Below, piece by piece: positions 1 to 64,000 of a stretch of 64,000 nt of DNA. Within the stretch, counting starts at the first letter, position 1. Each line of letters begins with the position of its first letter. The stretch is from Litoribacter populi (GTDB lineage Bacteria > Bacteroidota > Bacteroidia > Cytophagales > Cyclobacteriaceae): contig NZ_VMKN01000001.1 of assembly GCF_007483685.1 (NCBI RefSeq), forward strand, positions 1,786,393-1,850,392, given 5' to 3'. The notes beneath the pieces were generated by a model, which was not told the origin of the DNA, made no database searches, and worked only from the letters and a program-made list of their open reading frames with translations. The translations under genes were made by a program, and so were the position numbers.

Positions 1-1
1 G

Positions 2-1480
2 GAAACCAAAACGATCAATTATCTCAAGTCCAATTTTGAGGAAATGGGACTTGAGCCGGGAAATGAAGGCAGCTTTTTTCAAGAGGTTCCCTTGGTAAAA
101 ATAACAGCCTCCCCTGCGGATCAGATGAAGATAAAATCAGATAAAGGAGACCTTAAACTGGAAGGCCTGAAGGATTACGTCATTTGGACCCAGCGGACGG
201 AGAAGCAAGTGAAATTTGAGGATGCCGAAATGGTCTTTGCAGGATTCGGAATTGTGGCGCCTGAATATGGCTGGGATGACTACAAAAATATTGACGTCAA
301 GGATAAAATTGTGGTGGTATTGGTGAACGATCCTGGATTCGGGACTGAGGATGAGGAGCTTTTCAAAGGCAACACCATGACCAATTACGGTCGCTGGACT
401 TATAAATATGAAGAAGCCGCGCGGCAAGGAGCATTGGGATGTCTGATTGTGCATAATACCATTCCGGCAGGGTATGGATTCAATGTGGTTCAAAACAACT
501 GGAACACCTCCAAGCTATATTTGGATGATAGGGGATCAACTGCCTATAAAAATGCATTTGAGGGCTGGATTAGTTTACCAATCGCAAATAAACTGTTTGA
601 CCTGGCTGGGCTCAACGAACGTGAGATGCTTGCAAAGGCCAGAAAAGCTGATTTTCAGGCGGTGGCTCTGAATATGAAGGCTTCTTCATCAATGGAAGTG
701 AGTGCTGAATATGATGTCTCTCAAAATGTGATAGCCAAGGTGGAGGGTAGTAAGAGACCTGATGAGTATATCATCTACACCGCTCACTGGGACCACTTGG
801 GGATTGGTAAGCCTGATGAGACTGGGGACAGTATTTACAATGGTGCTTTGGACAATGCCAGTGGAACTGCCGCTCTGCTAGAAATTGCCAGAGCCTTCCA
901 AGAAGCAAATGAAAAGCCTGAAAGAACAGTGGTCTTCTTGGCTGTGACTGCCGAAGAGCAAGGGCTTTGGGGATCCGCTTACTATGCTGAAAACCCTGTT
1001 TTCCCAAAAGAAAAAACAGTAGCCAATATTAATATGGACGGAATTAATCCTTATGGCAAAATGAAGGACATTGTGCTAGTAGGAAAGGGGCAGTCAGAAT
1101 TGGAATTATTGCTTGAAGAAGAGGCTGAAAAAGTAGACAGATACACATCCCCCGAACCGACACCTTCTGCTGGGTATTATTTCAGATCGGATCATTTCAA
1201 TTTCGCCAAAATCGGAATTCCAGCCCTCTATACAGGAACTGGAATTGACCATGCGGAAAAAGGTAAGGAATACGGCAAAGAACTTCAGGATAACTATACT
1301 GCCCAATATTACCACAAGCCAAGTGATGAATACGATCCTGAAAGATGGAACCTTGATGGGGCATTGGATGATGTAGAGTTGCTTTATCAAGTTGGGAAAA
1401 GATTGGCATTCAGTTCTGATTGGCCAAATTGGAAAGAAGGTTCTGAATTCAAAGCCGCGAGAGATGCCTATATGAAGTAA
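2..1480 (+). CDS. M28-family zinc metallopeptidase, 5' end outside window
   Basis: Secreted or periplasmic aminopeptidase-type enzyme that should release N-terminal residues using two zinc ions. The open frame runs to the left edge without a stop, and an internal ATG at 44 is not a plausible start because conserved family sequence (KTINYLKSNFEEMGLEPGN) precedes it, so the gene begins outside the window. Seen: a PA-like insert region around 150-600, then the peptidase core with AHWDHLG (near 782-800), DNASG (near 850), the catalytic TAEEQG (near 950), NMDG (near 1033) and SDHFNF (near 1185). These hold the His, Asp, Glu, Asp and His positions expected for M28 zinc binding and catalysis. A strong terminator follows. 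Substrate is not predictable. Confidence 0.88.
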   Translation, partial: ETKTINYLKSNFEEMGLEPGNEGSFFQEVPLVKITASPADQMKIKSDKGDLKLEGLKDYVIWTQRTEKQVKFEDAEMVFAGFGIVAPEYGWDDYKNIDVKDKIVVVLVNDPGFGTEDEELFKGNTMTNYGRWTYKYEEAARQGALGCLIVHNTIPAGYGFNVVQNNWNTSKLYLDDRGSTAYKNAFEGWISLPIANKLFDLAGLNEREMLAKARKADFQAVALNMKASSSMEVSAEYDVSQNVIAKVEGSKRPDEYIIYTAHWDHLGIGKPDETGDSIYNGALDNASGTAALLEIARAFQEANEKPERTVVFLAVTAEEQGLWGSAYYAENPVFPKEKTVANINMDGINPYGKMKDIVLVGKGQSELELLLEEEAEKVDRYTSPEPTPSAGYYFRSDHFNFAKIGIPALYTGTGIDHAEKGKEYGKELQDNYTAQYYHKPSDEYDPERWNLDGALDDVELLYQVGKRLAFSSDWPNWKEGSEFKAARDAYMK

Positions 1481-1507
1481 TTTCAAACTTAAGTTCTTTT
1501 AGTGAAA

Positions 1508-1545
1508 CAGTGGCCAATCCTTGATGGATTGGCCACTGTTTTTTA
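1508..1545 (+). terminator. Rho-independent terminator of the M28 peptidase gene
   Basis: A perfect 13-bp stem (CAGTGGCCAATCC, 1508-1520, with its complement at 1526-1538), a 5-nt loop, then six T residues. Confidence 0.9.
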
Positions 1546-1868
1546 TTCACTTCTTAGTTTATATTAACACTACCAAAGCCCTAGGTAATACTTGGGTATT
1601 AATTTAATATTAACCAGTCTTAGACCAGTATTAAACCAGTGTTAGACCAGTGTAGAAACAGTATATGATTGGTTAATTATAGGTTAATAATATACTGATT
1701 ATCTATATAATCATGTATTATTGTTCTTTATAATATAGGTTTTACGTTCTTTTTATATGGTATTGTGTTGCGTTGGTTAAGGAGTGAGACTATTAAAAGT
1801 ATAACAGCAATAATTGATAGTTCAATTGGTGCTTTTTTTGCTATCAAGTCCTAAAAGCATATTTTTTA
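1546..1868. other. Gene-free AT-rich spacer before the MscS gene
   Basis: No credible reading frame. It contains the 11-bp-periodic repeat listed separately (1611-1664) and, close to the next gene, the short inverted pair TTGATAG / CTATCAA. No tRNA-like or riboswitch-like fold was recognised. It presumably carries the promoter of the MscS gene, but no convincing TAnnTTTG box was found. Confidence 0.6.
1611..1664. repeat. Five imperfect 11-bp tandem repeats (TAGACCAGTGT-like)
   Basis: Consecutive units read TAACCAGTCT (10 bp), TAGACCAGTAT, TAAACCAGTGT, TAGACCAGTGT and AGAAACAGTAT. The shared core is A-CCAGT (AAACAGT in the last unit). The period is close to one turn of B-DNA, so each core would lie on the same face of the helix. 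This is the geometry of a multi-site protein-binding region, but function is inferred only. Confidence 0.65.
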
Positions 1869-2669
1869 ATGGAAACCTTCCTGTCTGATATACGCGAACA
1901 ATTTGCAGAATACTACGACTCTATCGTCGCCCTCACCCCTCGGTTGCTCATTGCATTGGTAATGCTGGTGGTTTTTTGGTATTTAAGTTTTTATGTAAAA
2001 AAACTTTCAACCAATAGATTGCAGAAAAACATGAATGATTCTTTATTGGCCTCTTTTTTTGCGAGGCTCATAGGGTCTGTCATCTTTATCTTGGGTTTGC
2101 TATTTGTGCTGAGATTTTGGGGGCTTACTGGCGTAGTGGGTAGTATTTTGGCTGGGGCAGGAATCACGGCTTTTGTTATTGGATTTGCGCTCAAAGACAT
2201 TGGGGAGAATTTCCTCGCTGGAATTTTGCTGGCCTTCAAGCGTCCTTTCAGGATAGGTGATACTATTGAGATAGCAGGTGTAAAAGGAAGGGTTGTATCC
2301 TTGAATTTACGAGACACTCAGATGAAAACCTTCGATGGTAAGGATGTGTATATGCCAAACGGAACAATTGTAAAAAATCCATTGACAAATTTCACCATTG
2401 ATGGTTTTTTGAGACATGAATTCGAGCTAAAGATCCCTGTTAAATCCGATTATGAATCCAAATTAAAACAAATCGAGGACCAAGTCAACCTTGTAGAAGG
2501 TGTGCTGAAAGGCCGGCGAAAAACATCCCTGCAGATTAAAGACATTTCCGGAGGGGTAGTGGTGGTCTCTGTCCTTTTTTGGGTCGATACCTTTACTCGA
2601 AAAATACCTGCTACACAAGTGAAAAACAAAGCCATGCTTACAGTTCAGAAAATAGTAGATACTTGGTAA
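1869..2669 (+). CDS. Small-conductance mechanosensitive channel (MscS family)
   Basis: Inner-membrane channel that would open on membrane tension and release solutes after osmotic downshift. The 266-residue length fits the minimal MscS form. Three hydrophobic segments are visible (about residues 22-40, 60-84, 89-122). The third is the Gly/Ala-rich pore helix (GSILAGAGITAFVIGFALKD), followed by the conserved ENFLAGILLAFKRPFRIGD stretch and the beta domain with GRVVSLNLRDTQMKTFDGKDVYMPN. The start ATG follows an AT-rich leader with no Shine-Dalgarno, usual in this phylum. It is alone on its transcript as far as visible. The unusual 11-bp repeat lies about 205 bp upstream. Confidence 0.93.
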   Translation: METFLSDIREQFAEYYDSIVALTPRLLIALVMLVVFWYLSFYVKKLSTNRLQKNMNDSLLASFFARLIGSVIFILGLLFVLRFWGLTGVVGSILAGAGITAFVIGFALKDIGENFLAGILLAFKRPFRIGDTIEIAGVKGRVVSLNLRDTQMKTFDGKDVYMPNGTIVKNPLTNFTIDGFLRHEFELKIPVKSDYESKLKQIEDQVNLVEGVLKGRRKTSLQIKDISGGVVVVSVLFWVDTFTRKIPATQVKNKAMLTVQKIVDTW

Positions 2670-2773
2670 ACTTTGCTGAGAATAGTTTAATGTATCATTT
2701 TTTAAGATTTTTTTAATAAAAACTTTCAGATCAAAAAAACTTCCTATATTTAAGAAGCCTTTAGTCTGAAATT

Positions 2774-3328
2774 ATGAAAATAGCTATTTTATCCGCGCTT
2801 TTCGCGTTAATTACATTACCTACTTTTGCCCAGGAAGTCTTCGGTCCACCAACACGTGCAGTGTATGTGGAGCTTGGAGGGGCAGGATTACCTTATTCCG
2901 TGAATTATGATTTCCGCTTTGATAGAGAAAGGGTTGATTCTTGGGGAATGCGAGTCGGAATTGGCGGTTGGGCATTAAACCAAGGTGAAAATTCATCCAC
3001 TAGTGTGCTTACCATTCCCGTTCAAATTAATAGGTTATTAGGGCGACAAAAGCATTTTTTCGAAATAGGAGCAGGAGCCACCTTTGTGCGCTACAGGGAT
3101 ACCTATACACAGTGGTACGGTAATCAGTCGGTGCAAACGAGAACAAATTGGGACTTCATTTTGGATACCGGAGACACGCCAGCTTTGATGGGAACACTTA
3201 ATTTAGGTTATCGAAGAGTTCCGGTAGATGGTGGGTTCACCTTCAAGGCCAATCTCAATCCTATTTTCAACCACAATGGTTTTTGGCCGCTTTGGTTCGG
3301 GATCGGGTTTGGGTATGCATTTAATTAA
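2774..3328 (+). CDS. Putative outer-membrane beta-barrel protein (tandem paralogue 1)
   Basis: A 184-residue secreted protein of unknown function. It has a signal peptide (MKIAILSALFALITLPTFAQ), then alternating hydrophobic/polar strands rich in Gly and aromatics, and ends in GFGYAFN, close to the aromatic C-terminus expected for outer-membrane barrels. It shares with its downstream neighbour the blocks VE-GG-GL-YSVNYD-RF, KHFFEIG-GAT and GTL-LGYR--P-DGGF-F, so the two arose by tandem duplication. The gap between them is 20 bp, implying co-transcription. A TATATTTA element lies 27 bp before the start and could be a -7 box. No enzymatic motif is visible. Confidence 0.75.
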   Translation: MKIAILSALFALITLPTFAQEVFGPPTRAVYVELGGAGLPYSVNYDFRFDRERVDSWGMRVGIGGWALNQGENSSTSVLTIPVQINRLLGRQKHFFEIGAGATFVRYRDTYTQWYGNQSVQTRTNWDFILDTGDTPALMGTLNLGYRRVPVDGGFTFKANLNPIFNHNGFWPLWFGIGFGYAFN

Positions 3329-3348
3329 CTATTTAATATTCAATTAAA

Positions 3349-3852
3349 ATGAAAAGTTTATTTTTGAGTGTGTTTTTCTTGATTTCCCTTGGCCAGGTTT
3401 GCCAGGCTCAAGCTCCGGATAGGTCAAGAGGACAAAGCGTTTTTGTGGAGGTTTTGGGAAATGGGTTAATATATTCAGTTAATTATGACACACGATTCTC
3501 ACAGGGTATGAATGGCTTGGGAGGAAGGGCAGGTATTGGATATATTGCCATGGATGGAGTAAGATTTACATCTGTTCCCCTGCTTGTTAATTATTTGTTT
3601 GGTCATGACAAGCATTTTTTTGAAATAGGGGTTGGTGCTACGATATTAGTGGGTTCAGCAGGTAATCAAGGTGGTTTCGGACCGGCCGGTGAGAGGGACC
3701 GAGAAAGTGGAGCAATTGGGACGATGAGCCTAGGTTACAGACTGGAGCCTACCGATGGTGGCTTTTTGTTTAGGGCAGGTATCACGCCGATTTATGACTC
3801 TTCTGCTTTTTGGCCCTTATGGCCGCAATTGTCGTTTGGATATGCATTTTAA
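3349..3852 (+). CDS. Putative outer-membrane beta-barrel protein (tandem paralogue 2)
   Basis: A 167-residue secreted protein. Signal peptide MKSLFLSVFFLISLGQVCQAQ, then the same strand pattern and conserved blocks as the preceding gene (FVEVLGNGLIYSVNYDTRF, KHFFEIGVGAT, GTMSLGYRLEPTDGGF), ending in SFGYAF with a terminal Phe that suits recognition by the barrel-assembly machinery. It lacks about 17 residues of the loop found in paralogue 1 between the two middle blocks. Function is unknown; co-expression with paralogue 1 is inferred from the 20-bp gap. Confidence 0.75.
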   Translation: MKSLFLSVFFLISLGQVCQAQAPDRSRGQSVFVEVLGNGLIYSVNYDTRFSQGMNGLGGRAGIGYIAMDGVRFTSVPLLVNYLFGHDKHFFEIGVGATILVGSAGNQGGFGPAGERDRESGAIGTMSLGYRLEPTDGGFLFRAGITPIYDSSAFWPLWPQLSFGYAF

Positions 3853-3930
3853 AAAGAAGACCGAAGACGTAAGAAAGAATTAGCGGGACTTATTGAAATA
3901 AATCAGAGTTTCACATAAAATTATAACATT

Positions 3931-4638
3931 ATGAATTCTAGATGTAATTATCTATTAACAGTACTTTTATGCTCATTGATCTTTTCGGTGGAAGTTTTTG
4001 CCTCGGATTTTAACGGAGAGTTACTGATTGAGGAGATTAACGAGAACTACGAATTGAAGCTTTATAGGGAAAAAAGCCTTCCCCTAAGTATATCCAAAAG
4101 CACAGGAAAAGGTCCAGGCTTTTTAAAAGCGAAGGGCAATTTGGATGTTATATTTGAACAATTGCTTCCAAACCATTTGGTTTTGAATGATGCTGATGAT
4201 GATGGATTTGAATACCTGATGGAACTCAAGTACTTTGTGAAAAAAGAAAGCTTTATTGAGAAAATTACCTCTTTAATAGCAGAATCAGCAGGTTATTCTT
4301 TTGAAATTAAAGACACGAATCAACCTTCTTATCTATTAAAAACTTACAAGCGAGAATTAGCTCATGACGTTCATCAAGAAAAATTACCTGAAAACACAAA
4401 ACTATATACAAGCCGAAATGGTGGGAAAATGAACATATATGGCTATACCTTAGGAGAAGTTGCGAAAAAACTTTCTGATCAAGCAGTTTTTTACACTGAA
4501 AGTGAACAAAGTATTGTAAACCTCCGATTTAAAAACACTAAAAATTTAAACCAGGTTTTTAAGGATTTACGAAAACAGGGGATCACTGTGGAGGAAAGCA
4601 CACTTACCGTTCCAACTGTATTACTTGGCAAAAGATAG
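3931..4638 (+). CDS. Secreted protein of unknown function
   Basis: A 235-residue protein with a signal peptide (cleavage likely after SVEVFAS). The mature part appears to hold two similar alpha/beta halves, each ending in a segment like F-EQLLPNHLVL or FKDLRKQGITVEES. This recalls the small repeated domains of secretin N-terminal or DUF3738-type proteins, but the resemblance is weak and no family is claimed. Lys/Glu-rich, no Cys in the mature region, no catalytic motif. It lies 78 bp after the barrel gene and ends at a strong terminator, so it closes that transcription unit. Confidence 0.6.
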   Translation: MNSRCNYLLTVLLCSLIFSVEVFASDFNGELLIEEINENYELKLYREKSLPLSISKSTGKGPGFLKAKGNLDVIFEQLLPNHLVLNDADDDGFEYLMELKYFVKKESFIEKITSLIAESAGYSFEIKDTNQPSYLLKTYKRELAHDVHQEKLPENTKLYTSRNGGKMNIYGYTLGEVAKKLSDQAVFYTESEQSIVNLRFKNTKNLNQVFKDLRKQGITVEESTLTVPTVLLGKR

Positions 4639-4661
4639 TTTTTCTCACTTCATCTACGACC

Positions 4662-4690
4662 ACACCTGCCTTAAAGCAGGTGTTTTTTTA
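4662..4690 (+). terminator. Rho-independent terminator
   Basis: Stem ACACCTGC (4662-4669) with GCAGGTGT (4676-4683), 6-nt loop, then a T run to 4689. Confidence 0.88.
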
Positions 4691-4691
4691 T

Positions 4692-4719
4692 TTGTTAAAG
4701 CCACTTTTCCCTATCTTTG
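4692..4719 (+). promoter_or_regulatory. Bacteroidota-type promoter of metG
   Basis: TTG at 4692-4694 and a perfect TAnnTTTG box (TATCTTTG, 4712-4719) separated by 17 bp. The -7 box ends only 6 nt before the metG ATG, so transcription should begin at or within a few bases of the start codon. Confidence 0.7.
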
Positions 4720-4725
4720 CAAGCT

Positions 4726-6786
4726 ATGAGCAACAAAGAATTCAAAAGATATACAATTACAGCAGCATTGCCTTATGCTAACGGCCCTTTGCATATTGGC
4801 CATATGGCGGGTTGCTATATTCCATCCGATATTTATGTGCGATACTTGCGCTCCCAGCAACGGGATGTGGCCTTTATATGTGGTTCTGATGAACATGGAG
4901 TGGCAATTACTATCAAGGCCAAAAAAGAGGGGGTAACGCCTCAGGAAATCGTGGACCGCTATAATGCCCAAATGAAGGAAAGTTTCGATAAGTTTGGGAT
5001 CAGCTTCGATCATTATTCCCGTACTTCCTCTAAAATCCATCATCAGACGGCGTCAGAATTTTTTAAGGATCTGTATGACAAAGGAGAATTTGTGGAACAG
5101 ACCACAGAGCAATATTACGATGAAGAAGCAAATCAGTTTTTAGCCGACAGATATATAGAGGGTACTTGCCCAAAATGTGGTTATGAATCTGCCTATGGTG
5201 ACCAGTGTGAAAAATGTGGAACCTCACTTAATCCTACGGATCTTATCAACCCCAAATCGAAATTGAGCGGCAATGTACCTGTATTGAAAGAAACCAAACA
5301 CTGGTTTTTGGATTTGGGTAGATATACGGAGTTTTTGAAAAAGTGGATTCTGGAAGAACACCAAGGTGACTGGAAAAACAATGTGTTGGGCCAATGTCGT
5401 TCTTGGCTCGAAGCAGGTGAGGGCTTGCAGGCTCGATCTATGACTAGAGATATGGATTGGGGAGTGCCCGTGCCGGTCGAGGGTGCAGAAGGTAAAGTAC
5501 TTTATGTATGGTTTGATGCCCCGATAGGGTACATTAGTTCCACTAAGGAATGGGCTGAGGAAAAAGGCATTGATTGGGAACCATATTGGAAAGATAAGGA
5601 TACCAAATTGGTGCATTTTATCGGGAAGGACAATATTGTATTTCACTGCATCATCTTCCCTGCAATCCTTAAAACGCATGGAGAATATATCCTTCCGGAA
5701 AATGTACCGGCCAATGAATTTTTGAACCTGGAAGGCGATAAAATTTCAACCTCGAGAAACTGGGCGGTTTGGCTGCATGAGTACCTTGAGGAATTTCCTG
5801 AAAAGCAGGATGTGTTGCGATATGTGCTAACGGCCAATGCTCCTGAAACCAAGGATAATGATTTTACTTGGAAGGATTTTCAGTCCCGCAATAACTCCGA
5901 ATTGGTGGCTGTATTTGGCAATTTCATAAATCGTGCGGTGGTGCTGACTCACAAATATTTTGATGGTCAGGTGCCTGTAGCTGGGGAGTGGACAGAGTTT
6001 GACCGAGATGCCATAGCGGAATTGAAGGCATTCCCAGCCAAAATTGCTTCTTCGATTGAGAAATACAGGTTTAGAGAAGCCTTATCGTTTGTGATGGATT
6101 TTGCCCGCTTGGGCAATAAATATCTTGCCGACACCGAGCCTTGGAAAACGATCAAAACAGACCAAGAAAGAACTGCCACGGTGCTTAATTTGGCATTGAA
6201 CATTGCGGCCAATTTGGCAATTGTTGCAGAGCCATTTCTGCCGTTCACTTCCAAGAAGCTTTATGATATGATGCATTTGGATCAAAGGGAGTGGCAAGAT
6301 GCAGGAAATGAGCAAATATTGAAGTCTGGAACCTCTATAAATAAACCTACTTTACTATTTGAAAAAATAGAAGACGAGTTAGTCGAAAGACAGGTGAATA
6401 AATTATTGGAATCGAAGAAAATGAATGAATTGCAAAATGCCTCGGTGCCGGCAATGAAGGATATCATAGCATTTGATGATTTTACGAAGCTGGACATGAG
6501 AGTAGTGACAGTTTTAGAAGCCGAAAAGGTAAAAAAATCCAAAAAGCTGTTGAAATTATTGGTGGATACCGGATTAGAGAAAAGGACTGTGTTGAGCGGA
6601 ATTGCTGAGCATTTTGAAGCTGGAGACCTTATCGGTAAGCAGGTAACCATGCTGATCAATTTGGCGCCAAGAAAGATGATGGGGATTGATTCTGAGGGAA
6701 TGATACTTATGGCAGAGGATAAGGATGGTTCCTTAAGACTTCTTCAGCCGAATAGGGATACAACTCCCGGTGCATCCATAAGCTAA
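4726..6786 (+). CDS. metG: Methionyl-tRNA synthetase with C-terminal tRNA-binding domain
   Basis: Cytoplasmic class I synthetase that charges tRNA-Met with methionine. ATG at 4726 is the start; an upstream TTG at 4717 is part of the promoter. The 686-residue protein has the HIGH signature (HIGH, residues 23-26), a zinc knuckle of the form C-x2-C...C-x2-C (Cys148, 151, 161, 164), the KMSKS-type loop as KISTS (339-343), an anticodon-binding helical domain, and from about residue 580 the OB-fold EMAPII/Trbp111-like domain ([19 protein letters not shown] ... [13 protein letters not shown]) that dimerises the enzyme and aids tRNA binding. Length and order match the long bacterial form. It stands alone between two terminators. 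Confidence 0.97.
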
Positions 6787-6812
6787 TTTAAGTTAGCTTT
6801 TGAAGATAGAAG

Positions 6813-6848
6813 AGGCCTTCCAGAGACAATTTGGAAGGCCTTTTCTAT
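6813..6848 (+). terminator. Rho-independent terminator of metG
   Basis: Stem AGGCCTTCC (6813-6821) with GGAAGGCCT (6833-6841) and a following T-rich stretch. Confidence 0.82.
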
Positions 6849-7092
6849 TTATCAAATAACTTTTAAAAAGGCTGCTGATCAGAATTCCCCCGAGCCTATG
6901 CCTTCCGAAATATGGACTGTATTACAATAGCATATGGGTAATCAAGCACTATAATAAGCACCTAAGTGAAATTGTCTGGAGAAAGCAGAGATAATTGGCA
7001 AAAAACATGAAAAAAATGTGAAAAATACCCCAATCGCGGTATTTCAGGATTAAAAATGATTGCCTAAATTGTCAAACGATTTGCTTAGTATT

Positions 7093-7284
7093 ATGAAATT
7101 CTTTTATATAGACGAGAACCTGTCAGAATCTGGAGTCAAAAAAATTCATGCTCAAGGCTGTGCAAATATGCCTGACATGATGAACCGAAGATATTTAGGT
7201 CCATTTAACAATAGTGAGGAAGCCTTGAGAAGGATTTCCCAACAAGAGCCGGCGGCTAAAATCTGCCAAGAGTGTGGAAAATAG
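7093..7284 (+). CDS. 63-residue putative zinc-binding protein (H-x3-C ... C-x2-C)
   Basis: A small cytoplasmic protein of unknown function, without signal peptide. A His-x3-Cys pair (in KKIHAQGCANMP) and a C-terminal Cys-x2-Cys (CQECGK) bracket the segment RRYLGPFNNSEEALRRI. That combination (H/C, a YLG-F block, a helical A-R stretch, then CxxC at the end) recalls a family of roughly 60-residue proteins in Bacteroidota resembling Ada-type metal-binding modules, so one zinc ion with His/Cys3 ligation is a reasonable inference. ATG at 7093 is preferred to a TTG at 7060 because family-like sequence begins at MKFFYI. A hairpin (AAATACC 7023-7029 with GGTATTT 7038-7044) lies about 50 bp upstream. 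Confidence 0.6.
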   Translation: MKFFYIDENLSESGVKKIHAQGCANMPDMMNRRYLGPFNNSEEALRRISQQEPAAKICQECGK

Positions 7285-7293
7285 GGTGATTGT

Positions 7294-7758
7294 TTAATCC
7301 TGTCTTAAGTTAAAATCTCCTTGTTTCTTTTCTTCTAAAATAGGATTATTCCATACAGGATTAATCTGTAAGGAAGGGTTATGTTTTAAAAAGTCCGGCA
7401 TATTAAAGTCCAACAAACGGGTCCGCATCGGAATAGGAGCAATGTACTGACTGGTTGGTCTATAATCAGGTAAGACCTCCGGAGTAAATGTCATTTCTGG
7501 TTCCTTTATAGTTTGTATCCTTCCGTTAAAAACATCATTATCTTCAGGCTGAAACTCTCTAATTTTCATAGGTGCCATTGTAGCTTGACCATTTTTGCTG
7601 TTATAGATTAATAATCCTCCATTAGGGGTTGGATTTGAGACCAAAATCCCTGAGGCATCTGGCACACCATTGGTCATCCGGTAAGTCGGGTAGCTGATCT
7701 GGGCATATAGAGGTTGGCTAATTATCAAAAATCCTAACAATATGATAAATCGTAACAT
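7294..7758 (-). CDS. Secreted protein of unknown function
   Basis: A 154-residue protein with a clear signal peptide (MLRFIILLGFLIISQPLYAQ). The mature sequence is Pro/Asn-rich and mostly loop-like, with no Cys and no recognised domain; it contains NPTPNGGLLIYNSKNG and several Pro-rich stretches. It may be periplasmic or surface-associated. It is convergent with the small zinc-binding gene (9 bp apart). A terminator for the gene upstream on the same strand sits at 7850-7886, so it is probably transcribed from its own promoter in the 91 bp between. Confidence 0.6.
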   Translation of the reverse strand: MLRFIILLGFLIISQPLYAQISYPTYRMTNGVPDASGILVSNPTPNGGLLIYNSKNGQATMAPMKIREFQPEDNDVFNGRIQTIKEPEMTFTPEVLPDYRPTSQYIAPIPMRTRLLDFNMPDFLKHNPSLQINPVWNNPILEEKKQGDFNLRQD

Positions 7759-7849
7759 GGCAAAGTTCGGTTAGTGTCCTTATTATAGTACGGTTTAAAA
7801 TATAAATTGTTATAAATTAAAGATTCTGACGGGATTTTATCATGGGTAT

Positions 7850-7886
7850 AAATAAAAAAAACAGTAAAGGCACAGCCCCTACTGTT
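7850..7886 (-). terminator. Rho-independent terminator of the PA2169-type gene
   Basis: On the minus strand an 11-bp stem with two G-U pairs (ACAGTAGGGGC / GCCTTTACTGT, 7861-7885), a 3-nt loop and a run of seven T residues. Confidence 0.8.
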
Positions 7887-7907
7887 CTTAATCCATGCGG
7901 TAAAAAA

Positions 7908-8360
7908 TTATGGATTGTCACGATAACTCTTTATGACATTTAAAGCGTTTTTGATACCGCTCAACTGCTCATTCAGCAGGCTCCTGGTATTGCCGCTAAT
8001 ATATTCTTTTTCTAAAGCTTTTTCATAACTCTCAATTGCCGATTCCTCTCCAGTTATGCAGCCATCAACGATTGCCTCTCGGTCACCTCCTGTGAAAGTG
8101 GATTTTATGTCGAGCCAAGCTCGATGTAGAGCACCTTGTACATCTCCATCGCTATCCTTAGGCTTGCCATTTAATGCAATAATTTCCTGTTGCAGTTGAC
8201 TGACATAACTAGCCCTTTCTTGAGAGAATTGTCGAAAGGAAGCTTTTGCCCCATGGTCTTCAATGTTTTCTGCGGCGTTTTCATAACCTTCTCTGCCATC
8301 AGCGGCAATGGCTATGAGATCATTAAGTTTGTCAATGCTCTCTTTATTCGGATTATCCAT
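7908..8360 (-). CDS. PA2169-family four-helix-bundle protein (DUF2383)
   Basis: A cytoplasmic ferritin-like helical protein of 150 residues, often stress-associated; its biochemical role is not established. Seen: an all-helical composition with ESIDKLNDLIAIAADGREGYENAAENIED near the N-terminus, the family's most recognisable block, and a second half with GEESAIESYEKALEKE. ATG at 8360 is chosen because the family begins at this helix; a GTG at 8396 would add 12 atypical residues. A terminator follows closely. Confidence 0.85.
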   Translation of the reverse strand: MDNPNKESIDKLNDLIAIAADGREGYENAAENIEDHGAKASFRQFSQERASYVSQLQQEIIALNGKPKDSDGDVQGALHRAWLDIKSTFTGGDREAIVDGCITGEESAIESYEKALEKEYISGNTRSLLNEQLSGIKNALNVIKSYRDNP

Positions 8361-8553
8361 CTGTAATAAGGTTTTAGTGGTTTGTTCGATGAACACAGTG
8401 CCATCATAATGCCACTAAATAACCTAGTGAAATAGATTGATTATAAAGGAATAAAACACCTTTAATTGGTCTTATTTCAATGTTTATAGAAATTAATTAC
8501 CTGTTCACTTGTTGAAAAGGATTGTAACTGAAGTACAAATTGGGCAGAAAAAG

Positions 8554-9801
8554 TTACACCTGTTGTTTTCTTAGTTCTATCACAGTGATTTCTGGCCATA
8601 TCCCCACTCTTCCTGAAAAGGCATGAAAACCAAATCCCCGATTTACATATAAATAACGATTAAGGGATTGTGCCAAGCCAGCCCAATGAGGATATCTGTA
8701 CTGCGCAGGACTCCATCGAACCACTGGCGTTTCAATTCCAAACTGCATCCCGTGCGTATGACCCGAAAGAGTAAGGTGAATATTTGAGGGATGGTCCTTT
8801 ACAACCTTTTCCCAATGACTGGGGTCATGACTGAGAAGTACTTTAAATTCGTTTTTGTCTACTCCAACAAGGGCCTTATCGATATCACCTTTTTGATTGA
8901 ACCCTACGCCCCAATTTTCCACTCCCAAGAGGCGGATGCTTGAATTCCCTTTAGATACGATGGTATTTTCATTCATCAATAACTGATAACCTAACTTGCC
9001 GTGTTGTTCAATCATTCTATTAAAGTTGGCTTTTTTCTCTTCTGGAGTGGGCCAAGGAATATAGTCTCCATAATCATGGTTGCCCAAAATGGAAAACTGC
9101 CCGTGTTTGCCTTTTATGGTGCTAAATTTTTCCATAAAAGGGTCAATCTCCCCAGCCCGATGGTTCACCAGATCGCCGGTAAATACAAAAAGATCAGGCT
9201 TCTGGTCAATTACCATCTGAATACCTCGCTCTACAGCCTCGAAATCCTTGAAGCTTCCAGAATGTATGTCGGATAACTGTACAATTTTAAAACCGTCAAA
9301 CTCTTCTGGTAAATCACTGAAGAAAACAGGTTGGTGATGTATTTTGAAATTGTATTTCCCTTTGAAAATCCCATAGATAAAACCAGAGAAAGGTATCGCC
9401 GCCACCACCAGACCAAGTTGGGCGACAAATTTTCTTCGGGAGGGAAGTGTTGCTTCATCGGATGCTACATATTTTGCTCCCATTACCATACTTCTGACCA
9501 AATCTTCCCCTAACATAAATAGTATAAAGACTATCTGGGTGCTTGTGACGGTTAGGATTACATTAACTAGGTTGTATGCACTGGGCGGAATTTTACCCTC
9601 TACGGCAATCCGTATAAAGGTAATAACAGAGAATAGAGTGATTCCTCCGAATATAAGCCAGTAACCCACAAAAAAAGACCTCCTTGAATTGTGGCTCCAG
9701 TCCTCAACCAAAGTTTTAATGCCTTGAAAGACATACCAGTTGATAAAGGTAGATAAAAGTGAAAATATTACTATAAAGATGATTGTTCCTTTTCCATTCA
9801 T
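8554..9801 (-). CDS. Membrane-anchored metallophosphoesterase (YaeI-like)
   Basis: A 415-residue phosphoesterase tethered by about four or five N-terminal membrane helices (residues 5-150), with the catalytic domain following. The calcineurin-like motifs are complete: QLSDIHSG, FTGDLVNH, LGNHDYG, LLSHDPSHW and SGHTHGMQFG, supplying the Asp, His and Asn ligands of a dinuclear metal site. YaeI/LpxH-like relatives act on phosphodiesters, some in lipid metabolism, but the substrate cannot be read from sequence. The start is set by MNGKGTIIFIVIFSLLS, a first membrane segment. It is downstream of ftsH but separated by a strong terminator. Confidence 0.9.
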   Translation of the reverse strand: MNGKGTIIFIVIFSLLSTFINWYVFQGIKTLVEDWSHNSRRSFFVGYWLIFGGITLFSVITFIRIAVEGKIPPSAYNLVNVILTVTSTQIVFILFMLGEDLVRSMVMGAKYVASDEATLPSRRKFVAQLGLVVAAIPFSGFIYGIFKGKYNFKIHHQPVFFSDLPEEFDGFKIVQLSDIHSGSFKDFEAVERGIQMVIDQKPDLFVFTGDLVNHRAGEIDPFMEKFSTIKGKHGQFSILGNHDYGDYIPWPTPEEKKANFNRMIEQHGKLGYQLLMNENTIVSKGNSSIRLLGVENWGVGFNQKGDIDKALVGVDKNEFKVLLSHDPSHWEKVVKDHPSNIHLTLSGHTHGMQFGIETPVVRWSPAQYRYPHWAGLAQSLNRYLYVNRGFGFHAFSGRVGIWPEITVIELRKQQV

Positions 9802-9821
9802 ATACTTTAGCTATATAGATA

Positions 9822-9861
9822 AGCAACAAAAAAGGCACATAACTAATTGTTATGTGCCTTT
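9822..9861 (-). terminator. Rho-independent terminator of ftsH
   Basis: A perfect 13-bp stem (AAAGGCACATAAC at 9831-9843, complement at 9849-9861) with a 5-nt loop. The minus strand then continues with six T residues. Confidence 0.9.
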
Positions 9862-9879
9862 AAATTTTCTTAAGAATGA

Positions 9880-11931
9880 TTAATTGTCATCATTCTTAGT
9901 GCTTATTTTTTCAGTAACTGATTCGTTAATACCTTCTTCGATATTCTTTTTTTCTTCAGCTTCTTCTTTTTCCTTTGCATCAATTTTCTTGGTGAATGCC
10001 TCGTATGCTGTTTCTTTTTCAAAAGGCCTTTTACCGATCAGTTTTTCTAAATCAGATTGGAAGAGAATCTCTTTCTCAAGAAGTTCTTTGGCCAATATTT
10101 CTAAGGCTTCCTTGTTATGTGAAAGAAGGTCTTTCACTCTTTCATATGCAAACAAGATTAACTTTCTAACTTCCTGATCAATAGTTTCAGCGGTGGCTTC
10201 AGAATAAGGCTTACTGAATCTATCTGACTGCTTGCTGTCGTAGAAAGATACGTTTCCTATTTTTTCATTCATACCGTAAACTGACACGATTGAATAGGCC
10301 ATTTTGGTTACTCTTTCTAAGTCACTTAAGGCACCGGTAGAGATCTTACCAAACACAATTTCTTCTGCAGCACGACCACCAAGTGTCATACACATCTCGT
10401 CGATTAGCTGCTCTGTTTGATAAAGGAATTGTTCTTTTGGTAGGTATTGGGCATATCCCAATGCTGCTACACCTCTAGGTACTATACTCACTTTCACCAA
10501 TGGATCGGCATGTTCCAGAAACCAGCCTGCCACTGCGTGACCTGCTTCGTGATAAGCAACAATTTGCTTTTCCTCTGGAGAAATGATTTTATTTTTCTTC
10601 TCAAGACCTCCAATCACACGGTCTACCGCATCTTGGAAATCCTGCATATCTACTGCCTTTTTATTCCTTCTAGCTGCGATCAATGCCGCCTCGTTACAGA
10701 CATTAGCAATTTCCGCTCCGGCAAAACCTGGAGTTTGAGCTGCGAGTTTTCTTGGTTCCACATCTTCACCAGTTTTGATCGGCTTAAGGTGAACTTTGAA
10801 TATAGCTTCTCTTCCTACAATATCTGGTTTGTCGATACTGATTTGACGGTCAAATCTACCTGGTCTTAAAAGAGCGCTATCCAACACGTCTGGTCGGTTA
10901 GTAGCTGCCAATACAATTACACCTGTATCAGTACCAAAACCATCCATCTCTACCAAGAGAGAATTCAAGGTGTTTTCTCTTTCATCGTTTGAACCTGGCA
11001 TTTGGCCTTTGCCTCTTGATCGACCGATTGCGTCAATCTCGTCAATGAAGATGATACAAGGGGCTTTTTCCTTAGCTTGCTTAAACAAATCCCTTACTCT
11101 AGCGGCTCCTACACCGACAAACATTTCCACAAAGTCGGAACCTGATAGGGTGAAGAACGGAACACCTGCCTCACCGGCTACAGCTTTTGCAAGCAATGTT
11201 TTACCTGTACCTGGAGGTCCTACCAAAAGGGCACCTTTCGGGATTTTACCACCAAGCTTAGTGAACTTGCCTGGATTTTTAAGAAATTCTACAATTTCCT
11301 GGATTTCTTCTTTAGCTTCATCAAGGCCGGCCACATTACCAAAGGTGATCTTAACCTTATTTTCAGCATCAAATAACTGCGCTTTGGATTTGCCGACATT
11401 GAAAATCTGGCCACCTGGTCCGCTAGGTCCTGCCATCCTTCTCATCATAATCCAAAACAGGAAGAAAAGAAGTATTAGGAAGCCAAAACTTCCAAAGGCA
11501 TTCCAGAGGCTTTCCTGCTTTTCGGCAGAATAGCCTATCCTCTGCTCTTCGGGCAATTGACTTTCCAATCTATCATAATCTTCGACAAACTTGTCGACAG
11601 AGGCAATGTTGATTCTATAATGAGGTCCTGAGGTGCTTGAAAACCTGTTTTGCAGATCAAGTTCATCCGCATACCGTGACTTTTCAAGAGCACTTTCTGT
11701 TAGAGTGACATCTACATAATTTTGATTGTATACAACTACAACCTTGGCCACATCATTGGCAGTAACCATGTCCTCAAACCGCTTCATAGTAATGTCCACC
11801 ACAGCATTACGCTGGCTAAACCAAGAAACACCAATCAGGACGATCACCGCTGTGATAATCAGCCATAGTTGGAAGTTTGGTCTCTGAGGAGGTTTAGGAA
11901 TGAATTTTTTATTCTTGTTTTTATCACTCAT
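9880..11931 (-). CDS. ftsH: ATP-dependent zinc metalloprotease FtsH
   Basis: Membrane-anchored AAA+ protease that extracts and degrades membrane and cytosolic proteins as a hexamer. The 683-residue protein has two membrane helices (about 21-38 and 148-164) around a periplasmic domain, Walker A GPPGTGKT (238-245), Walker B IIFIDEID (293-300), the second region of homology around [18 protein letters not shown], and the zinc motif HEAGH (461-465), with the third metal ligand expected in the [10 protein letters not shown] segment. A charged C-terminal tail ([11 protein letters not shown]) is typical. It follows rsfS on the same strand (66 bp), an arrangement common in bacteria. A strong terminator ends the unit. 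Confidence 0.98.
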
Positions 11932-11997
11932 TGTATAATTATTAAGGCAATAAACTTAAAGTAGAACGTTTTTGAAAAATATAAGTTTGCAGGATTA

Positions 11998-12342
11998 TCA
12001 GATTGTGGTCACTTTAGCGTCACCCCACAGTTCTTCAAGGGCGTAAAACTCCCTTTTGTCTTTCAAAAACACATGTGCTACTACATTGGCATAATCAATC
12101 AGGATCCATTGGCGGTTGTTTTTTCCTTCACTTCTCCATGGGGATTCCTGGGTAATCTTAAATACTTCATCTTCTACGGAGGTGGCGATTGCCTCAACCT
12201 GTGTGTCTGAATTTGCAGAACAAATAACGAAAAAATCTGAAACTGAATTATTTACATTTCTTAAATCCATTACTACAATATCGGAAGCTTTCTTCTCTTC
12301 CATTCCCTTCACGATAACTTTACTCAGCTGTTCTGCTGTCAT
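11998..12342 (-). CDS. rsfS: Ribosome silencing factor RsfS (YbeB/Iojap family)
   Basis: A 114-residue cytoplasmic factor that binds ribosomal protein uL14 and blocks subunit joining when nutrients are scarce. Family blocks seen: KASDIVVMDLRNVNNSVSDFFVICSANSDTQVEAIA, then SPWRSEG and WILIDYANVVAHVFLKDKREFYALEELWGDA. Length is normal. It is divergent from birA (89 bp between starts) and upstream of ftsH, so it probably shares a promoter with it. Confidence 0.95.
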   Translation of the reverse strand: MTAEQLSKVIVKGMEEKKASDIVVMDLRNVNNSVSDFFVICSANSDTQVEAIATSVEDEVFKITQESPWRSEGKNNRQWILIDYANVVAHVFLKDKREFYALEELWGDAKVTTI

Positions 12343-12431
12343 ATTATTAATTTAGTATTTTAAGCTGTATTTTTAGAGTTCCAAATAAACGATAAATATC
12401 TTTATTGTGGGACAAAATAACTAATATTTGT

Positions 12432-13193
12432 ATGCATAAAATCCTTGCCAATACGATTTTTTTGGGAAAAGACATTCATTTTCTGCCAGAGTGTCACTCG
12501 ACCAATGATGAAGCTATGCAACTCTATAAGCAAGGAATGGTCCGAGAAGGTTCCATTGTCATCACCGATAAGCAAACAAAAGGCAGAGGGCAGAGGGGGA
12601 ACCAGTGGTATAGTGAACCCGCTAAGAATCTGACTTTTACCTTAGTTCTTGCTCCTTCATTCTTGGATGCTAGTCAGCAGTTTGATTTGAATATTATTGT
12701 TACGTTGGCAGTGCAGGAAGTGCTAGCCCAATATGCACCTGACATAAAGGTTAAATGGCCGAATGATATCTTACATCAGTATGAAGGTAAACTTGGTGGT
12801 GTACTAATAGAAAACAGTGTTAGCAACAGGGGGCTCGACATGTCTTTAGTTGGTATTGGTTTGAACGTCAATCAAACTGATTTTGCTTTTCCTGGTCCTA
12901 CCTCACTTGCTCGGTTGACCGGAAGTGAAGTAGATTTGTGGGAGGTTTTTCGATTAATTATTAAGTCTATCGAAAAGTACTATTTATTATTAAAGAGGGG
13001 TGAGGTTGAGTTACTCCGAAAGCTTTTTATCCAAAACCTTTATCGATACAATGACTGGGCAAGCTACAGAGACACTAAATCAGGGGTGTTTTCAGGTAAA
13101 ATCACAGGTATAACCATGGAAGGTAAGCTTAAAATTGAAAAAGACACCGGCCAATTGAACCTATATGCCTTCAAAGAGGTTGAATTTCTTTAA
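12432..13193 (+). CDS. birA: Biotin--[acetyl-CoA-carboxylase] ligase
   Basis: Attaches biotin to the carrier lysine of biotin-dependent carboxylases through biotinyl-AMP. The 253-residue protein lacks the N-terminal repressor DNA-binding domain of E. coli BirA, so it is ligase only. Seen: STNDEA (biotin pocket), the GRGQRGNQW biotinyl-AMP loop (residues 51-59), VKWPNDI, KLGGVLIEN with the catalytic-type Lys, and GIGLNVN. ATG at 12432 is chosen; a TTG at 12405 falls in the promoter region. The base just before this ATG is preceded by AATATTTG, one mismatch from the -7 consensus. Confidence 0.94.
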   Translation: MHKILANTIFLGKDIHFLPECHSTNDEAMQLYKQGMVREGSIVITDKQTKGRGQRGNQWYSEPAKNLTFTLVLAPSFLDASQQFDLNIIVTLAVQEVLAQYAPDIKVKWPNDILHQYEGKLGGVLIENSVSNRGLDMSLVGIGLNVNQTDFAFPGPTSLARLTGSEVDLWEVFRLIIKSIEKYYLLLKRGEVELLRKLFIQNLYRYNDWASYRDTKSGVFSGKITGITMEGKLKIEKDTGQLNLYAFKEVEFL

Positions 13194-13225
13194 TCGCCTA
13201 ATTTTCTTTTGTCTCAGCATTTGAG

Positions 13226-13233
13226 TAAATTTG
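13226..13233 (+). promoter_or_regulatory. Candidate -7 promoter box of ahcY
   Basis: TAAATTTG matches TAnnTTTG exactly and lies 41 nt before the ahcY start. The nearest upstream TTG (13209-13211) gives a short 14-bp spacer, so only the -7 element is well supported. Confidence 0.4.
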
Positions 13234-13274
13234 GCTTTCCTAAAATTGTTAATAATCCATAAATTAATAAATAC

Positions 13275-14594
13275 ATGTCAGAAACTACATCAAAAAAATA
13301 CGTCAAGTATAAGGTTAAAGATATTTCTTTGGCTGATTGGGGGAGAAAAGAGATCAAGCTAGCTGAGGCAGAGATGCCGGGTTTGATGGCTTTGAGAGAA
13401 GAATATGGTAAATCTCAGCCTTTAAAAGGCGCCAAGATTGCCGGTTGTCTTCATATGACAATCCAAACTGCTGTCTTGATCGAAACCTTGGTAGCCCTTG
13501 GTGCAGAAGTAACTTGGTCTTCTTGTAATATTTTCTCGACTCAGGATCATGCTGCTGCGGCTATTGCTGCTGCAGGTATCAGCGTGTATGCTTGGAAAGG
13601 TCTGACTGAGGAAGAGTTTAACTGGTGTATTGAGCAGACTTTGTTCTTCGGCGAAGAGCAATCTCCTTTGAACATGATCCTTGACGACGGTGGCGACCTT
13701 ACTAATATGGTATTGGACGAATATCCGGAATTGGTAGCGGGAATCAAAGGTCTTTCTGAGGAAACCACCACTGGTGTTCACAGACTTTATGAAAGAATGA
13801 AGAAAGGCACACTTCCAATGCCTGCCATCAACGTAAATGATTCTGTAACCAAGTCAAAATTTGACAATAAATATGGTTGCAAAGAGTCATTGGTGGATGC
13901 GATTAGAAGAGCTACCGATGTCATGATGGCAGGTAAAGTTGCTGTTGTGGCTGGATATGGTGATGTAGGAAAAGGTTCTGCTGCTTCTCTTAGAGGTGCC
14001 GGTGCTAGAGTTATTGTTACTGAAATCGATCCAATCTGTGCACTTCAAGCTGCTATGGATGGTTTTGCTGTGAAGAAAATGGTAGATGCGGTTAAAGAAG
14101 CAGATATCGTTGTTACAGCTACCGGAAACAAGGATATTATTAGTGAGCCACACTTCAGAGCGATGAAAGATAAGACCATCGTTTGTAACATCGGTCACTT
14201 CGACAATGAAATCGATATGGCTTGGATGAACAAAACTTTTGGTCATACCAAAGATGTCATCAAGCCGCAGGTTGATCTTTACAATGTGGATGGTAACGAA
14301 ATCATCGTCTTGGCCGAAGGTCGATTGGTGAACCTGGGTTGTGCTACAGGTCACCCATCCTTTGTAATGTCTAACTCCTTTACAAACCAGACTTTGGCGC
14401 AGCTTGAGCTTTGGACCAATACGGATCAATATGAGCCGGGGGTATATGTATTGCCTAAGCATTTGGATGAGAAGGTAGCCGCATTGCATTTGAGCAAATT
14501 AGGGGTGGAATTGGAAACTCTTTCTGAGGACCAGGCCGAATATATCGGGGTACCACAGGAAGGACCATTCAAGCCAGAGTATTATAGATATTAA
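13275..14594 (+). CDS. ahcY: Adenosylhomocysteinase
   Basis: Cytoplasmic NAD-dependent enzyme that reversibly splits S-adenosylhomocysteine to adenosine and homocysteine, relieving inhibition of methyltransferases. The 439-residue protein is full length: substrate region [32 protein letters not shown], then [24 protein letters not shown], the dinucleotide fold [21 protein letters not shown], and the characteristic C-terminus FKPEYYRY that contributes to the neighbouring subunit's NAD site. No other methionine-cycle gene is adjacent. It ends in a compact terminator. Confidence 0.98.
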
Positions 14595-14610
14595 TCTCAG
14601 AAAAATTAGA

Positions 14611-14636
14611 AAAAGCCGCATAGCGGCTTTTTTTTA
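14611..14636 (+). terminator. Rho-independent terminator of ahcY
   Basis: Stem AAAGCCGC (14612-14619) with GCGGCTTT (14623-14630), 3-nt loop, then T5. Confidence 0.9.
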
Positions 14637-14685
14637 TGCCCTATCTCAAAGCTATACAAACTCTTAAAATATTTAACATCTATTA

Positions 14686-14717
14686 TTGTTAGTATTACTA
14701 ACTTATAATTACTTTTG
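14686..14717 (+). promoter_or_regulatory. Promoter of the TetR-ABC-HlyD-TolC operon
   Basis: TTG at 14686-14688 and a perfect -7 box TACTTTTG (14710-14717), spacer 21 bp. A palindrome occupies the -33/spacer region, so repressor and polymerase would compete. The start codon is 37 nt downstream. Confidence 0.65.
14688..14702. promoter_or_regulatory. 15-bp palindromic operator, probably for the adjacent TetR regulator
   Basis: GTTAGTA-T-TACTAAC: perfect 7-bp arms around a single central base, the compact symmetry bound by TetR/AcrR dimers. It lies between the -33 and -7 elements of the operon that begins with the tetR-type gene, which implies autorepression. Binding is inferred. Confidence 0.6.
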
Positions 14718-14754
14718 CAAACATAATGTAATGGGTGTCGTTAGCTGATAGAAT

Positions 14755-15432
14755 ATGGAACAATTGCTGAACAGAATGCGGGTGGATGTAAACGAGAGCG
14801 TTTACCTAAAGGATCCATTTAGTTCTGAACTTGGGAAGGATATCATTGCCAAGAGTATAAAGGTAATGGCCAACCTTGGATTGGAAAGCTTTACTTTTAA
14901 AAAGCTCGCAGTAGAGGTGGGTAGCACAGAGGCTGCTATTTACCGCTACTTTGAGAATAAGCATAAGTTGCTATTGTTTCTAAATCTTTGGTATTGGGGC
15001 TACTTGGAGCTAAACTTGGTGATGGGGATCACAAACCTCTCTGATCCTAAACAAAAATTACACATTGCTCTGCAAATATTGATCGATGGACCGATTGGGA
15101 AAAACAATGAATTTGTAAACCCTGTCCCTCTCCGTCAGATGCTGATTGAAGAATCGTTTAAGGCTATTATGACAAAGGAAGTGGAACGGGATTTAAAAAA
15201 CGGATATTTCTCTTCTTACATTAAAATCGGAGAAAGGATAGCCGAAATCATCCATGAGCTTAATCCAAAATATAAATTTCCCAAGACTTTGGCCAGTACT
15301 ATCATGGAATCCAGCCTTCTTCAACCTTATTATGTCAAGCATATTCCCGTTCTGACAGAGATGACAGCATCAGGAACAGAAAGATTGGAGTTTTACAAGG
15401 AATTAGTTTTTAATGTTATCGATAAAAAATGA
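14755..15432 (+). CDS. TetR/AcrR-family transcriptional regulator
   Basis: A 225-residue DNA-binding protein likely to repress its own operon. The helix-turn-helix is visible as GLESFTFKKLAVEVGSTEAAIYRYFENKHKLLLFL, about residues 42-76, and the rest is an all-helical ligand-binding and dimerisation domain without close similarity to a named subgroup. The N-terminal stretch before the HTH (about 40 residues) is longer than usual. It overlaps the ABC gene by 4 bp (ATGA), indicating translational coupling, and a palindrome sits in its promoter. The effector is presumably a substrate of the exporter it precedes. Confidence 0.9.
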   Translation: MEQLLNRMRVDVNESVYLKDPFSSELGKDIIAKSIKVMANLGLESFTFKKLAVEVGSTEAAIYRYFENKHKLLLFLNLWYWGYLELNLVMGITNLSDPKQKLHIALQILIDGPIGKNNEFVNPVPLRQMLIEESFKAIMTKEVERDLKNGYFSSYIKIGERIAEIIHELNPKYKFPKTLASTIMESSLLQPYYVKHIPVLTEMTASGTERLEFYKELVFNVIDKK

Positions 15433-17135
15433 AAGTAGTTAACCCGGCAATCACTCCAATAAAGAGGTTTGGCAAATTGTTAAACCAAGAAAAGCGTGAT
15501 GTTTATGCTATTTACTTCTATGCTGTCCTTAACGGTGGGGTAGGGCTGATTTTGCCTCTTGCTATTCAGGCTTTATTTAATTTTATTCTTGGTGGTAGGG
15601 TGTCTACTTCTTGGGGGATTTTAATAGGTCTAGTGGCAGCTGGATTTACTTTCAGTGGATTTCTGCAGATCAGTCAGCTTTATTTGACGGAGAAACTTCA
15701 ACAAAGAATTTTCACCAAATCGGCATTGGGATTTGCCTATAGGTTTCCCCGCCTAAAAATGGATTCATTACAAAACAAATATGCACCTGAATTGGTCAAC
15801 CGTTTTTTTGATTCGGTAAACCTTCAAAAAGGGACAGCAAAATTGCTTTTGGATTTTCCGACTGCGATCCTACAGGTTTTATTTGGGTTGATCCTATTGG
15901 CCTTTTATCACTCTTACTTTATCCTTTTTGGGGTAATCCTTATACTCATCCTGATAGCCATCTTCTACTTTACCTCCCCCAAAGGTATGGAAACTGCCTT
16001 GAAGGAATCTTCGGCTAAATACAACGTGGCATATTGGCTTGAGGAAGTTGCCAGAGCACTACCAAGTTTCAAGCTATCTGGGAGTTCCAAACTGCCTTTG
16101 CTTAAAGTAGATTACCTGCTTCAGTCTTATGTAGACTTCAGAAATAAGCATTTTAACGTACTGATCTTTCAATACAAAGTCTTGATTGCTTTCAAAGTCT
16201 TGATTGTAACAGCACTATTGGGTGTAGGTTCTCTTTTGTTGATCAATGAAGAGATAAGTATAGGACAATTCGTGGCAGCCGAGATTGTGATCATACTTGT
16301 AATTGGCTCTGTTGAGAAAATGATCTTGAGTCTGGAAACTGTTTATGATACATTGACGGCAGTCGAAAAATTGGGGTTAATAATGGATATGCCTATCGAG
16401 AAGCAAAATGGTACTGAAAAATCTCTCGTAAAAAATGTTCATGGCCTAAAATTCCAACTAAATAAACTTTACTTCAAATCGACCGATAAGCAGTTTAATA
16501 TTCTAGAAAATATTAACCTCACTATAGACGCGGGGGAAAAAGTCATCCTAACTGGGGCAAGTGGAAGTGGAAAGACCACTCTATTACATCTTCTTGCAGG
16601 TCTTTATGAAGATTACAGAGGTAAAATTATTGTTAACGACCTACCGCTGGATGTATTGGACGTTAACAAGTTTAGAGGGTATTTAGGCGAAAGTTTCAAT
16701 AACCAATACATTTTTCACGGCACGATGAGAGAAAATATCACATTGGGGCGTGATGTTGAGGAGCCCCAAGTAAGAAAGGTTTTGGAGCTTGTAGGGCTCA
16801 ACCAATATGTGTTTAGCCTGCCAGAAGATATGGAGACCATGCTCATGCCGGAAGGGAAAGGTTTGAGTCAGGTAGATATTAGAAAACTAATAGTAGCTCG
16901 TTGCCTGGTTCATTCGCCACGAACTCTCCTGCTGGAAGACCTTTGGAGCCAGTTAAATGGTGAGGAAGAAGAAATAATCAATTATATATTCGATGGAGAT
17001 TGGACAGCCGTTTTTATTTCAGATGATGATAAACTGATTTCTAAGGCTGATAAGGTAATAGAACTTTCGAAAGGTAAAGTGAAGTTTATAGGTACACCTG
17101 CGGAATTTAAAAATTATAAAAACAGTAACAATTAA
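15429..17135 (+). CDS. ABC exporter (fused membrane/ATPase subunit) with degenerate ATPase motifs
   Basis: A 568-residue inner-membrane half-transporter of the type I secretion/exporter class, without an N-terminal C39 peptidase. Six hydrophobic segments fill residues 25-300; the nucleotide-binding domain follows. Walker A is intact (GASGSGKT, 376-383), but the signature LSGGQ is LSQVD (479-483), the Walker B Asp/Glu pair is Glu503-Asp504, the D-loop Asp is Asn, and the H-loop His is Asp532. ATP binding is therefore plausible and hydrolysis doubtful, unless it pairs with a second NBD. It is followed at 4 bp by an HlyD-type adaptor and then a TolC-type channel, so the set forms a tripartite envelope-spanning exporter. 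The cargo is unknown. Confidence 0.88.
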   Translation: MKVVNPAITPIKRFGKLLNQEKRDVYAIYFYAVLNGGVGLILPLAIQALFNFILGGRVSTSWGILIGLVAAGFTFSGFLQISQLYLTEKLQQRIFTKSALGFAYRFPRLKMDSLQNKYAPELVNRFFDSVNLQKGTAKLLLDFPTAILQVLFGLILLAFYHSYFILFGVILILILIAIFYFTSPKGMETALKESSAKYNVAYWLEEVARALPSFKLSGSSKLPLLKVDYLLQSYVDFRNKHFNVLIFQYKVLIAFKVLIVTALLGVGSLLLINEEISIGQFVAAEIVIILVIGSVEKMILSLETVYDTLTAVEKLGLIMDMPIEKQNGTEKSLVKNVHGLKFQLNKLYFKSTDKQFNILENINLTIDAGEKVILTGASGSGKTTLLHLLAGLYEDYRGKIIVNDLPLDVLDVNKFRGYLGESFNNQYIFHGTMRENITLGRDVEEPQVRKVLELVGLNQYVFSLPEDMETMLMPEGKGLSQVDIRKLIVARCLVHSPRTLLLEDLWSQLNGEEEEIINYIFDGDWTAVFISDDDKLISKADKVIELSKGKVKFIGTPAEFKNYKNSNN

Positions 17136-17139
17136 GGAT

Positions 17140-18486
17140 ATGCTCAATATTTCTTCCAACAAGTTAGAAGGCAAGGTCAACTTTGAGAACTTCAAAAGTC
17201 TCAGCATGACCCTTCCTGCCAGCGAGAGCAAAAAAAGGGTGAAGATCCTGCTTTATATTTTCCTTTTCTTGCTGCTTTTCATTTTTCTTCCTTGGACCCA
17301 ATCTGTCAGGTCCAAAGGAATGGTAACTGCTTTAAGGCAAGACCATAGGCCTCAGACCATCCAGACGGTCATTGCAGGCCGGATCGAACAGTGGAATGTA
17401 GCGGAAGGTGATTATGTCAACAAGGGAGATACATTGATGTTGATTTCTGAAATTAGGGATGATTATTTTGATCCTTTATTACTGGAAAGAACCCTAAAGC
17501 AAGTTGACGCAAAGAACCTTTCCGCAAGATCTTATGGTGAGCGGGTTAAAGCTCAGGAAGGGCAAATACTAGCCTTGAAAGCCAATAATGTCCTCAGGAT
17601 AGAGCAGGCGGAAAATAGGCTTGAAATGGCCCGGTTGAAAGTGCAATCGGACAGTATCCGATTTGAACAGGCTAAAGTCAACTTTAATATTGGGGAGGAT
17701 CAGGTAGCTCGTGCTGAAAAATTATTTGAGGAAGGTTTGCGCTCTCTAACTGATTTAGAACAAAGAAGATTGAGGTTTCAGGAAGTTCAAGCAAATCTCA
17801 TCGCAGCTGAAAATACCCTTCTTAGTAGTAGGAATGAAGAAATTGCAGCTAGAATCGAGCTGAATGCTATTGATAATGAGTTTAGAGACAGGTTGGCTAA
17901 AGCTGAAGCGGATAAGTTTTCGGCCATGTCTTCCCAATTTGACGCTGAAGCAACAGCTACTAAGCTAGAGAACCAATATAGCAACTATGAGGTCCGTACA
18001 GGTATGCGGTATATTTTGGCGCCTCAAAATGGATATATAGCCAGAGCTTTACAAGTCGGTATTGGGGAAACGGTAAATGAAGGGATGCAAATTCTGAGCA
18101 TCATGCCGGCTGATGCTGCCTTGGCTGTGGAAATGTATGTGGATCCCATAGATTTGCCATTGGTTCGATTGGGAAATAAGGTAAGGTTTATCTTCGACGG
18201 TTGGCCGGCGATTGTTTTCTCGGGTTGGCCCCAGATTTCCAATGGTACCTTTGGAGGGAAAGTGGTAGCAATAGATAAATTTACAAGTGAAAACAACCGG
18301 TACCGTGTGGTAGTAGCACAGGACCCAGAGGAAAAACCTTGGCCAGATGGACTTCAAATAGGTTCAGCAGCGGATGGTATCGCCCTGCTTAATGATGTTC
18401 CGATCTGGTATGAGATCTGGCGACAACTGAATGGATTCCCAGCAGATTACTATACTGCAGAAGAAAAGAGACAAGCTAGGAAATAA
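17140..18486 (+). CDS. HlyD-family periplasmic adaptor
   Basis: A 448-residue membrane-fusion protein linking the ABC subunit to the outer-membrane channel. A single membrane helix lies at about residues 30-47 (ILLYIFLFLLLFIFLPW), followed by the first lipoyl half (GRIEQWNVAEGDYVNKGDTL), a long Glu/Ala/Arg-rich coiled coil (about 120-270), the second lipoyl half (RYILAPQNGYIARALQVGIGETV) and the beta-barrel domain. Length suits type I secretion adaptors. Its stop overlaps the next start by one base (TAATG), so the two are translationally coupled. Confidence 0.92.
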   Translation: MLNISSNKLEGKVNFENFKSLSMTLPASESKKRVKILLYIFLFLLLFIFLPWTQSVRSKGMVTALRQDHRPQTIQTVIAGRIEQWNVAEGDYVNKGDTLMLISEIRDDYFDPLLLERTLKQVDAKNLSARSYGERVKAQEGQILALKANNVLRIEQAENRLEMARLKVQSDSIRFEQAKVNFNIGEDQVARAEKLFEEGLRSLTDLEQRRLRFQEVQANLIAAENTLLSSRNEEIAARIELNAIDNEFRDRLAKAEADKFSAMSSQFDAEATATKLENQYSNYEVRTGMRYILAPQNGYIARALQVGIGETVNEGMQILSIMPADAALAVEMYVDPIDLPLVRLGNKVRFIFDGWPAIVFSGWPQISNGTFGGKVVAIDKFTSENNRYRVVVAQDPEEKPWPDGLQIGSAADGIALLNDVPIWYEIWRQLNGFPADYYTAEEKRQARK

Positions 18487-19892
18487 TGAGGAGACTAATT
18501 GGAATAACTGGGTTGCTTGTTTTTCTGTTATCTAATGTCAGCGCACAAGACACCCTTTCTTACAACCAGTTTATCAAGTGGGTTTCCTTTTACCATCCGG
18601 TGGTTAATCAAGCCGTCATCACAACAGAGATGGGGCGTCAAGAACTGAGGATGGCAAGGGGAGGCTTTGATCCTTTCCTATTTGGCAATCTGGATGAAAA
18701 AGAATATAACAATGTGGGTTACTATCACAAGCGTGAAGCTGGTGTGGTAGTCCCTACAATGGGAGGTGTACAGTTGAAAGGATTAGTCGAGCAAAACACT
18801 GGACAATACCTTAACCCCGAAAGAAGAGTGCCCACAGAGGGTTTGATGACAGTTGGTGCTTCGGTTAATTTGGGTCAGGGTTTGATGATAGATAGCAGGA
18901 GGAGAGCGCTTCGGCAAGCTGAAATCTACCGGGATGCTACGCTCTCTGAGCAGCAATTGATGCTTAACAGGCTGTATTTGGATGCCAATCAGGTTTACTG
19001 GCGATGGGCGGCCGCTTATCAAGATGTCACAGTCATGCGAGAGGCGGTGGAACTTGCTAAGGTTAGATTTAGAGGTATCAGAGATAGCTTTATTTATGGT
19101 GACTTGCCGGCCATTGATACATTGGAAGCCCATACCCAAGTACTGAACAGGGAGTATAGACTTCAGGCAAAGGAGATGGAATACTTTGAGGCTCAGCAGA
19201 TGTTGGAAATCTATTTATGGGATGAATACAATGAGCCTATGAATCTTGGTGAACAGGTGATTCCTCAAGACTTATCAAAGGGAATCGATATGTCATACAG
19301 TTTGGAACTATTGCGGGCTAATTTGACACGCCACCCAGAATTGCAATTACTTGACTTTGATCTTGCCTCCCTTGAGGTAGAGAGAAGATGGCGTGCTGAT
19401 CAACTCAAACCTGTCGCCCAATTGCATTACAATATACTGACGAATACGACGAATGGGTTTGAAAACGGTGGTCATGTCTTTTTTGAAAACAATTATAAAT
19501 GGGGAGCCACGGTGAGGATGCCATTGTTTTTGCGAAGGGAAAGGGGAGCATTAGGTATTGTCAAATCGCAGATCAACTTTACCACTCAAGACAGAGACAT
19601 GAAATTTGTCAGGTTAAAAGCCACTTTGGAAAGTGAGCTTAACAATATGGAGACACTTCAAGGGCAATTTAGAACATTTTCTGAAAACCTATTCGGATTA
19701 GAACGCTTACTGGAAGGTGAGCAAACAAGATTCGAAATGGGCGAAAGTTCTCTATTCCTCATAAATGCCCGAGAAGTAAGTGTAATTGAAGGTCAATTGA
19801 TCCTCAATGATGTTATTGCTCGCAAAAACATCGCTTACGCCAAATTGCTGTTTGCTGCAGGTCTCGGGTTTGAACAAGATGTCGAGGATTAG
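18486..19892 (+). CDS. TolC-family outer-membrane efflux channel
   Basis: A 468-residue outer-membrane factor that completes the exporter. Signal peptide MRRLIGITGLLVFLLSNVSAQ, then two repeats of long amphipathic helices with membrane-strand segments, as in TolC; for example QLMLNRLYLDANQVYWRWAAAYQDVTVMREAVELAKVRF and the C-terminal ETLQGQFRTFSENLFGLERLLEGEQTRFEMGESSLFLINAREVSVIEGQ. It is the last gene of the tetR-led operon and ends at a terminator. Confidence 0.9.
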   Translation: MRRLIGITGLLVFLLSNVSAQDTLSYNQFIKWVSFYHPVVNQAVITTEMGRQELRMARGGFDPFLFGNLDEKEYNNVGYYHKREAGVVVPTMGGVQLKGLVEQNTGQYLNPERRVPTEGLMTVGASVNLGQGLMIDSRRRALRQAEIYRDATLSEQQLMLNRLYLDANQVYWRWAAAYQDVTVMREAVELAKVRFRGIRDSFIYGDLPAIDTLEAHTQVLNREYRLQAKEMEYFEAQQMLEIYLWDEYNEPMNLGEQVIPQDLSKGIDMSYSLELLRANLTRHPELQLLDFDLASLEVERRWRADQLKPVAQLHYNILTNTTNGFENGGHVFFENNYKWGATVRMPLFLRRERGALGIVKSQINFTTQDRDMKFVRLKATLESELNNMETLQGQFRTFSENLFGLERLLEGEQTRFEMGESSLFLINAREVSVIEGQLILNDVIARKNIAYAKLLFAAGLGFEQDVED

Positions 19893-19927
19893 AACAAAAA
19901 CTTAATACTGCAAGTGAGCTAAATATA

Positions 19928-19962
19928 AAAAGGCAGTCCCTGAAAAGAGACCGCCTTTTTTG
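19928..19962 (+). terminator. Terminator of the exporter operon
   Basis: Stem AAGGC-A-GTC (about 19930-19938) with GAC-C-GCCTT (about 19949-19957), one mismatch, followed by T6. The complementary strand also carries a T4 run, so it may serve the convergent lipoprotein gene too. Confidence 0.75.
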
Positions 19963-20014
19963 CTATTTAATATTATATTAAAATAACAATTTAGAGGTGA
20001 ATTAACTTAGTATT

Positions 20015-20821
20015 TTAATCTGCAGCTGTCATAAGTAATTTTTGCCCATTGTTCAAAACAACCTCAGCCTGATTGTCGCAATCTCCCTGATCTCCGTATA
20101 ATATTTGGTGACGAACAGTGGTGCCGGTTTGCCTTTCTACTCCCCAGCTTTCACTTCCAATAGCTGGCATTTTAATTCCAGCTTGCCAGCATTCTTGTTT
20201 TTGGATTTTAGGATCTACTACCTGCATGGAAAAGGTCCTTCCTGCTAAATTTCTACCTGAGGCTTCTCCGGAAGTAATAATTTCATTGAGGGTATCGGAT
20301 CGAAAAGTTAGCTCATGAGTCAGGTGGAGATTGATTCTAGTGCTAGAGCCAAAGGCATCAAAAATAAGAATATCCTCAGAAGTTTCGGAAATCAAAATAC
20401 TGTCTTTAAGGAAGGTTCTTGAACCCTCAAGGGTGTTTTGTAGCACCTGATAATCTTGATAAAGTAAAGAAGTGGGGAGACTATCATCCTTAAAGCTGAT
20501 CTCAAAAGCTCCACGACGTGGATTGCCATCTGGACATTCCTGGTTCGTGAAAGTCAAGGTTACTTTTCGGCCCTCCTCCTCTATATTAATTAATGGGCAG
20601 CCAGGCAGTTGTAAACTGTCATTCGAAGCCAATTGAAAGTCATCAAAATCCATTGTCAAATAATATAGATGCTCATCCAACACATAGGAGGCATTGAATA
20701 TTTCCTGACCTTCCACTTCAGGATCCGTCTGAAGTTGATTGTCAAATCTATCGGTGCAAGCAAAGAAGATAGCGCCGATTAGGCAGCACCACACTATTAA
20801 AAATGGAATTATATTACGCAT
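20015..20821 (-). CDS. Lipoprotein of unknown function
   Basis: A 268-residue exported protein with a type II signal peptide: hydrophobic MRNIIPFLIVWCCLIGAIFFAC, with Cys at the lipobox (FFAC). The mature part looks beta-rich and contains several Cys (PGCPL, NQECPDG, KQECWQ, GDCDN), which could form disulphides. Alternating hydrophobic strands with sequences such as LTHELTFRSDTLNEIITSGEA suggest a beta-sandwich or barrel-like fold. No homologous family is recognised. It is convergent with the exporter operon and divergent from the SDR gene. Confidence 0.65.
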   Translation of the reverse strand: MRNIIPFLIVWCCLIGAIFFACTDRFDNQLQTDPEVEGQEIFNASYVLDEHLYYLTMDFDDFQLASNDSLQLPGCPLINIEEEGRKVTLTFTNQECPDGNPRRGAFEISFKDDSLPTSLLYQDYQVLQNTLEGSRTFLKDSILISETSEDILIFDAFGSSTRINLHLTHELTFRSDTLNEIITSGEASGRNLAGRTFSMQVVDPKIQKQECWQAGIKMPAIGSESWGVERQTGTTVRHQILYGDQGDCDNQAEVVLNNGQKLLMTAAD

Positions 20822-21059
20822 GACCAGTTCATTGCAAAATCAATGCAACTTTATCTTTTTTAAAAATTACTTGACGCATTTTACTTTTCCTAAAACTGGT
20901 TTTTGTTATTTATGCTATTTGTCAGCTTGTTATTTGCTCGGAAGTGTCGTTAGATAATTGAATTTAAGTGTGACTCTACTATTTTGTTTTGAAAAAATAA
21001 AGTGATCAAAAAGAAGATTAATTCTTATATTCAGTTTTTAAACAACCTAAAATCTAATC

Positions 21060-21929
21060 ATGAAATATACCGAAGGAATGCTCCGGGATGGAGCCTTGGA
21101 AGGAAAAAATATATTAATCACCGGTGGTGGCACCGGGCTTGGGCGCTCAATGGGTGAGTATTTTTTGAAGCTAGGAGCTAATCTTATTATTACCAGCCGC
21201 AGGTTGGAAGTGCTGCAGCAAGCTGCCAGTGAAATGGAAGATTCTTTTGGGGGAAGTGTATTGCCGCTAAGTTGTGATGTGCGAGAAATAGAACAAGTGG
21301 AAAAAATGTGGTCCGACGCCAACCAAGAGTTTGGCCAGATTCATGGGGTGCTCAACAATGCAGCAGGGAACTTTATCAGCCCAACCGAAATGCTTTCTGC
21401 CAACGCTTTCCAAACAGTGGTGGACATTGTTCAAAAAGGCACTTCCAATGTTACCCTCACTTCAGGTAAACACTGGATAAAAAATAAGCAACAGGGAACA
21501 TTTTTGAATATCGTGACGACTTATGCATGGACAGGATCGGGATATGTGGTGCCTAGTGCTGTGGCAAAGGCTGGTGTATTAGCTTTAACCAGATCCCTAG
21601 CTGTAGAATGGGCTAAATACCAAATTAGGTCTAATGCCATTGCTCCGGGGCCCTTTCCTACGGAAGGTGCTTGGAGTAGACTGCTACCAGGCGAATTGGT
21701 CAAAAAATTTGACCCAGCAAAGAAAATACCTGTAGGAAGGGTGGGAGAACATCAGGAGCTTGCAAACCTTGCCGCCTATCTTATGTCGGATTTTTCCGCT
21801 TTTGTCAATGGCGAAGTAGTCACCATCGATGGAGGCGAATGGCTCAAAGGTGCGGGCGAATTCAGCCATCTTGACCAAATCCCAAACGAAATGTGGACCC
21901 AGTTGGCAGAATCCCGGAAGAAAAAGTGA
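21060..21929 (+). CDS. Short-chain dehydrogenase of the 2,4-dienoyl-CoA reductase type
   Basis: A 289-residue NAD(P)H-dependent oxidoreductase, probably acting on unsaturated acyl-CoA in fatty-acid breakdown. Seen: cofactor motif TGGGTGLG (about residues 21-28), NNAAGNF, and GSGYVVPSAVAKAGV, in which the classical Tyr-x3-Lys is replaced by the Ser-x-x-x-Lys arrangement found in mitochondrial DECR1-like enzymes; IAPGPFPTEGAW follows. That rearrangement is the reason to prefer DECR over FabG. It is monocistronic: a long hairpin terminator follows the stop directly. Confidence 0.85.
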   Translation: MKYTEGMLRDGALEGKNILITGGGTGLGRSMGEYFLKLGANLIITSRRLEVLQQAASEMEDSFGGSVLPLSCDVREIEQVEKMWSDANQEFGQIHGVLNNAAGNFISPTEMLSANAFQTVVDIVQKGTSNVTLTSGKHWIKNKQQGTFLNIVTTYAWTGSGYVVPSAVAKAGVLALTRSLAVEWAKYQIRSNAIAPGPFPTEGAWSRLLPGELVKKFDPAKKIPVGRVGEHQELANLAAYLMSDFSAFVNGEVVTIDGGEWLKGAGEFSHLDQIPNEMWTQLAESRKKK

Positions 21930-21932
21930 TGG

Positions 21933-21981
21933 AGACTGGAGATGGGAACAACCTTCGGTCTCCCGTCTCCCGTCTTTTTTT
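21933..21981 (+). terminator. Long imperfect hairpin terminator after the SDR gene
   Basis: AGAC (21933-21936) plus GGAGATGGGA (21938-21947) pair with TCCCGTCTCC (21961-21970) plus GTCT (21972-21975), with one mismatch and one G-U pair, followed by T7. The right arm is a direct repeat of TCTCCCG, so it could also be a small dispersed intergenic repeat used as a terminator. Confidence 0.7.
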
Positions 21982-22492
21982 AATCCTCCTTAAAAACAGG
22001 AGCTTTCTTATAGGGTAATATCAATGTATTGTTCCATTGGGGAAGTACCTTGTTCAAATTTCTTTCTGTAAGTGATGCGGTTTCCACAAAATACCACTTA
22101 CTTCGGCCCTCGGTGGCAACTGCGATAAGCGTGTTTTCGGTGGTAAGTCTCCCTCCTTTTACTTTCGTCACAGATTGATAGGGAACAATGATATGCCATT
22201 CATCTCCTGCCTTCACTTTATCTATCGGCTCTTTGATGATAAAGTCACTCAAACTCATCCCACGGTTTTTCTGGATTTCATTTAACTGAAGTAAAACCTT
22301 CTTGTAGGCCTCCCTACCTCCGGCTTGCTCAATTACTTGCGGATAGGTGAAGTCCAGCAAAAGCTCATAATCTTCATTGAGGTTAGCCAAGGCGTATTGC
22401 TGTGCAGCCTCCCACACCTCTTCAGATGATTGGGCTTGAAGGTTGTTGAAAAGTGAGACGAAACAAATTGCTAGAAACAAAAACTTTTTCAT
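21980..22492 (-). CDS. Secreted protein of unknown function
   Basis: A 170-residue protein with a signal peptide (MKKFLFLAICFVSLFNNLQAQ). ATG at 22492 is chosen, since the longer frame to 22540 would put unrelated sequence before the signal. The mature part begins with a helical segment (VWEAAQQYALANLNEDYELLLDFTYPQVIEQAGGREAYKKVL) and continues as a beta-rich region (EWHIIVPYQSV ... GRSKWYFVETASL), the layout of NTF2-like or DUF4440-type small domains, though no catalytic site is evident. Function unknown. Confidence 0.65.
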   Translation of the reverse strand: MKKFLFLAICFVSLFNNLQAQSSEEVWEAAQQYALANLNEDYELLLDFTYPQVIEQAGGREAYKKVLLQLNEIQKNRGMSLSDFIIKEPIDKVKAGDEWHIIVPYQSVTKVKGGRLTTENTLIAVATEGRSKWYFVETASLTERNLNKVLPQWNNTLILPYKKAPVFKED

Positions 22493-22576
22493 GGGATGCT
22501 GATTTTTGGAGATAAATAAAATCAGCCACAAAATTACCAATTTCCGCTTTAGTGCAATATCAAGAATGAAAAAAAA

Positions 22577-22759
22577 TCATTCGATTGATTGGGCAGAAAA
22601 GAATGAAAGCTCACCATTTTCAAAAAGAACCTTGATTTCAATGGGTTGACAACAAACTTCGCAATCCTCAATGTAAGTTTGAGCGGCTACGCTGGTGTCA
22701 ATCAGTGCGGAGATATTGGAAAAGCAATAGGGGCAGGTGAAGAAATGTTCTTCAAGCAT
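22577..22759 (-). CDS. CPXCG-type cysteine-rich small zinc-ribbon protein
   Basis: A 60-residue cytoplasmic protein with CPYC near the N-terminus and CEVCCQP in the middle, the paired Cys-x2-Cys arrangement of the CPXCG small-protein family. It should bind one zinc; no function is established for the family. The last gene of a minus-strand run with menE and the DUF2141 gene. Its start codon lies inside a perfect inverted repeat (see separate entry), which is unusual. Confidence 0.85.
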   Translation of the reverse strand: MLEEHFFTCPYCFSNISALIDTSVAAQTYIEDCEVCCQPIEIKVLFENGELSFFSAQSIE

Positions 22760-22789
22760 GAATGTTCTTTTTGTTCAGAACATTCATGC
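22756..22789. repeat. Perfect 12-bp inverted repeat over the CPXCG start codon
   Basis: Arms GCATGAATGTTC (22756-22767) and GAACATTCATGC (22778-22789) with a 10-nt spacer. On the minus strand the second arm contains the ATG of the zinc-ribbon gene, and the first arm contains another ATG that opens an 11-codon frame ending just inside that gene. There is no T run, so it is not a terminator. Confidence 0.75.
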
Positions 22790-22814
22790 GAGGAGGATGT
22801 TTGGAATTTGAGTC

Positions 22815-23234
22815 TTATTTTTTGAGACTCATGGTGTGTACATCATTTTCATCGTCCACTCTAAAGGCAGCAGAGGAGAAAGATGGAGGGCCGAAGGTTC
22901 CACTTGCATTGTTGGAAAAACCATAGGCCTCTTGTGGTACACCAAGCAGGTTTTTGTTTAGTTTGCCGTCCTCATTGGCATCATGGTAGGCGGAAATGGC
23001 GTAATTACCATCAGCCATATCTTTAAACTGATACACGGCTCGCCCATTCTGAATTTTAACAACGGCACTTCCAACGGCTTTGTCGGCATTATCCGGAAAG
23101 CCATCTGGGGAATTGAAAAGTAATACCCTGACTACACCTTTGTTGTTTTCAAGGTTGTCAAATGTTACTGTAAGGTCTGTCTTGGAAGGTCTGATCATGA
23201 TGAGCAATACCAATAATACCAGGATGTTTTTCAT
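22815..23234 (-). CDS. DUF2141 exported protein
   Basis: A 139-residue exported protein with a signal peptide (MKNILVLLVLLIMIRPSKT) and a single beta-sandwich DUF2141 domain: VTFDNLENNKGVVRVLLFN, the YAISAYHDANEDGKLNKNLLGVPQE block typical of the family, and GFSNNASGTFGPPSF. The Asp-rich D-ANEDGKLN loop resembles a calcium-binding turn. Role unknown. The start is 1 bp after the menE stop, so the two are co-transcribed. Confidence 0.85.
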   Translation of the reverse strand: MKNILVLLVLLIMIRPSKTDLTVTFDNLENNKGVVRVLLFNSPDGFPDNADKAVGSAVVKIQNGRAVYQFKDMADGNYAISAYHDANEDGKLNKNLLGVPQEAYGFSNNASGTFGPPSFSSAAFRVDDENDVHTMSLKK

Positions 23235-23235
23235 T

Positions 23236-24315
23236 TTATTCTAATCGTTCAATAGTTGCTCGCCTATTGATTTTTCCGGATGCTGTCACTTCAAATTGTT
23301 CTAAAAAAAAGACCTCTTTTGGAACTGCATACTTGGAAACTCGGGCTCGAATCTGCATTTGCAAATCCCTTGCCTGATTTTCATCGACTTGGCCAATTTC
23401 TATGAGCAAACAAACTTTTTGGCCCAGCTTGTCATCAGGAAGCCCAAAAATAAAATAATTTTTACCCGAAAATTTTTTTTCAAATATTGGAAGTATTTGA
23501 TTCTCAATCTCCTCAGGGTGAATTTTGACGCCTCCAGAGTTGATCGTAAAGTCAGCTCGACCCTTCCAAATAAATTCCTTCTCTGAAAGAAGTTCTACAA
23601 TATCTTGGGTTTCAAGACGGTTTCCACTGCCCATTGGGGAAGTTATCACCAATCTGCGGTCTTCAGTTTGGGAAAACTTCACACCCGGCAGGGCCTTATA
23701 CACAGGCGTTTGGAGGTGATTAACTTTTGCCAAAGCCACATGGCTGACTGTTTCTGTCATTCCAAAGGTTTGGTATATTGAAATCGGAAAGGTTAAAGCT
23801 TTTTTTCGAAGACTTTCATTCATAGGTGCCCCACCGATGATCAGGTTTTTTATTCCTAATAATTTTGCTTGAGATTCCTCATGATTCATTATGGTCTCGA
23901 GCTGTAAAGGTACCATAGCGGCAAAGTCAAAATGTATCCCCTCATTATTGTTCTCCAGAGGATTTCCGCTAGGATTTACAACGTAAACATCAGCACCCCA
24001 CTCCAAAGCCCTCACTAGCATCATTTTGCCGGCTATCATTTCGATATTTAAGCAACAAAGCAAGGATGCACCTTTTTGAATTTCGAAAAAGTCTCCAGTT
24101 CCTCTTGCGCTGGCTTCCATTTGGGCTCTGCTAACTAGGATTTTTTTAGGCTTTCCCGTCGATCCGGAAGTTTGCAACTCAAAATGCTGCACTCCTAGTA
24201 ACCATTCTCTACAAAAATCAATAGCCTTCTGGAAATAACTTTCTTCGACTTGGATGTAGGTATTTTGAATTACGGTAAATGAATATGTTCTCTGATTGAT
24301 TATAAGACTTCCCAT
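23236..24315 (-). CDS. menE: o-Succinylbenzoate--CoA ligase-like AMP-binding enzyme
   Basis: A 359-residue acyl-CoA synthetase, probably MenE of menaquinone synthesis (activates o-succinylbenzoate with CoA and ATP). The short length suits Bacteroidota MenE. Seen: the P-loop TSGSTGKPKK, YQTFGMTETVSHVA (adenylate binding), GRADFTINSGGVKIHPEEIE (hinge and C-terminal domain) and the late catalytic Lys in TASGKINRR. ATG at 24315 is chosen; a perfect -7 box TAAATTTG (24334-24341, minus) lies 18 nt before it, which argues against the longer frame to 24372. No other men gene is adjacent, so the substrate remains an inference from family resemblance. Confidence 0.85.
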   Translation of the reverse strand: MGSLIINQRTYSFTVIQNTYIQVEESYFQKAIDFCREWLLGVQHFELQTSGSTGKPKKILVSRAQMEASARGTGDFFEIQKGASLLCCLNIEMIAGKMMLVRALEWGADVYVVNPSGNPLENNNEGIHFDFAAMVPLQLETIMNHEESQAKLLGIKNLIIGGAPMNESLRKKALTFPISIYQTFGMTETVSHVALAKVNHLQTPVYKALPGVKFSQTEDRRLVITSPMGSGNRLETQDIVELLSEKEFIWKGRADFTINSGGVKIHPEEIENQILPIFEKKFSGKNYFIFGLPDDKLGQKVCLLIEIGQVDENQARDLQMQIRARVSKYAVPKEVFFLEQFEVTASGKINRRATIERLE

Positions 24316-24403
24316 GGTGAAATTTTTCCCTCCCAAATTTAAGCAAGTCCTTGCCTTATTAAAAATTACCAAAAAAATATAAAGCTATCTGACACCCATT
24401 TGT

Positions 24404-24411
24404 TATATTTG
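24404..24411 (+). promoter_or_regulatory. Candidate -7 box of the metal-efflux operon
   Basis: TATATTTG, an exact TAnnTTTG match 15 nt before the first gene of the efflux cluster. No TTG at the usual distance was found. Confidence 0.45.
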
Positions 24412-24426
24412 TTTCAATTATCTATC

Positions 24427-24813
24427 ATGAATCGCTTTATAAAGATATCGTTTTTAATGATTTACCTGCTCTTTAACGCAGGGATGAGCTATTCTATGCA
24501 TTATTGCAGTGAAAGGTTGGAATCGATTAGCTTATACGCAGAGGAAAAGAAATGCTGTTCCGAAAGTGACGAGGACATGGAATGCTGTGTTGACGTGCTG
24601 CACCATGAAATACAGCAGGCAGACCAGAATCTGTTGGCCTTGGCAGACTACCAGTTTCAGAAAGCTGATTTCTCTTCTGCATTTATAGCTTTTGTGGCCA
24701 TGCTCCACAAGCTAACTTTCTCCTTGGACTGGGAGGAGGCTATCCCTGAGCCGCAATTGCTTACATATAAAACCACTCCTATACATATCCAAAACCAAAG
24801 TTTTTTGATATAA
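24427..24813 (+). CDS. Small exported Cys/His protein preceding cusA
   Basis: A 128-residue protein with an N-terminal hydrophobic signal (MNRFIKISFLMIYLLFNAGMSYS) followed by MHYCSERLESISLY, then KCC and ECC pairs: a HYC...CC pattern common in small proteins next to heavy-metal pumps in Bacteroidota. The remainder is amphipathic with a hydrophobic central stretch (FSSAFIAFVAMLHKLTF) that may be a second membrane segment. The His/Cys groups suggest periplasmic metal binding, but this is inferred from residues and position only. ATG at 24427 is chosen because the signal peptide starts there. The gap to cusA is 96 bp. Confidence 0.65.
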   Translation: MNRFIKISFLMIYLLFNAGMSYSMHYCSERLESISLYAEEKKCCSESDEDMECCVDVLHHEIQQADQNLLALADYQFQKADFSSAFIAFVAMLHKLTFSLDWEEAIPEPQLLTYKTTPIHIQNQSFLI

Positions 24814-24909
24814 CATTGTTGTTTTTGGTCAATCTTTGACCGTTTCTTTTCTGTGCCCAAATTCCAGACGGGCAAATTTTCAATTTTCTTCATTTGATCA
24901 TTTTAACCA

Positions 24910-27900
24910 ATGCTCAATTCTATAATCAAATTCTTTCTTGAGAATAAGCTGGTAACAGTATTGCTTCTCCTCATCATTGTGGTGTGGGGGATCGTAGTGG
25001 CGCCGTTCCGCTGGGATACGGGCTTCCTGCCCAATGACCCAGTGCCGGTGGATGCCATCCCTGATATCGGGGAAAACCAGCAGATTGTCTTCACCGACTG
25101 GATGGGTAAATCCCCCCAGGACGTTGAAGACCAGATCACTTACCCTTTGACTACGGCCCTCTTGGGGATGCCGGGTGTCAAATCCATCCGGAGTACCTCC
25201 ATGTTTGGGTTCAGCAGTATCTACCTCATTTTTGAGGAGGACATTGAGTTCTACTGGAGCCGTAGTAGGATATTAGAAAAACTGAACTCCCTTCCTGGAG
25301 GGCTACTGCCCGAAGGTGTGCAGCCCCAACTTGGCCCTGATGCCACCGGTCTGGGACAAGTTTATTTCTATACCCTGGAAGGCCGTGATGAAGAGGGTAA
25401 CCCGGCAGGTGGCTGGGACTTGCACGAGCTTCGATCCATACAGGACTTCTATGTAAGGTATGGGCTTTCTGGAGCTTCTGGAGTTGCAGAAGTGGCCAGT
25501 ATCGGAGGCCATGTCAAGGAATACCAGGTGGATCTGGATCCTGATGCCATGAAGGCCAACAATGTAAGCCTGATGGAGGTCATGGAAGCCGTCCGTCAAT
25601 CCAACCTGGATATAGGGGCCAATACCATGGAGGTCAACAAGGTAGAATATATCGTCAGAGGCTTGGGCTATGTCAAATCCCTTGAGGATATAGAGCTCGC
25701 AGTTGTGAAAATGAACAACAACGTGCCCCTCCGGATCCGGGATGTGGCAAAGGTGAACATAGGCCCTGCCAGTAGAGCGGAAAGGGCGATCCTCGACAAA
25801 GGAGGCGCTGAAGCGGTTGGTGGAGTAGTAGTAGCAAGGTACGGAGATAATCCATTGGCCGTCATTGAGGAGATCAAAAGAAAGATAGAGGAAATTTCCC
25901 CTGGTCTTCCGACCAAAACCCTAGAGGATGGTACCGTATCAAAAGTCACCATTGTGCCTTTCTATGATCGGTCAGGCCTCATCCATGAAACTTTAAACAC
26001 CTTAAATGAAGCCATCAGCCTTCAGATCCTGATCACCATAATTGTGATCATTGTTATGGTGGTCAACCTGCGGGCAAGCCTTCTGATCTCGGCCCTGCTT
26101 CCACTTGCCGTCCTGATGTGTTTCATCATGATGAAATATGTGGGAGTGGACGCGAATATTGTAGCCCTTTCAGGTATTGCGATCGCCATAGGGACAATGG
26201 TCGATCTGGGGATTATCCTGAATGAAAATATTCTCCGCCACTTGGAGATAGCTGAAGAAGGTAAATCCAAGCTGACGGTAATCTATGAGGCCACCACCGA
26301 AGTAGCCACAGCGATCCTTACCGCAGTAATGACTACCATTGTGAGTTTTCTGCCTGTATTTACGCTTCAAGCAGCTGAAGGTAAATTGTTCGGGCCTTTG
26401 GCTTTTACTAAAACCTTTGCCCTGATCGCAGCATTGATCTTCACATTGGTATTTATGCCGGCCTTTGCACACTGGCTGTTCGGAGCCAGACTGAAGTCTG
26501 AGCGCAGCCGCAACATGGCCAATTATGTCATGGCCTTTGCAGGATTGGCCCTTCTTCTGGTAATGCCTTGGGCAGGTTTGGTCCTGTTGGCTTTGGCTAT
26601 AAACAATATTGTTCACGCACATTTTCCAGACCGGACAATGGATGGGAGATTCAAGGACACTATTACCATTGGGGTAGTTGTGATAGCGGTTTCCTTTTTA
26701 CTTGCCTTTGAATGGCGACCTTTGGGCCTGACCCAATCAGTCCTGGTGAACTTCCTGTTCATCATACTGGTGATAGGCTTGGTTTTGGGCACCTTCAGGA
26801 TATTTATACGTTTCTATAAAGATTTGCTGGAATGGTGTCTTGCCAATAAAAGACTGTTCCTTACCCTTCCTTTGATCATCATGCTTCTTGCTCTGATGAT
26901 TTGGTTAGGGTTTACCAGAATATTTGGCTTTATGGCCACAGGCTTTGACCAGGTTGGGTGGAACATCAGGACACAGAAGGTATGGTCTTCCATGGCGCAT
27001 ACCTTTCCCGGGATGGGCAAGGAATTTATGCCGGCCCTTAATGAAGGCTCCTTCCTGTTGATGCCTACTTCCATGCCACATTCCGGGGTGGAGGCAAACA
27101 TGGAAATTGTCAAGCAATTGGATATGCTGGTACAGGCTATTCCGGAGGTGGAAATGGTGGTAGGTAAAGCCGGGCGTGCGGAAAGTCCCTTGGATCCCGC
27201 ACCGATGTCCATGTATGAAAACATTATCAACTATAAAACAGAATTCATTCAGGACGAACAAGCCAATAAAATCAGGTTTGCCATCACCACTGATGGGCTG
27301 TACCGCCTCAATATCCTGAATGAAGAGTGGTTCTTGGATCGATCCAACCAGGTCATTCTTAAAGAGGATGGACAAGAAATGGAAGCCGCCCGTTCAAGAA
27401 CCATAATCAGGAATATCAACAAATATCTGGTCCGGGATTCCAGAGGATTGCATTACAGGCAATGGAGGGACCAAATAACCGGCCCCAATGACATCTGGAA
27501 TGAAATCCAGGCCAGAACTTCCAACCTTCCAGGAGTGACTTCAGCACCCAAGCTTCAGCCGATTGAAACCCGATTGGTCATGTTGCAGACCGGTATGAGG
27601 GCGCCGATGGGGATCAAGGTTTACGGGCCGGATCTGAAAACCATCGAGGATTTCAGTCTAAGGCTGGAAGGAGTGCTGAAGGAGGTTTCTTCCGTAAAAC
27701 CTGCTGCTGTTTTTGCCGACCGTTCCTTAGGAAAGCCTTATTTGGAAATTGACCTGGACAGAATGGCCATGGGCCGGTATGGGCTGAATGTGGCTGAAGT
27801 GCAGGAGTTTATTGAACTTGCGGTAGGGGGCATGACTCTTTCTACCACTGTGGAGGGCAGGGAGAGATATGCTATCCGTGCAAGATTTGCCCGGGAATTC

Positions 27901-28779
27901 AGGGATGACCCTGATGCTGTAGCCAGGCTGTTGGTCAATACTCCAAACGGAGGGCAGATTCCTTTGGTGCAGATTGCCGAAGTGACCTACAGGCCAGGCC
28001 CTATGATGATCAGGGGAGAGGACTCCTTCTTAGTGGGCTATGTTCTCTTTGACCGGCAGGATAATGTGGCAGAGGTGACGGCAGTGGAGGATGCGGACCG
28101 ACTGATCAAATCGAAGATTGCTTCAGGGGAACTGCAGGTCCCTGCCGGGGTGACCTATAATTTCAGCGGTAACTATGAAAACCAGGTAAGGGCAGAAAAA
28201 AGGCTTGCCATTGTGGTGCCGTTGTGTCTGACAGTGATCTTTCTGATCCTTTATTTCCAGTTCAGGTCCACAGCTGTAGCACTGATGATTTTCAGCGCCA
28301 TAGCCATGGCCTTCGCCGGGGGCTTCCTGATGCTCTGGTTGTATGGGCAGACCTGGTTCTTTGATTTCAACCTGATGGGTACCAATATGCGGGAGCTCTT
28401 CCAGATGAAGACGGTCAACCTCAGTGTTGCGGTATGGGTAGGGTTTATTGCCCTCTTCGGAATTGCAACAGATGATGGTGTAGTGATGGGAACTTACTTG
28501 AAGCAGAGCTTTGACAGAATGAAGCCTGAAAACAGGGATGAGGTAAGGGAAGCTGTGGTGAAAGCCGGTTTGAAGCGGGTAAGACCTTGTCTGATGACCA
28601 CGGCCACTACGATATTGGCATTGCTGCCGATTTTGACCTCTACCGGGCGGGGATCCGATATTATGATCCCAATGGCCATTCCTGCCTTTGGGGGAATGAG
28701 TGTGGCTTTGATTTCCTTGTTCATCGTTCCGGTGCTTTATTCCTGGAATGAGGAAAGGAAAATTAAACGATTGAAATAA
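24910..28779 (+). CDS. cusA: Heavy-metal RND efflux pump, CusA-type
   Basis: Inner-membrane proton antiporter expelling monovalent metal ions, most like Cu(I)/Ag(I) CusA. Seen: N-terminal helix, the porter block GMPGVKSIRSTSMFGFSSIYLIFEE, TM4 with the proton-relay acids (GTMVDLGIILNENI, Asp432 and Glu439), Met-rich segments in the porter region (PTSMPHSGVEANME, DPAPMSMYENI) and the CusA-like MLQTGMRAPMGIKVYGPDL. At 1289 residues it is about 240 longer than E. coli CusA. The excess lies mainly in an extra hydrophobic block (about residues 525-632, between TM6 and TM7) and in an insertion in the porter (about 790-860). GC content is visibly higher than in flanking genes. CusC- and CusB-type genes follow. 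Confidence 0.93.
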   Translation: MLNSIIKFFLENKLVTVLLLLIIVVWGIVVAPFRWDTGFLPNDPVPVDAIPDIGENQQIVFTDWMGKSPQDVEDQITYPLTTALLGMPGVKSIRSTSMFGFSSIYLIFEEDIEFYWSRSRILEKLNSLPGGLLPEGVQPQLGPDATGLGQVYFYTLEGRDEEGNPAGGWDLHELRSIQDFYVRYGLSGASGVAEVASIGGHVKEYQVDLDPDAMKANNVSLMEVMEAVRQSNLDIGANTMEVNKVEYIVRGLGYVKSLEDIELAVVKMNNNVPLRIRDVAKVNIGPASRAERAILDKGGAEAVGGVVVARYGDNPLAVIEEIKRKIEEISPGLPTKTLEDGTVSKVTIVPFYDRSGLIHETLNTLNEAISLQILITIIVIIVMVVNLRASLLISALLPLAVLMCFIMMKYVGVDANIVALSGIAIAIGTMVDLGIILNENILRHLEIAEEGKSKLTVIYEATTEVATAILTAVMTTIVSFLPVFTLQAAEGKLFGPLAFTKTFALIAALIFTLVFMPAFAHWLFGARLKSERSRNMANYVMAFAGLALLLVMPWAGLVLLALAINNIVHAHFPDRTMDGRFKDTITIGVVVIAVSFLLAFEWRPLGLTQSVLVNFLFIILVIGLVLGTFRIFIRFYKDLLEWCLANKRLFLTLPLIIMLLALMIWLGFTRIFGFMATGFDQVGWNIRTQKVWSSMAHTFPGMGKEFMPALNEGSFLLMPTSMPHSGVEANMEIVKQLDMLVQAIPEVEMVVGKAGRAESPLDPAPMSMYENIINYKTEFIQDEQANKIRFAITTDGLYRLNILNEEWFLDRSNQVILKEDGQEMEAARSRTIIRNINKYLVRDSRGLHYRQWRDQITGPNDIWNEIQARTSNLPGVTSAPKLQPIETRLVMLQTGMRAPMGIKVYGPDLKTIEDFSLRLEGVLKEVSSVKPAAVFADRSLGKPYLEIDLDRMAMGRYGLNVAEVQEFIELAVGGMTLSTTVEGRERYAIRARFAREFRDDPDAVARLLVNTPNGGQIPLVQIAEVTYRPGPMMIRGEDSFLVGYVLFDRQDNVAEVTAVEDADRLIKSKIASGELQVPAGVTYNFSGNYENQVRAEKRLAIVVPLCLTVIFLILYFQFRSTAVALMIFSAIAMAFAGGFLMLWLYGQTWFFDFNLMGTNMRELFQMKTVNLSVAVWVGFIALFGIATDDGVVMGTYLKQSFDRMKPENRDEVREAVVKAGLKRVRPCLMTTATTILALLPILTSTGRGSDIMIPMAIPAFGGMSVALISLFIVPVLYSWNEERKIKRLK

Positions 28780-28803
28780 ATATTGACGATAAGCATAATT
28801 GAA

Positions 28804-30294
28804 ATGTCAATGATAGAAATAAAAGTAAGAGAATATTTGTTCAAAGGCATAGGGATGATCCTGTTGTCAATGCTCAGCTTTTCGGTGAATGCCCAGGAAC
28901 TCAATGAGTACCTAATAGAGGCCGGGGAGAACAATCCCGAGGTGAGGGCAAATTTCAGGCAGTATATGGCTGCCTTGGAGCGGGTGCCCCAGGTGGGCTC
29001 CCTACCGGATCCGCAGTTGAACCTAGGGGTATTCCTTCGGCCCATGGAAACCCTTATGGGCAACCAAAGAGCCGATCTTTCCCTGATGCAGATGTTCCCA
29101 TGGTTTGGGATGCTCAGAACTCAAAAAGATGAGGCCAGTATGATGGCAAATGCCGCTTATGAACGCTTCAGGGAGTCCAAAAATCAATTGTATTTTGAGG
29201 TGAAGAACACTTATTACCAGCTTCATCAGCTTCAGAATGAAATAGAGATCATGGAAGAAAACCTTGAGATACTAAGGATGATGGAGCGTCTGGCGATCAT
29301 CCGTTATCAGGGTGGGAGTATCGGGCAGGTCGCTACAAGTGCCTCCCAAGCTGTCAGATCTGCAGGAACCAATGTAAGCACACCATCCGCGGCGAGCATG
29401 AGTATGGGCGGAGCCGGCCAAACCGTTGGGGCACAACCCCAAATGGGACAGTCTCCTGCCGGTGGAGGCATGGGCGGTATGGATCAGGGCGGAGGTTCCG
29501 GTGGCAAGCTTTCCGATGTTCTGAGGTTGCAGATCCAGATAAGAGCCGCTGAAAGCCAGCTGGAAACGCTTGCGGACAACAAAGCCCCCCTGATAACCAG
29601 GTTCAATAAGCTTTTGAACAGGGAGAAAAATGCTTCCGTCGCCCTGCAAAGGGAGCTAATGCCCAAACTTTTGCTCTATGATGAGCAAAGTTATATCGAC
29701 AGTGTTTTGGAAGACAATCCCATGTTAAAAATGTTCGACGCTGAGGCATCAGCATTTACCAAGAAGGAGGAGATGGCCAAGCTGGAGGGAAGACCAATGA
29801 TCGGAGTAGGGGCCAACTATATGGTCTTTTCGCCAAGAGCTGAAATGGGCTTCCCAGGTGGCAGTGGCGCCATGGAATACATGCCCTCTGGTATGGGCAA
29901 TAATATGGTGATGCCAATGGTGACTCTGACCCTTCCCATCTACCGCAAAAAGTTCAAGGCCGCGCAGGCAGAGGCAAGATATGGTAGGGAGTCTATGGAG
30001 CTCCAAAAAGAGAATGCCCAGAACAACCTCATCATCCAACTGGAAGAGGTGATCAGGGACATCCGTGACACCGAGAGAAAGGTGACTTTGTTGGAAGACC
30101 AGGTTGAATTGACCCAACAGGCATTGGACCTGATGGTGACGGGATATGCCAGTGAAGGCACTTCATTCGAGGAGTTGCTGTCTGTCCAAAGGGAACTGTT
30201 GGACTATAGGATCGATTTATTAAATGCAATAGTAAACCAGCACACTGCATATGCTATGCTGGATATGCTGGTTGCCAGCGAAGTTAGGGATTAG
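28804..30294 (+). CDS. cusC: TolC-family outer-membrane channel of the Cus-type pump, Met/Gly-rich
   Basis: A 496-residue outer-membrane factor completing the metal pump. Signal segment (YLFKGIGMILLSMLSFSVNAQ) and two TolC-type helical repeats. Unusual: between the first helices is a low-complexity Gly/Ser/Met/Gln-rich insertion (about residues 195-236, with SMSMGGAG, QPQMGQ, GGGMGGMDQGGGSGG), and a second Met-rich loop (YMPSGMGNNMVMPM) precedes the later strands. Clustered methionines are good Cu(I)/Ag(I) ligands, so a metal-relay role at the channel is inferred. ATG at 28804 or 28810 are both possible. It is placed 24 bp after cusA. Confidence 0.88.
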   Translation: MSMIEIKVREYLFKGIGMILLSMLSFSVNAQELNEYLIEAGENNPEVRANFRQYMAALERVPQVGSLPDPQLNLGVFLRPMETLMGNQRADLSLMQMFPWFGMLRTQKDEASMMANAAYERFRESKNQLYFEVKNTYYQLHQLQNEIEIMEENLEILRMMERLAIIRYQGGSIGQVATSASQAVRSAGTNVSTPSAASMSMGGAGQTVGAQPQMGQSPAGGGMGGMDQGGGSGGKLSDVLRLQIQIRAAESQLETLADNKAPLITRFNKLLNREKNASVALQRELMPKLLLYDEQSYIDSVLEDNPMLKMFDAEASAFTKKEEMAKLEGRPMIGVGANYMVFSPRAEMGFPGGSGAMEYMPSGMGNNMVMPMVTLTLPIYRKKFKAAQAEARYGRESMELQKENAQNNLIIQLEEVIRDIRDTERKVTLLEDQVELTQQALDLMVTGYASEGTSFEELLSVQRELLDYRIDLLNAIVNQHTAYAMLDMLVASEVRD

Positions 30295-30327
30295 AAAAAC
30301 CGGGGGTGCCCCTTTACGATAATTACA

Positions 30328-32085
30328 ATGAAATCAAATAAACAAATCATCATCATCATAATTGGCTGCCTGTTTTTTGGAGGGGTTATAGGTTGGACAC
30401 TTAGCCCTTCAGGCGGAGATCATGAAGGTCATGCCCATGCTGATGGGGAAGGGACAATTTATACCTGTTCAATGCACCCACAGATCAGGCAGGATGAGCC
30501 CGGGCAATGTCCTTTGTGCGGCATGGATCTAACACCTTTGGCCAAAAACGGTGGAGGATCGACCGATCCCATGGTTTTTGAAATGACCCCTGAAGCCATT
30601 GCTTTGGCCAATGTGGCCACGGTAAGGGTAGGTGAAGGCGGCGGAACCCAGCAGGTTCGCCTAAGCGGTAAGATCCAGCCTGATGAACAAAGGGTTAACA
30701 GCATTGCTGCAGATTATTCCGGAAGGATAGAGCAGCTTTTTGTGAACTTTACCGGGCAAGAGGTAAGTCGTGGAGAACGGTTGGCCACCATTTATTCCCC
30801 GGATCTCATCAACGCCCAGAAGGAACTTTTGGAAGCTTCAAGGATGAGGGAAAGAAGCCCTGCCCTTTATGAAGCAGCCCGGGAGAAGCTCAGGTTATGG
30901 AGGATCTCCGACCAGCAGATCCAACAGATCGAAGAAAGGGGCGAGGTTCAGTCAAACTTTGACATCCATGCTGATGCCAGTGGAATAGTGATGGCTAGAA
31001 ATATTGCTGTCGGCGATTTTATCAGCCGTGGAACAGTCTTATTTGAGATTGTGGATTTGAGCAAGGTATGGGTTATGTTGGATGCCTACGAATCGGATCT
31101 CGGTTGGCTGAGCAGGGGCAATGAGGTGAAGTTTACCGTTAATGCCTTGCCGGGAAGGGAGTTTGAAGGCAAAGTGAATTATATCGACCCAATAATTAAC
31201 CCTGCCACAAGGACGGTTTCTGTACGGGCCGAGGTTCCAAATCCGGGCCAGGTATTGAAACCTGAAATGTTTGTCAATGCCATAGTCCAAGGTGGACAGC
31301 AGGCTAAGGAGGGTGTGGCAACCTTGCCACGTTCGGCAGTGCTATGGACAGGAAAGCGGTCTGTGGCCTATGTCCAGAGGGGGACTAGAGATGCCCCTGC
31401 ATTTGAAATGGTGGAAATCCAATTGGGGCCACGGGTCGGCGACCAATACCAGGTGCTGTATGGATTGAAAGCCGGGGATCAGGTAGTGTCCAATGGGGTG
31501 TTCTCCATTGATGCTGCCGCACAGCTAACCGGGAATTTTAGCATGATGAACAGACCGGAAGTCAAGACCTTGGAAGTGCCGGAAGGCTTCAGACTACAAT
31601 TGAACGAAGTGATCAACCATTATTTGGAACTAAAAGAAGCCTTGGTTGAAACAGAGCCGGATGCTGCCTCAAAGTCTGCTCAAAGAGTGGTTCAAGCATT
31701 GCAAGCCGTGGAAATGAGCCTTTTGGATGGCTCTGCTCACGATATTTATATGCCTCTGCATAAGGTCATGAATGAAAACGTGCGGCAAATAGCTTCCCAA
31801 AATGATGTGGAGGAGCAAAGGGCTGCCTTTGAATTGCTGTCCGAGCACTTGATCGAGGCGGTGGAGTATTTCGGCATTGCTCAAGATGAGCTGTTCAAGC
31901 AGTTTTGCCCAATGGCATTTGATGATAAAGGAGCTTTCTGGTTAAGTGCCGAAAGCGAAATCAGGAATCCTTATTATGGAGATATGATGCTTTCTTGTGG
32001 GGAAGTGAAAAAGGTCTATGTAAAAGGGAAATTAAATTATAAGGAAGGTGAGGGAGCTTCAGCCACCTCGACGCACCAACATTAA
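30328..32085 (+). CDS. cusB: CusB-type RND adaptor with heavy-metal-binding and DUF3347 domains
   Basis: A 585-residue periplasmic adaptor that links pump and channel and can deliver metal. Domains in order: N-terminal membrane anchor (KQIIIIIIGCLFFGGVIGW), a His-rich linker (GGDHEGHAHADGEG), a heavy-metal-binding domain (YTCSMHPQI...GQCPLCGMDL, Cys47, Met49, His50, Cys61, Cys64), the adaptor core with two lipoyl halves around a short hairpin (SGRIEQLFVNFTGQEVSRGE; FDIHADASGIVMARNIAVGDF), a beta-barrel, and from about residue 425 a DUF3347 domain ending in FCPMAFDDKGAFWLS and MLSCGEVKK. The DUF3347 fusion is mirrored by a separate lipoprotein immediately downstream. Confidence 0.94.
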   Translation: MKSNKQIIIIIIGCLFFGGVIGWTLSPSGGDHEGHAHADGEGTIYTCSMHPQIRQDEPGQCPLCGMDLTPLAKNGGGSTDPMVFEMTPEAIALANVATVRVGEGGGTQQVRLSGKIQPDEQRVNSIAADYSGRIEQLFVNFTGQEVSRGERLATIYSPDLINAQKELLEASRMRERSPALYEAAREKLRLWRISDQQIQQIEERGEVQSNFDIHADASGIVMARNIAVGDFISRGTVLFEIVDLSKVWVMLDAYESDLGWLSRGNEVKFTVNALPGREFEGKVNYIDPIINPATRTVSVRAEVPNPGQVLKPEMFVNAIVQGGQQAKEGVATLPRSAVLWTGKRSVAYVQRGTRDAPAFEMVEIQLGPRVGDQYQVLYGLKAGDQVVSNGVFSIDAAAQLTGNFSMMNRPEVKTLEVPEGFRLQLNEVINHYLELKEALVETEPDAASKSAQRVVQALQAVEMSLLDGSAHDIYMPLHKVMNENVRQIASQNDVEEQRAAFELLSEHLIEAVEYFGIAQDELFKQFCPMAFDDKGAFWLSAESEIRNPYYGDMMLSCGEVKKVYVKGKLNYKEGEGASATSTHQH

Positions 32086-32110
32086 AAAAATAACCAAAAT
32101 AATAATTAAC

Positions 32111-32707
32111 ATGAAAAAAGTAATCTTTGCAGCAGCCTTAATGGGCCTCTTTATCGCTTGTGATAACAAAACTCAAGAAGAAGGTGATCACCATGATAAT
32201 CATGATGATGGGAGCACTCACGTAGCATCCACTGATACTGAGAAAGGCGCAGATGTTCATGCCGATTTCTCTATATCAAAGCATTCACAAGTAGAACAAG
32301 TGAAGGCCTTTTATGGCGAGTATCTAAATCTGAAAAATGCTCTTGTAGAAAACAATCAAGAAGGCTCTGAGAAGTCTGTCCAAAACCTTCAATCCTTACT
32401 TAACAACGAAAATTTCAATTCTATGGAGGGAAGAGCATCAGCAGTAATTTCCCAAATGGAAGCCAGTCTTAGAAATATGGATGGCGAATCAGTGGAGGGG
32501 AAAAGAGAAGAGCTCAATACGTTGAGTATGTCCCTATTTACCTTGCTGAAGGCTGCTGACCATGGTGTAGAAAATGCTCACCTGCAGTACTGCCCGATGG
32601 CATTCGATGATCAGGGGGCTTACTGGGTCAGTGATGTGAAAGAAATACGGAACCCGTATTTTGGAGATAAAATGTTGAAATGTGGATCCGTAAAGGAATC
32701 AATTTAA
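32111..32707 (+). CDS. His-rich lipoprotein with a stand-alone DUF3347 domain
   Basis: A 198-residue lipoprotein. Type II signal (MKKVIFAAALMGLFIAC), then a His/Asp-rich tether (EEGDHHDNHDDGSTH) and one DUF3347 domain whose end, YCPMAFDDQGAYWVSDVKEIRNPYFGDKMLKCGSVKE, closely mirrors the C-terminus of the CusB protein encoded 25 bp upstream. The Cys-Pro-Met pair and the second Cys are candidates for soft-metal binding. It likely arose by duplication of the CusB tail. Base composition drops back to AT-rich here, unlike cusABC. Confidence 0.85.
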   Translation: MKKVIFAAALMGLFIACDNKTQEEGDHHDNHDDGSTHVASTDTEKGADVHADFSISKHSQVEQVKAFYGEYLNLKNALVENNQEGSEKSVQNLQSLLNNENFNSMEGRASAVISQMEASLRNMDGESVEGKREELNTLSMSLFTLLKAADHGVENAHLQYCPMAFDDQGAYWVSDVKEIRNPYFGDKMLKCGSVKESI

Positions 32708-32733
32708 AAGTAATAGTTGTTTAATTCCCGAAG

Positions 32734-32771
32734 ACCTGCTGGGAGGCATTGACCTCCCGCGGGTTTTTTAT
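32734..32771 (+). terminator. Terminator of the cus operon
   Basis: Inner stem GGGAGG (32741-32746) with CCTCCC (32753-32758), extended by ACC/GGT across a small internal loop, followed by T6. Confidence 0.8.
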
Positions 32772-32780
32772 CACAATGAC

Positions 32781-33371
32781 ATGAGAAAAATAATTTTATT
32801 CAATCTTACTCTTTTGACAGTCCTATGGGGTTGTGGACCGACTGACAGCAATACTGAGTCAGTGGAAAATCAGCATGATCACAATCATACCCAAGAAATT
32901 ACAGAGGAAGATCTGAAGAGTCCAAAAAGCATTCCTCGGGAGGCTCATGGCCAAGTAGGCGACAATCACCTTACCATAAGGTACCATTCACCGGGAGTGA
33001 GAGGCAGAAATGTTTGGGGAGGATTAGTTGCTTTTGACCAAGTATGGGTGGCAGGTGCGCACCAAGCAACAAGTGTTGAGTTTTCTAATCCTATAGAAGT
33101 AAATGGCCAATCCATTCCAAAAGGAAAGTATGGATTTTTTGCCGTTCCAGGGAGGGAAACCTGGCATTTGATCCTTAATAAAAACTGGGATCAACATTTG
33201 ACAGATGATTATTCTGAGGAAGAGGACTTGGTACGACTCAGGGTGGAACCAACTCCAATATCAATGGTTGAGCGCTTGGAGTATGAAGTAATCGAAAAAA
33301 ATAATCAAAATGGCGAAATTGCCATGAGATGGGATACATTGGAGGTAATTTTGCCTTTTATCAATAAATAA
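32781..33371 (+). CDS. DUF2911 lipoprotein
   Basis: A 196-residue lipoprotein (signal MRKIILFNLTLLTVLWGC) with a His/Glu-rich tether (NQHDHNHTQEITEED) and a DUF2911 domain: YHSPGVRGRNVWGGLVAFDQVWVAGAHQATSVEFS, GQSIPKGKYGFFAVPG and WHLILNKNWDQH. The family is widespread in Bacteroidota without a known activity. The His tether resembles that of the preceding metal-efflux lipoprotein, which suggests it belongs functionally to the metal island even though a terminator intervenes. Confidence 0.85.
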   Translation: MRKIILFNLTLLTVLWGCGPTDSNTESVENQHDHNHTQEITEEDLKSPKSIPREAHGQVGDNHLTIRYHSPGVRGRNVWGGLVAFDQVWVAGAHQATSVEFSNPIEVNGQSIPKGKYGFFAVPGRETWHLILNKNWDQHLTDDYSEEEDLVRLRVEPTPISMVERLEYEVIEKNNQNGEIAMRWDTLEVILPFINK

Positions 33372-33393
33372 TTGATTTGATATGATTAAAGCC

Positions 33394-33424
33394 AATGGTA
33401 TTTTCCAGCCCGGGAAATACCATT
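33394..33424. other. Long hairpin after the DUF2911 gene
   Basis: A 13-bp stem with one G-U pair (AATGGTATTTTCC / GGGAAATACCATT) and a 5-nt loop. No T run follows, so it may be an RNA-stabilising hairpin or a weak terminator rather than a canonical one. Confidence 0.5.
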
Positions 33425-33516
33425 AATCAAATTATTTGGAAAAAAGCTTTTATATTAAAAAATGCCTATAATTTTACAAAGGAAATCGATTGCAGAGGCG
33501 TCCTGAAGTAAAGAAA

Positions 33517-35415
33517 ATGGTTAGGTGGGTTTTTATAAAAGTTTTGGTAATATCAGTCCTTCTTGGACTTGTGGAACCGACCTATGCATCTGATATAGAC
33601 ACTTTTCATCTGCTTTTAGAAAAAGCCGCAAAGAATCAATATGACTCCAAAGATTCGGCTTTTTATTATATAAGTCAGGCTAAAGATATTTCTGCCAAAC
33701 TTGGTGGCCGTAAATTACAAGGTAAGGTTGCTAACAGGGAAGGTGCTATTCATTATATAGCTGGCAATTATCAGATCGCTTTAGATAAATTCGTTGAAGC
33801 GGAAAATATTTTCCAAAAGGATAAGAATTCCCCAGATTATATTTTCGCATTAAATGGAAGGGGGCTGATTTACCTTGGACAAAAGCAATATAAAGATGCC
33901 ATAGAAATGTGGGAAACCACTTTGCAGCTGAACCAGAAGATCAATGACAGCACCGCCCTTTCCAAAAATCATTTTAACCTTGGTATTGCTAATACCGAGT
34001 TGAAAAACTTTGACCTAGCCCTCAAAAATTTAAAAATGGGGTTAGGTTATCTAAAACCGGATACTACCAATCAGCTCTGGTTCATGATCAAAAATCGACT
34101 GGCCAAAACTTATTTTGATCTGGATGATATCCTTATGGCCGAAAAATATTACAAAGAGGTTTTATCGGATTCCGCAAAACTTAACAATTGGGAAAAAACC
34201 TTTGCTTACACTGGTTTAGCAGAGGTCAAGCAGCGGCAAGGAAAATATGATCGTGCCTTGTCTTTGGCGCATCAAGGCTATGAATCCGGTCTTTTGGTAG
34301 GGGCTTTTTGGGATTTGGACCGGGTTACGAATGCGTTAGCTAATATTTATGAAGCTAAAGGCGATTATGATCGAGCTTTGACCTTCAATAAACTCCATAA
34401 GAGTTACAGTGACAGCCTATATTCAGAATCAAAAGACTTTCAGATTGCTGCCCTTGAACTTAAACTCGCGAAGTCTGATAATGAAAACTTACGAGCTGAG
34501 AAGGAAATCATGGATGACATGGCGGTCCGTAAGAATTTCATTCTCTCTCTGTTGATAATGGTTTTGCTAGGTTTTGTATTTATCGCTTTTATATACCGAA
34601 AAAGTTTAAATCATAAGGAGGCTTTCAATAAGGAACTTAAAAAGAAAAATAAGGCAATCCAAAAGCAGAAAAAGGAAATTTCGCAGAAGAACAAAACCTT
34701 GAACCAGCTAAATGAAGCTAAAACCAGGATATTTTCCGTCTTGACACATGATTTGAGATCGCCAATTAATTCTATAAAACAGCTGTTAGAACTTCAGAAA
34801 GAAGGGATGTTTACTCAAGAGGAGACCGATCAAGCATTGGACTTATTGTATGAGCAGATCGTGAAAACTGATGAGATGATGGCGAAATTGCTCCACTGGG
34901 CCAATCAGCAGATTGAAGGTGCCGTTGTCAGGCCACAGCGATTTTCCCTAAGTAAAGAGGTAGAGGAAGTTATAGATCTTTATGAGTTTCAGGCTCAAGC
35001 CAAAAAAATTAATGTTTATCATGAGATTATTGAGGATGTTGAGGTGATTTTTGATAAAGGTGATTTAAGAATTATCCTTCAAAACCTACTCAATAACTCT
35101 ATCAAATTTACGCCAGTGGAGGGAGAAGTGCGCTTTTCCTATTCTTGCAATTCGGCTGGGGAAATAATGTTGCATGTAAAAGATTCCGGGGTAGGCATGG
35201 ATCAGGATCAAATTAATTTTCTGAAGGGGAGTGATTTGAAAATGATGGATTCCGTGATGGGGACAGAAAAAGAAAAGGGTACAGGTCTGGGCTTATTGTT
35301 GGTCAAGCAGTTTGTGATAAATAATGGCGCTAATCTTGAAATATTAAGCAAAGAAGGGGAAGGCACAGAGTTTATTCTGAGCTTCCCCCAGGAAGTGGCT
35401 GAATTGCAAACCTAA
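33517..35415 (+). CDS. TPR-containing membrane sensor histidine kinase
   Basis: A 632-residue two-component kinase of a kind common in Bacteroidota. Signal/anchor segment (VFIKVLVISVLLGLVEPTYAS), a periplasmic array of about six TPR repeats (residues 30-310, e.g. YIFALNGRGLIYLGQKQYKDAIEMWE), a membrane helix (NFILSLLIMVLLGFVFIAFIY, about 340-360), a coiled coil rich in Lys/Gln/Asn, then the HisKA domain with His411 in SVLTHDLRSPINS and a HATPase domain with NLLNNSIKFTP, VKDSGVGMD and GTGLGLLLVKQF. No response regulator is adjacent, so its partner is unknown. ATG at 33517 is preferred over a TTG at 33490. It is convergent with the CoA-transferase gene, 4 bp apart. Confidence 0.92.
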   Translation: MVRWVFIKVLVISVLLGLVEPTYASDIDTFHLLLEKAAKNQYDSKDSAFYYISQAKDISAKLGGRKLQGKVANREGAIHYIAGNYQIALDKFVEAENIFQKDKNSPDYIFALNGRGLIYLGQKQYKDAIEMWETTLQLNQKINDSTALSKNHFNLGIANTELKNFDLALKNLKMGLGYLKPDTTNQLWFMIKNRLAKTYFDLDDILMAEKYYKEVLSDSAKLNNWEKTFAYTGLAEVKQRQGKYDRALSLAHQGYESGLLVGAFWDLDRVTNALANIYEAKGDYDRALTFNKLHKSYSDSLYSESKDFQIAALELKLAKSDNENLRAEKEIMDDMAVRKNFILSLLIMVLLGFVFIAFIYRKSLNHKEAFNKELKKKNKAIQKQKKEISQKNKTLNQLNEAKTRIFSVLTHDLRSPINSIKQLLELQKEGMFTQEETDQALDLLYEQIVKTDEMMAKLLHWANQQIEGAVVRPQRFSLSKEVEEVIDLYEFQAQAKKINVYHEIIEDVEVIFDKGDLRIILQNLLNNSIKFTPVEGEVRFSYSCNSAGEIMLHVKDSGVGMDQDQINFLKGSDLKMMDSVMGTEKEKGTGLGLLLVKQFVINNGANLEILSKEGEGTEFILSFPQEVAELQT

Positions 35416-35419
35416 ATAA

Positions 35420-36715
35420 TTACTGAAAGGCGTAAACGAATTGGCCAAAGCGCTCGTGGATAGCTTTCTCCAATTCCTCGCGATGTTCAGGAGCCGCAAT
35501 TTTCATAAGTTCATAGGCTCTTTGGCGAAGATTTTTTCCATATAGATATGCTACGCCATATTCAGTCACTACATAATGCATGTGGGCTCGTGTAGTCACC
35601 ACTCCGGCTCCTTGCTTTAAGAATGGGACAATTTTAGATTTACCCCCTTTGGTGGCAGCATTGAGAGCCATTACTGGCTTACCTCCCTCGGAAAGAGCGG
35701 CTCCACGCATAAAGTCCATTTGTCCACCCACACCGGAATAGTGATAGCTCCCTATGGAATCAGCGCAAACTTGCCCGGTAAGGTCAATTTCCAAACAACT
35801 GTTGATGGATACCACCTTTGGATTTTTGCGGATCACCGCTGTGTCATTTACATAGGCCGCCTCATGGAAAGTAAACTCAGGGTTGACATGAACCCGGTTG
35901 TAAAGCTTTTCTGTCCCGATGGCAAATGAGGTAACGATCTTGCCAGGGTGTTTTTTCTTAAATTTATTAGTGATAGCTCCTGTGTCCAAAAGATCAACCA
36001 CTCCGTCAGAGAACATCTCCGTATGGATGCCAAGGTCTTTATGGGTGGTAAGCGCCTTCAATACCGCATCTGGAATGGCTCCGATTCCCATTTGAAGGGT
36101 GGATCCATCTTCTATCAAATCAGCAATATATCTTCCTATTGTAAGTTCTCTTTCACCTAACTTTAAACCATAATTCACCTCCGGCAAAGCTTCATCCACC
36201 TCAACAGCAGCGTGAAATTTACTGAAGTGAATCAACCCATCCCCATGGGTTCTTGGCATTCTTTTGTTTACTTGAGCAATAATTATTTTGGCCTTTTCAA
36301 TTGCGGGTTTTGCAATATCCACTGAGACTCCCATGGAACAATATCCGTGAGAATCTGGTGGAGACACATGGAGTATTGCCACATCAATTGGAAGTATATC
36401 TCTCCGGAATAACAACCCAATCTCACTCAAAAAGATAGGCACATATCCACCTTGCTCACAGTTTACTGCCTGACGTACATTTTCTGAAACGAAAAGCGAG
36501 TTGATGAAGAAACTGCCTTTGCAATCGGGATGGGCTAGGGGCATTTCACCCAAAGTGGAAATGGATACCACTTCCACATTTTCAAGCTCCTCTTTACGAT
36601 CCGCCAACGCTTTTAACATCACTGTAGGTGTGGCTGCACTTCCATGGACGAAAATTCTTTGTTGACTTTTAACAATCTTAACAGCTTCTTCGGCTGAGGT
36701 ATAAGAATAAGACAT
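35420..36715 (-). CDS. Acetyl-CoA hydrolase/transferase family protein
   Basis: A 431-residue class I-like CoA-transferase that moves CoA between carboxylates (4-hydroxybutyrate or acetate/acyl-CoA). Seen: N-terminal VHGSAATP, the core LQMGIGAIPDAV, the catalytic Glu in HTEMFSDGVVDL, the GVGGQMDFMRGA block that binds CoA, and a C-terminal VTEYGVAYL. The length is typical. The exact acyl specificity is not readable. It follows the M50-CBS gene by 28 bp on the same strand, so they may share a transcript. Confidence 0.92.
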   Translation of the reverse strand: MSYSYTSAEEAVKIVKSQQRIFVHGSAATPTVMLKALADRKEELENVEVVSISTLGEMPLAHPDCKGSFFINSLFVSENVRQAVNCEQGGYVPIFLSEIGLLFRRDILPIDVAILHVSPPDSHGYCSMGVSVDIAKPAIEKAKIIIAQVNKRMPRTHGDGLIHFSKFHAAVEVDEALPEVNYGLKLGERELTIGRYIADLIEDGSTLQMGIGAIPDAVLKALTTHKDLGIHTEMFSDGVVDLLDTGAITNKFKKKHPGKIVTSFAIGTEKLYNRVHVNPEFTFHEAAYVNDTAVIRKNPKVVSINSCLEIDLTGQVCADSIGSYHYSGVGGQMDFMRGAALSEGGKPVMALNAATKGGKSKIVPFLKQGAGVVTTRAHMHYVVTEYGVAYLYGKNLRQRAYELMKIAAPEHREELEKAIHERFGQFVYAFQ

Positions 36716-36743
36716 AGGTTATAGTTGATTTAATAAATGAGTG

Positions 36744-37850
36744 TTAAATAGTAGCGTTTTCCGCCTGTTGTTTATTGATCAATGCTGATTTTACCATGAT
36801 AAATTCAGAGATGTTTTCTTGGTCGAGCATTCCCAGAAAATGGTTGTTTTCATAAACTAGGGCCACTTTTTGGTTTTGGGCTGCCATTTTTTTCATTGCG
36901 TCCTCCAGTGGCATATAGATTTCCAGAGTCAATGGAGAAAGGTTGGCCACCTTTTCTACTAGGATCTGGTCATTGCCCTCATTGAGCCCTTTGATCATTT
37001 CCTCTCTGCTCAAGGTACCCACCGGCTCATCATCACGGACAACCACAAAATGGGTCGCTTGCCCATCTAGCAGTTTTTCTATGGCTCTGCTAAGTGGGGA
37101 GTCAAAACTGATCACAGGAAAGCGGCTCATCAATACATTCCCCACAGTAAATCCATGAAGCAAGGACTGGTTTTTGGTTTGGGTTACTTCGGCTGAAGCC
37201 CCTAGGAATATGAATATCCCAATTAGAACCAAAATAGGGTTGTAGAATAATCCAAGAAATACAAAGCCAATGGCCAGGACTTGGCCTATGCCTCCTGCGA
37301 TTTCGGTAGCTCTTACTCTCGGTATTTTGATCGAAAGTAGTGCTCTCAGCACCCTTCCGCCATCCATTGGGAAGGCAGGGACCATATTGAACAGAGCTAG
37401 GAACAAGTTTGCGGTAGCTAGGTACAGCCAAATGGTTTGCCCGTTGAGGCGCATTTCCTCCATTTGGGTCAAGTCAAAGCCTACGACACTAATCGCTACT
37501 GAAAGAATGAGGAAAATAACCACGTTGACCAACGGGCCAGCCAATGCTACCCAAAGTTCCTGTTTTGGGTCTTCAGGCAATTTCTCCAATCTTGCCAACC
37601 CACCAATCGGAAAAAGAATTATATCCCTAGTTTGAATTCCGTATTTTTTAGCCGTCAATGCATGGCCAAACTCATGTAATAGAACACAGAAAAATATCGC
37701 CAGAATGAATATGAGAGTCCAGGTGGTGTCGGCCATAGACAAGCCAGAGCGCATACTCGAGATCAGGATCCAGATTAAAAGCAAACTGAAAGTCCAATGA
37801 ATGAAGACTTTGATGCCGCTATATTTGCCAAGATATAAAGAAAATTTCAT
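36744..37850 (-). CDS. Site-2-type intramembrane protease (M50) with tandem CBS domains
   Basis: A 368-residue membrane zinc protease of the SpoIVFB/Rip3 subgroup, which cleaves transmembrane substrates such as anti-sigma factors. Six hydrophobic segments are visible; HEFGH (59-63) and NMVPAFPMDGGR (Asp163) give the metal ligands. Two CBS domains follow from about residue 235 (SRFPVISFDSPLSRAIEKLLDGQATHFVVV; LEIYMPLEDAMKKMAAQNQKVALV), which usually sense adenine nucleotides. No anti-sigma gene is adjacent, so the substrate is unknown. Confidence 0.93.
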   Translation of the reverse strand: MKFSLYLGKYSGIKVFIHWTFSLLLIWILISSMRSGLSMADTTWTLIFILAIFFCVLLHEFGHALTAKKYGIQTRDIILFPIGGLARLEKLPEDPKQELWVALAGPLVNVVIFLILSVAISVVGFDLTQMEEMRLNGQTIWLYLATANLFLALFNMVPAFPMDGGRVLRALLSIKIPRVRATEIAGGIGQVLAIGFVFLGLFYNPILVLIGIFIFLGASAEVTQTKNQSLLHGFTVGNVLMSRFPVISFDSPLSRAIEKLLDGQATHFVVVRDDEPVGTLSREEMIKGLNEGNDQILVEKVANLSPLTLEIYMPLEDAMKKMAAQNQKVALVYENNHFLGMLDQENISEFIMVKSALINKQQAENATI

Positions 37851-38253
37851 GCTCGGTATTTGGCTGTTAAGTCAATGGTTATGTGCCTACTACATTTGAG
37901 AAGCCAAAATGTTTGGCTAATTCCCAAGAGATCAATTTACAATATTTCCCTTGATTCCTCTGCAAAGAACGGTAACCTACCTGCCGAAAATAATGATCAT
38001 TGTCAGCTTTTTGGATGATTGTAATTAGTAGAATCAGATAAACCGTTAAAAATAAAGTCCTTTCAAAATTTCTTCCATGAGGAATTAGAATATTTAATGT
38101 ATGGTTTGATGATATTCAGGTTAGAAGTAACAAAACAATGTTCGGATTTCAGACGAATGGTGGTTTAAAGAAATACATATTATTTACTATATTCGCAATT
38201 CAAGAACTTAGAACAGTTCTGCTCGGTTAAATTAGAAGCAAAAACCCAAATAT
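37851..38253. other. 403-bp intergenic region before icmF
   Basis: No credible gene. It contains a compact hairpin (AGCCAAA 37902-37908 with TTTGGCT 37912-37918) near the minus-strand gene start. A TATATTCG element (38188-38195), one mismatch from the -7 consensus, is the best candidate for the icmF promoter. A stretch at 37966-37981 partly resembles a B12 box, but the rest of a cobalamin riboswitch is absent. Confidence 0.5.
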
Positions 38254-41200
38254 ATGTCAGTTAGTCAAACATTATACAAGCCAACCAACCATATTAGGAT
38301 AGTAACGGCCGCTTCCCTTTTTGATGGTCATGATGCCGCCATCAATATCATGAGGCGAATCATCCAGTCCACAGGCTGCGAAGTGATACACCTAGGCCAT
38401 AACCGGTCGGTGCAGGAGATTGTAGATTGTGCGATCCAAGAGGATGTACAGGCCATTGCAATTACTTCTTACCAGGGTGGTCACGTAGAATTTTTCAAAT
38501 ATATGCACGACCTTTTAAAGGAAAATGGTGCAGACCATATCAAACTTTTTGGCGGGGGTGGAGGAACTATTCTTCCAGAAGAAATTAAGGAACTTCATGA
38601 TTATGGAATCACTAGGATCTATTCTCCCGATGATGGCCGCTCCATGGGATTACAGGGTATGATTAATGACCTGGTAAAACTTGCTGATTTTCCAGTGGGA
38701 AAAGATCTTGCTGAAGACCATAAAGTCACTAGATGTGACAAGCAGTCAATTGCTAAATTGATCTCAGCTGCGGAAAACTATCCAGATGAAACCAAAGCTA
38801 AGCTTGAAGAAGTCAGAAACGTCAGCAAACAGTCCAAAACTCCTGTACTTGGAATCACTGGTACTGGTGGGGCAGGCAAGTCCTCTCTAGTGGATGAGTT
38901 GGTGAGAAGATTCTTAATTGACTTTGAAGACAAAAATATCGCCATCATATCTGTTGATCCTTCAAAGAGGAAAACTGGTGGAGCATTGCTTGGTGACAGG
39001 ATTCGCATGAACGCCATTCATCATCCAAGGGTGTACATGCGCTCCCTAGCCACTAGACAATCCAATCTTGCTCTTTCAAAATATGTGCAGGATGCGGTGG
39101 ATGTGGTAAAGGCAGCACAGTTTGACCTTATCATTCTGGAAACTTCTGGTATTGGTCAATCTGATACGGAAATTATTGAGCATTCCGACCTTTCTCTGTA
39201 TGTGATGACGCCAGAATATGGGGCAGCCACTCAGTTGGAAAAGATTGATATGCTGGATTTTGCTGACATCATTGCATTGAACAAATTTGACAAGCGTGGT
39301 GCACAAGATGCTCTTCGTGATGTCAAAAAACAATACAAGCGCAACCATAATCTTTGGGAAACCGCCGATGAAGATATTCCAGTATTTGGAACTATCGCTT
39401 CACAGTTCAATGACCCGGGAATGAACACCCTATACAAGGCGATCATTTCGAAGGTAAAAGAAAAGACTTCTGCCGACCTGACTTCAAGTTTTGAAATCAC
39501 TGGGGAGATGTCTGAAAAGATCTTTATTATACCACCAGCTAGGACGCGTTACCTTTCTGAAATAGCAGAAAATAATCGTCAATACGACAAATGGGCGGAG
39601 GAGCAAAAAGAAGTTGCCCAGAAACTGTACAGCATCAAAAAGTCCATTGAGGCCATACAAGGTGCCGGAGTGGAAGATCAAGACAGAATGGTGAAAGAAC
39701 TGGATGAAGTTTACGCCAAACTTGAACTTGAGCTTGATCCTAAAAACAAAAAATGGCTGGAGGAATGGGAGACTACCGTTGGAAAATACGGAGAAGACTA
39801 CTATACCTTTAAAGTGAGAGATAAGGAGATCAAGGTGAAAACCTATAGCAGCTCTCTTTCCAATACTAGAATCCCGAAAGTAGCCTTACCTAAATATGAA
39901 GCTTGGGGTGACTTACTCAAGTGGGGCTTGAAAGAAAATGTGCCAGGAGAATTTCCTTACACAGCCGGCGTATTCCCTTTCAAGAGAGAAGGGGAAGATC
40001 CAGCCCGTATGTTTGCAGGTGAAGGTGGTCCAGAAAGGACCAATAAGCGTTTTCACTACGTTTCTAGAGGATTACCTGCCAAAAGATTATCCACTGCTTT
40101 TGACTCAGTAACCCTTTATGGAGAGGATCCGGGTGATAGACCGGATATATATGGGAAAATAGGCAATTCAGGTGTGAATATCTGCTGTTTGGATGATGCC
40201 AAGAAGCTTTATTCAGGCTTCAACCTAGCTGATCCGATGACCTCAGTATCTATGACCATCAATGGACCTGCGGCTACTATGACAGCTTTTTTTATGAATG
40301 CTGCTATTGATCAGCAATGCGAGATTTATATCAAGGAAAATGGTTTAGAAGAAGAGGTTACCCAGAAAATTGATAAAATTTACTCCGAAAAAGGAGTGGT
40401 AAAACCTGCATATAACGCTTCGATCCCAGAGGGCAATGACGGGCTTGGTTTAATGTTGTTGGGTGTAACAGGCGATCAGGTTTTGCCTGCAGATGTCTAC
40501 GAAAAAATCAAGGCTGATACCATTGCCAAAGTTAGAGGAACTGTACAGGCAGATATCTTGAAAGAAGATCAGGCTCAGAATACTTGTATTTTCAGTACTG
40601 AATTCTCCTTGAGATTGATGGGAGATGTCCAGGAATTTTTTATTGAAAACAACATCAGAAATTTCTATTCTGTATCAATCTCAGGTTATCATATTGCTGA
40701 AGCAGGCGCTAATCCGATTACCCAACTGGCGCTGACCCTTTCCAATGGATTTACTTACGTTGAATACTATGTTTCCAGGGGGATGGATATCAACAAGTTT
40801 GCGCCAAACCTTTCCTTCTTCTTCTCCAATGGTATTGATCCGGAATATGCTGTGATCGGTAGAGTGGCTAGAAGAATCTGGGCCAAGGCGATGAAATTGA
40901 AGTATGGAGCAAATGCCAGATCCCAGATGTTGAAGTATCATATTCAGACTTCAGGTAGATCACTTCATGCACAGGAGATTGATTTCAATGATATCAGAAC
41001 CACCTTGCAGGCGCTTTATGCCATATATGACAACTGTAATTCACTCCATACCAATGCCTATGATGAGGCTATCACCACGCCAACAGAGGCGTCAGTGAGA
41101 AGAGCTATGGCTATACAGTTAATCATTAACAAAGAATTGGGACTTTCTAAAAATGAAAACCCAATCCAAGGCGGGTTCATCATTGAGGAATTGACTGATT

Positions 41201-41634
41201 TAGTGGAGGAAGCCGTATATGTTGAGTTTGACCGCATCACCGAGCGTGGCGGTGTCTTGGGGGCTATGGAAACCATGTATCAGAGAGGGAAGATCCAAGA
41301 GGAAAGCCTTCATTACGAAATGCTCAAGCATACAGGGGAATTTCCTATTATCGGTGTGAATACATTCCTTTCTTCAGAAGGGTCACCTACAGTAACGCCA
41401 GGTGAAGTGATCAGAGCTACTCAAGAGGAAAAAGAAGCTCAAATATTTACTCTGCAAAACCTGCACAAAAAATATGAATCGCTTTCAGGTGAATTGTTGA
41501 AGGATCTGCAAAAGGCCGCTGTACAGAATGACAACCTGTTTGAGAAGCTTATGGAAGCAGCAAAGCATTGTTCTTTAGGTCAAATTACGCATGCTTTGTA
41601 CGAGGTGGGAGGGCAGTATCGCCGAAATATGTAA
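38254..41634 (+). CDS. icmF: Fused isobutyryl-CoA mutase IcmF (B12-binding, G-protein chaperone, mutase)
   Basis: A 1126-residue adenosylcobalamin enzyme interconverting isobutyryl-CoA and n-butyryl-CoA (related branched acyl-CoAs in some members). Domain order is the diagnostic IcmF fusion: N-terminal B12-binding domain with DGHDAA (His26 the lower axial ligand) and a Gly-rich loop ([11 protein letters not shown]), a MeaB-like GTPase chaperone with P-loop GTGGAGKS (203-210), a linker, and the C-terminal TIM-barrel mutase from about residue 560. In the mutase, [25 protein letters not shown] replaces the Tyr-containing motif of methylmalonyl-CoA mutase, supporting isobutyryl specificity. It is monocistronic, ending at a terminator. 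Confidence 0.95.
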
Positions 41635-41663
41635 AATCTAATTAGTATATTGCTAAATGTTTA

Positions 41664-41703
41664 GAAATGGGTCATTTAATTATGGCCCATTTCTTCTGTT
41701 TTA
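41664..41703 (+). terminator. Terminator of icmF
   Basis: 12-bp stem with one G-U pair (GAAATGGGTCAT, 41664-41675; ATGGCCCATTTC, 41682-41693), 6-nt loop, T-rich tail. Confidence 0.78.
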
Positions 41704-41713
41704 AAAATCTATT

Positions 41714-42130
41714 ATGTCGAATAAAAGAACAGTAAAGGTCAACATGCTGGCTGATCATGAGTATGAGGCAGTTAATGCTTTTGGAAACAAAGTAAGCATT
41801 GATATGTATGACGGAGAGGAAAAGAACTATCAATCCCCAATGGAGTTGTTGCTTTCTGCTTTGGGAAGTTGTGCAGCGGTAGATGCTGTATCTATGATGA
41901 AAAAGAAGAGGAAAGATGTGGCAGACTTCACCATTGATGTGGAAGGAGAAAGAAATGACGGTATTCCTGCATTTTTCAAAACAGTTCATTTGCACTTTAC
42001 TTTGGTATCTTCAGATGCAAATGAAGAAGAGTTGGCCAAAGTGATCAAGCTTTCAGTAGAAAAATATTGCTCAGTGGCCTCCTCACTAAAATCCGAGATC
42101 ACTTTTAGCTCAGAAGTGAAGCGACCATGA
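41714..42130 (+). CDS. OsmC-family peroxiredoxin-like protein
   Basis: A 138-residue cytoplasmic protein of the OsmC/Ohr superfamily, which reduces organic hydroperoxides by two cysteines. The two conserved Cys are present (ALGSCAAVDAVSMM and VEKYCSVASSL), with the SPMELLLSALGSC block typical of the YhfA-like subgroup. It overlaps the next gene by 4 bp (ATGA). Confidence 0.9.
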   Translation: MSNKRTVKVNMLADHEYEAVNAFGNKVSIDMYDGEEKNYQSPMELLLSALGSCAAVDAVSMMKKKRKDVADFTIDVEGERNDGIPAFFKTVHLHFTLVSSDANEEELAKVIKLSVEKYCSVASSLKSEITFSSEVKRP

Positions 42131-42357
42131 GAATTGTCAGGGAATTGACGGTAGGTGATGTTAGGGTCAGTATCTTTTCTTGGAACAATAAGTACTTACT
42201 TAAGTTTGAGCAAGGTATGATCGAGCAAACCTTCAAAATTAGCGAAACGGATATTTTGGAAGAGGAAGATCTTAATAGGTTTATGGAAGGTGATTTCTTT
42301 ATCGCTGTTCAAAAAAGATTCGAGGAAATGCATCAATCACTTTATAATCAGTTATAA
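42127..42357 (+). CDS. 76-residue protein of unknown function coupled to OsmC
   Basis: A small acidic cytoplasmic protein: a beta-rich N-terminal half (MRIVRELTVGDVRVSIFSWNNKYLLKFEQ) followed by two helices (ISETDILEEEDLNRFMEGDFF; VQKRFEEMHQSLYNQ). No Cys, no signal peptide, no recognised family. The ATGA overlap with the OsmC stop means its translation depends on the upstream gene, so a role connected to that protein is a reasonable guess. Confidence 0.7.
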   Translation: MRIVRELTVGDVRVSIFSWNNKYLLKFEQGMIEQTFKISETDILEEEDLNRFMEGDFFIAVQKRFEEMHQSLYNQL

Positions 42358-42363
42358 AATAAT

Positions 42364-42371
42364 TAATTTTG
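42364..42371 (+). promoter_or_regulatory. Candidate -7 box of the Cache-lipoprotein/kinase operon
   Basis: TAATTTTG, an exact TAnnTTTG match 22 nt before the lipoprotein start. No TTG at the expected distance was found. Confidence 0.4.
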
Positions 42372-42393
42372 GCGCTGATTTGATAATTTTAAG

Positions 42394-43398
42394 ATGAAAT
42401 ATAGTTATTTATTGTTGATTTTAGGAGCAATGTTGTTCTTCCAATGTGAAAACAAGGTTAATAAAAGAGAGATTGATAATTTCGCACAAATCGACAGTGT
42501 TATCCAAGAAATCGAATCTGAGCTTACGCCTTTGGAAAATGAGATCGGTAGACTTGCTACTTATACTACATACTTGTACGAAAATCAAAACGAGTTTGTA
42601 GGAAAGGCGGACAAGGGTAAATTTGCTGTAAGCGACTCTGGGGTGTTTTATAATCCAAGTCCACAGGAGGAGGAGAGCGCCGTGTATATTTCCACTTTAA
42701 CGACAAATCGTCAGGAAGCTATAAGGCAGGCATACTTTACCGAAGATCAGGATTCACTTTTCTCTAGATTAGTAAATGAAAACCCCATAGTTTCCCAAGT
42801 GTTCTTCAATACTAAAAACCAATTTTCACGTGTTTATCCAAACTACAGCGTGTTAACTATGGTGGAACCTGACCTTGATCTTACGACGTTTAATTTTTAT
42901 TATATGGGCGATGAGGTTCGTAATCCGCAGAAAGGCCCTAAGTGGTTGGAAGAGGTATACATTGATCCAGTTGGAAGAGGTTGGGTGTTGTCCTTAATCC
43001 ATCCTGTATATCACAAAAATAAGCTTCAAGGAGTGTTGGGATTTGATATCACAGTAAATAATTTAGTAGGTAATTTTCTAGATAAATCAGCGAAAAATTT
43101 TGTTATTGTAGATTCAGGAGGTACTATAATCGCAGGTAAAGCCAATGCAATTGAATCTTTGGATATGCCTCCATTGAAAAATCATACATACATCCAGACA
43201 ATCAACTCTGATAATTTTCCGGTAGAGGATTTTAACTTGTTTAAATCAAAAAACAAAGAGGTCAGGAGAATGGTATCCCGGTTTTTGCTCGAAAAAGACA
43301 ACAGTTTTGAATTGAGTCTTGACGGAAAAACCAATCAAGTCTATTGTAAAAGACTCAATATTTTAAACTGGTACATTATTGATATCAATAATTTGTGA
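42394..43398 (+). CDS. Lipoprotein with a Cache-type sensor domain
   Basis: A 334-residue lipoprotein (signal MKYSYLLLILGAMLFFQC). The mature part has the double-Cache outline: a long N-terminal helix (IDSVIQEIESELTPLENEIGRLATYTTYLYEN), a beta sheet region with FFNTKNQFSRVYPNYS, the block YIDPVGRGWVLSLIHPVYHKNKLQGVLGFDITV that closely matches ligand-binding Cache domains, and a second smaller sheet (NFVIVDSGGTIIAG). It overlaps the hybrid kinase gene by 4 bp (GTGA), so sensor and kinase are made in coupled amounts. It probably binds a small ligand and signals to the kinase. Confidence 0.8.
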   Translation: MKYSYLLLILGAMLFFQCENKVNKREIDNFAQIDSVIQEIESELTPLENEIGRLATYTTYLYENQNEFVGKADKGKFAVSDSGVFYNPSPQEEESAVYISTLTTNRQEAIRQAYFTEDQDSLFSRLVNENPIVSQVFFNTKNQFSRVYPNYSVLTMVEPDLDLTTFNFYYMGDEVRNPQKGPKWLEEVYIDPVGRGWVLSLIHPVYHKNKLQGVLGFDITVNNLVGNFLDKSAKNFVIVDSGGTIIAGKANAIESLDMPPLKNHTYIQTINSDNFPVEDFNLFKSKNKEVRRMVSRFLLEKDNSFELSLDGKTNQVYCKRLNILNWYIIDINNL

Positions 43399-46271
43399 AC
43401 GGAAGCACATTAGAACAAAATATTGATCGTCCCCAACGCTTTTGGGTGTTGACAGGTTTATCCCTCGTCTCAGTCCTATTAATTTTATTTTTAGGCTACC
43501 TGTTTTATGCTGCCCTTTCCTCAAACCTAATTGAGACCAAAGAGGAACTGCTTAAGAAACAGACCGAGATGGCTGCCAACGAGGCCCAAAGAAAATTCAA
43601 CTCCCTTGAGGAGGATATAATCTATTATGCTAGTATACTAGAAAGCATGCATGGTGCTAGCATTGACGAGGGAGCAAACGAAGTCAGAACCCGCAGATTG
43701 CTTAATAATTATTCCAACCTTATCGATCAAATGGTGGTACAGCACCCCGCTGTGGATGGCCTTATTATTTATTCGACCCAAAAGGATAATCATATCAGTC
43801 GTAAGATCTCTACTGAAGTACTAAAATATGATCCGCGTGAGAGTTTTATAATTACTACTCCAGTTTACAATATTAGGGTTATCGTAAAGGTTAATCTGGA
43901 AAATTATTTTCAAAATCATGTCGGTAGTTACTATCTAGGTAGCCAGGGTTACAAGGCACTTTATACCATGGATACCTTTCAGATCCTTAATGGCACCGCC
44001 GACCATCATGAAATTGAATATTCCCCATCCCTTTCTCAGAAAATAAGTTACGATGTGGTGGCTGGACTGAAAGGTAACTATGAAGGGACCATTATTAAAG
44101 ACGGAGAAGAAACACGGGTTTTAGCAGCCCAATACCCTTTTAAACTCAGGCAACTCAACCATCAGTATGCCTTTGTTTTTTTTCTTGAAAAAAGCTCCAT
44201 AGTATCGGGGATCTATGAAGCCTACTTTTACCTTTTTGCCCTTCTGTTTGTTCTGTTGTGTGTTTTGTTGATCATGTTGTTCAAGTTTTCCAAAGAAACC
44301 ACAGAAAGTTATCAACTACTTAGCAGTACTACTTCGGAGCTAAACCAGTTGTTCAGACAGCAGACAATGTTGTTGCAAGAGTCCAATAGTTTTGTTTATT
44401 ACCATGATGCTAAAGGTAAGATCTTTAAGGTAAGCGAAAATATTGAATCAGTCTTAGGTTATTCCGAAGACGATTTCATGGACAATTTTCGTAAAATTTT
44501 CCCCCATAATGAGCTTCGACACGTAAGACAAAAGGCTAAGGAAGCAGTCAAATCTCATAAAGACTATTTGCATTTTGAATGTGATTTGGTCAAAAAGAAT
44601 GGTGAAGTGATCCGTACTAAAAACTTTGAGAGACTTTATTATGGTGACAATGGACAACTTTCGGGAAGTGTGGGTATCTGCACCGACATTACGGAGAAGC
44701 ACTTAGCTGAACAAGATATTATTAAAAGCGAAAATACGCTGAGGTCGGTACTGGAGAGTATTCCAGATATTGTATTTATTTACGACAACTACGGTGTTTT
44801 CTTAGATTACCACGTCAAAGATGCCAGCATGCTTCTCATGCCTCCAGAAGAATGCTTAGGCATCTCTATATTGGAAGTCCTTCCTGGTCCGTACAATGTG
44901 GAAATGATGGAGGCCTTGGAAAGAACAGCTGAAAGTGGTGAAATGCAGACTCGGGAGATGCAGGTTTATCTTCAGGGTGGGAAAAAATATTTTGAGATAA
45001 GGTTTATCAAATTGGATGATGAGAGGGTAATGTCCCTTGGTCGCGACGTGACAAGCCAGCGATTGCTTGAGAAAGGGCTTCGAGAAGCCAAAGAAGCTGC
45101 TGAGTCTGCAAGTAGAGCTAAGAGTGATTTCCTGGCAAACATGAGCCACGAGATTCGGACGCCTATGAATGGTCTTTTGGGCATGATTGGTCTACTGGCT
45201 AATACCAAGCTTTCAACCGAGCAGAAAAGGTTTATCCAAGTCATCCGTGATTCGGGTGATAGTTTGTTGACCATCATCAAAGACATACTCGATTATTCTA
45301 AAATTGAAGCAGGAAAACTTGAGCTGAACCTTACGGACATTAACTTCCGCGAGCAGGTAAATAAAGTGGTTAATATATTTTCAGCTTTGGTGGCGGAGAA
45401 AAAAATTAACCTTAAACTTGAAATTGAAAAATCTACCCCTAACTGGATTTTGATGGATAGGGACAAATTGTTCCAGATTCTATTCAACCTTGTTGGGAAT
45501 GCTGTCAAATTTACTCCTAAGGAAGGTGATATTACCATAAAGGTAACTAGCGAGCAGATTCTAAATTCCAACATTATGCTTTACTTTACTGTGAGTGATA
45601 CAGGTATTGGAATTCCAGAGGATAAAATAGCAACTTTGACTGATCCATTTACCCAGGTGGATGGCTCTAAGACTAGAGAGTATACTGGAACTGGGTTGGG
45701 ACTTGCGATTGCTAATAAATTGATTGAGCTTATGGGTGGAAGTCTTCATATTGAAAGTGAAGAAGGTAAAGGCTCAAGTTTCTCATTTACGCTATTTGTA
45801 ACCGTAGGCGAAAAGCCGATTGATAAGTCAGAATCAGCAAGCCAGACAGAGGTAAATCTTCCGGAGGAAAATTTGAGTGCGTTGTCTGAAAAATATCCTC
45901 TTAAAATTCTAATGGCAGAGGATAATGAGATCAACATTCAGTTTATGTCTATTATTTTCAAACAAATGGGGTATATCCCTGATTTTGCGAAGAATGGTGT
46001 GGAGGCAGTAGCAATGTGTAAGAGCAAGAAATATGATTTGATCTTCATGGACAATCAGATGCCTAAAATGAACGGACTGGAGGCCACAAAAGCCATTCGG
46101 GAAATGGAAGGTGATCATAAGCCCACTATAGTAGGCTTATCAGCAAATATTTTCAAAGATGAAATTGAAAAAGCTTATGAGGCCGGTATGGATGATTACC
46201 TTACAAAGCCAGTCAAAATAGATCAGATCGCTGAGCGAATCAAAATCAGTTACCAAAACATATACGGATAA
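43395..46271 (+). CDS. Hybrid sensor histidine kinase/response regulator
   Basis: A 958-residue membrane two-component hybrid. GTG start, fixed by overlap with the lipoprotein stop. Two membrane helices (about 17-40 and 274-300) enclose a periplasmic Cache-like domain. Then come two PAS domains (about 325-440 and 445-560), HisKA with His585 in MSHEIRTPMNGLLGM, HATPase (NLVGNAVKFTP, VSDTGIGIPED, GTGLGLAIANKL) and a C-terminal receiver with Asp886 in DLIFMDNQMPKMNG and a conserved Lys (YLTKPVK). No output domain is present, so the phosphate should pass on to another protein or the receiver acts by binding. It ends at a terminator shared with the convergent E2 gene. Confidence 0.94.
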   Translation: MNGSTLEQNIDRPQRFWVLTGLSLVSVLLILFLGYLFYAALSSNLIETKEELLKKQTEMAANEAQRKFNSLEEDIIYYASILESMHGASIDEGANEVRTRRLLNNYSNLIDQMVVQHPAVDGLIIYSTQKDNHISRKISTEVLKYDPRESFIITTPVYNIRVIVKVNLENYFQNHVGSYYLGSQGYKALYTMDTFQILNGTADHHEIEYSPSLSQKISYDVVAGLKGNYEGTIIKDGEETRVLAAQYPFKLRQLNHQYAFVFFLEKSSIVSGIYEAYFYLFALLFVLLCVLLIMLFKFSKETTESYQLLSSTTSELNQLFRQQTMLLQESNSFVYYHDAKGKIFKVSENIESVLGYSEDDFMDNFRKIFPHNELRHVRQKAKEAVKSHKDYLHFECDLVKKNGEVIRTKNFERLYYGDNGQLSGSVGICTDITEKHLAEQDIIKSENTLRSVLESIPDIVFIYDNYGVFLDYHVKDASMLLMPPEECLGISILEVLPGPYNVEMMEALERTAESGEMQTREMQVYLQGGKKYFEIRFIKLDDERVMSLGRDVTSQRLLEKGLREAKEAAESASRAKSDFLANMSHEIRTPMNGLLGMIGLLANTKLSTEQKRFIQVIRDSGDSLLTIIKDILDYSKIEAGKLELNLTDINFREQVNKVVNIFSALVAEKKINLKLEIEKSTPNWILMDRDKLFQILFNLVGNAVKFTPKEGDITIKVTSEQILNSNIMLYFTVSDTGIGIPEDKIATLTDPFTQVDGSKTREYTGTGLGLAIANKLIELMGGSLHIESEEGKGSSFSFTLFVTVGEKPIDKSESASQTEVNLPEENLSALSEKYPLKILMAEDNEINIQFMSIIFKQMGYIPDFAKNGVEAVAMCKSKKYDLIFMDNQMPKMNGLEATKAIREMEGDHKPTIVGLSANIFKDEIEKAYEAGMDDYLTKPVKIDQIAERIKISYQNIYG

Positions 46272-46302
46272 AAAAACCGAGATGAAAGTCTCGGTTTTTT
46301 TG
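46270..46302. terminator. Bidirectional terminator between the hybrid kinase and E2 genes
   Basis: Stem AAACCGAGA / TCTCGGTTT with a 6-nt loop. T run on the plus strand and a matching A run (T run on the minus strand) on the other side. Confidence 0.88.
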
Positions 46303-46320
46303 TTAATATTTAAATAGCAT

Positions 46321-47643
46321 TTAAATATTGGTATTTAAATCGAAAGCCTCTAAGTATTCAGCCACTCTTTTCACAAACTGTCCCCCCAAAGAACCATCCA
46401 CTACTCTGTGGTCATAGGAATGGGATAGGAACATCTTGTGTCTAATGGCGATTACATCACCTGTTGGGGTTTCGACCACCGCAGGTTTTTTGGTGATAGC
46501 ACCTACCGCCAAGATGGCAACTTGAGGCTGCATGATGATAGGTGTACCCATTACATTACCAAAAGAGCCTACATTTGACACAGTATAAGTGCCTCCTGAA
46601 AGCTCATCTGGAGAAAGCTTATTGACCCTTGCTCGGCTTGCCAAATCGTTGATCTTCTTGGAAAGTCCAGTTAGGTTGAGTTGGTCTGCATTTCTTATTA
46701 CAGGCACAATAAGATTGCCCGATGGTAGAGCTACCGCTACACCAATATTGATGTCTTTTCTCTTGATGATCTTGTCCCAATCTACTGAAATGTTGATCAT
46801 TGGGAAGTCCTGTATTGCTTTGGCTACAGCTTCAACGAAGAATGGAGTAAAAGTTAGTGCCTCTCCATGCTTTTGCTTGTAGCTGTTCTTTACTTTATTT
46901 CTCCACAGTACAATATTGGTCACGTCTGCTTCCACAAATGAGGTCACATGTGGGGAAATACGCTTAGAATCCACCATTCTTTCTGCAATCATTTTGCGCA
47001 TCCTGTCCATTTCGATGATCTCATCTCCAGCATTTACGCTCACGTTTACTTTTGGAGCTGGTGTTGGGGCAGCTGGTTGAGTGGTGGCGGCTTGTGTAGA
47101 CTGAGAAACGGCTTGTGGTGCGCTTTTTCTATGCTTCACATAGGCAAGCATGTCATTTTTGGTCACACGGCCTGATTTACCGGATCCTTGAATTGAAGCA
47201 AGTTCTGACCTGCTGATCCCTTCTTCCTTGGCAATCGAAAGTACAAGTGGAGAATAAAATCTGTCATCACCCTCACCAGAGTTTGCAGGTTGGGAAACAA
47301 TCGTAGAGGTTTGGCTTGGCGCAGCAGCTAAAAGTTCCTCTTTTTCTTCTTTTGGTACTTGAGAAGTAGCGGCTGCAGGGGCACTTGTGCCGTTTGATTC
47401 GCCTTCAATCTCAATGATGGCAATTGGTGCACCAACGGCTACTACGTCGCCTTCTTTTACTAAAATCTGTTTAAGTACGCCTGCATGAGTGGCTGGAACT
47501 TCGGTGTCCACTTTGTCAGTGGCCACTTCCAACACAGATTCATCTTGTTCGATAGCATCCCCCTCGCTTTTCAGCCAAGTAAGGATGGTACCCTCAATAA
47601 TGCTCTCACCCATTTTGGGCATCACCATTTCTACTGTTGCCAT
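46321..47643 (-). CDS. 2-Oxoacid dehydrogenase E2 (dihydrolipoamide acyltransferase)
   Basis: A 440-residue core subunit of a 2-oxoacid dehydrogenase complex. Order: lipoyl domain (ATDKVDTEVPA with the lipoylated Lys, residues about 35-50), an Ala/Pro/Gln-rich linker, the peripheral E1/E3-binding domain (FYSPLVLSIAKEEGISRSELASIQGSG), a second Ala/Pro linker and the catalytic domain ending in SHSYDHRVVDGSLGGQF, where His is the acyl-transfer base. The DKVDTEVPA lipoyl loop is shared with branched-chain and pyruvate-type E2s as well as 2-oxoglutarate E2s, so the specific complex is left open. No E1 or E3 gene is adjacent. Confidence 0.92.
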   Translation of the reverse strand: MATVEMVMPKMGESIIEGTILTWLKSEGDAIEQDESVLEVATDKVDTEVPATHAGVLKQILVKEGDVVAVGAPIAIIEIEGESNGTSAPAAATSQVPKEEKEELLAAAPSQTSTIVSQPANSGEGDDRFYSPLVLSIAKEEGISRSELASIQGSGKSGRVTKNDMLAYVKHRKSAPQAVSQSTQAATTQPAAPTPAPKVNVSVNAGDEIIEMDRMRKMIAERMVDSKRISPHVTSFVEADVTNIVLWRNKVKNSYKQKHGEALTFTPFFVEAVAKAIQDFPMINISVDWDKIIKRKDINIGVAVALPSGNLIVPVIRNADQLNLTGLSKKINDLASRARVNKLSPDELSGGTYTVSNVGSFGNVMGTPIIMQPQVAILAVGAITKKPAVVETPTGDVIAIRHKMFLSHSYDHRVVDGSLGGQFVKRVAEYLEAFDLNTNI

Positions 47644-47726
47644 ATGAAAATTATTTAATTGGGTTTATTTCTGAATTTTAAAATTAAATTTTAATTCCTG
47701 CTTTCCAAAATCATTCAGGTAAAAAT

Positions 47727-48983
47727 TCATTCTGTTATTTGATTTATTTCCAATCTAAGCAAATTCAAAACCGAAATTGCTGATAGCTGGATATTGATCA
47801 ACCTATCATCGGTCAATTGCAACCGCTTAGTTCTTACTCCGGTTTCTGATGCGCAGGCAATCCAGACAGTACCAACTGGCTTTTCATCAGAGCCACCACC
47901 GGGACCAGCCACCCCGCTGCTGGCAAGACCATAGTCCGCTCCGAATTTATCTCGAACAGCCATTGCCATCTCTACCACCGTTTCTTCGCTCACAGCACCG
48001 TGATCCACCAGGGTCTGTGAATTAACACCTAAAATCTGTTCCTTAAACTGATTGTGATAAGGCACAATGCTACCGCTAAAGTAGGCGCTAGATCCTGCCA
48101 CACTCGTAATCAGGTGAGAAATATATCCCCCTGTACAGCTCTCGGCTAAAGCTACAGTTTTATTTTGACTCCTCAAAAGTTGCCCTACAGCTTCTTCCAA
48201 ACTCGTGTTATCAAAACCATAAATATACTTTCCTGCTAAAGGTTGCAGCTTTTCTATTTGCTCTTTAACCTCAATCGCCAATTTTTTTTCATCCTCTCCA
48301 AACGCAGTTAACCGGAGCCTAACCAGTCCGATGGAAGGCAAATAAGCGAGCTTGATGTGAGGTGGCAAAGCCTCTTCCCATTCGCTTACTTTATCAGCAA
48401 GCCAACTCTCCCCAATGCCTACAGTCTTTACCACTTTATGATAAATGACAGGCAGGGAAAAACGCTTTTTTAATTGTGGAAATACAAAGGTTTCCATCAG
48501 CTTTTTCATCTCATGAGGTACACCAGGCATGGACATCCAAAGCGTGTTGTTTTCCTCAAACCACATGCCTGGGGCCGTACCCATGGTGTTTGGAACATAG
48601 GTGCATTTTGTGGGAAGATGTGCTTGTAGAATATTTAGCTCAGTAAGCTCCCTGCCTCGTTTTTCAAAATAAGATTTTACCGCCTCTAAGGCTTCTGGTA
48701 CAAGTTCAATTTTGCATTGAAAATATTTTGCCAACACAGGTTTAGTAAGGTCGTCTTTGGTAGGGCCCAAACCTCCTGTGATCAAGACAATATCCGCTCG
48801 CTTTTCAGCTGCTTCAAATGCCTCTAATATTGCCTTTTCCTCATCACTAAGGGTAGCCCTATGAACCACTCGAACTGCAATGTCCGTCAGCTGTTGGCTT
48901 ATCCACAGGCTATTAGTATCCATGATTTGACCGTACAGGAGTTCATCGCCTATAGCCAAGATCTCTGCTCTAATTTCTCTCAT
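47727..48983 (-). CDS. cinA: CinA family protein (nicotinamide-nucleotide amidase)
   Basis: A 418-residue cytoplasmic enzyme combining an N-terminal molybdopterin-binding-like (COG1058) domain (AEILAIGDELLYGQIMDTNS, ITGGLGPTKDDLT) and a C-terminal amidohydrolase domain (ALAESCTGGYISHLITSVAGSSAYFSGSIVPY, SGVAGPGGGSDEKPVGTVWIA). It deamidates NMN in pyridine nucleotide salvage and may cleave ADP-ribose. Ten bases separate it from folA upstream on the same strand. Confidence 0.95.
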   Translation of the reverse strand: MREIRAEILAIGDELLYGQIMDTNSLWISQQLTDIAVRVVHRATLSDEEKAILEAFEAAEKRADIVLITGGLGPTKDDLTKPVLAKYFQCKIELVPEALEAVKSYFEKRGRELTELNILQAHLPTKCTYVPNTMGTAPGMWFEENNTLWMSMPGVPHEMKKLMETFVFPQLKKRFSLPVIYHKVVKTVGIGESWLADKVSEWEEALPPHIKLAYLPSIGLVRLRLTAFGEDEKKLAIEVKEQIEKLQPLAGKYIYGFDNTSLEEAVGQLLRSQNKTVALAESCTGGYISHLITSVAGSSAYFSGSIVPYHNQFKEQILGVNSQTLVDHGAVSEETVVEMAMAVRDKFGADYGLASSGVAGPGGGSDEKPVGTVWIACASETGVRTKRLQLTDDRLINIQLSAISVLNLLRLEINQITE

Positions 48984-48992
48984 GACTTACGG

Positions 48993-49487
48993 CTATTTTC
49001 TTTTGTAAAAAGCAATGTCAAACGAGTATTCGTTTTTTTCGCTTTGCTCAAAATGTTCGCGCTGGGTTTCTTTCCAATTTTCCCAATCTAATTCAGGAAA
49101 AAAAGTGTCTCCCTGTGGTTTGGCTTTAACTTCCGTTATGACCATTTCATCTACTTGAGGCAGGGCCATTTTATAGATTTCACCCCCGCCGGCAATAAAA
49201 ACTTTTTCCAGCCCTAACTTTTTCCCTAAAGAAAATGCTTGATCAAGAGATTGCACACAATAATGGCCTTCAGGGACGGTGTAATTTTCTTTTCTGGTTA
49301 CCACTATTGAAGTGCGGTTAGGAAGGGGCTTGCCCATGGATTCAAAAGTCTTACGGCCCATTATCAGATGTTGGCCTAGTGTGGTTCTTTTGAAATGCTT
49401 AAGATCGTCAGAGAGTTTCCAGACAAGATCATTATTTTTGCCGATTACATTGTTTTCGGCTTTAGCTACAATCAGAGAGACTTTCAA
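48993..49487 (-). CDS. folA: Dihydrofolate reductase
   Basis: A 164-residue NADPH-dependent enzyme that regenerates tetrahydrofolate for thymidylate and purine synthesis. Family blocks: KVSLIVAKAENNVIGKNNDLVWKLSDDLKHFK (catalytic acidic residue in the helix), GRKTFESMGKPLPNRTSIVVTR (cofactor loop) and VFIAGGGEIYKMAL. The start is a TTG (49485-49487): an in-frame TAA lies 12 nt upstream and the protein begins just where DHFRs do. It is followed 9 bp later by cinA, a common Bacteroidota pairing. Confidence 0.94.
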   Translation of the reverse strand: MKVSLIVAKAENNVIGKNNDLVWKLSDDLKHFKRTTLGQHLIMGRKTFESMGKPLPNRTSIVVTRKENYTVPEGHYCVQSLDQAFSLGKKLGLEKVFIAGGGEIYKMALPQVDEMVITEVKAKPQGDTFFPELDWENWKETQREHFEQSEKNEYSFDIAFYKRK

Positions 49488-49551
49488 TTCAAAAATGCTT
49501 TAAGTTGTACAAGTTATCCTTCTTAGAAGGTTATGTCAATTAAATGGAATT

Positions 49552-50475
49552 CTATTGCAATTTGTTTCCCCTCAAAAATTCCTCAACCCCCATACGCTTT
49601 TTGCCCTGTAACTGCAATTCTTTTATACCCAATAAATTGTCTTGGGTGTGAAAATGTATGTAATGTTTTCCATCTGAATCAAAGGTCCCCGGATTGGAAT
49701 TTGATAATTTTTCCAATACTTCACTGGCGAAAATTTTACAGGACTTGCCATCAATCTCCGTCCAGGCAGCAGGGTAGGGACTTAACCCTCTGATGTGATT
49801 GTGAATATCTTCAGCCGACTGGTCCCAGTTGATCATACACGTTTCTTTGAAGATTTTTGGAGCCTCATGATGGGCTCGGCTTTCGTCCTGGGGTGTAGGA
49901 TTGACAGAGCCTTCCTGAATAGCCTCAACAGTTTTTAAAACAAGTTTTGCCCCTCTTTCCATTAATCGTACATAAAGTGAACCGACGTTATCATCTGGTT
50001 GAATTGGTTCTGTTTCCTGAAAAATAAGGTTTCCGGTATCGATCTGGTGTTTTAAAAAGAATGTAGTTACACCAGTTTCTTTTTCCCCATTCATTATGGC
50101 CCAATTGATAGGTGCCGCACCACGATAATTAGGCAACAGTGAAGCGTGAAGATTGAATGTGCCTTTGGCGGGCATATTCCAAACAGCCTCCGGCAACATG
50201 CGAAAAGCTACGACAATCTGCAGATCAGCCTTATATGAACGAAGTTCCTCTAGGAATTCCGGATCTTTCAGGTTTGTTGGCTGGAGTACAGGCAGATCAT
50301 GTTTCAATGCAGCCTCTTTGACGGGGGAGGGGATTAGTTTCTGTCCTCTTCCCTTGGGCCTGTCGGGAGCGGTGATCACCGCTACCACATTCCAGCCATT
50401 TTCTACCAATATATCTAATGAAGGCACCGCAAATTCTGGCGTGCCCATATATATAATCCGAAGTGTTTTTTCCAT
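49552..50475 (-). CDS. fmt: Methionyl-tRNA formyltransferase
   Basis: A 307-residue enzyme that formylates initiator Met-tRNA. Motifs: IIYMGTPEFAVPSLDIL, the folate-binding SLLPNYRGAAPINWAI (catalytic Asn, His and Asp region), GVTTFFLKHQIDTGNLI, and a C-terminal OB-like domain. No def gene is adjacent. The 64 bp to folA on the same strand hold no terminator, so read-through into folA-cinA is possible. Confidence 0.96.
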   Translation of the reverse strand: MEKTLRIIYMGTPEFAVPSLDILVENGWNVVAVITAPDRPKGRGQKLIPSPVKEAALKHDLPVLQPTNLKDPEFLEELRSYKADLQIVVAFRMLPEAVWNMPAKGTFNLHASLLPNYRGAAPINWAIMNGEKETGVTTFFLKHQIDTGNLIFQETEPIQPDDNVGSLYVRLMERGAKLVLKTVEAIQEGSVNPTPQDESRAHHEAPKIFKETCMINWDQSAEDIHNHIRGLSPYPAAWTEIDGKSCKIFASEVLEKLSNSNPGTFDSDGKHYIHFHTQDNLLGIKELQLQGKKRMGVEEFLRGNKLQ

Positions 50476-50581
50476 AATACTTATAACTTTCCTATTGAAA
50501 AGGCCTTTTCCTGTTCAATATTACGATTTTTTGAGCAAATCGTCCCCGTGCTTACTGGACTAAGCAGTAATATTTAGGTTA

Positions 50582-50613
50582 TAAAAAAAAAAGATGGACA
50601 TATCTGTCCATCT
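50582..50613 (-). terminator. Rho-independent terminator of the NamZ-like gene
   Basis: 9-bp stem AGATGGACA / TGTCCATCT (50592-50600 and 50605-50613), 4-nt loop, T9 on the minus strand. Confidence 0.88.
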
Positions 50614-50638
50614 CTCATTAATAACATTCAGAAGGTAT

Positions 50639-51838
50639 CTAATATAGAAGGTATTTAGACCTCATTTTTTCATATTCGCTCAGGTCCTTTTCCCATGAGG
50701 CCCGTATATCTTTTTCTGGTTTACCAGCAAGGATGTCTTTTCTCAATTGATCCGTGCCGGCAAGCTTGTCAAAGAAGGCGTTGAAAAACTTTTCCTTCTT
50801 ACCAGACTTATTATAAGCATCAAGTAAATAGGTTAGGGTAAATTGGTGGGATAAATCCTCATTTCTCAAATCCTTACCATAGCAGGTTTTATCCTGATGG
50901 GGAGGGTTTTTGGACATACCTGTGATGCTTTTTGGGGTGAAGCTGAAATCTCCGAAGCTTTCATCCGGGTAGCCATACACTTGAAAAGGAAAAGTGGTGC
51001 CTCTTCCCAAGCTGATATCCGTACCTTCAAAATAGCAAAGTGATGGATACAATCTAATCGAAATGTCGTTAGGCAAGTTTGGTGAGGGCTTGACAGGTAA
51101 GGAGTAAGCCTGAGAGTGGTCCCAGTTTTCAGCCTTGATAATAGTTATGTCCGCTTTCACCTTGTTTTTCAACCAACCTTCTCCATTGATCATTTGTGCA
51201 AGCTCTCCTACAGTGAGTCCATGAACAACTGGTATGGGGTGCATTCCTACAAAACTGGTAAAGCCTTCTTTTAGTACTGGGCCATCTACATAATCTCCGT
51301 TTGGATTAGGCCTGTCCAGGATGATCACCGGGATGTTTTGCTCTGCAGCGGCTTCCATGACATAATGAAGGGTGCTGATATAGGTGTAAAATCTAACACC
51401 AACATCTTGCAGGTCATAGATCAAAATATCAATCCCTGACAACGCCTCTTTGCTTGGCTTTTTGTTGTTGCCATATAGCGAGATTACGGGCAGACCTGTT
51501 TTCTGGTCTACTTCATTTTCCACTTTCTCCCCGGCATCGGCATCACCTCTAAATCCATGCTCAGGCACATATACTTTTTTCACCTTTTGATTTTTTCCAA
51601 GGAGAAAATCCACTAGATGGAGGTTGTCTTGTTGTGTCAAAATAGAGGTTTGGTTCACCACCATGCCAATATTTTTGCCATCAATCATGTGAAGGTATTC
51701 ATCATGTCGATCCGCTCCGGTAATGGCGGTGTTTTGATTTTCCTGTTCGTCTTCTGACATACGGTTTTCCGCAGGGCTGCAAAAAGCCAAGGTGTTGACT
51801 AAAAAACCTAGGATAAATATTAATTTTAAATGCTTCAT
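50639..51838 (-). CDS. DUF1343 / NamZ-type exo-beta-N-acetylmuramidase, lipoprotein
   Basis: A 399-residue lipoprotein (MKHLKLIFILGFLVNTLAFC, Cys at the lipobox) with the DUF1343 fold. The family includes NamZ, which removes terminal N-acetylmuramic acid from peptidoglycan fragments. Blocks seen: VNQTSIL, YVPEHGFRGDADAGE, LPVISLYGN, DLQDVGVRFYTYISTLHYVMEAA, LDRPNPNG and KPSPNLPND. ATG at 51838 is preferred to a start at 51850 because the signal peptide follows. It diverges from the permease gene with only about 40 bp between starts. Confidence 0.9.
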   Translation of the reverse strand: MKHLKLIFILGFLVNTLAFCSPAENRMSEDEQENQNTAITGADRHDEYLHMIDGKNIGMVVNQTSILTQQDNLHLVDFLLGKNQKVKKVYVPEHGFRGDADAGEKVENEVDQKTGLPVISLYGNNKKPSKEALSGIDILIYDLQDVGVRFYTYISTLHYVMEAAAEQNIPVIILDRPNPNGDYVDGPVLKEGFTSFVGMHPIPVVHGLTVGELAQMINGEGWLKNKVKADITIIKAENWDHSQAYSLPVKPSPNLPNDISIRLYPSLCYFEGTDISLGRGTTFPFQVYGYPDESFGDFSFTPKSITGMSKNPPHQDKTCYGKDLRNEDLSHQFTLTYLLDAYNKSGKKEKFFNAFFDKLAGTDQLRKDILAGKPEKDIRASWEKDLSEYEKMRSKYLLY

Positions 51839-51878
51839 GTTAATTTGCAAAGGATTTTAAACAAAATAAAACAACTCC

Positions 51879-53096
51879 TTGAACCTTTCCTATTTCATTG
51901 CCAAAAGAATTAGCTTTAAAAGGACCGGCGGTTTTACTGGCACCATACACAATATCGCTGTAGCCAGTATATCAATAGGTTTGGCCATATTGCTGATTGC
52001 TTTCTTGATTTTAGGCGGTTTCAGGCATGTGATTGCTGAAAAGGTCTTCTCATTTACAGGGCATTATCAAGTGCACCGCTTTTCGGCAGGAAATATCTTG
52101 GACGACACCCCCACATCCAAAAACAGTCAATTTTATAAAAATTACCAGGATATTCCCTACATATCCCACGTGCAGGAATTTGCCCAGAAGCCGGGTCTGC
52201 TCAAAGGCGATGAGGAAGTGGAAGGCGTAATTCTCAAAGGGGTGGGGGAGAGTTTTGATGTGGAAACTTTTTCAACATCTCTTAAGGAAGGACGCTTTAT
52301 CAATTTTGACGACCAAGCTGCTTCTAACGAAATACTGGTCAGTCGAACCATAGCCAATAAGCTTTTGCTTTCAGTTGGGGATAAAATCACCATGTATTTT
52401 GTGCAGGATCCTCCACGATACAGAAGGTTTGACGTGGTTGGGATTTATGAAACGTTTTTAGAGGATTTTGACGACAGGATCATCATTGGCGACATACAGA
52501 CCATCCGAAACCTCAATGGTTGGAGCAAGGATAAAGTCGGCGGTTTTGAGGTCTTTATCCATGACCCTAGCAAAATTGATCAATACGCCGATGACTTTTA
52601 TGACTGGGTGGACTATGATCTCAATGTGGTTAAAGTTACAGATAAGTATATTCAGATTTTTGATTGGCTGCTATTACTCAATAATAATGTGTATGTCTTT
52701 TTGGTTTTGATCCTCTTTGTGGCTGCCTTCAATATGGTTTCCATATTGTTTATCCTTATCATGGAAAGAACCCAAATGATTGGAGTTTTGAAAGCCTTGG
52801 GGTCACGCAACCGTCAGATTAGAAGGATTTTTGTATGGAACGGGATTAGGATTATTGGCCGGGGGATGTTGATAGGCAACCTTATCGGGCTTGGATTTGG
52901 CTTTATACAGGACAAGTTTAGGATTATCAAGCTGGACCCGGAGAATTATTACATGGACTATGTGCCCGTACACTGGGAATGGGCTTATTTGATTGGGTTG
53001 AATGTACTCATTGTGGTGGTAACCACAGCCGTGCTGTTTATTCCGGCTATGATGATTGCTAATGTAAAGCCAATAAAAGCAATCAGGTTTGATTAA
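51879..53096 (+). CDS. LolC/LolE-type ABC transporter permease
   Basis: A 405-residue inner-membrane permease of the lipoprotein-release (LolCDE) class, moving lipoproteins to the outer membrane. Four membrane helices (about 25-50, 265-290, 310-345, 370-395) with a large periplasmic domain between the first two, as in FtsX-like permeases; ERTQMIGVLKALGSRNRQIRRIF is the conserved cytoplasmic loop that contacts the ATPase. The start is a TTG: an in-frame stop lies 12 nt upstream and no ATG is available, yet the sequence MNLSYFIAKRISF begins as in its relatives. The partner ATPase is not adjacent. Confidence 0.93.
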   Translation: MNLSYFIAKRISFKRTGGFTGTIHNIAVASISIGLAILLIAFLILGGFRHVIAEKVFSFTGHYQVHRFSAGNILDDTPTSKNSQFYKNYQDIPYISHVQEFAQKPGLLKGDEEVEGVILKGVGESFDVETFSTSLKEGRFINFDDQAASNEILVSRTIANKLLLSVGDKITMYFVQDPPRYRRFDVVGIYETFLEDFDDRIIIGDIQTIRNLNGWSKDKVGGFEVFIHDPSKIDQYADDFYDWVDYDLNVVKVTDKYIQIFDWLLLLNNNVYVFLVLILFVAAFNMVSILFILIMERTQMIGVLKALGSRNRQIRRIFVWNGIRIIGRGMLIGNLIGLGFGFIQDKFRIIKLDPENYYMDYVPVHWEWAYLIGLNVLIVVVTTAVLFIPAMMIANVKPIKAIRFD

Positions 53097-53105
53097 AGGA
53101 GCATT

Positions 53106-53852
53106 TTATGCTGAACGACGGTATTTCTTCGGCTTAAAAATACTTTTGACTTTCATATGTATCACTCCTAACACTGCCTCTTTAAAGATGTTTTTAGACA
53201 TTTTGGAGGTTCCTTTGGTGCGGTCTGTGAAGATAATGGGGATTTCAACTATTTTGAAACCCAATTTCCACGCGGTGAATTTCATCTCAATCTGGAAGGC
53301 ATAACCGATAAATTTGATTTTATCAAGGTGAATTGCTTCCAAGACCTTTCTATGATAGCATTTAAAACCTGCAGTGGTATCTTTTATGGGGAGGCCAGTG
53401 ATAAACTGAACATATTTGGAGGCGAAAAAGGACATGAGCACCCTTCCCATAGGCCAGTTGACTACGTTTACGCCCGTGATATATCGAGAACCGATGGCCA
53501 TGTCAAATCCATCTTTTATGCAAGCATTGTAAAGCTTGACTAAGTCATCTGGATTATGGGAAAAATCAGCATCCATTTCGAAAATATAATCATAGCCGTT
53601 TTTAAGGGCAAACTTGAATCCCTCTATATAAGCGGTGCCCAAACCCAGTTTCTGCCCTCTGTTGATGAGGAAAAGTTGGTCCTTGTGATTTTCCTGTAAT
53701 TTGGCTACTTCTGCTGCCGTGCCATCTGGACTGCCGTCATCAATTATTAAAACATGGAATTTCCCAGGCAAACTCATCACCTTTTCAATAAGGTCATGGA
53801 TGTTTTCCATTTCATTATAAGTTGGAATAATTACGAGCTTGCTATCTGCCAT
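53106..53852 (-). CDS. Polyprenol-phosphate mannosyltransferase-like glycosyltransferase (GT2)
   Basis: A 248-residue cytosolic or membrane-associated glycosyltransferase of the Dpm1 type, transferring sugar from GDP-mannose (or similar) to polyprenyl phosphate. Motifs: IPTYNEMENI, IIDDGSPDGT, EMDADFSHNPDDL (the DxD metal site), GSRYITG and TAGFKCYHRKVLE. No C-terminal membrane domain is fused. It is convergent with the permease gene, 9 bp apart. Confidence 0.93.
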   Translation of the reverse strand: MADSKLVIIPTYNEMENIHDLIEKVMSLPGKFHVLIIDDGSPDGTAAEVAKLQENHKDQLFLINRGQKLGLGTAYIEGFKFALKNGYDYIFEMDADFSHNPDDLVKLYNACIKDGFDMAIGSRYITGVNVVNWPMGRVLMSFFASKYVQFITGLPIKDTTAGFKCYHRKVLEAIHLDKIKFIGYAFQIEMKFTAWKLGFKIVEIPIIFTDRTKGTSKMSKNIFKEAVLGVIHMKVKSIFKPKKYRRSA

Positions 53853-53948
53853 TTCTGATAATAAAAGATCAAATTTATAACTATATGATAATTTAACCGT
53901 TTTTTACGGAAAAAAATACCAAATTTAACCCTTCAAACTTATCAAGAC

Positions 53949-54839
53949 ATGACGGGGAAAATAGGTGTGGTGACTTGCGAGTCACTTGGAGATTATAACA
54001 ATAATGCAGAAAGTGAAGACTCTATTCTTTCGGAACTACTTACTGCCGAAGGTTTTGACTTCAAATTTGAAGTTTGGTCTGACAGGGCTGTAGATTGGTC
54101 ACAGTATACCCACTTGGTAGTCAAATCCCCTTGGGATTATTTTGACCGTTATGTGGAATTCACCACTTGGTGCCAGACCATAATTGAATCAGGGATTCCC
54201 GTTTTCAATAATTTGAAAACCATTCTATGGAATTCTGATAAAAAATACTTGCAGGAAATTCAGGAAAAAGGCCACAAGATCATTCCAACTCATTTCCTGC
54301 AGAAAAATCAGCCAATATATTTGGAAGATGTGTTTGTTGAGTTTTCAACTGATGACCTAATATTCAAGCCTACAATAAGTGGGGGAGCAAAAAATACCAT
54401 TAAACTCCATAAAGGGGAAACTGATGCCATTAGCTCCAACCTAGAAGAGTTAGTGAAAAATGAGGACTTCTTACTTCAGCCTTTTATACCGGAAATTGTT
54501 GCTGAAGGTGAGTATAGCCTAATATTTTTCAATAATAAATTCTCTCACGCTGTTCTGAAAAGTCCTAAGGATGGTGATTTTAGGGTTCAGCATTTCTTTG
54601 GCGGCAAAATCACTAGCATACAACCTTGTCCATCGCTTATGAGAAACGCTGAGCTGATAATCCAAGATTTTGCCCAAGATTGCCTTTACGCTAGGGTAGA
54701 TGGTGTAATGATTGAAGGAGTTTTCTATCTGATGGAGCTGGAGTTAATTGAACCTTATTTGTTCCTTTTTACACATCCGGAGGCTAAGGCCAACTATATT
54801 ATGGCTTTGAAAGAAAAACTAACTATTGGCAGTATTTAG
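53949..54839 (+). CDS. ATP-grasp family protein
   Basis: A 296-residue enzyme of the ATP-grasp fold (RimK/DcsG-like), which joins a carboxylate to an amine using ATP through an acyl-phosphate. Seen: VVKSPWDYFDRY near residue 55, LIFKPTISGGAKNTI (ATP-binding loop), EGEYSLIFFNNKFSHAVLK (strand with metal-contacting acids) and the final metal and substrate region ARVDGVMIEGVFYLMELELIEPYLF. Such proteins in Bacteroidota are rarely characterised; substrate is unknown. It overlaps the convergent TPR gene by 17 bp at the 3' end. Confidence 0.85.
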   Translation: MTGKIGVVTCESLGDYNNNAESEDSILSELLTAEGFDFKFEVWSDRAVDWSQYTHLVVKSPWDYFDRYVEFTTWCQTIIESGIPVFNNLKTILWNSDKKYLQEIQEKGHKIIPTHFLQKNQPIYLEDVFVEFSTDDLIFKPTISGGAKNTIKLHKGETDAISSNLEELVKNEDFLLQPFIPEIVAEGEYSLIFFNNKFSHAVLKSPKDGDFRVQHFFGGKITSIQPCPSLMRNAELIIQDFAQDCLYARVDGVMIEGVFYLMELELIEPYLFLFTHPEAKANYIMALKEKLTIGSI

Positions 54840-55617
54840 CCAAGTTTTCTAAAGCATATTTACTCCCGTTCTTAGCAGCCAAATTAAGATCGGAACATGC
54901 CTTATTTGGGTTTTTTTTGGTAAGGCAAACTCCTCTGCGTGCCATTGCTTCATAGTGCTTGGGGTTTTTCTCAAGCACTTTGTCAAAATCCTCAATTGCC
55001 CATTCCCTCATCCCAATAGTCATGTAAGCGAATCCCCTGTTATAAAGGCCTTGTAGACTTTCAGGTTCCAATGTCACGTACATGTTAAAAGCACCGGCCG
55101 TACCGGCAGGGTCACCCAGTTTTCCTCTAGCAATGCCCTGGTAATAATATACCATCGGTTCTTTAGGCCTTAGCTCTTTGGCTAGTTCTAAAAATTCTTC
55201 AGCAGATTTATAGTTTTCATTGACTATCATGGCTCTTCCAAGTAAAAAAAGTATCTCAAAATCTTCTGAATCATGGTAGGATGCTATCAGGAGATGCTTT
55301 TCAGCTGTTTTGTAATCTTTTAATTTGAAGGCCAGGCTTCCTAGTCCTGCGTGTGCTTGTGCGTAGGTAGGCTTTAGCCTGATGATGGTCTTGTAATCCT
55401 TAGCAGAACTTTCGTAATCCCCCAATTCTTCATAAGCCCTTGCTCTTAAATGAAGTGCTTTGAGGTCTGTTATGTTGAAGAAAAGGGTTTTATTGAGGCT
55501 GGAAACGGCTTTCTCATAATTACCACTCTGATAGTAGGCTTCACCGCTTTCAAATGTACTGCTGCAGGAGAAAAGTCCAAGGACAAAAATGTAAATGATA
55601 AAATTGGGGTGTTTCAT
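54823..55617 (-). CDS. TPR-repeat lipoprotein
   Basis: A 264-residue lipoprotein (signal MKHPNFIIYIFVLGLFSC) with about six tetratricopeptide repeats, for example ALHLRARAYEELGDYESSAKDYKTIIRLKP, AHAGLGSLAFKLKDYKTAEKHLLIA and ALYNRGFAYMTIGMREWAIEDFDKVLEKNP-like units, giving a protein-binding solenoid. Lies downstream of the his genes on the same strand, but a terminator intervenes. Confidence 0.88.
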   Translation of the reverse strand: MKHPNFIIYIFVLGLFSCSSTFESGEAYYQSGNYEKAVSSLNKTLFFNITDLKALHLRARAYEELGDYESSAKDYKTIIRLKPTYAQAHAGLGSLAFKLKDYKTAEKHLLIASYHDSEDFEILFLLGRAMIVNENYKSAEEFLELAKELRPKEPMVYYYQGIARGKLGDPAGTAGAFNMYVTLEPESLQGLYNRGFAYMTIGMREWAIEDFDKVLEKNPKHYEAMARRGVCLTKKNPNKACSDLNLAAKNGSKYALENLAKYCQ

Positions 55618-55672
55618 GGCTGTGGTTTTACCCGAAACTAATGAATAAGTTTTTAAATTAAAAACCTAACCT

Positions 55673-55711
55673 TAAAAAATATTCCTGGGGCCTAACAAAA
55701 TAGACCCCAGA
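55673..55711 (-). terminator. Terminator after hisB
   Basis: On the minus strand a 10-bp stem with a G-U pair (CTGGGGTCTA / TAGGCCCCAG, 55685-55710), 6-nt loop and T6 after a short A/T spacer. It ends the his transcript here, with no hisH, A, F or I following. Confidence 0.82.
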
Positions 55712-55715
55712 AGTA

Positions 55716-56810
55716 TTATAAAACGCCTTTGGTACTAGGCAATTGATCTTTGCTTTTAGGATCGTACGCAACAGCCATTTTAATCGCACGGGCCAATCCC
55801 TTAAAGATTGCTTCGATTTTATGGTGCTCGTTTTGACCCTCAGCCTTGATGTTAAGATTGCATTTGGCAGTGTCGCTGAATGATTTGAAGAAGTGAAAAA
55901 ACATTTCAGTAGGCATGTCCCCAATTTTTTCTCTCTTAAATTCAGCATCCCACACCGTCCATGGCCTGCCCCCAAAATCAATCGCCACCTGAGCCAACAC
56001 GTCGTCCATTGGAAGGAGAAAACCATAACGGTATATGCCTTTTTTGTCTCCTAAAGCCTTCAAGTAAGCTTCACCCAAAGCTAAAGCAGTGTCTTCAATA
56101 GTGTGGTGCTCATCTATGTGCAGATCGCCCTTTACTTGAATAGAAAGGTCTGTTCCACCATGTCTGCCCAGTTGCTCGAGCATGTGATCAAAGAATGGCA
56201 ATCCGGTATCAATACTGCATTTGCCGCTACCATCTAGGTTGACCTCAATTTGGATTTCCGTTTCTGAAGTCTTTCTCTGGACAGAAGCTTTTCTAGCTGG
56301 GTTTTTCAAAAATTCATGAATTTCCTCCCATGATTTTGTGCAAAAAGTGGCAGCTTCATGGGGCTCCCCGATAAAAATGGATTTTGCTCCCAAGTTTTCG
56401 GCAAGCTTCACATCCGACAACCTGTCACCAATTACATAGCTGTTTTCCAGGTCATAATTCCCGTTCAGGAAATGTTGTAGCAAACCTATTCCTGGTTTGC
56501 GAGTTGGAAGATTTTCGTGCTCAAAAGATTTGTCGATATGGATTTCCCTAAAAGCTATGCCTTCTTGCTCCAATATCCTCAACATTTTGTTTTGGGCGGG
56601 CCAGAATGTTTCCTCGGGAAAAGAAGATGTACCCAAACCGTCCTGATTAGTAATCATGATCAATTCATAATCCGTATCATCAACAATTTTTTTAAGGTTG
56701 GAAATGACCCCTGGATAAAATTCAAGCAGTTCCAAGCTATCTATTTGAAAGGTAACCGGCGGCTCGAGGATGATGGTGCCGTCACGGTCTATAAACAATA
56801 CTTTTTTCAT
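55716..56810 (-). CDS. hisB: Bifunctional histidinol-phosphatase / imidazoleglycerol-phosphate dehydratase
   Basis: A 364-residue enzyme catalysing two steps of histidine synthesis. N-terminal HAD phosphatase: DRDGTI (Asp8, Asp10), [11 protein letters not shown], and the zinc-binding loop region with [13 protein letters not shown], to about residue 165. C-terminal dehydratase: [49 protein letters not shown] and the late [19 protein letters not shown] block. It overlaps hisC by 4 bp; gene order hisG-D-C-B indicates one operon. Confidence 0.97.
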
Positions 56811-57871
56811 TTTACGGTTTGTTTAAAATATGCCCCGAATGCATTCAAGAACACCTCATTTTCTTCTGGGGTGCCTACAGAGATACGCAAGCAGTCCTCA
56901 CAAAGGGCCACTTTGCTGCGGTCACGGATGATGATTTTCTCTTCAATCAAATAATGGTAAATCTCTCGGGCCTCTTTGACCTTGATTAAGACAAAGTTTG
57001 CATCGGATGGATAGACTTTGCTAACCTCTGCCATCCCTTCTAATTTTTTCACCAAATCCTTTTTCCCTTCCATAATCTTGCCGACCATTCCGTGGACAGC
57101 ATTGGGCTGGGACAGGGCTTTAAGTACTTTTTCTTGGGTGAGGCCCGAAATGTTATAAGGAGGCTTGATAAGGTTGAGAATAGCGATGATTTCTGCGGAT
57201 GAAAAAGCCATCCCAATACGCAAGGATGCCAATCCCCATGCTTTTGAAAAGGTTTGAATGATGACCAAATTGGGATATTTTCCTAATTCAGATATCATGC
57301 TGACCTCTGGAGCAAAATCAATATATGCCTCATCCACTACTACTATTCCGTCAAAATTTTCCAAGATCTGAACTATGGAATTTTTGTCCATCAAGTTGCC
57401 AGTGGGGTTATTGGGACTGCAGATGAAGATAACCTTGGTGTAATTATCCACCATCGCCAAGATTTGTTTCGGCTTCAACTGAAAATCTTCGCTCAATTCC
57501 ACCCTTTTAATTGCTACGTCATTTATAGCTGCGCTTACCTCATACATACCATAAGTAGGAGGGAGGATGATGATGTTGTCTTTACCAGGGTTGCAAAACG
57601 CTCTCAGCAATAAGTCTATAGCTTCATCGCTACCATTTCCCAAGAAGATTTGATTTTGGTTTACGCTTTTTATCTCAGCAAGCTTTTCTTTAATCTCATT
57701 CTGATATGGATCAGGATATCTATTGAAACTACCCGGTGCAGTGGATCCAAATGGGTTTTCATTGGCGTCAAGAAAAACTCCCTCCGTTCCTGCATATTCA
57801 TCCCTTGCTGAGCTATAGGGTTTAAGACCTGCAATGTGTGGTCTTAACATTTTTTGAAGTTCAAAACTCAT
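56807..57871 (-). CDS. hisC: Histidinol-phosphate aminotransferase
   Basis: A 354-residue PLP enzyme (fold type I) converting imidazole acetol phosphate and glutamate to histidinol phosphate. Seen: [48 protein letters not shown] and the PLP-lysine block [14 protein letters not shown]; the C-terminal [19 protein letters not shown] closes the family pattern. It overlaps hisD (ATGA, 4 bp) and hisB (4 bp). Confidence 0.97.
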
Positions 57872-59163
57872 GATTGCTCACCGTTTAAATATTGCAGACG
57901 GAGGGTTACCGCATTTTTATGAGCTTCCAAAAGCTCAGCTCCAGCCATTACTTCTATAGTTGGTCCTAGGTTTTTAATGCCTTCCTCGCTAAGTTTCTGA
58001 TAAGTTATTTTCTTCACAAAACTATCAAGAGATACCCCACTGTAATTCTTGGCGTAGCCGTAAGTGGGTAGCGTATGGTTGGTGCCTGAAGCATAATCAC
58101 CGGCCGACTCAGGAGTGAAGTTCCCAATAAATACTGACCCAGCATTTCTAACCTTATAGGCTACTTCGTCACTGTTTTCTACCACCAAAATCAAGTGCTC
58201 TGGAGCGTATTCGTTGATTAGTTCGAGTGCCTTGTCTGGATTAGGCATCACCACGGCAACGGAATTCTCAAGCGCTTTTTCGGCAATGGCTTTTCTTGGA
58301 AGTTTCTCAAGCTGTTTGTCCACTTCCATAATGGCTGCCTTAGCTACTTTTTCACTGTTTGCTACCAGGATGACCTGGGAGTCAACCCCGTGTTCGGCCT
58401 GGGAAAGCAGATCTGCAGCCACAAAAGCAGGAACTGCCGTTTCATCCGCATACACCAACACTTCTGAGGGACCTGCAGGAAGATCTATTGCCACTCCTTT
58501 TTTGGTTGCCAGTTGTTTGGCTGCGGTTACATATTGATTGCCTGGGCCAAAAATCTTATCCACCTGGGGTACTGATTCTGTGCCGAAGGTCATGGCTGCA
58601 ATGGCTTGAGCACCACCTGCTTTTACTATTTTATCAATGCCAATCAGGTCGGCAGTGTACAGGATCGCTGGGTGTATTTGGCCTTCCTTGTTTGGTGGAG
58701 TACACAGGACAATTTCTTCACAACCTGCAATGTTGGCTGGAACGCCAAGCATCAACACTGTTGAAAACAAAGGTGCTGTTCCTCCAGGTACATATAACCC
58801 AACCCGCTGAATAGGTACGCTCCTCCGCATACAGGAGACACCTTCCATGATTTCCATTTTCAGGTCGGGTGTCTGTTGGGCCTCGTGAAATTTCTTAATG
58901 TTTTCGAGGGCTAGCTGAATGGCTTGCTTCAGCTCAGTCGAAACATTCTCCTTTGCCTCTACGATCTCCTGTCGGCTGACCAACAATTCTGTGATTTCTA
59001 CATGATCATATTCGAAAGCAAACTTCTGAAGGGCCTTGTCGCCTTGACGTTTTACTTTTCGCATGATGGGCTTGACCAGTTTCTGTATTTCTTTAGTCTT
59101 AAATACAGGCCTTGCGATTTCTTTTTTCCAATCCTTTTTGGAAGGGTTGTTCAATATTTTCAT
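57868..59163 (-). CDS. hisD: Histidinol dehydrogenase
   Basis: A 431-residue zinc- and NAD-dependent enzyme for the last two oxidation steps of histidine synthesis. Motifs: RRSVPIQRVGLYVPGGTAPLFSTVLMLGVPA, KAGGAQAIAAMTFGTESVPQVDKIFGPGNQYVTAAKQ (NAD and zinc site), DLPAGPSEVLVYADE, SQAEHG, and the later NEYAPEHLIL and ASGTNHTLPTYGYAKNYSG. Full length, no anomaly. Preceded by hisG at 7 bp. Confidence 0.98.
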   Translation of the reverse strand: MKILNNPSKKDWKKEIARPVFKTKEIQKLVKPIMRKVKRQGDKALQKFAFEYDHVEITELLVSRQEIVEAKENVSTELKQAIQLALENIKKFHEAQQTPDLKMEIMEGVSCMRRSVPIQRVGLYVPGGTAPLFSTVLMLGVPANIAGCEEIVLCTPPNKEGQIHPAILYTADLIGIDKIVKAGGAQAIAAMTFGTESVPQVDKIFGPGNQYVTAAKQLATKKGVAIDLPAGPSEVLVYADETAVPAFVAADLLSQAEHGVDSQVILVANSEKVAKAAIMEVDKQLEKLPRKAIAEKALENSVAVVMPNPDKALELINEYAPEHLILVVENSDEVAYKVRNAGSVFIGNFTPESAGDYASGTNHTLPTYGYAKNYSGVSLDSFVKKITYQKLSEEGIKNLGPTIEVMAGAELLEAHKNAVTLRLQYLNGEQS

Positions 59164-59170
59164 CTTCGTG

Positions 59171-60031
59171 TTATATTACCATTTTTTCAATCGGTACTAC
59201 CAAAATTCCCTGTGCACCGGCATCCTTCAATTCCTCAATTACTTCCCAGAATTGATCCTCCGGAATCACGGAGTGAACTGATGACCAACCCTCTTCGGCC
59301 AAGGGCAGAATGGTTGGGCTTTTCATTCCAGGTATCAAACTCGTAATCTTTTCTAGGGCACCATTCGGGGCATTGAGGAGCACATATCGGTTGCTTTTAC
59401 CCGTTTGCACAGCATTGATACGGAAAAGTAATTTGTCAATAATTGCCTGTTTTTCGCCGTTCAGTCCCTTGTGGCTGATCAACACGGCTTCGGAGTTGAA
59501 GATTTTCTCCACTTCCTTTAGACCATTCATCATCAGGGTAGAACCCGAGCTTACAATATCACAAATTCCTTCAGCCAAACCAATACTCGGAGCAATTTCT
59601 ACCGAACCGGATATTTCATGGATTTCTGCCTGAATGTTGTTTTCAGCAAGGTAGTTTTCCAAAATACGGGGGTAGGAAGTTGCTATGTTTTTTCCGTTGA
59701 AATATTCCAGACCGGAATACTCTTGGCCTTTTGGGATTGCAAGGGAAAGGCGACACTTTGAAAATCCCAACTTATGAAGGGTTACAACTTCTTTGTTTTT
59801 TTCAACCAGTTCATTCTCTCCCACAATTCCAATATCGGCTACCCCGTCGGCTACATAGCCAGGAATATCGTCATCACGCAGGAACAAAAACTCGATGGGG
59901 AAATTGGAGGAAGGGGACTTAAGCTTCCCTCCGCCATTGTAAAATTTGATCCCACATTCTTTTAGCAAGGCTAGGGAATCTTCACTTAATCTACCGCTTT
60001 TCTGAACGGCAATACGGATAATATTTTCCAT
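59171..60031 (-). CDS. hisG: ATP phosphoribosyltransferase, long form
   Basis: First committed enzyme of histidine synthesis, condensing ATP with PRPP. The 286-residue length and a C-terminal ACT-like domain (YVLLNAPNGALEKITSLIPGMKSPTILPLAEEGW) mark the long, histidine-feedback-inhibited form, which needs no HisZ. Seen: IAVQKSGRLSEDSLALLKECG, DDIPGYVADGVADIGIVGENELVE, EGICDIVSSGSTLMMNGL (PRPP loop). ATG at 60031 is chosen, as the extended frame to 60097 adds unrelated residues. About 115 nt upstream lies a His-rich leader reading frame, so expression is probably attenuated as well as feedback-controlled. Confidence 0.97.
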   Translation of the reverse strand: MENIIRIAVQKSGRLSEDSLALLKECGIKFYNGGGKLKSPSSNFPIEFLFLRDDDIPGYVADGVADIGIVGENELVEKNKEVVTLHKLGFSKCRLSLAIPKGQEYSGLEYFNGKNIATSYPRILENYLAENNIQAEIHEISGSVEIAPSIGLAEGICDIVSSGSTLMMNGLKEVEKIFNSEAVLISHKGLNGEKQAIIDKLLFRINAVQTGKSNRYVLLNAPNGALEKITSLIPGMKSPTILPLAEEGWSSVHSVIPEDQFWEVIEELKDAGAQGILVVPIEKMVI

Positions 60032-60147
60032 GATGGATTGGATAAGTTCAATTGTGAAATTGGAGATGGTGGTCTTTCTGAAAAGACACAGGGACAAAAG
60101 CTTAGCTTAAGCCCACAATGGGGGCGATATGTAAATAATATTCCTCT
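60032..60147 (-). promoter_or_regulatory. Putative his attenuator region between leader peptide and hisG
   Basis: Hairpins in transcript order: ATTCCTCT / AGAGGAAT around the leader stop (60140-60158); GCCC / GGGC (60111-60125); GCTTA / TAAGC followed by TTTT (60096-60112); GTCTTT / AAAGAC (60072-60087). The second and third share bases and cannot form together, as expected of antiterminator and terminator. The terminator-like stem is short (5 bp), so the mechanism is inferred, not certain. Confidence 0.5.
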
Positions 60148-60231
60148 TTAAGAGGAATGATGGAAATGATGAACAGAGGCAGACGCCACTGAAAAAGTGC
60201 AAGTATAGATATGTTGCTTAGGGTTGTTCAT
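60148..60231 (-). CDS. hisL: Putative his operon leader peptide (HisL), 27 residues
   Basis: A short reading frame not found by ordinary gene calling. It starts ATG AAC AAC, encodes 27 residues and contains five histidines; four of the last seven residues are His, as CAT CAT TTC CAT CAT (60157-60171), two codons before TAA. Stalled ribosomes at scarce His-tRNA would sit on the following hairpin, the classical leader-peptide logic. The promoter -7 box ends 6 nt before the ATG, so this is the first thing translated from the his transcript. What it is not: no signal peptide, no domain. Conservation in relatives would be decisive. Confidence 0.7.
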   Translation of the reverse strand: MNNPKQHIYTCTFSVASASVHHFHHSS

Positions 60232-60237
60232 CTGGAC

Positions 60238-60267
60238 CAAAATTAAGTAGCTTATTTGGATTTACAA
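60238..60267 (-). promoter_or_regulatory. Promoter of the hisL-hisGDCB transcript
   Basis: On the minus strand TTG (60265-60267), a 19-bp spacer, then TAATTTTG (60238-60245), an exact match to TTG-N19-TAnnTTTG. The leader ATG begins 6 nt further, implying an mRNA with almost no untranslated 5' end. Confidence 0.72.
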
Positions 60268-60661
60268 AACTTTTTAAAGCTTACTCTTCAATAATGTATT
60301 CAAAGCTATATTGTTTTGAAATGTAGACCGATATTTTGGGGATATGTGCCCTGTTTTTATTTAAAAATAAATTGAAATTATCAAAGTGAGGATTTAGAAC
60401 CCTTTTTGGAGGTCCCAAGAAGATCTCATTTTGCACTCACAAACCGATTTTTGTACTGTCAGTAAGGTGACTAAATTATGGTTTTCTAATTTTTAAAAAA
60501 AAAACCGATTAAATATAAATATTACCGCTCATACCTTAAAATAAGTTGAAAAATAACTATTCTAAGATTAAATATATTTATTTCAATTTTTAAGGATCTG
60601 TAATTGTACAAAATACAAAATGTTGTAAATAGTTGATTAGGAAAATGTAAAATGTTAAAAT
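60268..60661. other. AT-rich intergenic spacer between the his and sus promoters
   Basis: No credible gene or RNA recognised. It contains several poly-A/T tracts and two copies of a CCGATT word (near 60450 and 60507). Confidence 0.5.
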
Positions 60662-60692
60662 TTGAAAAATGCAATAAATAATTTTACTTTAT
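60662..60692 (+). promoter_or_regulatory. Candidate promoter of the susC gene
   Basis: TTG (60662-60664), 20-bp spacer, TACTTTAT (60685-60692), one mismatch from TAnnTTTG. 26 nt of leader precede the susC ATG. Confidence 0.45.
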
Positions 60693-60718
60693 ATTATAAC
60701 TAAACTATAAACAACCTT

Positions 60719-63700
60719 ATGAGAAAAGTTTTACTCTTTGTCCTTGCGTTTCTCGTCATGGCCGCTAACGGCCATGTTATGGCGCAACAGCAGCGGGTAG
60801 TTACCGGTACGGTAATATCCGAGGAGGACGGGGAGGGGTTGCCTGGGGCAACCATCCTCGTTAAGGGAACTTCGATCGGGACCACCACAGATTTGGATGG
60901 TAATTTCTCGATCAGCGTTCCGGCAGGCTCTAATGTCTTGATCATTTCCTATGTAGGACTCACTACACAGGAAATACCTATCGGAGATAGGAGCAATATC
61001 AACATTACTCTTGCGACGGATGCAGCACAGCTTTCGGAAGTAGTTGTGACAGCCATTGGAATCGAAAGGGATAAAAAAGCCCTTGGATATGCTGTAACTA
61101 CAGTGGGTGAGGAGCTTATCACCAACAGGCCAGAAGCGGACGTGTCACGAGTATTGCAAGGTAAAGTGGCGGGTGTGAACATCACAGCTACCAATGGTAC
61201 CTCTGGAGCTGGTACTAACATCATTATTCGGGGTTATTCCTCAGCCACAGGTTCCAACCAACCCTTGTTTATTGTGGATGGTGTTCCATTTAACTCTGGA
61301 ACAAATGCTCAGCATTCAACGAAGGGGGTGCAACCACATCAAGTAGATTCCTTGATATTGATCCAAACAATATCGAAAGTGTAAACGTGTTGAAAGGCCT
61401 TTCCGCAACGGTTTTGTATGGTGACCAAGGTCGTAATGGTGTAGTATTGATCACTACTAAAAGTGGGGCGGCCAAAAGGAGACCTTCTGAGATCACTTTG
61501 AACCAAAGTTACTTCTCTAATACAGCGGCTTCATTACCAACTTACGGAACAGTTTATGGAAACGGTTTCCAGCAACAGCCTGGTTTCTTCTTTTCCAACT
61601 TTGGTCCTAGAATGGATCAGGGTCTCACGATAGCCCATCCAATAGCGGCCTCATCAGTGGCTAATATTCGGAACGCTTTTCCGCAATTTTTTGATGCAGA
61701 TGGAAACCCGGTAAGATATGATTTCAGGGCTTATCCTGATCCAAGTGAAGTTTTCTTCAGAAGGGGCAATATTCACAACACTTCCCTACAGATGTCAGGC
61801 TCATCGGATCGTACTGGATTCAACGCCAGCTTTGGTTATACCAATGAAGAAGGTTTTATCCCTAATAACACGTTGGAGAAATTCAATTTTGGCTTGGGGG
61901 TGTCATCAGCGGTGACCGACAGAATGACGATCAATTCTTCTTTTACCTATGCCATCACAGACGTAAAATCACCGCCTGTTAATGCTGCATTCGGTTCAGG
62001 GCCGAGTGGCGGTATTCCTTCCATTTTCGCTCACGTGCTTTACACACCACGTTCGGTGGATTTGGGTGGACTTCCATATGAGAATCCTCTGGATAGAAGC
62101 TCTGTATATTTCCGTTCCGGTAACGATATCGTGAACCCGCTTTGGGCGGCTGAGTATTACAGAAATTCATCTAGGGTTAATAGGTTCTTTAACTCTACTT
62201 CCTTGAACTATGATTTCACTGATAATTTTGCTGTTACCTATCGATTAGGTTTAGATACTTATACTGAAAATCAGGAAGTAAGACTTAATCGTGGTGGCCC
62301 TTCTGACAATGCCAACGTTCAAAATGGTATTTATAGAAGCATCGATATTAGAAACACCATTTGGAACCAGGATTTGGTATTTAATTACAACACAAGGTTC
62401 TCTGATGCCATTGGTTTCAGTGCCTTATTAGGAGGTAATTATAGATATGATGTTTATGAGCAAAATGGTATTGCTTCGGTGGGTCAATTGACTTTTGACC
62501 TTTTCCGACACACTAACTTTGAAAGTTCTGCAGCAAGAGATCCATTCAGCAATCTCCCCTTAAATATTACAGAGGAGCAGAGAAGGATGGGGATTTATAG
62601 CCAGTTGACTTTGGATTACAATGATTACCTATTCTTGACTGTATTGGGAAGAAATGATTGGACTTCAACTGTGGAACAGGAAAACAGAAGAATTCTTTAT
62701 CCTGGTGCATCACTTTCATTCCTTCCTACAGATGCGTTTGACTTTGCTTCATCTACATTGAACAGCTTGAAGTTAAGGGTTGGCTATGGTACTTCGGCAG
62801 GTTTTCCTGATCCTTATAGAACCAGAACCGTGATCAGCCAAAACACCAGAGGTTTTGAGCAAGGAGGCAATTTGTTTCCCACGCAAGGGTTGGGAACTGT
62901 TTTAGGAAATCCAGATCTGAAACCAGAACTTCATGAGGAAGTGGAATTTGGTGTAGAGGCAGCTCTTTTTGACAACAGATTGAGATTTGACCTTTCCTTA
63001 TACCAAAAGAACACGAGGGATTTGATCACTTTTGCCCCGATTGACCCTTCGACCGGGTATATGAACACAGCTTTGAACATTGGTAGAATGAGAAACCGAG
63101 GAATGGAATTCCAGGCAACTGCGGTTCCACTGCAGACGGCTACTGGGTTCAACTGGGAGTCTATCGTAAACTTTGGCCTTTACAGACCGGTGGTTACCGA
63201 GTTGGGTGGAGGTCTTGAGGAAATCGTTGTGGCCGGTTTTGCTGATCTAGGCAACTTTGCCATAGAAGGCCGTCCATTCAACATCATCAAGGGTACCGGT
63301 TTTATCCGTGATGAGCAATCCGGACAGCCAGTGGTTTTGCCTACCGGTGACTATGGTACTGCCTCTGAACTGGTAGAATTGGGGGATCCAAACCCGGCTT
63401 GGACAGGTTCATGGATCAACACATTTCGTTACAAAGGTTTCACGCTTAATGTGATGATGGAATACCGTCACAAAGGGGTGATCATGAGTAATACCGTAAC
63501 GGCAACTTTGGCCAGAGGTGTAACCAAGGATCCAGTGGTGGACAGAGAAATGACTTTTATTCTACCTGGAGTGAAAGAAGACGGTTCGGTTAACGATATC
63601 CAAGTAACTGCTTCCAACTACTTCTTTAATAATTATCACTCAGGTCCAGATGAAGCCAACGTATTTGACGGAAGTACTGTGAGACTAAGAGAACTTTCTT

Positions 63701-63924
63701 TTGGCTATGATCTTCCTGAGGCACTTTTGGGCAGAACTCCATTCAAGAGAGCTTCTGTGGCACTCAGCGGTACCAACCTTTGGTTTAGAGCACTTAATTT
63801 CCCCCCAAACATGAACTTTGATACTGATGTGTTGGGTCTTGGTGTGGGCAACGGTTTGGGTTTTGACTTCGTGACAGGCCCTAGCTCAAGAAGAATCGGT
63901 GGTACACTAACCCTTACATTCTAA
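60719..63924 (+). pseudogene. SusC/RagA-type TonB-dependent outer-membrane transporter, frameshifted
   Basis: Would import a glycan or other large nutrient across the outer membrane with a SusD partner. Reading in two frames: 60719-61384 carries the signal peptide (MRKVLLFVLAFLVMAANGHVMAQ), the carboxypeptidase-regulatory-like domain (TGTVISEEDGEGLPGATILVKG, GTTTDLDGNFSISVP) and the start of the plug (IIIRGYSSATGSNQPLFIVDGVPF); 61387-63924 carries the rest of the plug (VLYGDQGRNGVVLITTKSG) and the barrel, ending ...RIGGTLTLTF. The frames join at about 61310-61314: after ...NSGTNAQ, frame 1 continues as AFNEGGATTSSRFLDIDPNN, normal susC sequence. Net loss of one base, or of a TCAG unit, explains the break and gives a protein of about 1068-1069 residues if restored. 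Disabled gene, phase variant or sequencing error. Confidence 0.85.
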
Positions 63925-63937
63925 CCAGTAAATGAGC

Positions 63938-64000
63938 ATGAATATGAAATCGAAAATACTAAGTTTAGTGATGGGGCTTTCGCTTGTGCTGGTATGTTCT
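63938..64000 (+). CDS. SusD/RagB-type lipoprotein, 3' end outside window
   Basis: The first 21 codons: hydrophobic signal KSKILSLVMGLSLVLVC with Cys at the lipobox, directly after the susC gene, the fixed position of susD partners. An open frame runs to the window edge. ATGs at 63932, 63938 and 63944 are all possible; the start is not certain. The identity is inferred mainly from position. Confidence 0.7.
   Translation, partial: MNMKSKILSLVMGLSLVLVCS

Follow-up and report, generated by a model that had tools for sequence, protein, structure and literature searches.

A probable histidine-sensing leader peptide upstream of hisGDCB in Litoribacter populi, in a clade without a strong intrinsic terminator ahead of hisG

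The window, a 64,000 nt stretch of Litoribacter populi DNA, carries a hisGDCB operon on its minus strand, and all four genes matched NCBIfam models above their cut-offs: hisG (59171..60031; TIGR00070), the first gene, followed by hisD (59163-57868; TIGR00069), hisC (57871-56807; TIGR01141) and hisB (56810-55716; NF003937). The hisG gene is 94% identical to that of L. ruber. On the same strand, 116 nt upstream of hisG, lies a 27-codon ORF (60231-60148), MNNPKQHIYTCTFSVASASVHHFHHSS-stop, which reads just as it had been given in a preliminary description of this DNA. It specifies five His residues, four of them within the motif HHFHH, encoded by CAT CAT TTC CAT CAT (60157..60171, minus strand). 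This run had been placed immediately before the stop codon, which is slightly inaccurate, as two Ser codons (TCC TCT) separate the last CAT from TAA and the peptide ends HHFHHSS-stop. The HHxHHSS-type DNA motif occurs only once in the genome. The locus was compared with a close-relative set of 92 distinct hisG upstream regions, taken from whole genomes and named contigs, and with 100 more hisG loci, 58 from a sample of the rest of the class and 42 from the family group. Only 64 of 148 class genomes had a hisG match, so the leader frequencies given below are shares of hisG loci and not of genomes.

An ATG-initiated ORF with 3–6 His among its last 12 codons is present in all 92 close-relative loci, mostly ending in HHFHHSS or HHxHHSS, and an open frame of 20–34 codons, most often 27, has been kept. 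Under a stricter definition (an ATG ORF no more than 300 nt from hisG, with 4 or more His in a stretch of 9 residues), such an ORF was found in 83/92 close relatives, compared with 1/92 on the antisense strand and 0.2% of dinucleotide shuffles, a control in which the relatedness among sequences was left in; for 3 His within 9 residues, the shuffle frequency for this set was 5%. The earlier judgement that the His density is beyond chance is borne out by these figures, as is the expectation that the hisG upstream regions of relatives would carry a His-rich leader ORF in which the control codons alone are strongly constrained. Among the 67 leaders of exactly 27 codons, pN/pS was 0.07 over codons 21-27 (HHxHHSS), where third positions accounted for 307 changes and the other two for 50 and 40, and 0.73 over codons 2-20, where changes were evenly spread over the three positions. 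A hairpin, P1, described below, accounts for some of the constraint on the Ser codon pair. Strong amino-acid constraint that is limited to HHxHHSS is the signature of a leader peptide on which ribosomes stall, unlike that of a functional peptide.

The leader ATG is situated 6 nt downstream of a perfect Bacteroidota promoter (60238..60268, minus strand), consisting of TTTG (60268-60265), a 19-nt spacer and TAATTTTG (60245-60238). The same promoter had been proposed previously, with TTG at 60267-60265, and it reaches the top possible score (10/10). An exact TAnnTTTG upstream of the leader ATG is found in 91 of the 92 homologous loci, 6–10 nt from the ATG in 90 of them, and in 6% of shuffles. This box has been reported at -12 to -5 in F. 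psychrophilum, so the transcript would be expected to begin only a few bases ahead of the leader ATG. The locus displays what is looked for in a leader-peptide regulator of an amino-acid operon: an upstream ORF rich in codons for the product, selection on those control codons and a promoter box upstream. Judged on these sequence features, the ORF very probably encodes a histidine-sensing leader peptide ahead of hisGDCB.

Another promoter-like box, TAnnTTGY, is found exactly 4 nt upstream of the hisG ATG in 52/92 relatives (0.13% of shuffles), that is at -12 to -5 from the ATG (for example, at L010, L040 and L105), and is absent from Litoribacter. Its form and position match the alternative-sigma motif SM5 of F. 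psychrophilum, and its presence in these relatives predicts a leaderless hisG mRNA transcribed from a second promoter. The conserved block upstream of hisG was also considered as a regulon-wide site, and this was rejected because its extended form occurs at most once per genome; in all three family genomes that have the extended form, it lies just upstream of hisG.

Downstream of the His codons, the RNA is predicted to fold into several hairpins, all encoded on the minus strand. The most conserved structure, which the preliminary description had not reported, is P1 (60140..60158; -7.9 kcal/mol), ATTCCTCT-TAA-AGAGGAAT, with the leader stop codon held in its loop; across the clade this codon sits inside the loop or close to it. 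It is predicted at -4 kcal/mol or below in 81/92 loci of the clade versus 21 of 45 loci with terminators, and is thus not exclusive to the clade of the window. The two arms of a locus pair more stably with each other than with arms taken from different loci (mean -5.7 vs -3.1 kcal/mol; permutation p 0.0002, with relatedness left in). Next comes a U-rich and then C-rich, G-poor stretch (ATTATTTACATATCGCCCC; 60121..60139), within which ATATCGCCC is conserved. In a position profile of 91 loci, the frequency of T is 0.42-0.73 at +3 to +7 after P1, G stays at or below 10% for 14 nt, and the sequence then becomes C-rich. C exceeds G on the 3' side of P1 in 92/92 loci (ratio 1.74, versus 0.99 upstream of the promoter), and at the window's own leader the bias is unusual without being extreme, as 5% of window segments of equal size reach it. 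As a sign of Rho action, this bias is only suggestive.

Closer to hisG are two mutually exclusive hairpins, P2 (GCCC...GGGC; 60111..60125; -4.8 kcal/mol) and P3 (GGGC..AAGC...GCTT..GTCC; 60092..60114; -8.0 kcal/mol), which overlap in a common GGGC at 60114-60111, and of which P3 is preferred in alignment folds. Alternative hairpins sharing bases had been described here and they do exist, but the accompanying terminator (60112-60096) fared less well: it is a 5-bp stem (GCTTA/TAAGC) with TTTT, at only -1.8 kcal/mol, that is not conserved. P3 occupies the position of a GGCTGT...ACAGCC helix seen in relatives, which has changes on both sides, and a combined P1 and P3 structure pairs in 95% of the cells of an alignment of relatives. 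A fourth hairpin, P4 (GTCTTT-TCAG-AAAGAC; 60072..60087), is present in two Litoribacter genomes. No conserved pairing between P1 and P2/P3 was found in the alignments and folds of the clade, and the idea that the 3' arm of P1 pairs with downstream RNA was dropped, as no such pairing is conserved in the alignments. In Algoriphagus loci (L017, L040, L064 and others), the apical stretch of P3, GATGACAGGGATTCGGC, about 60-80 nt upstream of hisG, is conserved more strongly than a plain hairpin loop would need.

The G+C-rich hairpin and U-tract of a classical attenuator set the clade apart from the wider class. A strong U-tract terminator (-10 kcal/mol or below) lies upstream of hisG in 44/58 class loci and in no shuffles, but in none of the 92 loci of the window's close clade (0/92). 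Accordingly, of the original reading as leader plus attenuator, the His leader peptide is strongly supported, and the classical attenuator proposed with it is unsupported in the window. P1 itself was considered as a plain intrinsic terminator and rejected: a loose hairpin and U-run test was positive at just 17/92 loci at -6 kcal/mol and 8/92 at -8 kcal/mol, some of the matches lie outside P1, and the U-run is not universal.

His-rich leader ORFs (at least 4 His in 9 residues) extend well beyond the close relatives, with 42/58 loci carrying one in the sample of the remaining class and 30/42 in the family group, while all shuffles gave 0-0.7%. Elsewhere in the class the leaders have little in common except their His runs, which are often plain HHHH. 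With a leader at 42/58 and a terminator at 44/58 class loci, classical his attenuation looks widespread in Bacteroidota. In 16 of 45 terminator loci, the leader-stop region is complementary to the 5' arm of the terminator beyond the 5% level, so that a part of the terminator-bearing class loci show the classical antiterminator arrangement; the clearest examples have the stop codon inside the antiterminator, as at L114 (GGTGAGCC against GGCTTGCC). One locus from another family of the class, L116, has the same TTCCTCC...GGAGGAA hairpin and ACATATC as the window's clade and no strong terminator, so the terminator-less form extends beyond a single family. One other family of the class (L162-L165) likewise has His leaders that lack a strong terminator, and in some of these the last codons form a hairpin near the stop (e.g., ATCGCC...GGCGAT); the terminator-less form may have arisen a second time in this family.

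We propose the following scheme. Transcription would start a few bases upstream of the leader ATG, and a ribosome would translate the leader of 27 codons. A shortage of charged tRNA-His would slow this ribosome at HHFHH, and with ample histidine it would reach the stop codon and depart. The position of the ribosome may then set whether P1 forms, along with the fate of the RNA downstream (P2 or P3, and the U-rich then C-rich, G-poor stretch). In this way the leader would determine how much expression reaches hisG, and histidine starvation would be expected to turn the operon on. The codon constraint leads to the histidine-sensing step, and the output step does not follow from it. A transcriptional output is probable in the window's clade, and is favoured because the wider class uses terminators. 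As the U-tract terminator is absent in the clade, the most likely such output would be a non-canonical premature stop, by pausing or weak termination of RNA polymerase at P1 or P3, or by Rho acting on the C-rich RNA left exposed by the departing ribosome. P1 by itself would poorly separate the starved and fed states, being covered by a ribosome on the stop codon just as by one stalled at the later His codons. A more specific model for the Cyclobacteriaceae can be put forward only tentatively: a His leader lacking a strong intrinsic terminator, in which pausing or Rho-dependent termination within the C-rich, G-poor RNA would depend on where the ribosome stands on the HHxHHSS-stop hairpin, together with, in many species, a second promoter of the alternative-sigma type, whose leaderless hisG mRNA would escape this control.

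The same leader could instead have a translational output, the position of the ribosome opening or closing translation of hisG rather than affecting transcription. The lack of a strong terminator in the clade would suit such a mechanism, as would the conserved block adjoining the hisG start codon in 52/92 relatives and, in the Algoriphagus group, a leader TTCCAT that is able to pair with the hisG start, ATGGAA. However, this pairing lacks covariation and is expected anyway, as CAT is the complement of ATG. Occlusion of the hisG start through pairing with the His codons of the leader was rejected on these grounds, and because it is confined to one group. In addition, the larger group has no conserved structure over the hisG start, and the wider class uses terminators, which leaves a translational output rather unlikely, though the strongest of the alternatives. 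It is far less probable that the leader is a relic that lost its terminator and no longer regulates in the clade. Such decay would agree with the missing strong terminator and with the promoter-like box that 52/92 relatives have at the start of hisG, which could bypass the leader, but the control codons, the promoter and P1 are all still clearly constrained.

Still more doubtful is that the product of the ORF is a functional His-rich peptide, such as one that binds metal, and not a ribosome sensor. That a frame of 20-34 codons, mostly 27, has stayed open could be read in that way, but the residues ahead of the His run are near neutral (pN/pS 0.73), with strong constraint only next to the stop, the peptides of the class share little but their His runs, the ORF always lies ahead of hisG, and in most of the class a terminator follows it. 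A chance His-rich ORF is refuted by its occurrence in 92/92 relatives, compared with shuffle frequencies of 5% for 3 His in 9 residues and 0.2% for 4.

The genome of the window also carries putative leaders at two other amino-acid operons, identified by reading the sequence, one at trpE (...QYWWHHH...) and one at ilvD (...LFGLFIFIIL...); behind each of them lies a hairpin with a U-run. Upstream of trpE (L211; G000:C1, near 3087066) is a putative Trp leader, MFLNQTQYWWHHHLLSKEGDRHAIPNSI, and then AAGGGCTTGCTGG...CCAGTAAGCCCTTTTTTG. Upstream of ilvD (L213; G000:C2, near 127280) is a putative branched-chain leader, MMFKIVMSNVKTQMMSLVKSLFGLFIFIILYFNSR, with a GTGCC...GGCAC hairpin and a long T run downstream. 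A sensing leader peptide at hisGDCB, in a clade without his terminators and in a genome with terminators at its trp and ilv leaders, would amount to a natural experiment in leader-peptide action without a terminator. The predicted near-leaderless start of the ORF would also make it a place to study the coupling of transcription to translation in bacteria where Shine-Dalgarno sites are mostly missing. More generally, regulation by His leaders is seemingly common in Bacteroidota, a phylum in which the control of amino-acid operons has been little studied; no Rfam family matched the leader.

Among known systems, one of the nearest in kind is the enterobacterial his attenuator (hisL; Rfam His_leader), in which a leader peptide with His codons likewise precedes hisG and the position of the ribosome is the signal. 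The hisL peptide has a run of seven His, whereas four split His (HHxHH) are found here, and the present clade differs further in having no strong U-tract terminator and in having a hairpin over the leader stop codon. The tna operon of E. coli, where a ribosome stalled near the end of the leader (tnaC) controls the access of Rho, provides a model for one possible output, Rho control being hypothetical here; tnaC differs in that its signal is free tryptophan, sensed by way of the nascent peptide, and its effect is to induce catabolism. No Rfam family, His_leader included, matched the leader at gathering score, and three weak matches were at chance level. The Bacteroid-trp RNA (RF01692, PMC2864571) is also a predicted cis-regulatory RNA of Bacteroidetes, but belongs to another operon, and the putative trp leader of this genome has no Rfam match. 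In Firmicutes, His leaders (PMC9413887), including those of hisS/hisZ (PMC2965389), were likewise recognized by comparative genomics as short ORFs with His codons ahead of his-related genes, in a different phylum and with terminator and antiterminator hairpins. A survey from 2021 that covers the his genes of the superphylum (PMC8305728) makes no mention of leader peptides, and in the open-access literature we found neither a systematic account of his leaders in Bacteroidota nor any account of the terminator-less form. The preliminary description, in calling such attenuation little described in this phylum, was nearly right: one transcriptome study of F. psychrophilum from 2021 (PMC9723704) provides clues, its main text giving indications of leader-peptide attenuation at amino-acid operons of Flavobacteriaceae and a structured 5' element upstream of hisG that is absent from Rfam. 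That element shares both phylum and gene with the leader described here, and the terminator-less form does not figure in the main text of that study. The leader of the window would thus appear to be a regulator of a known kind, with the terminator-less form as its new part.
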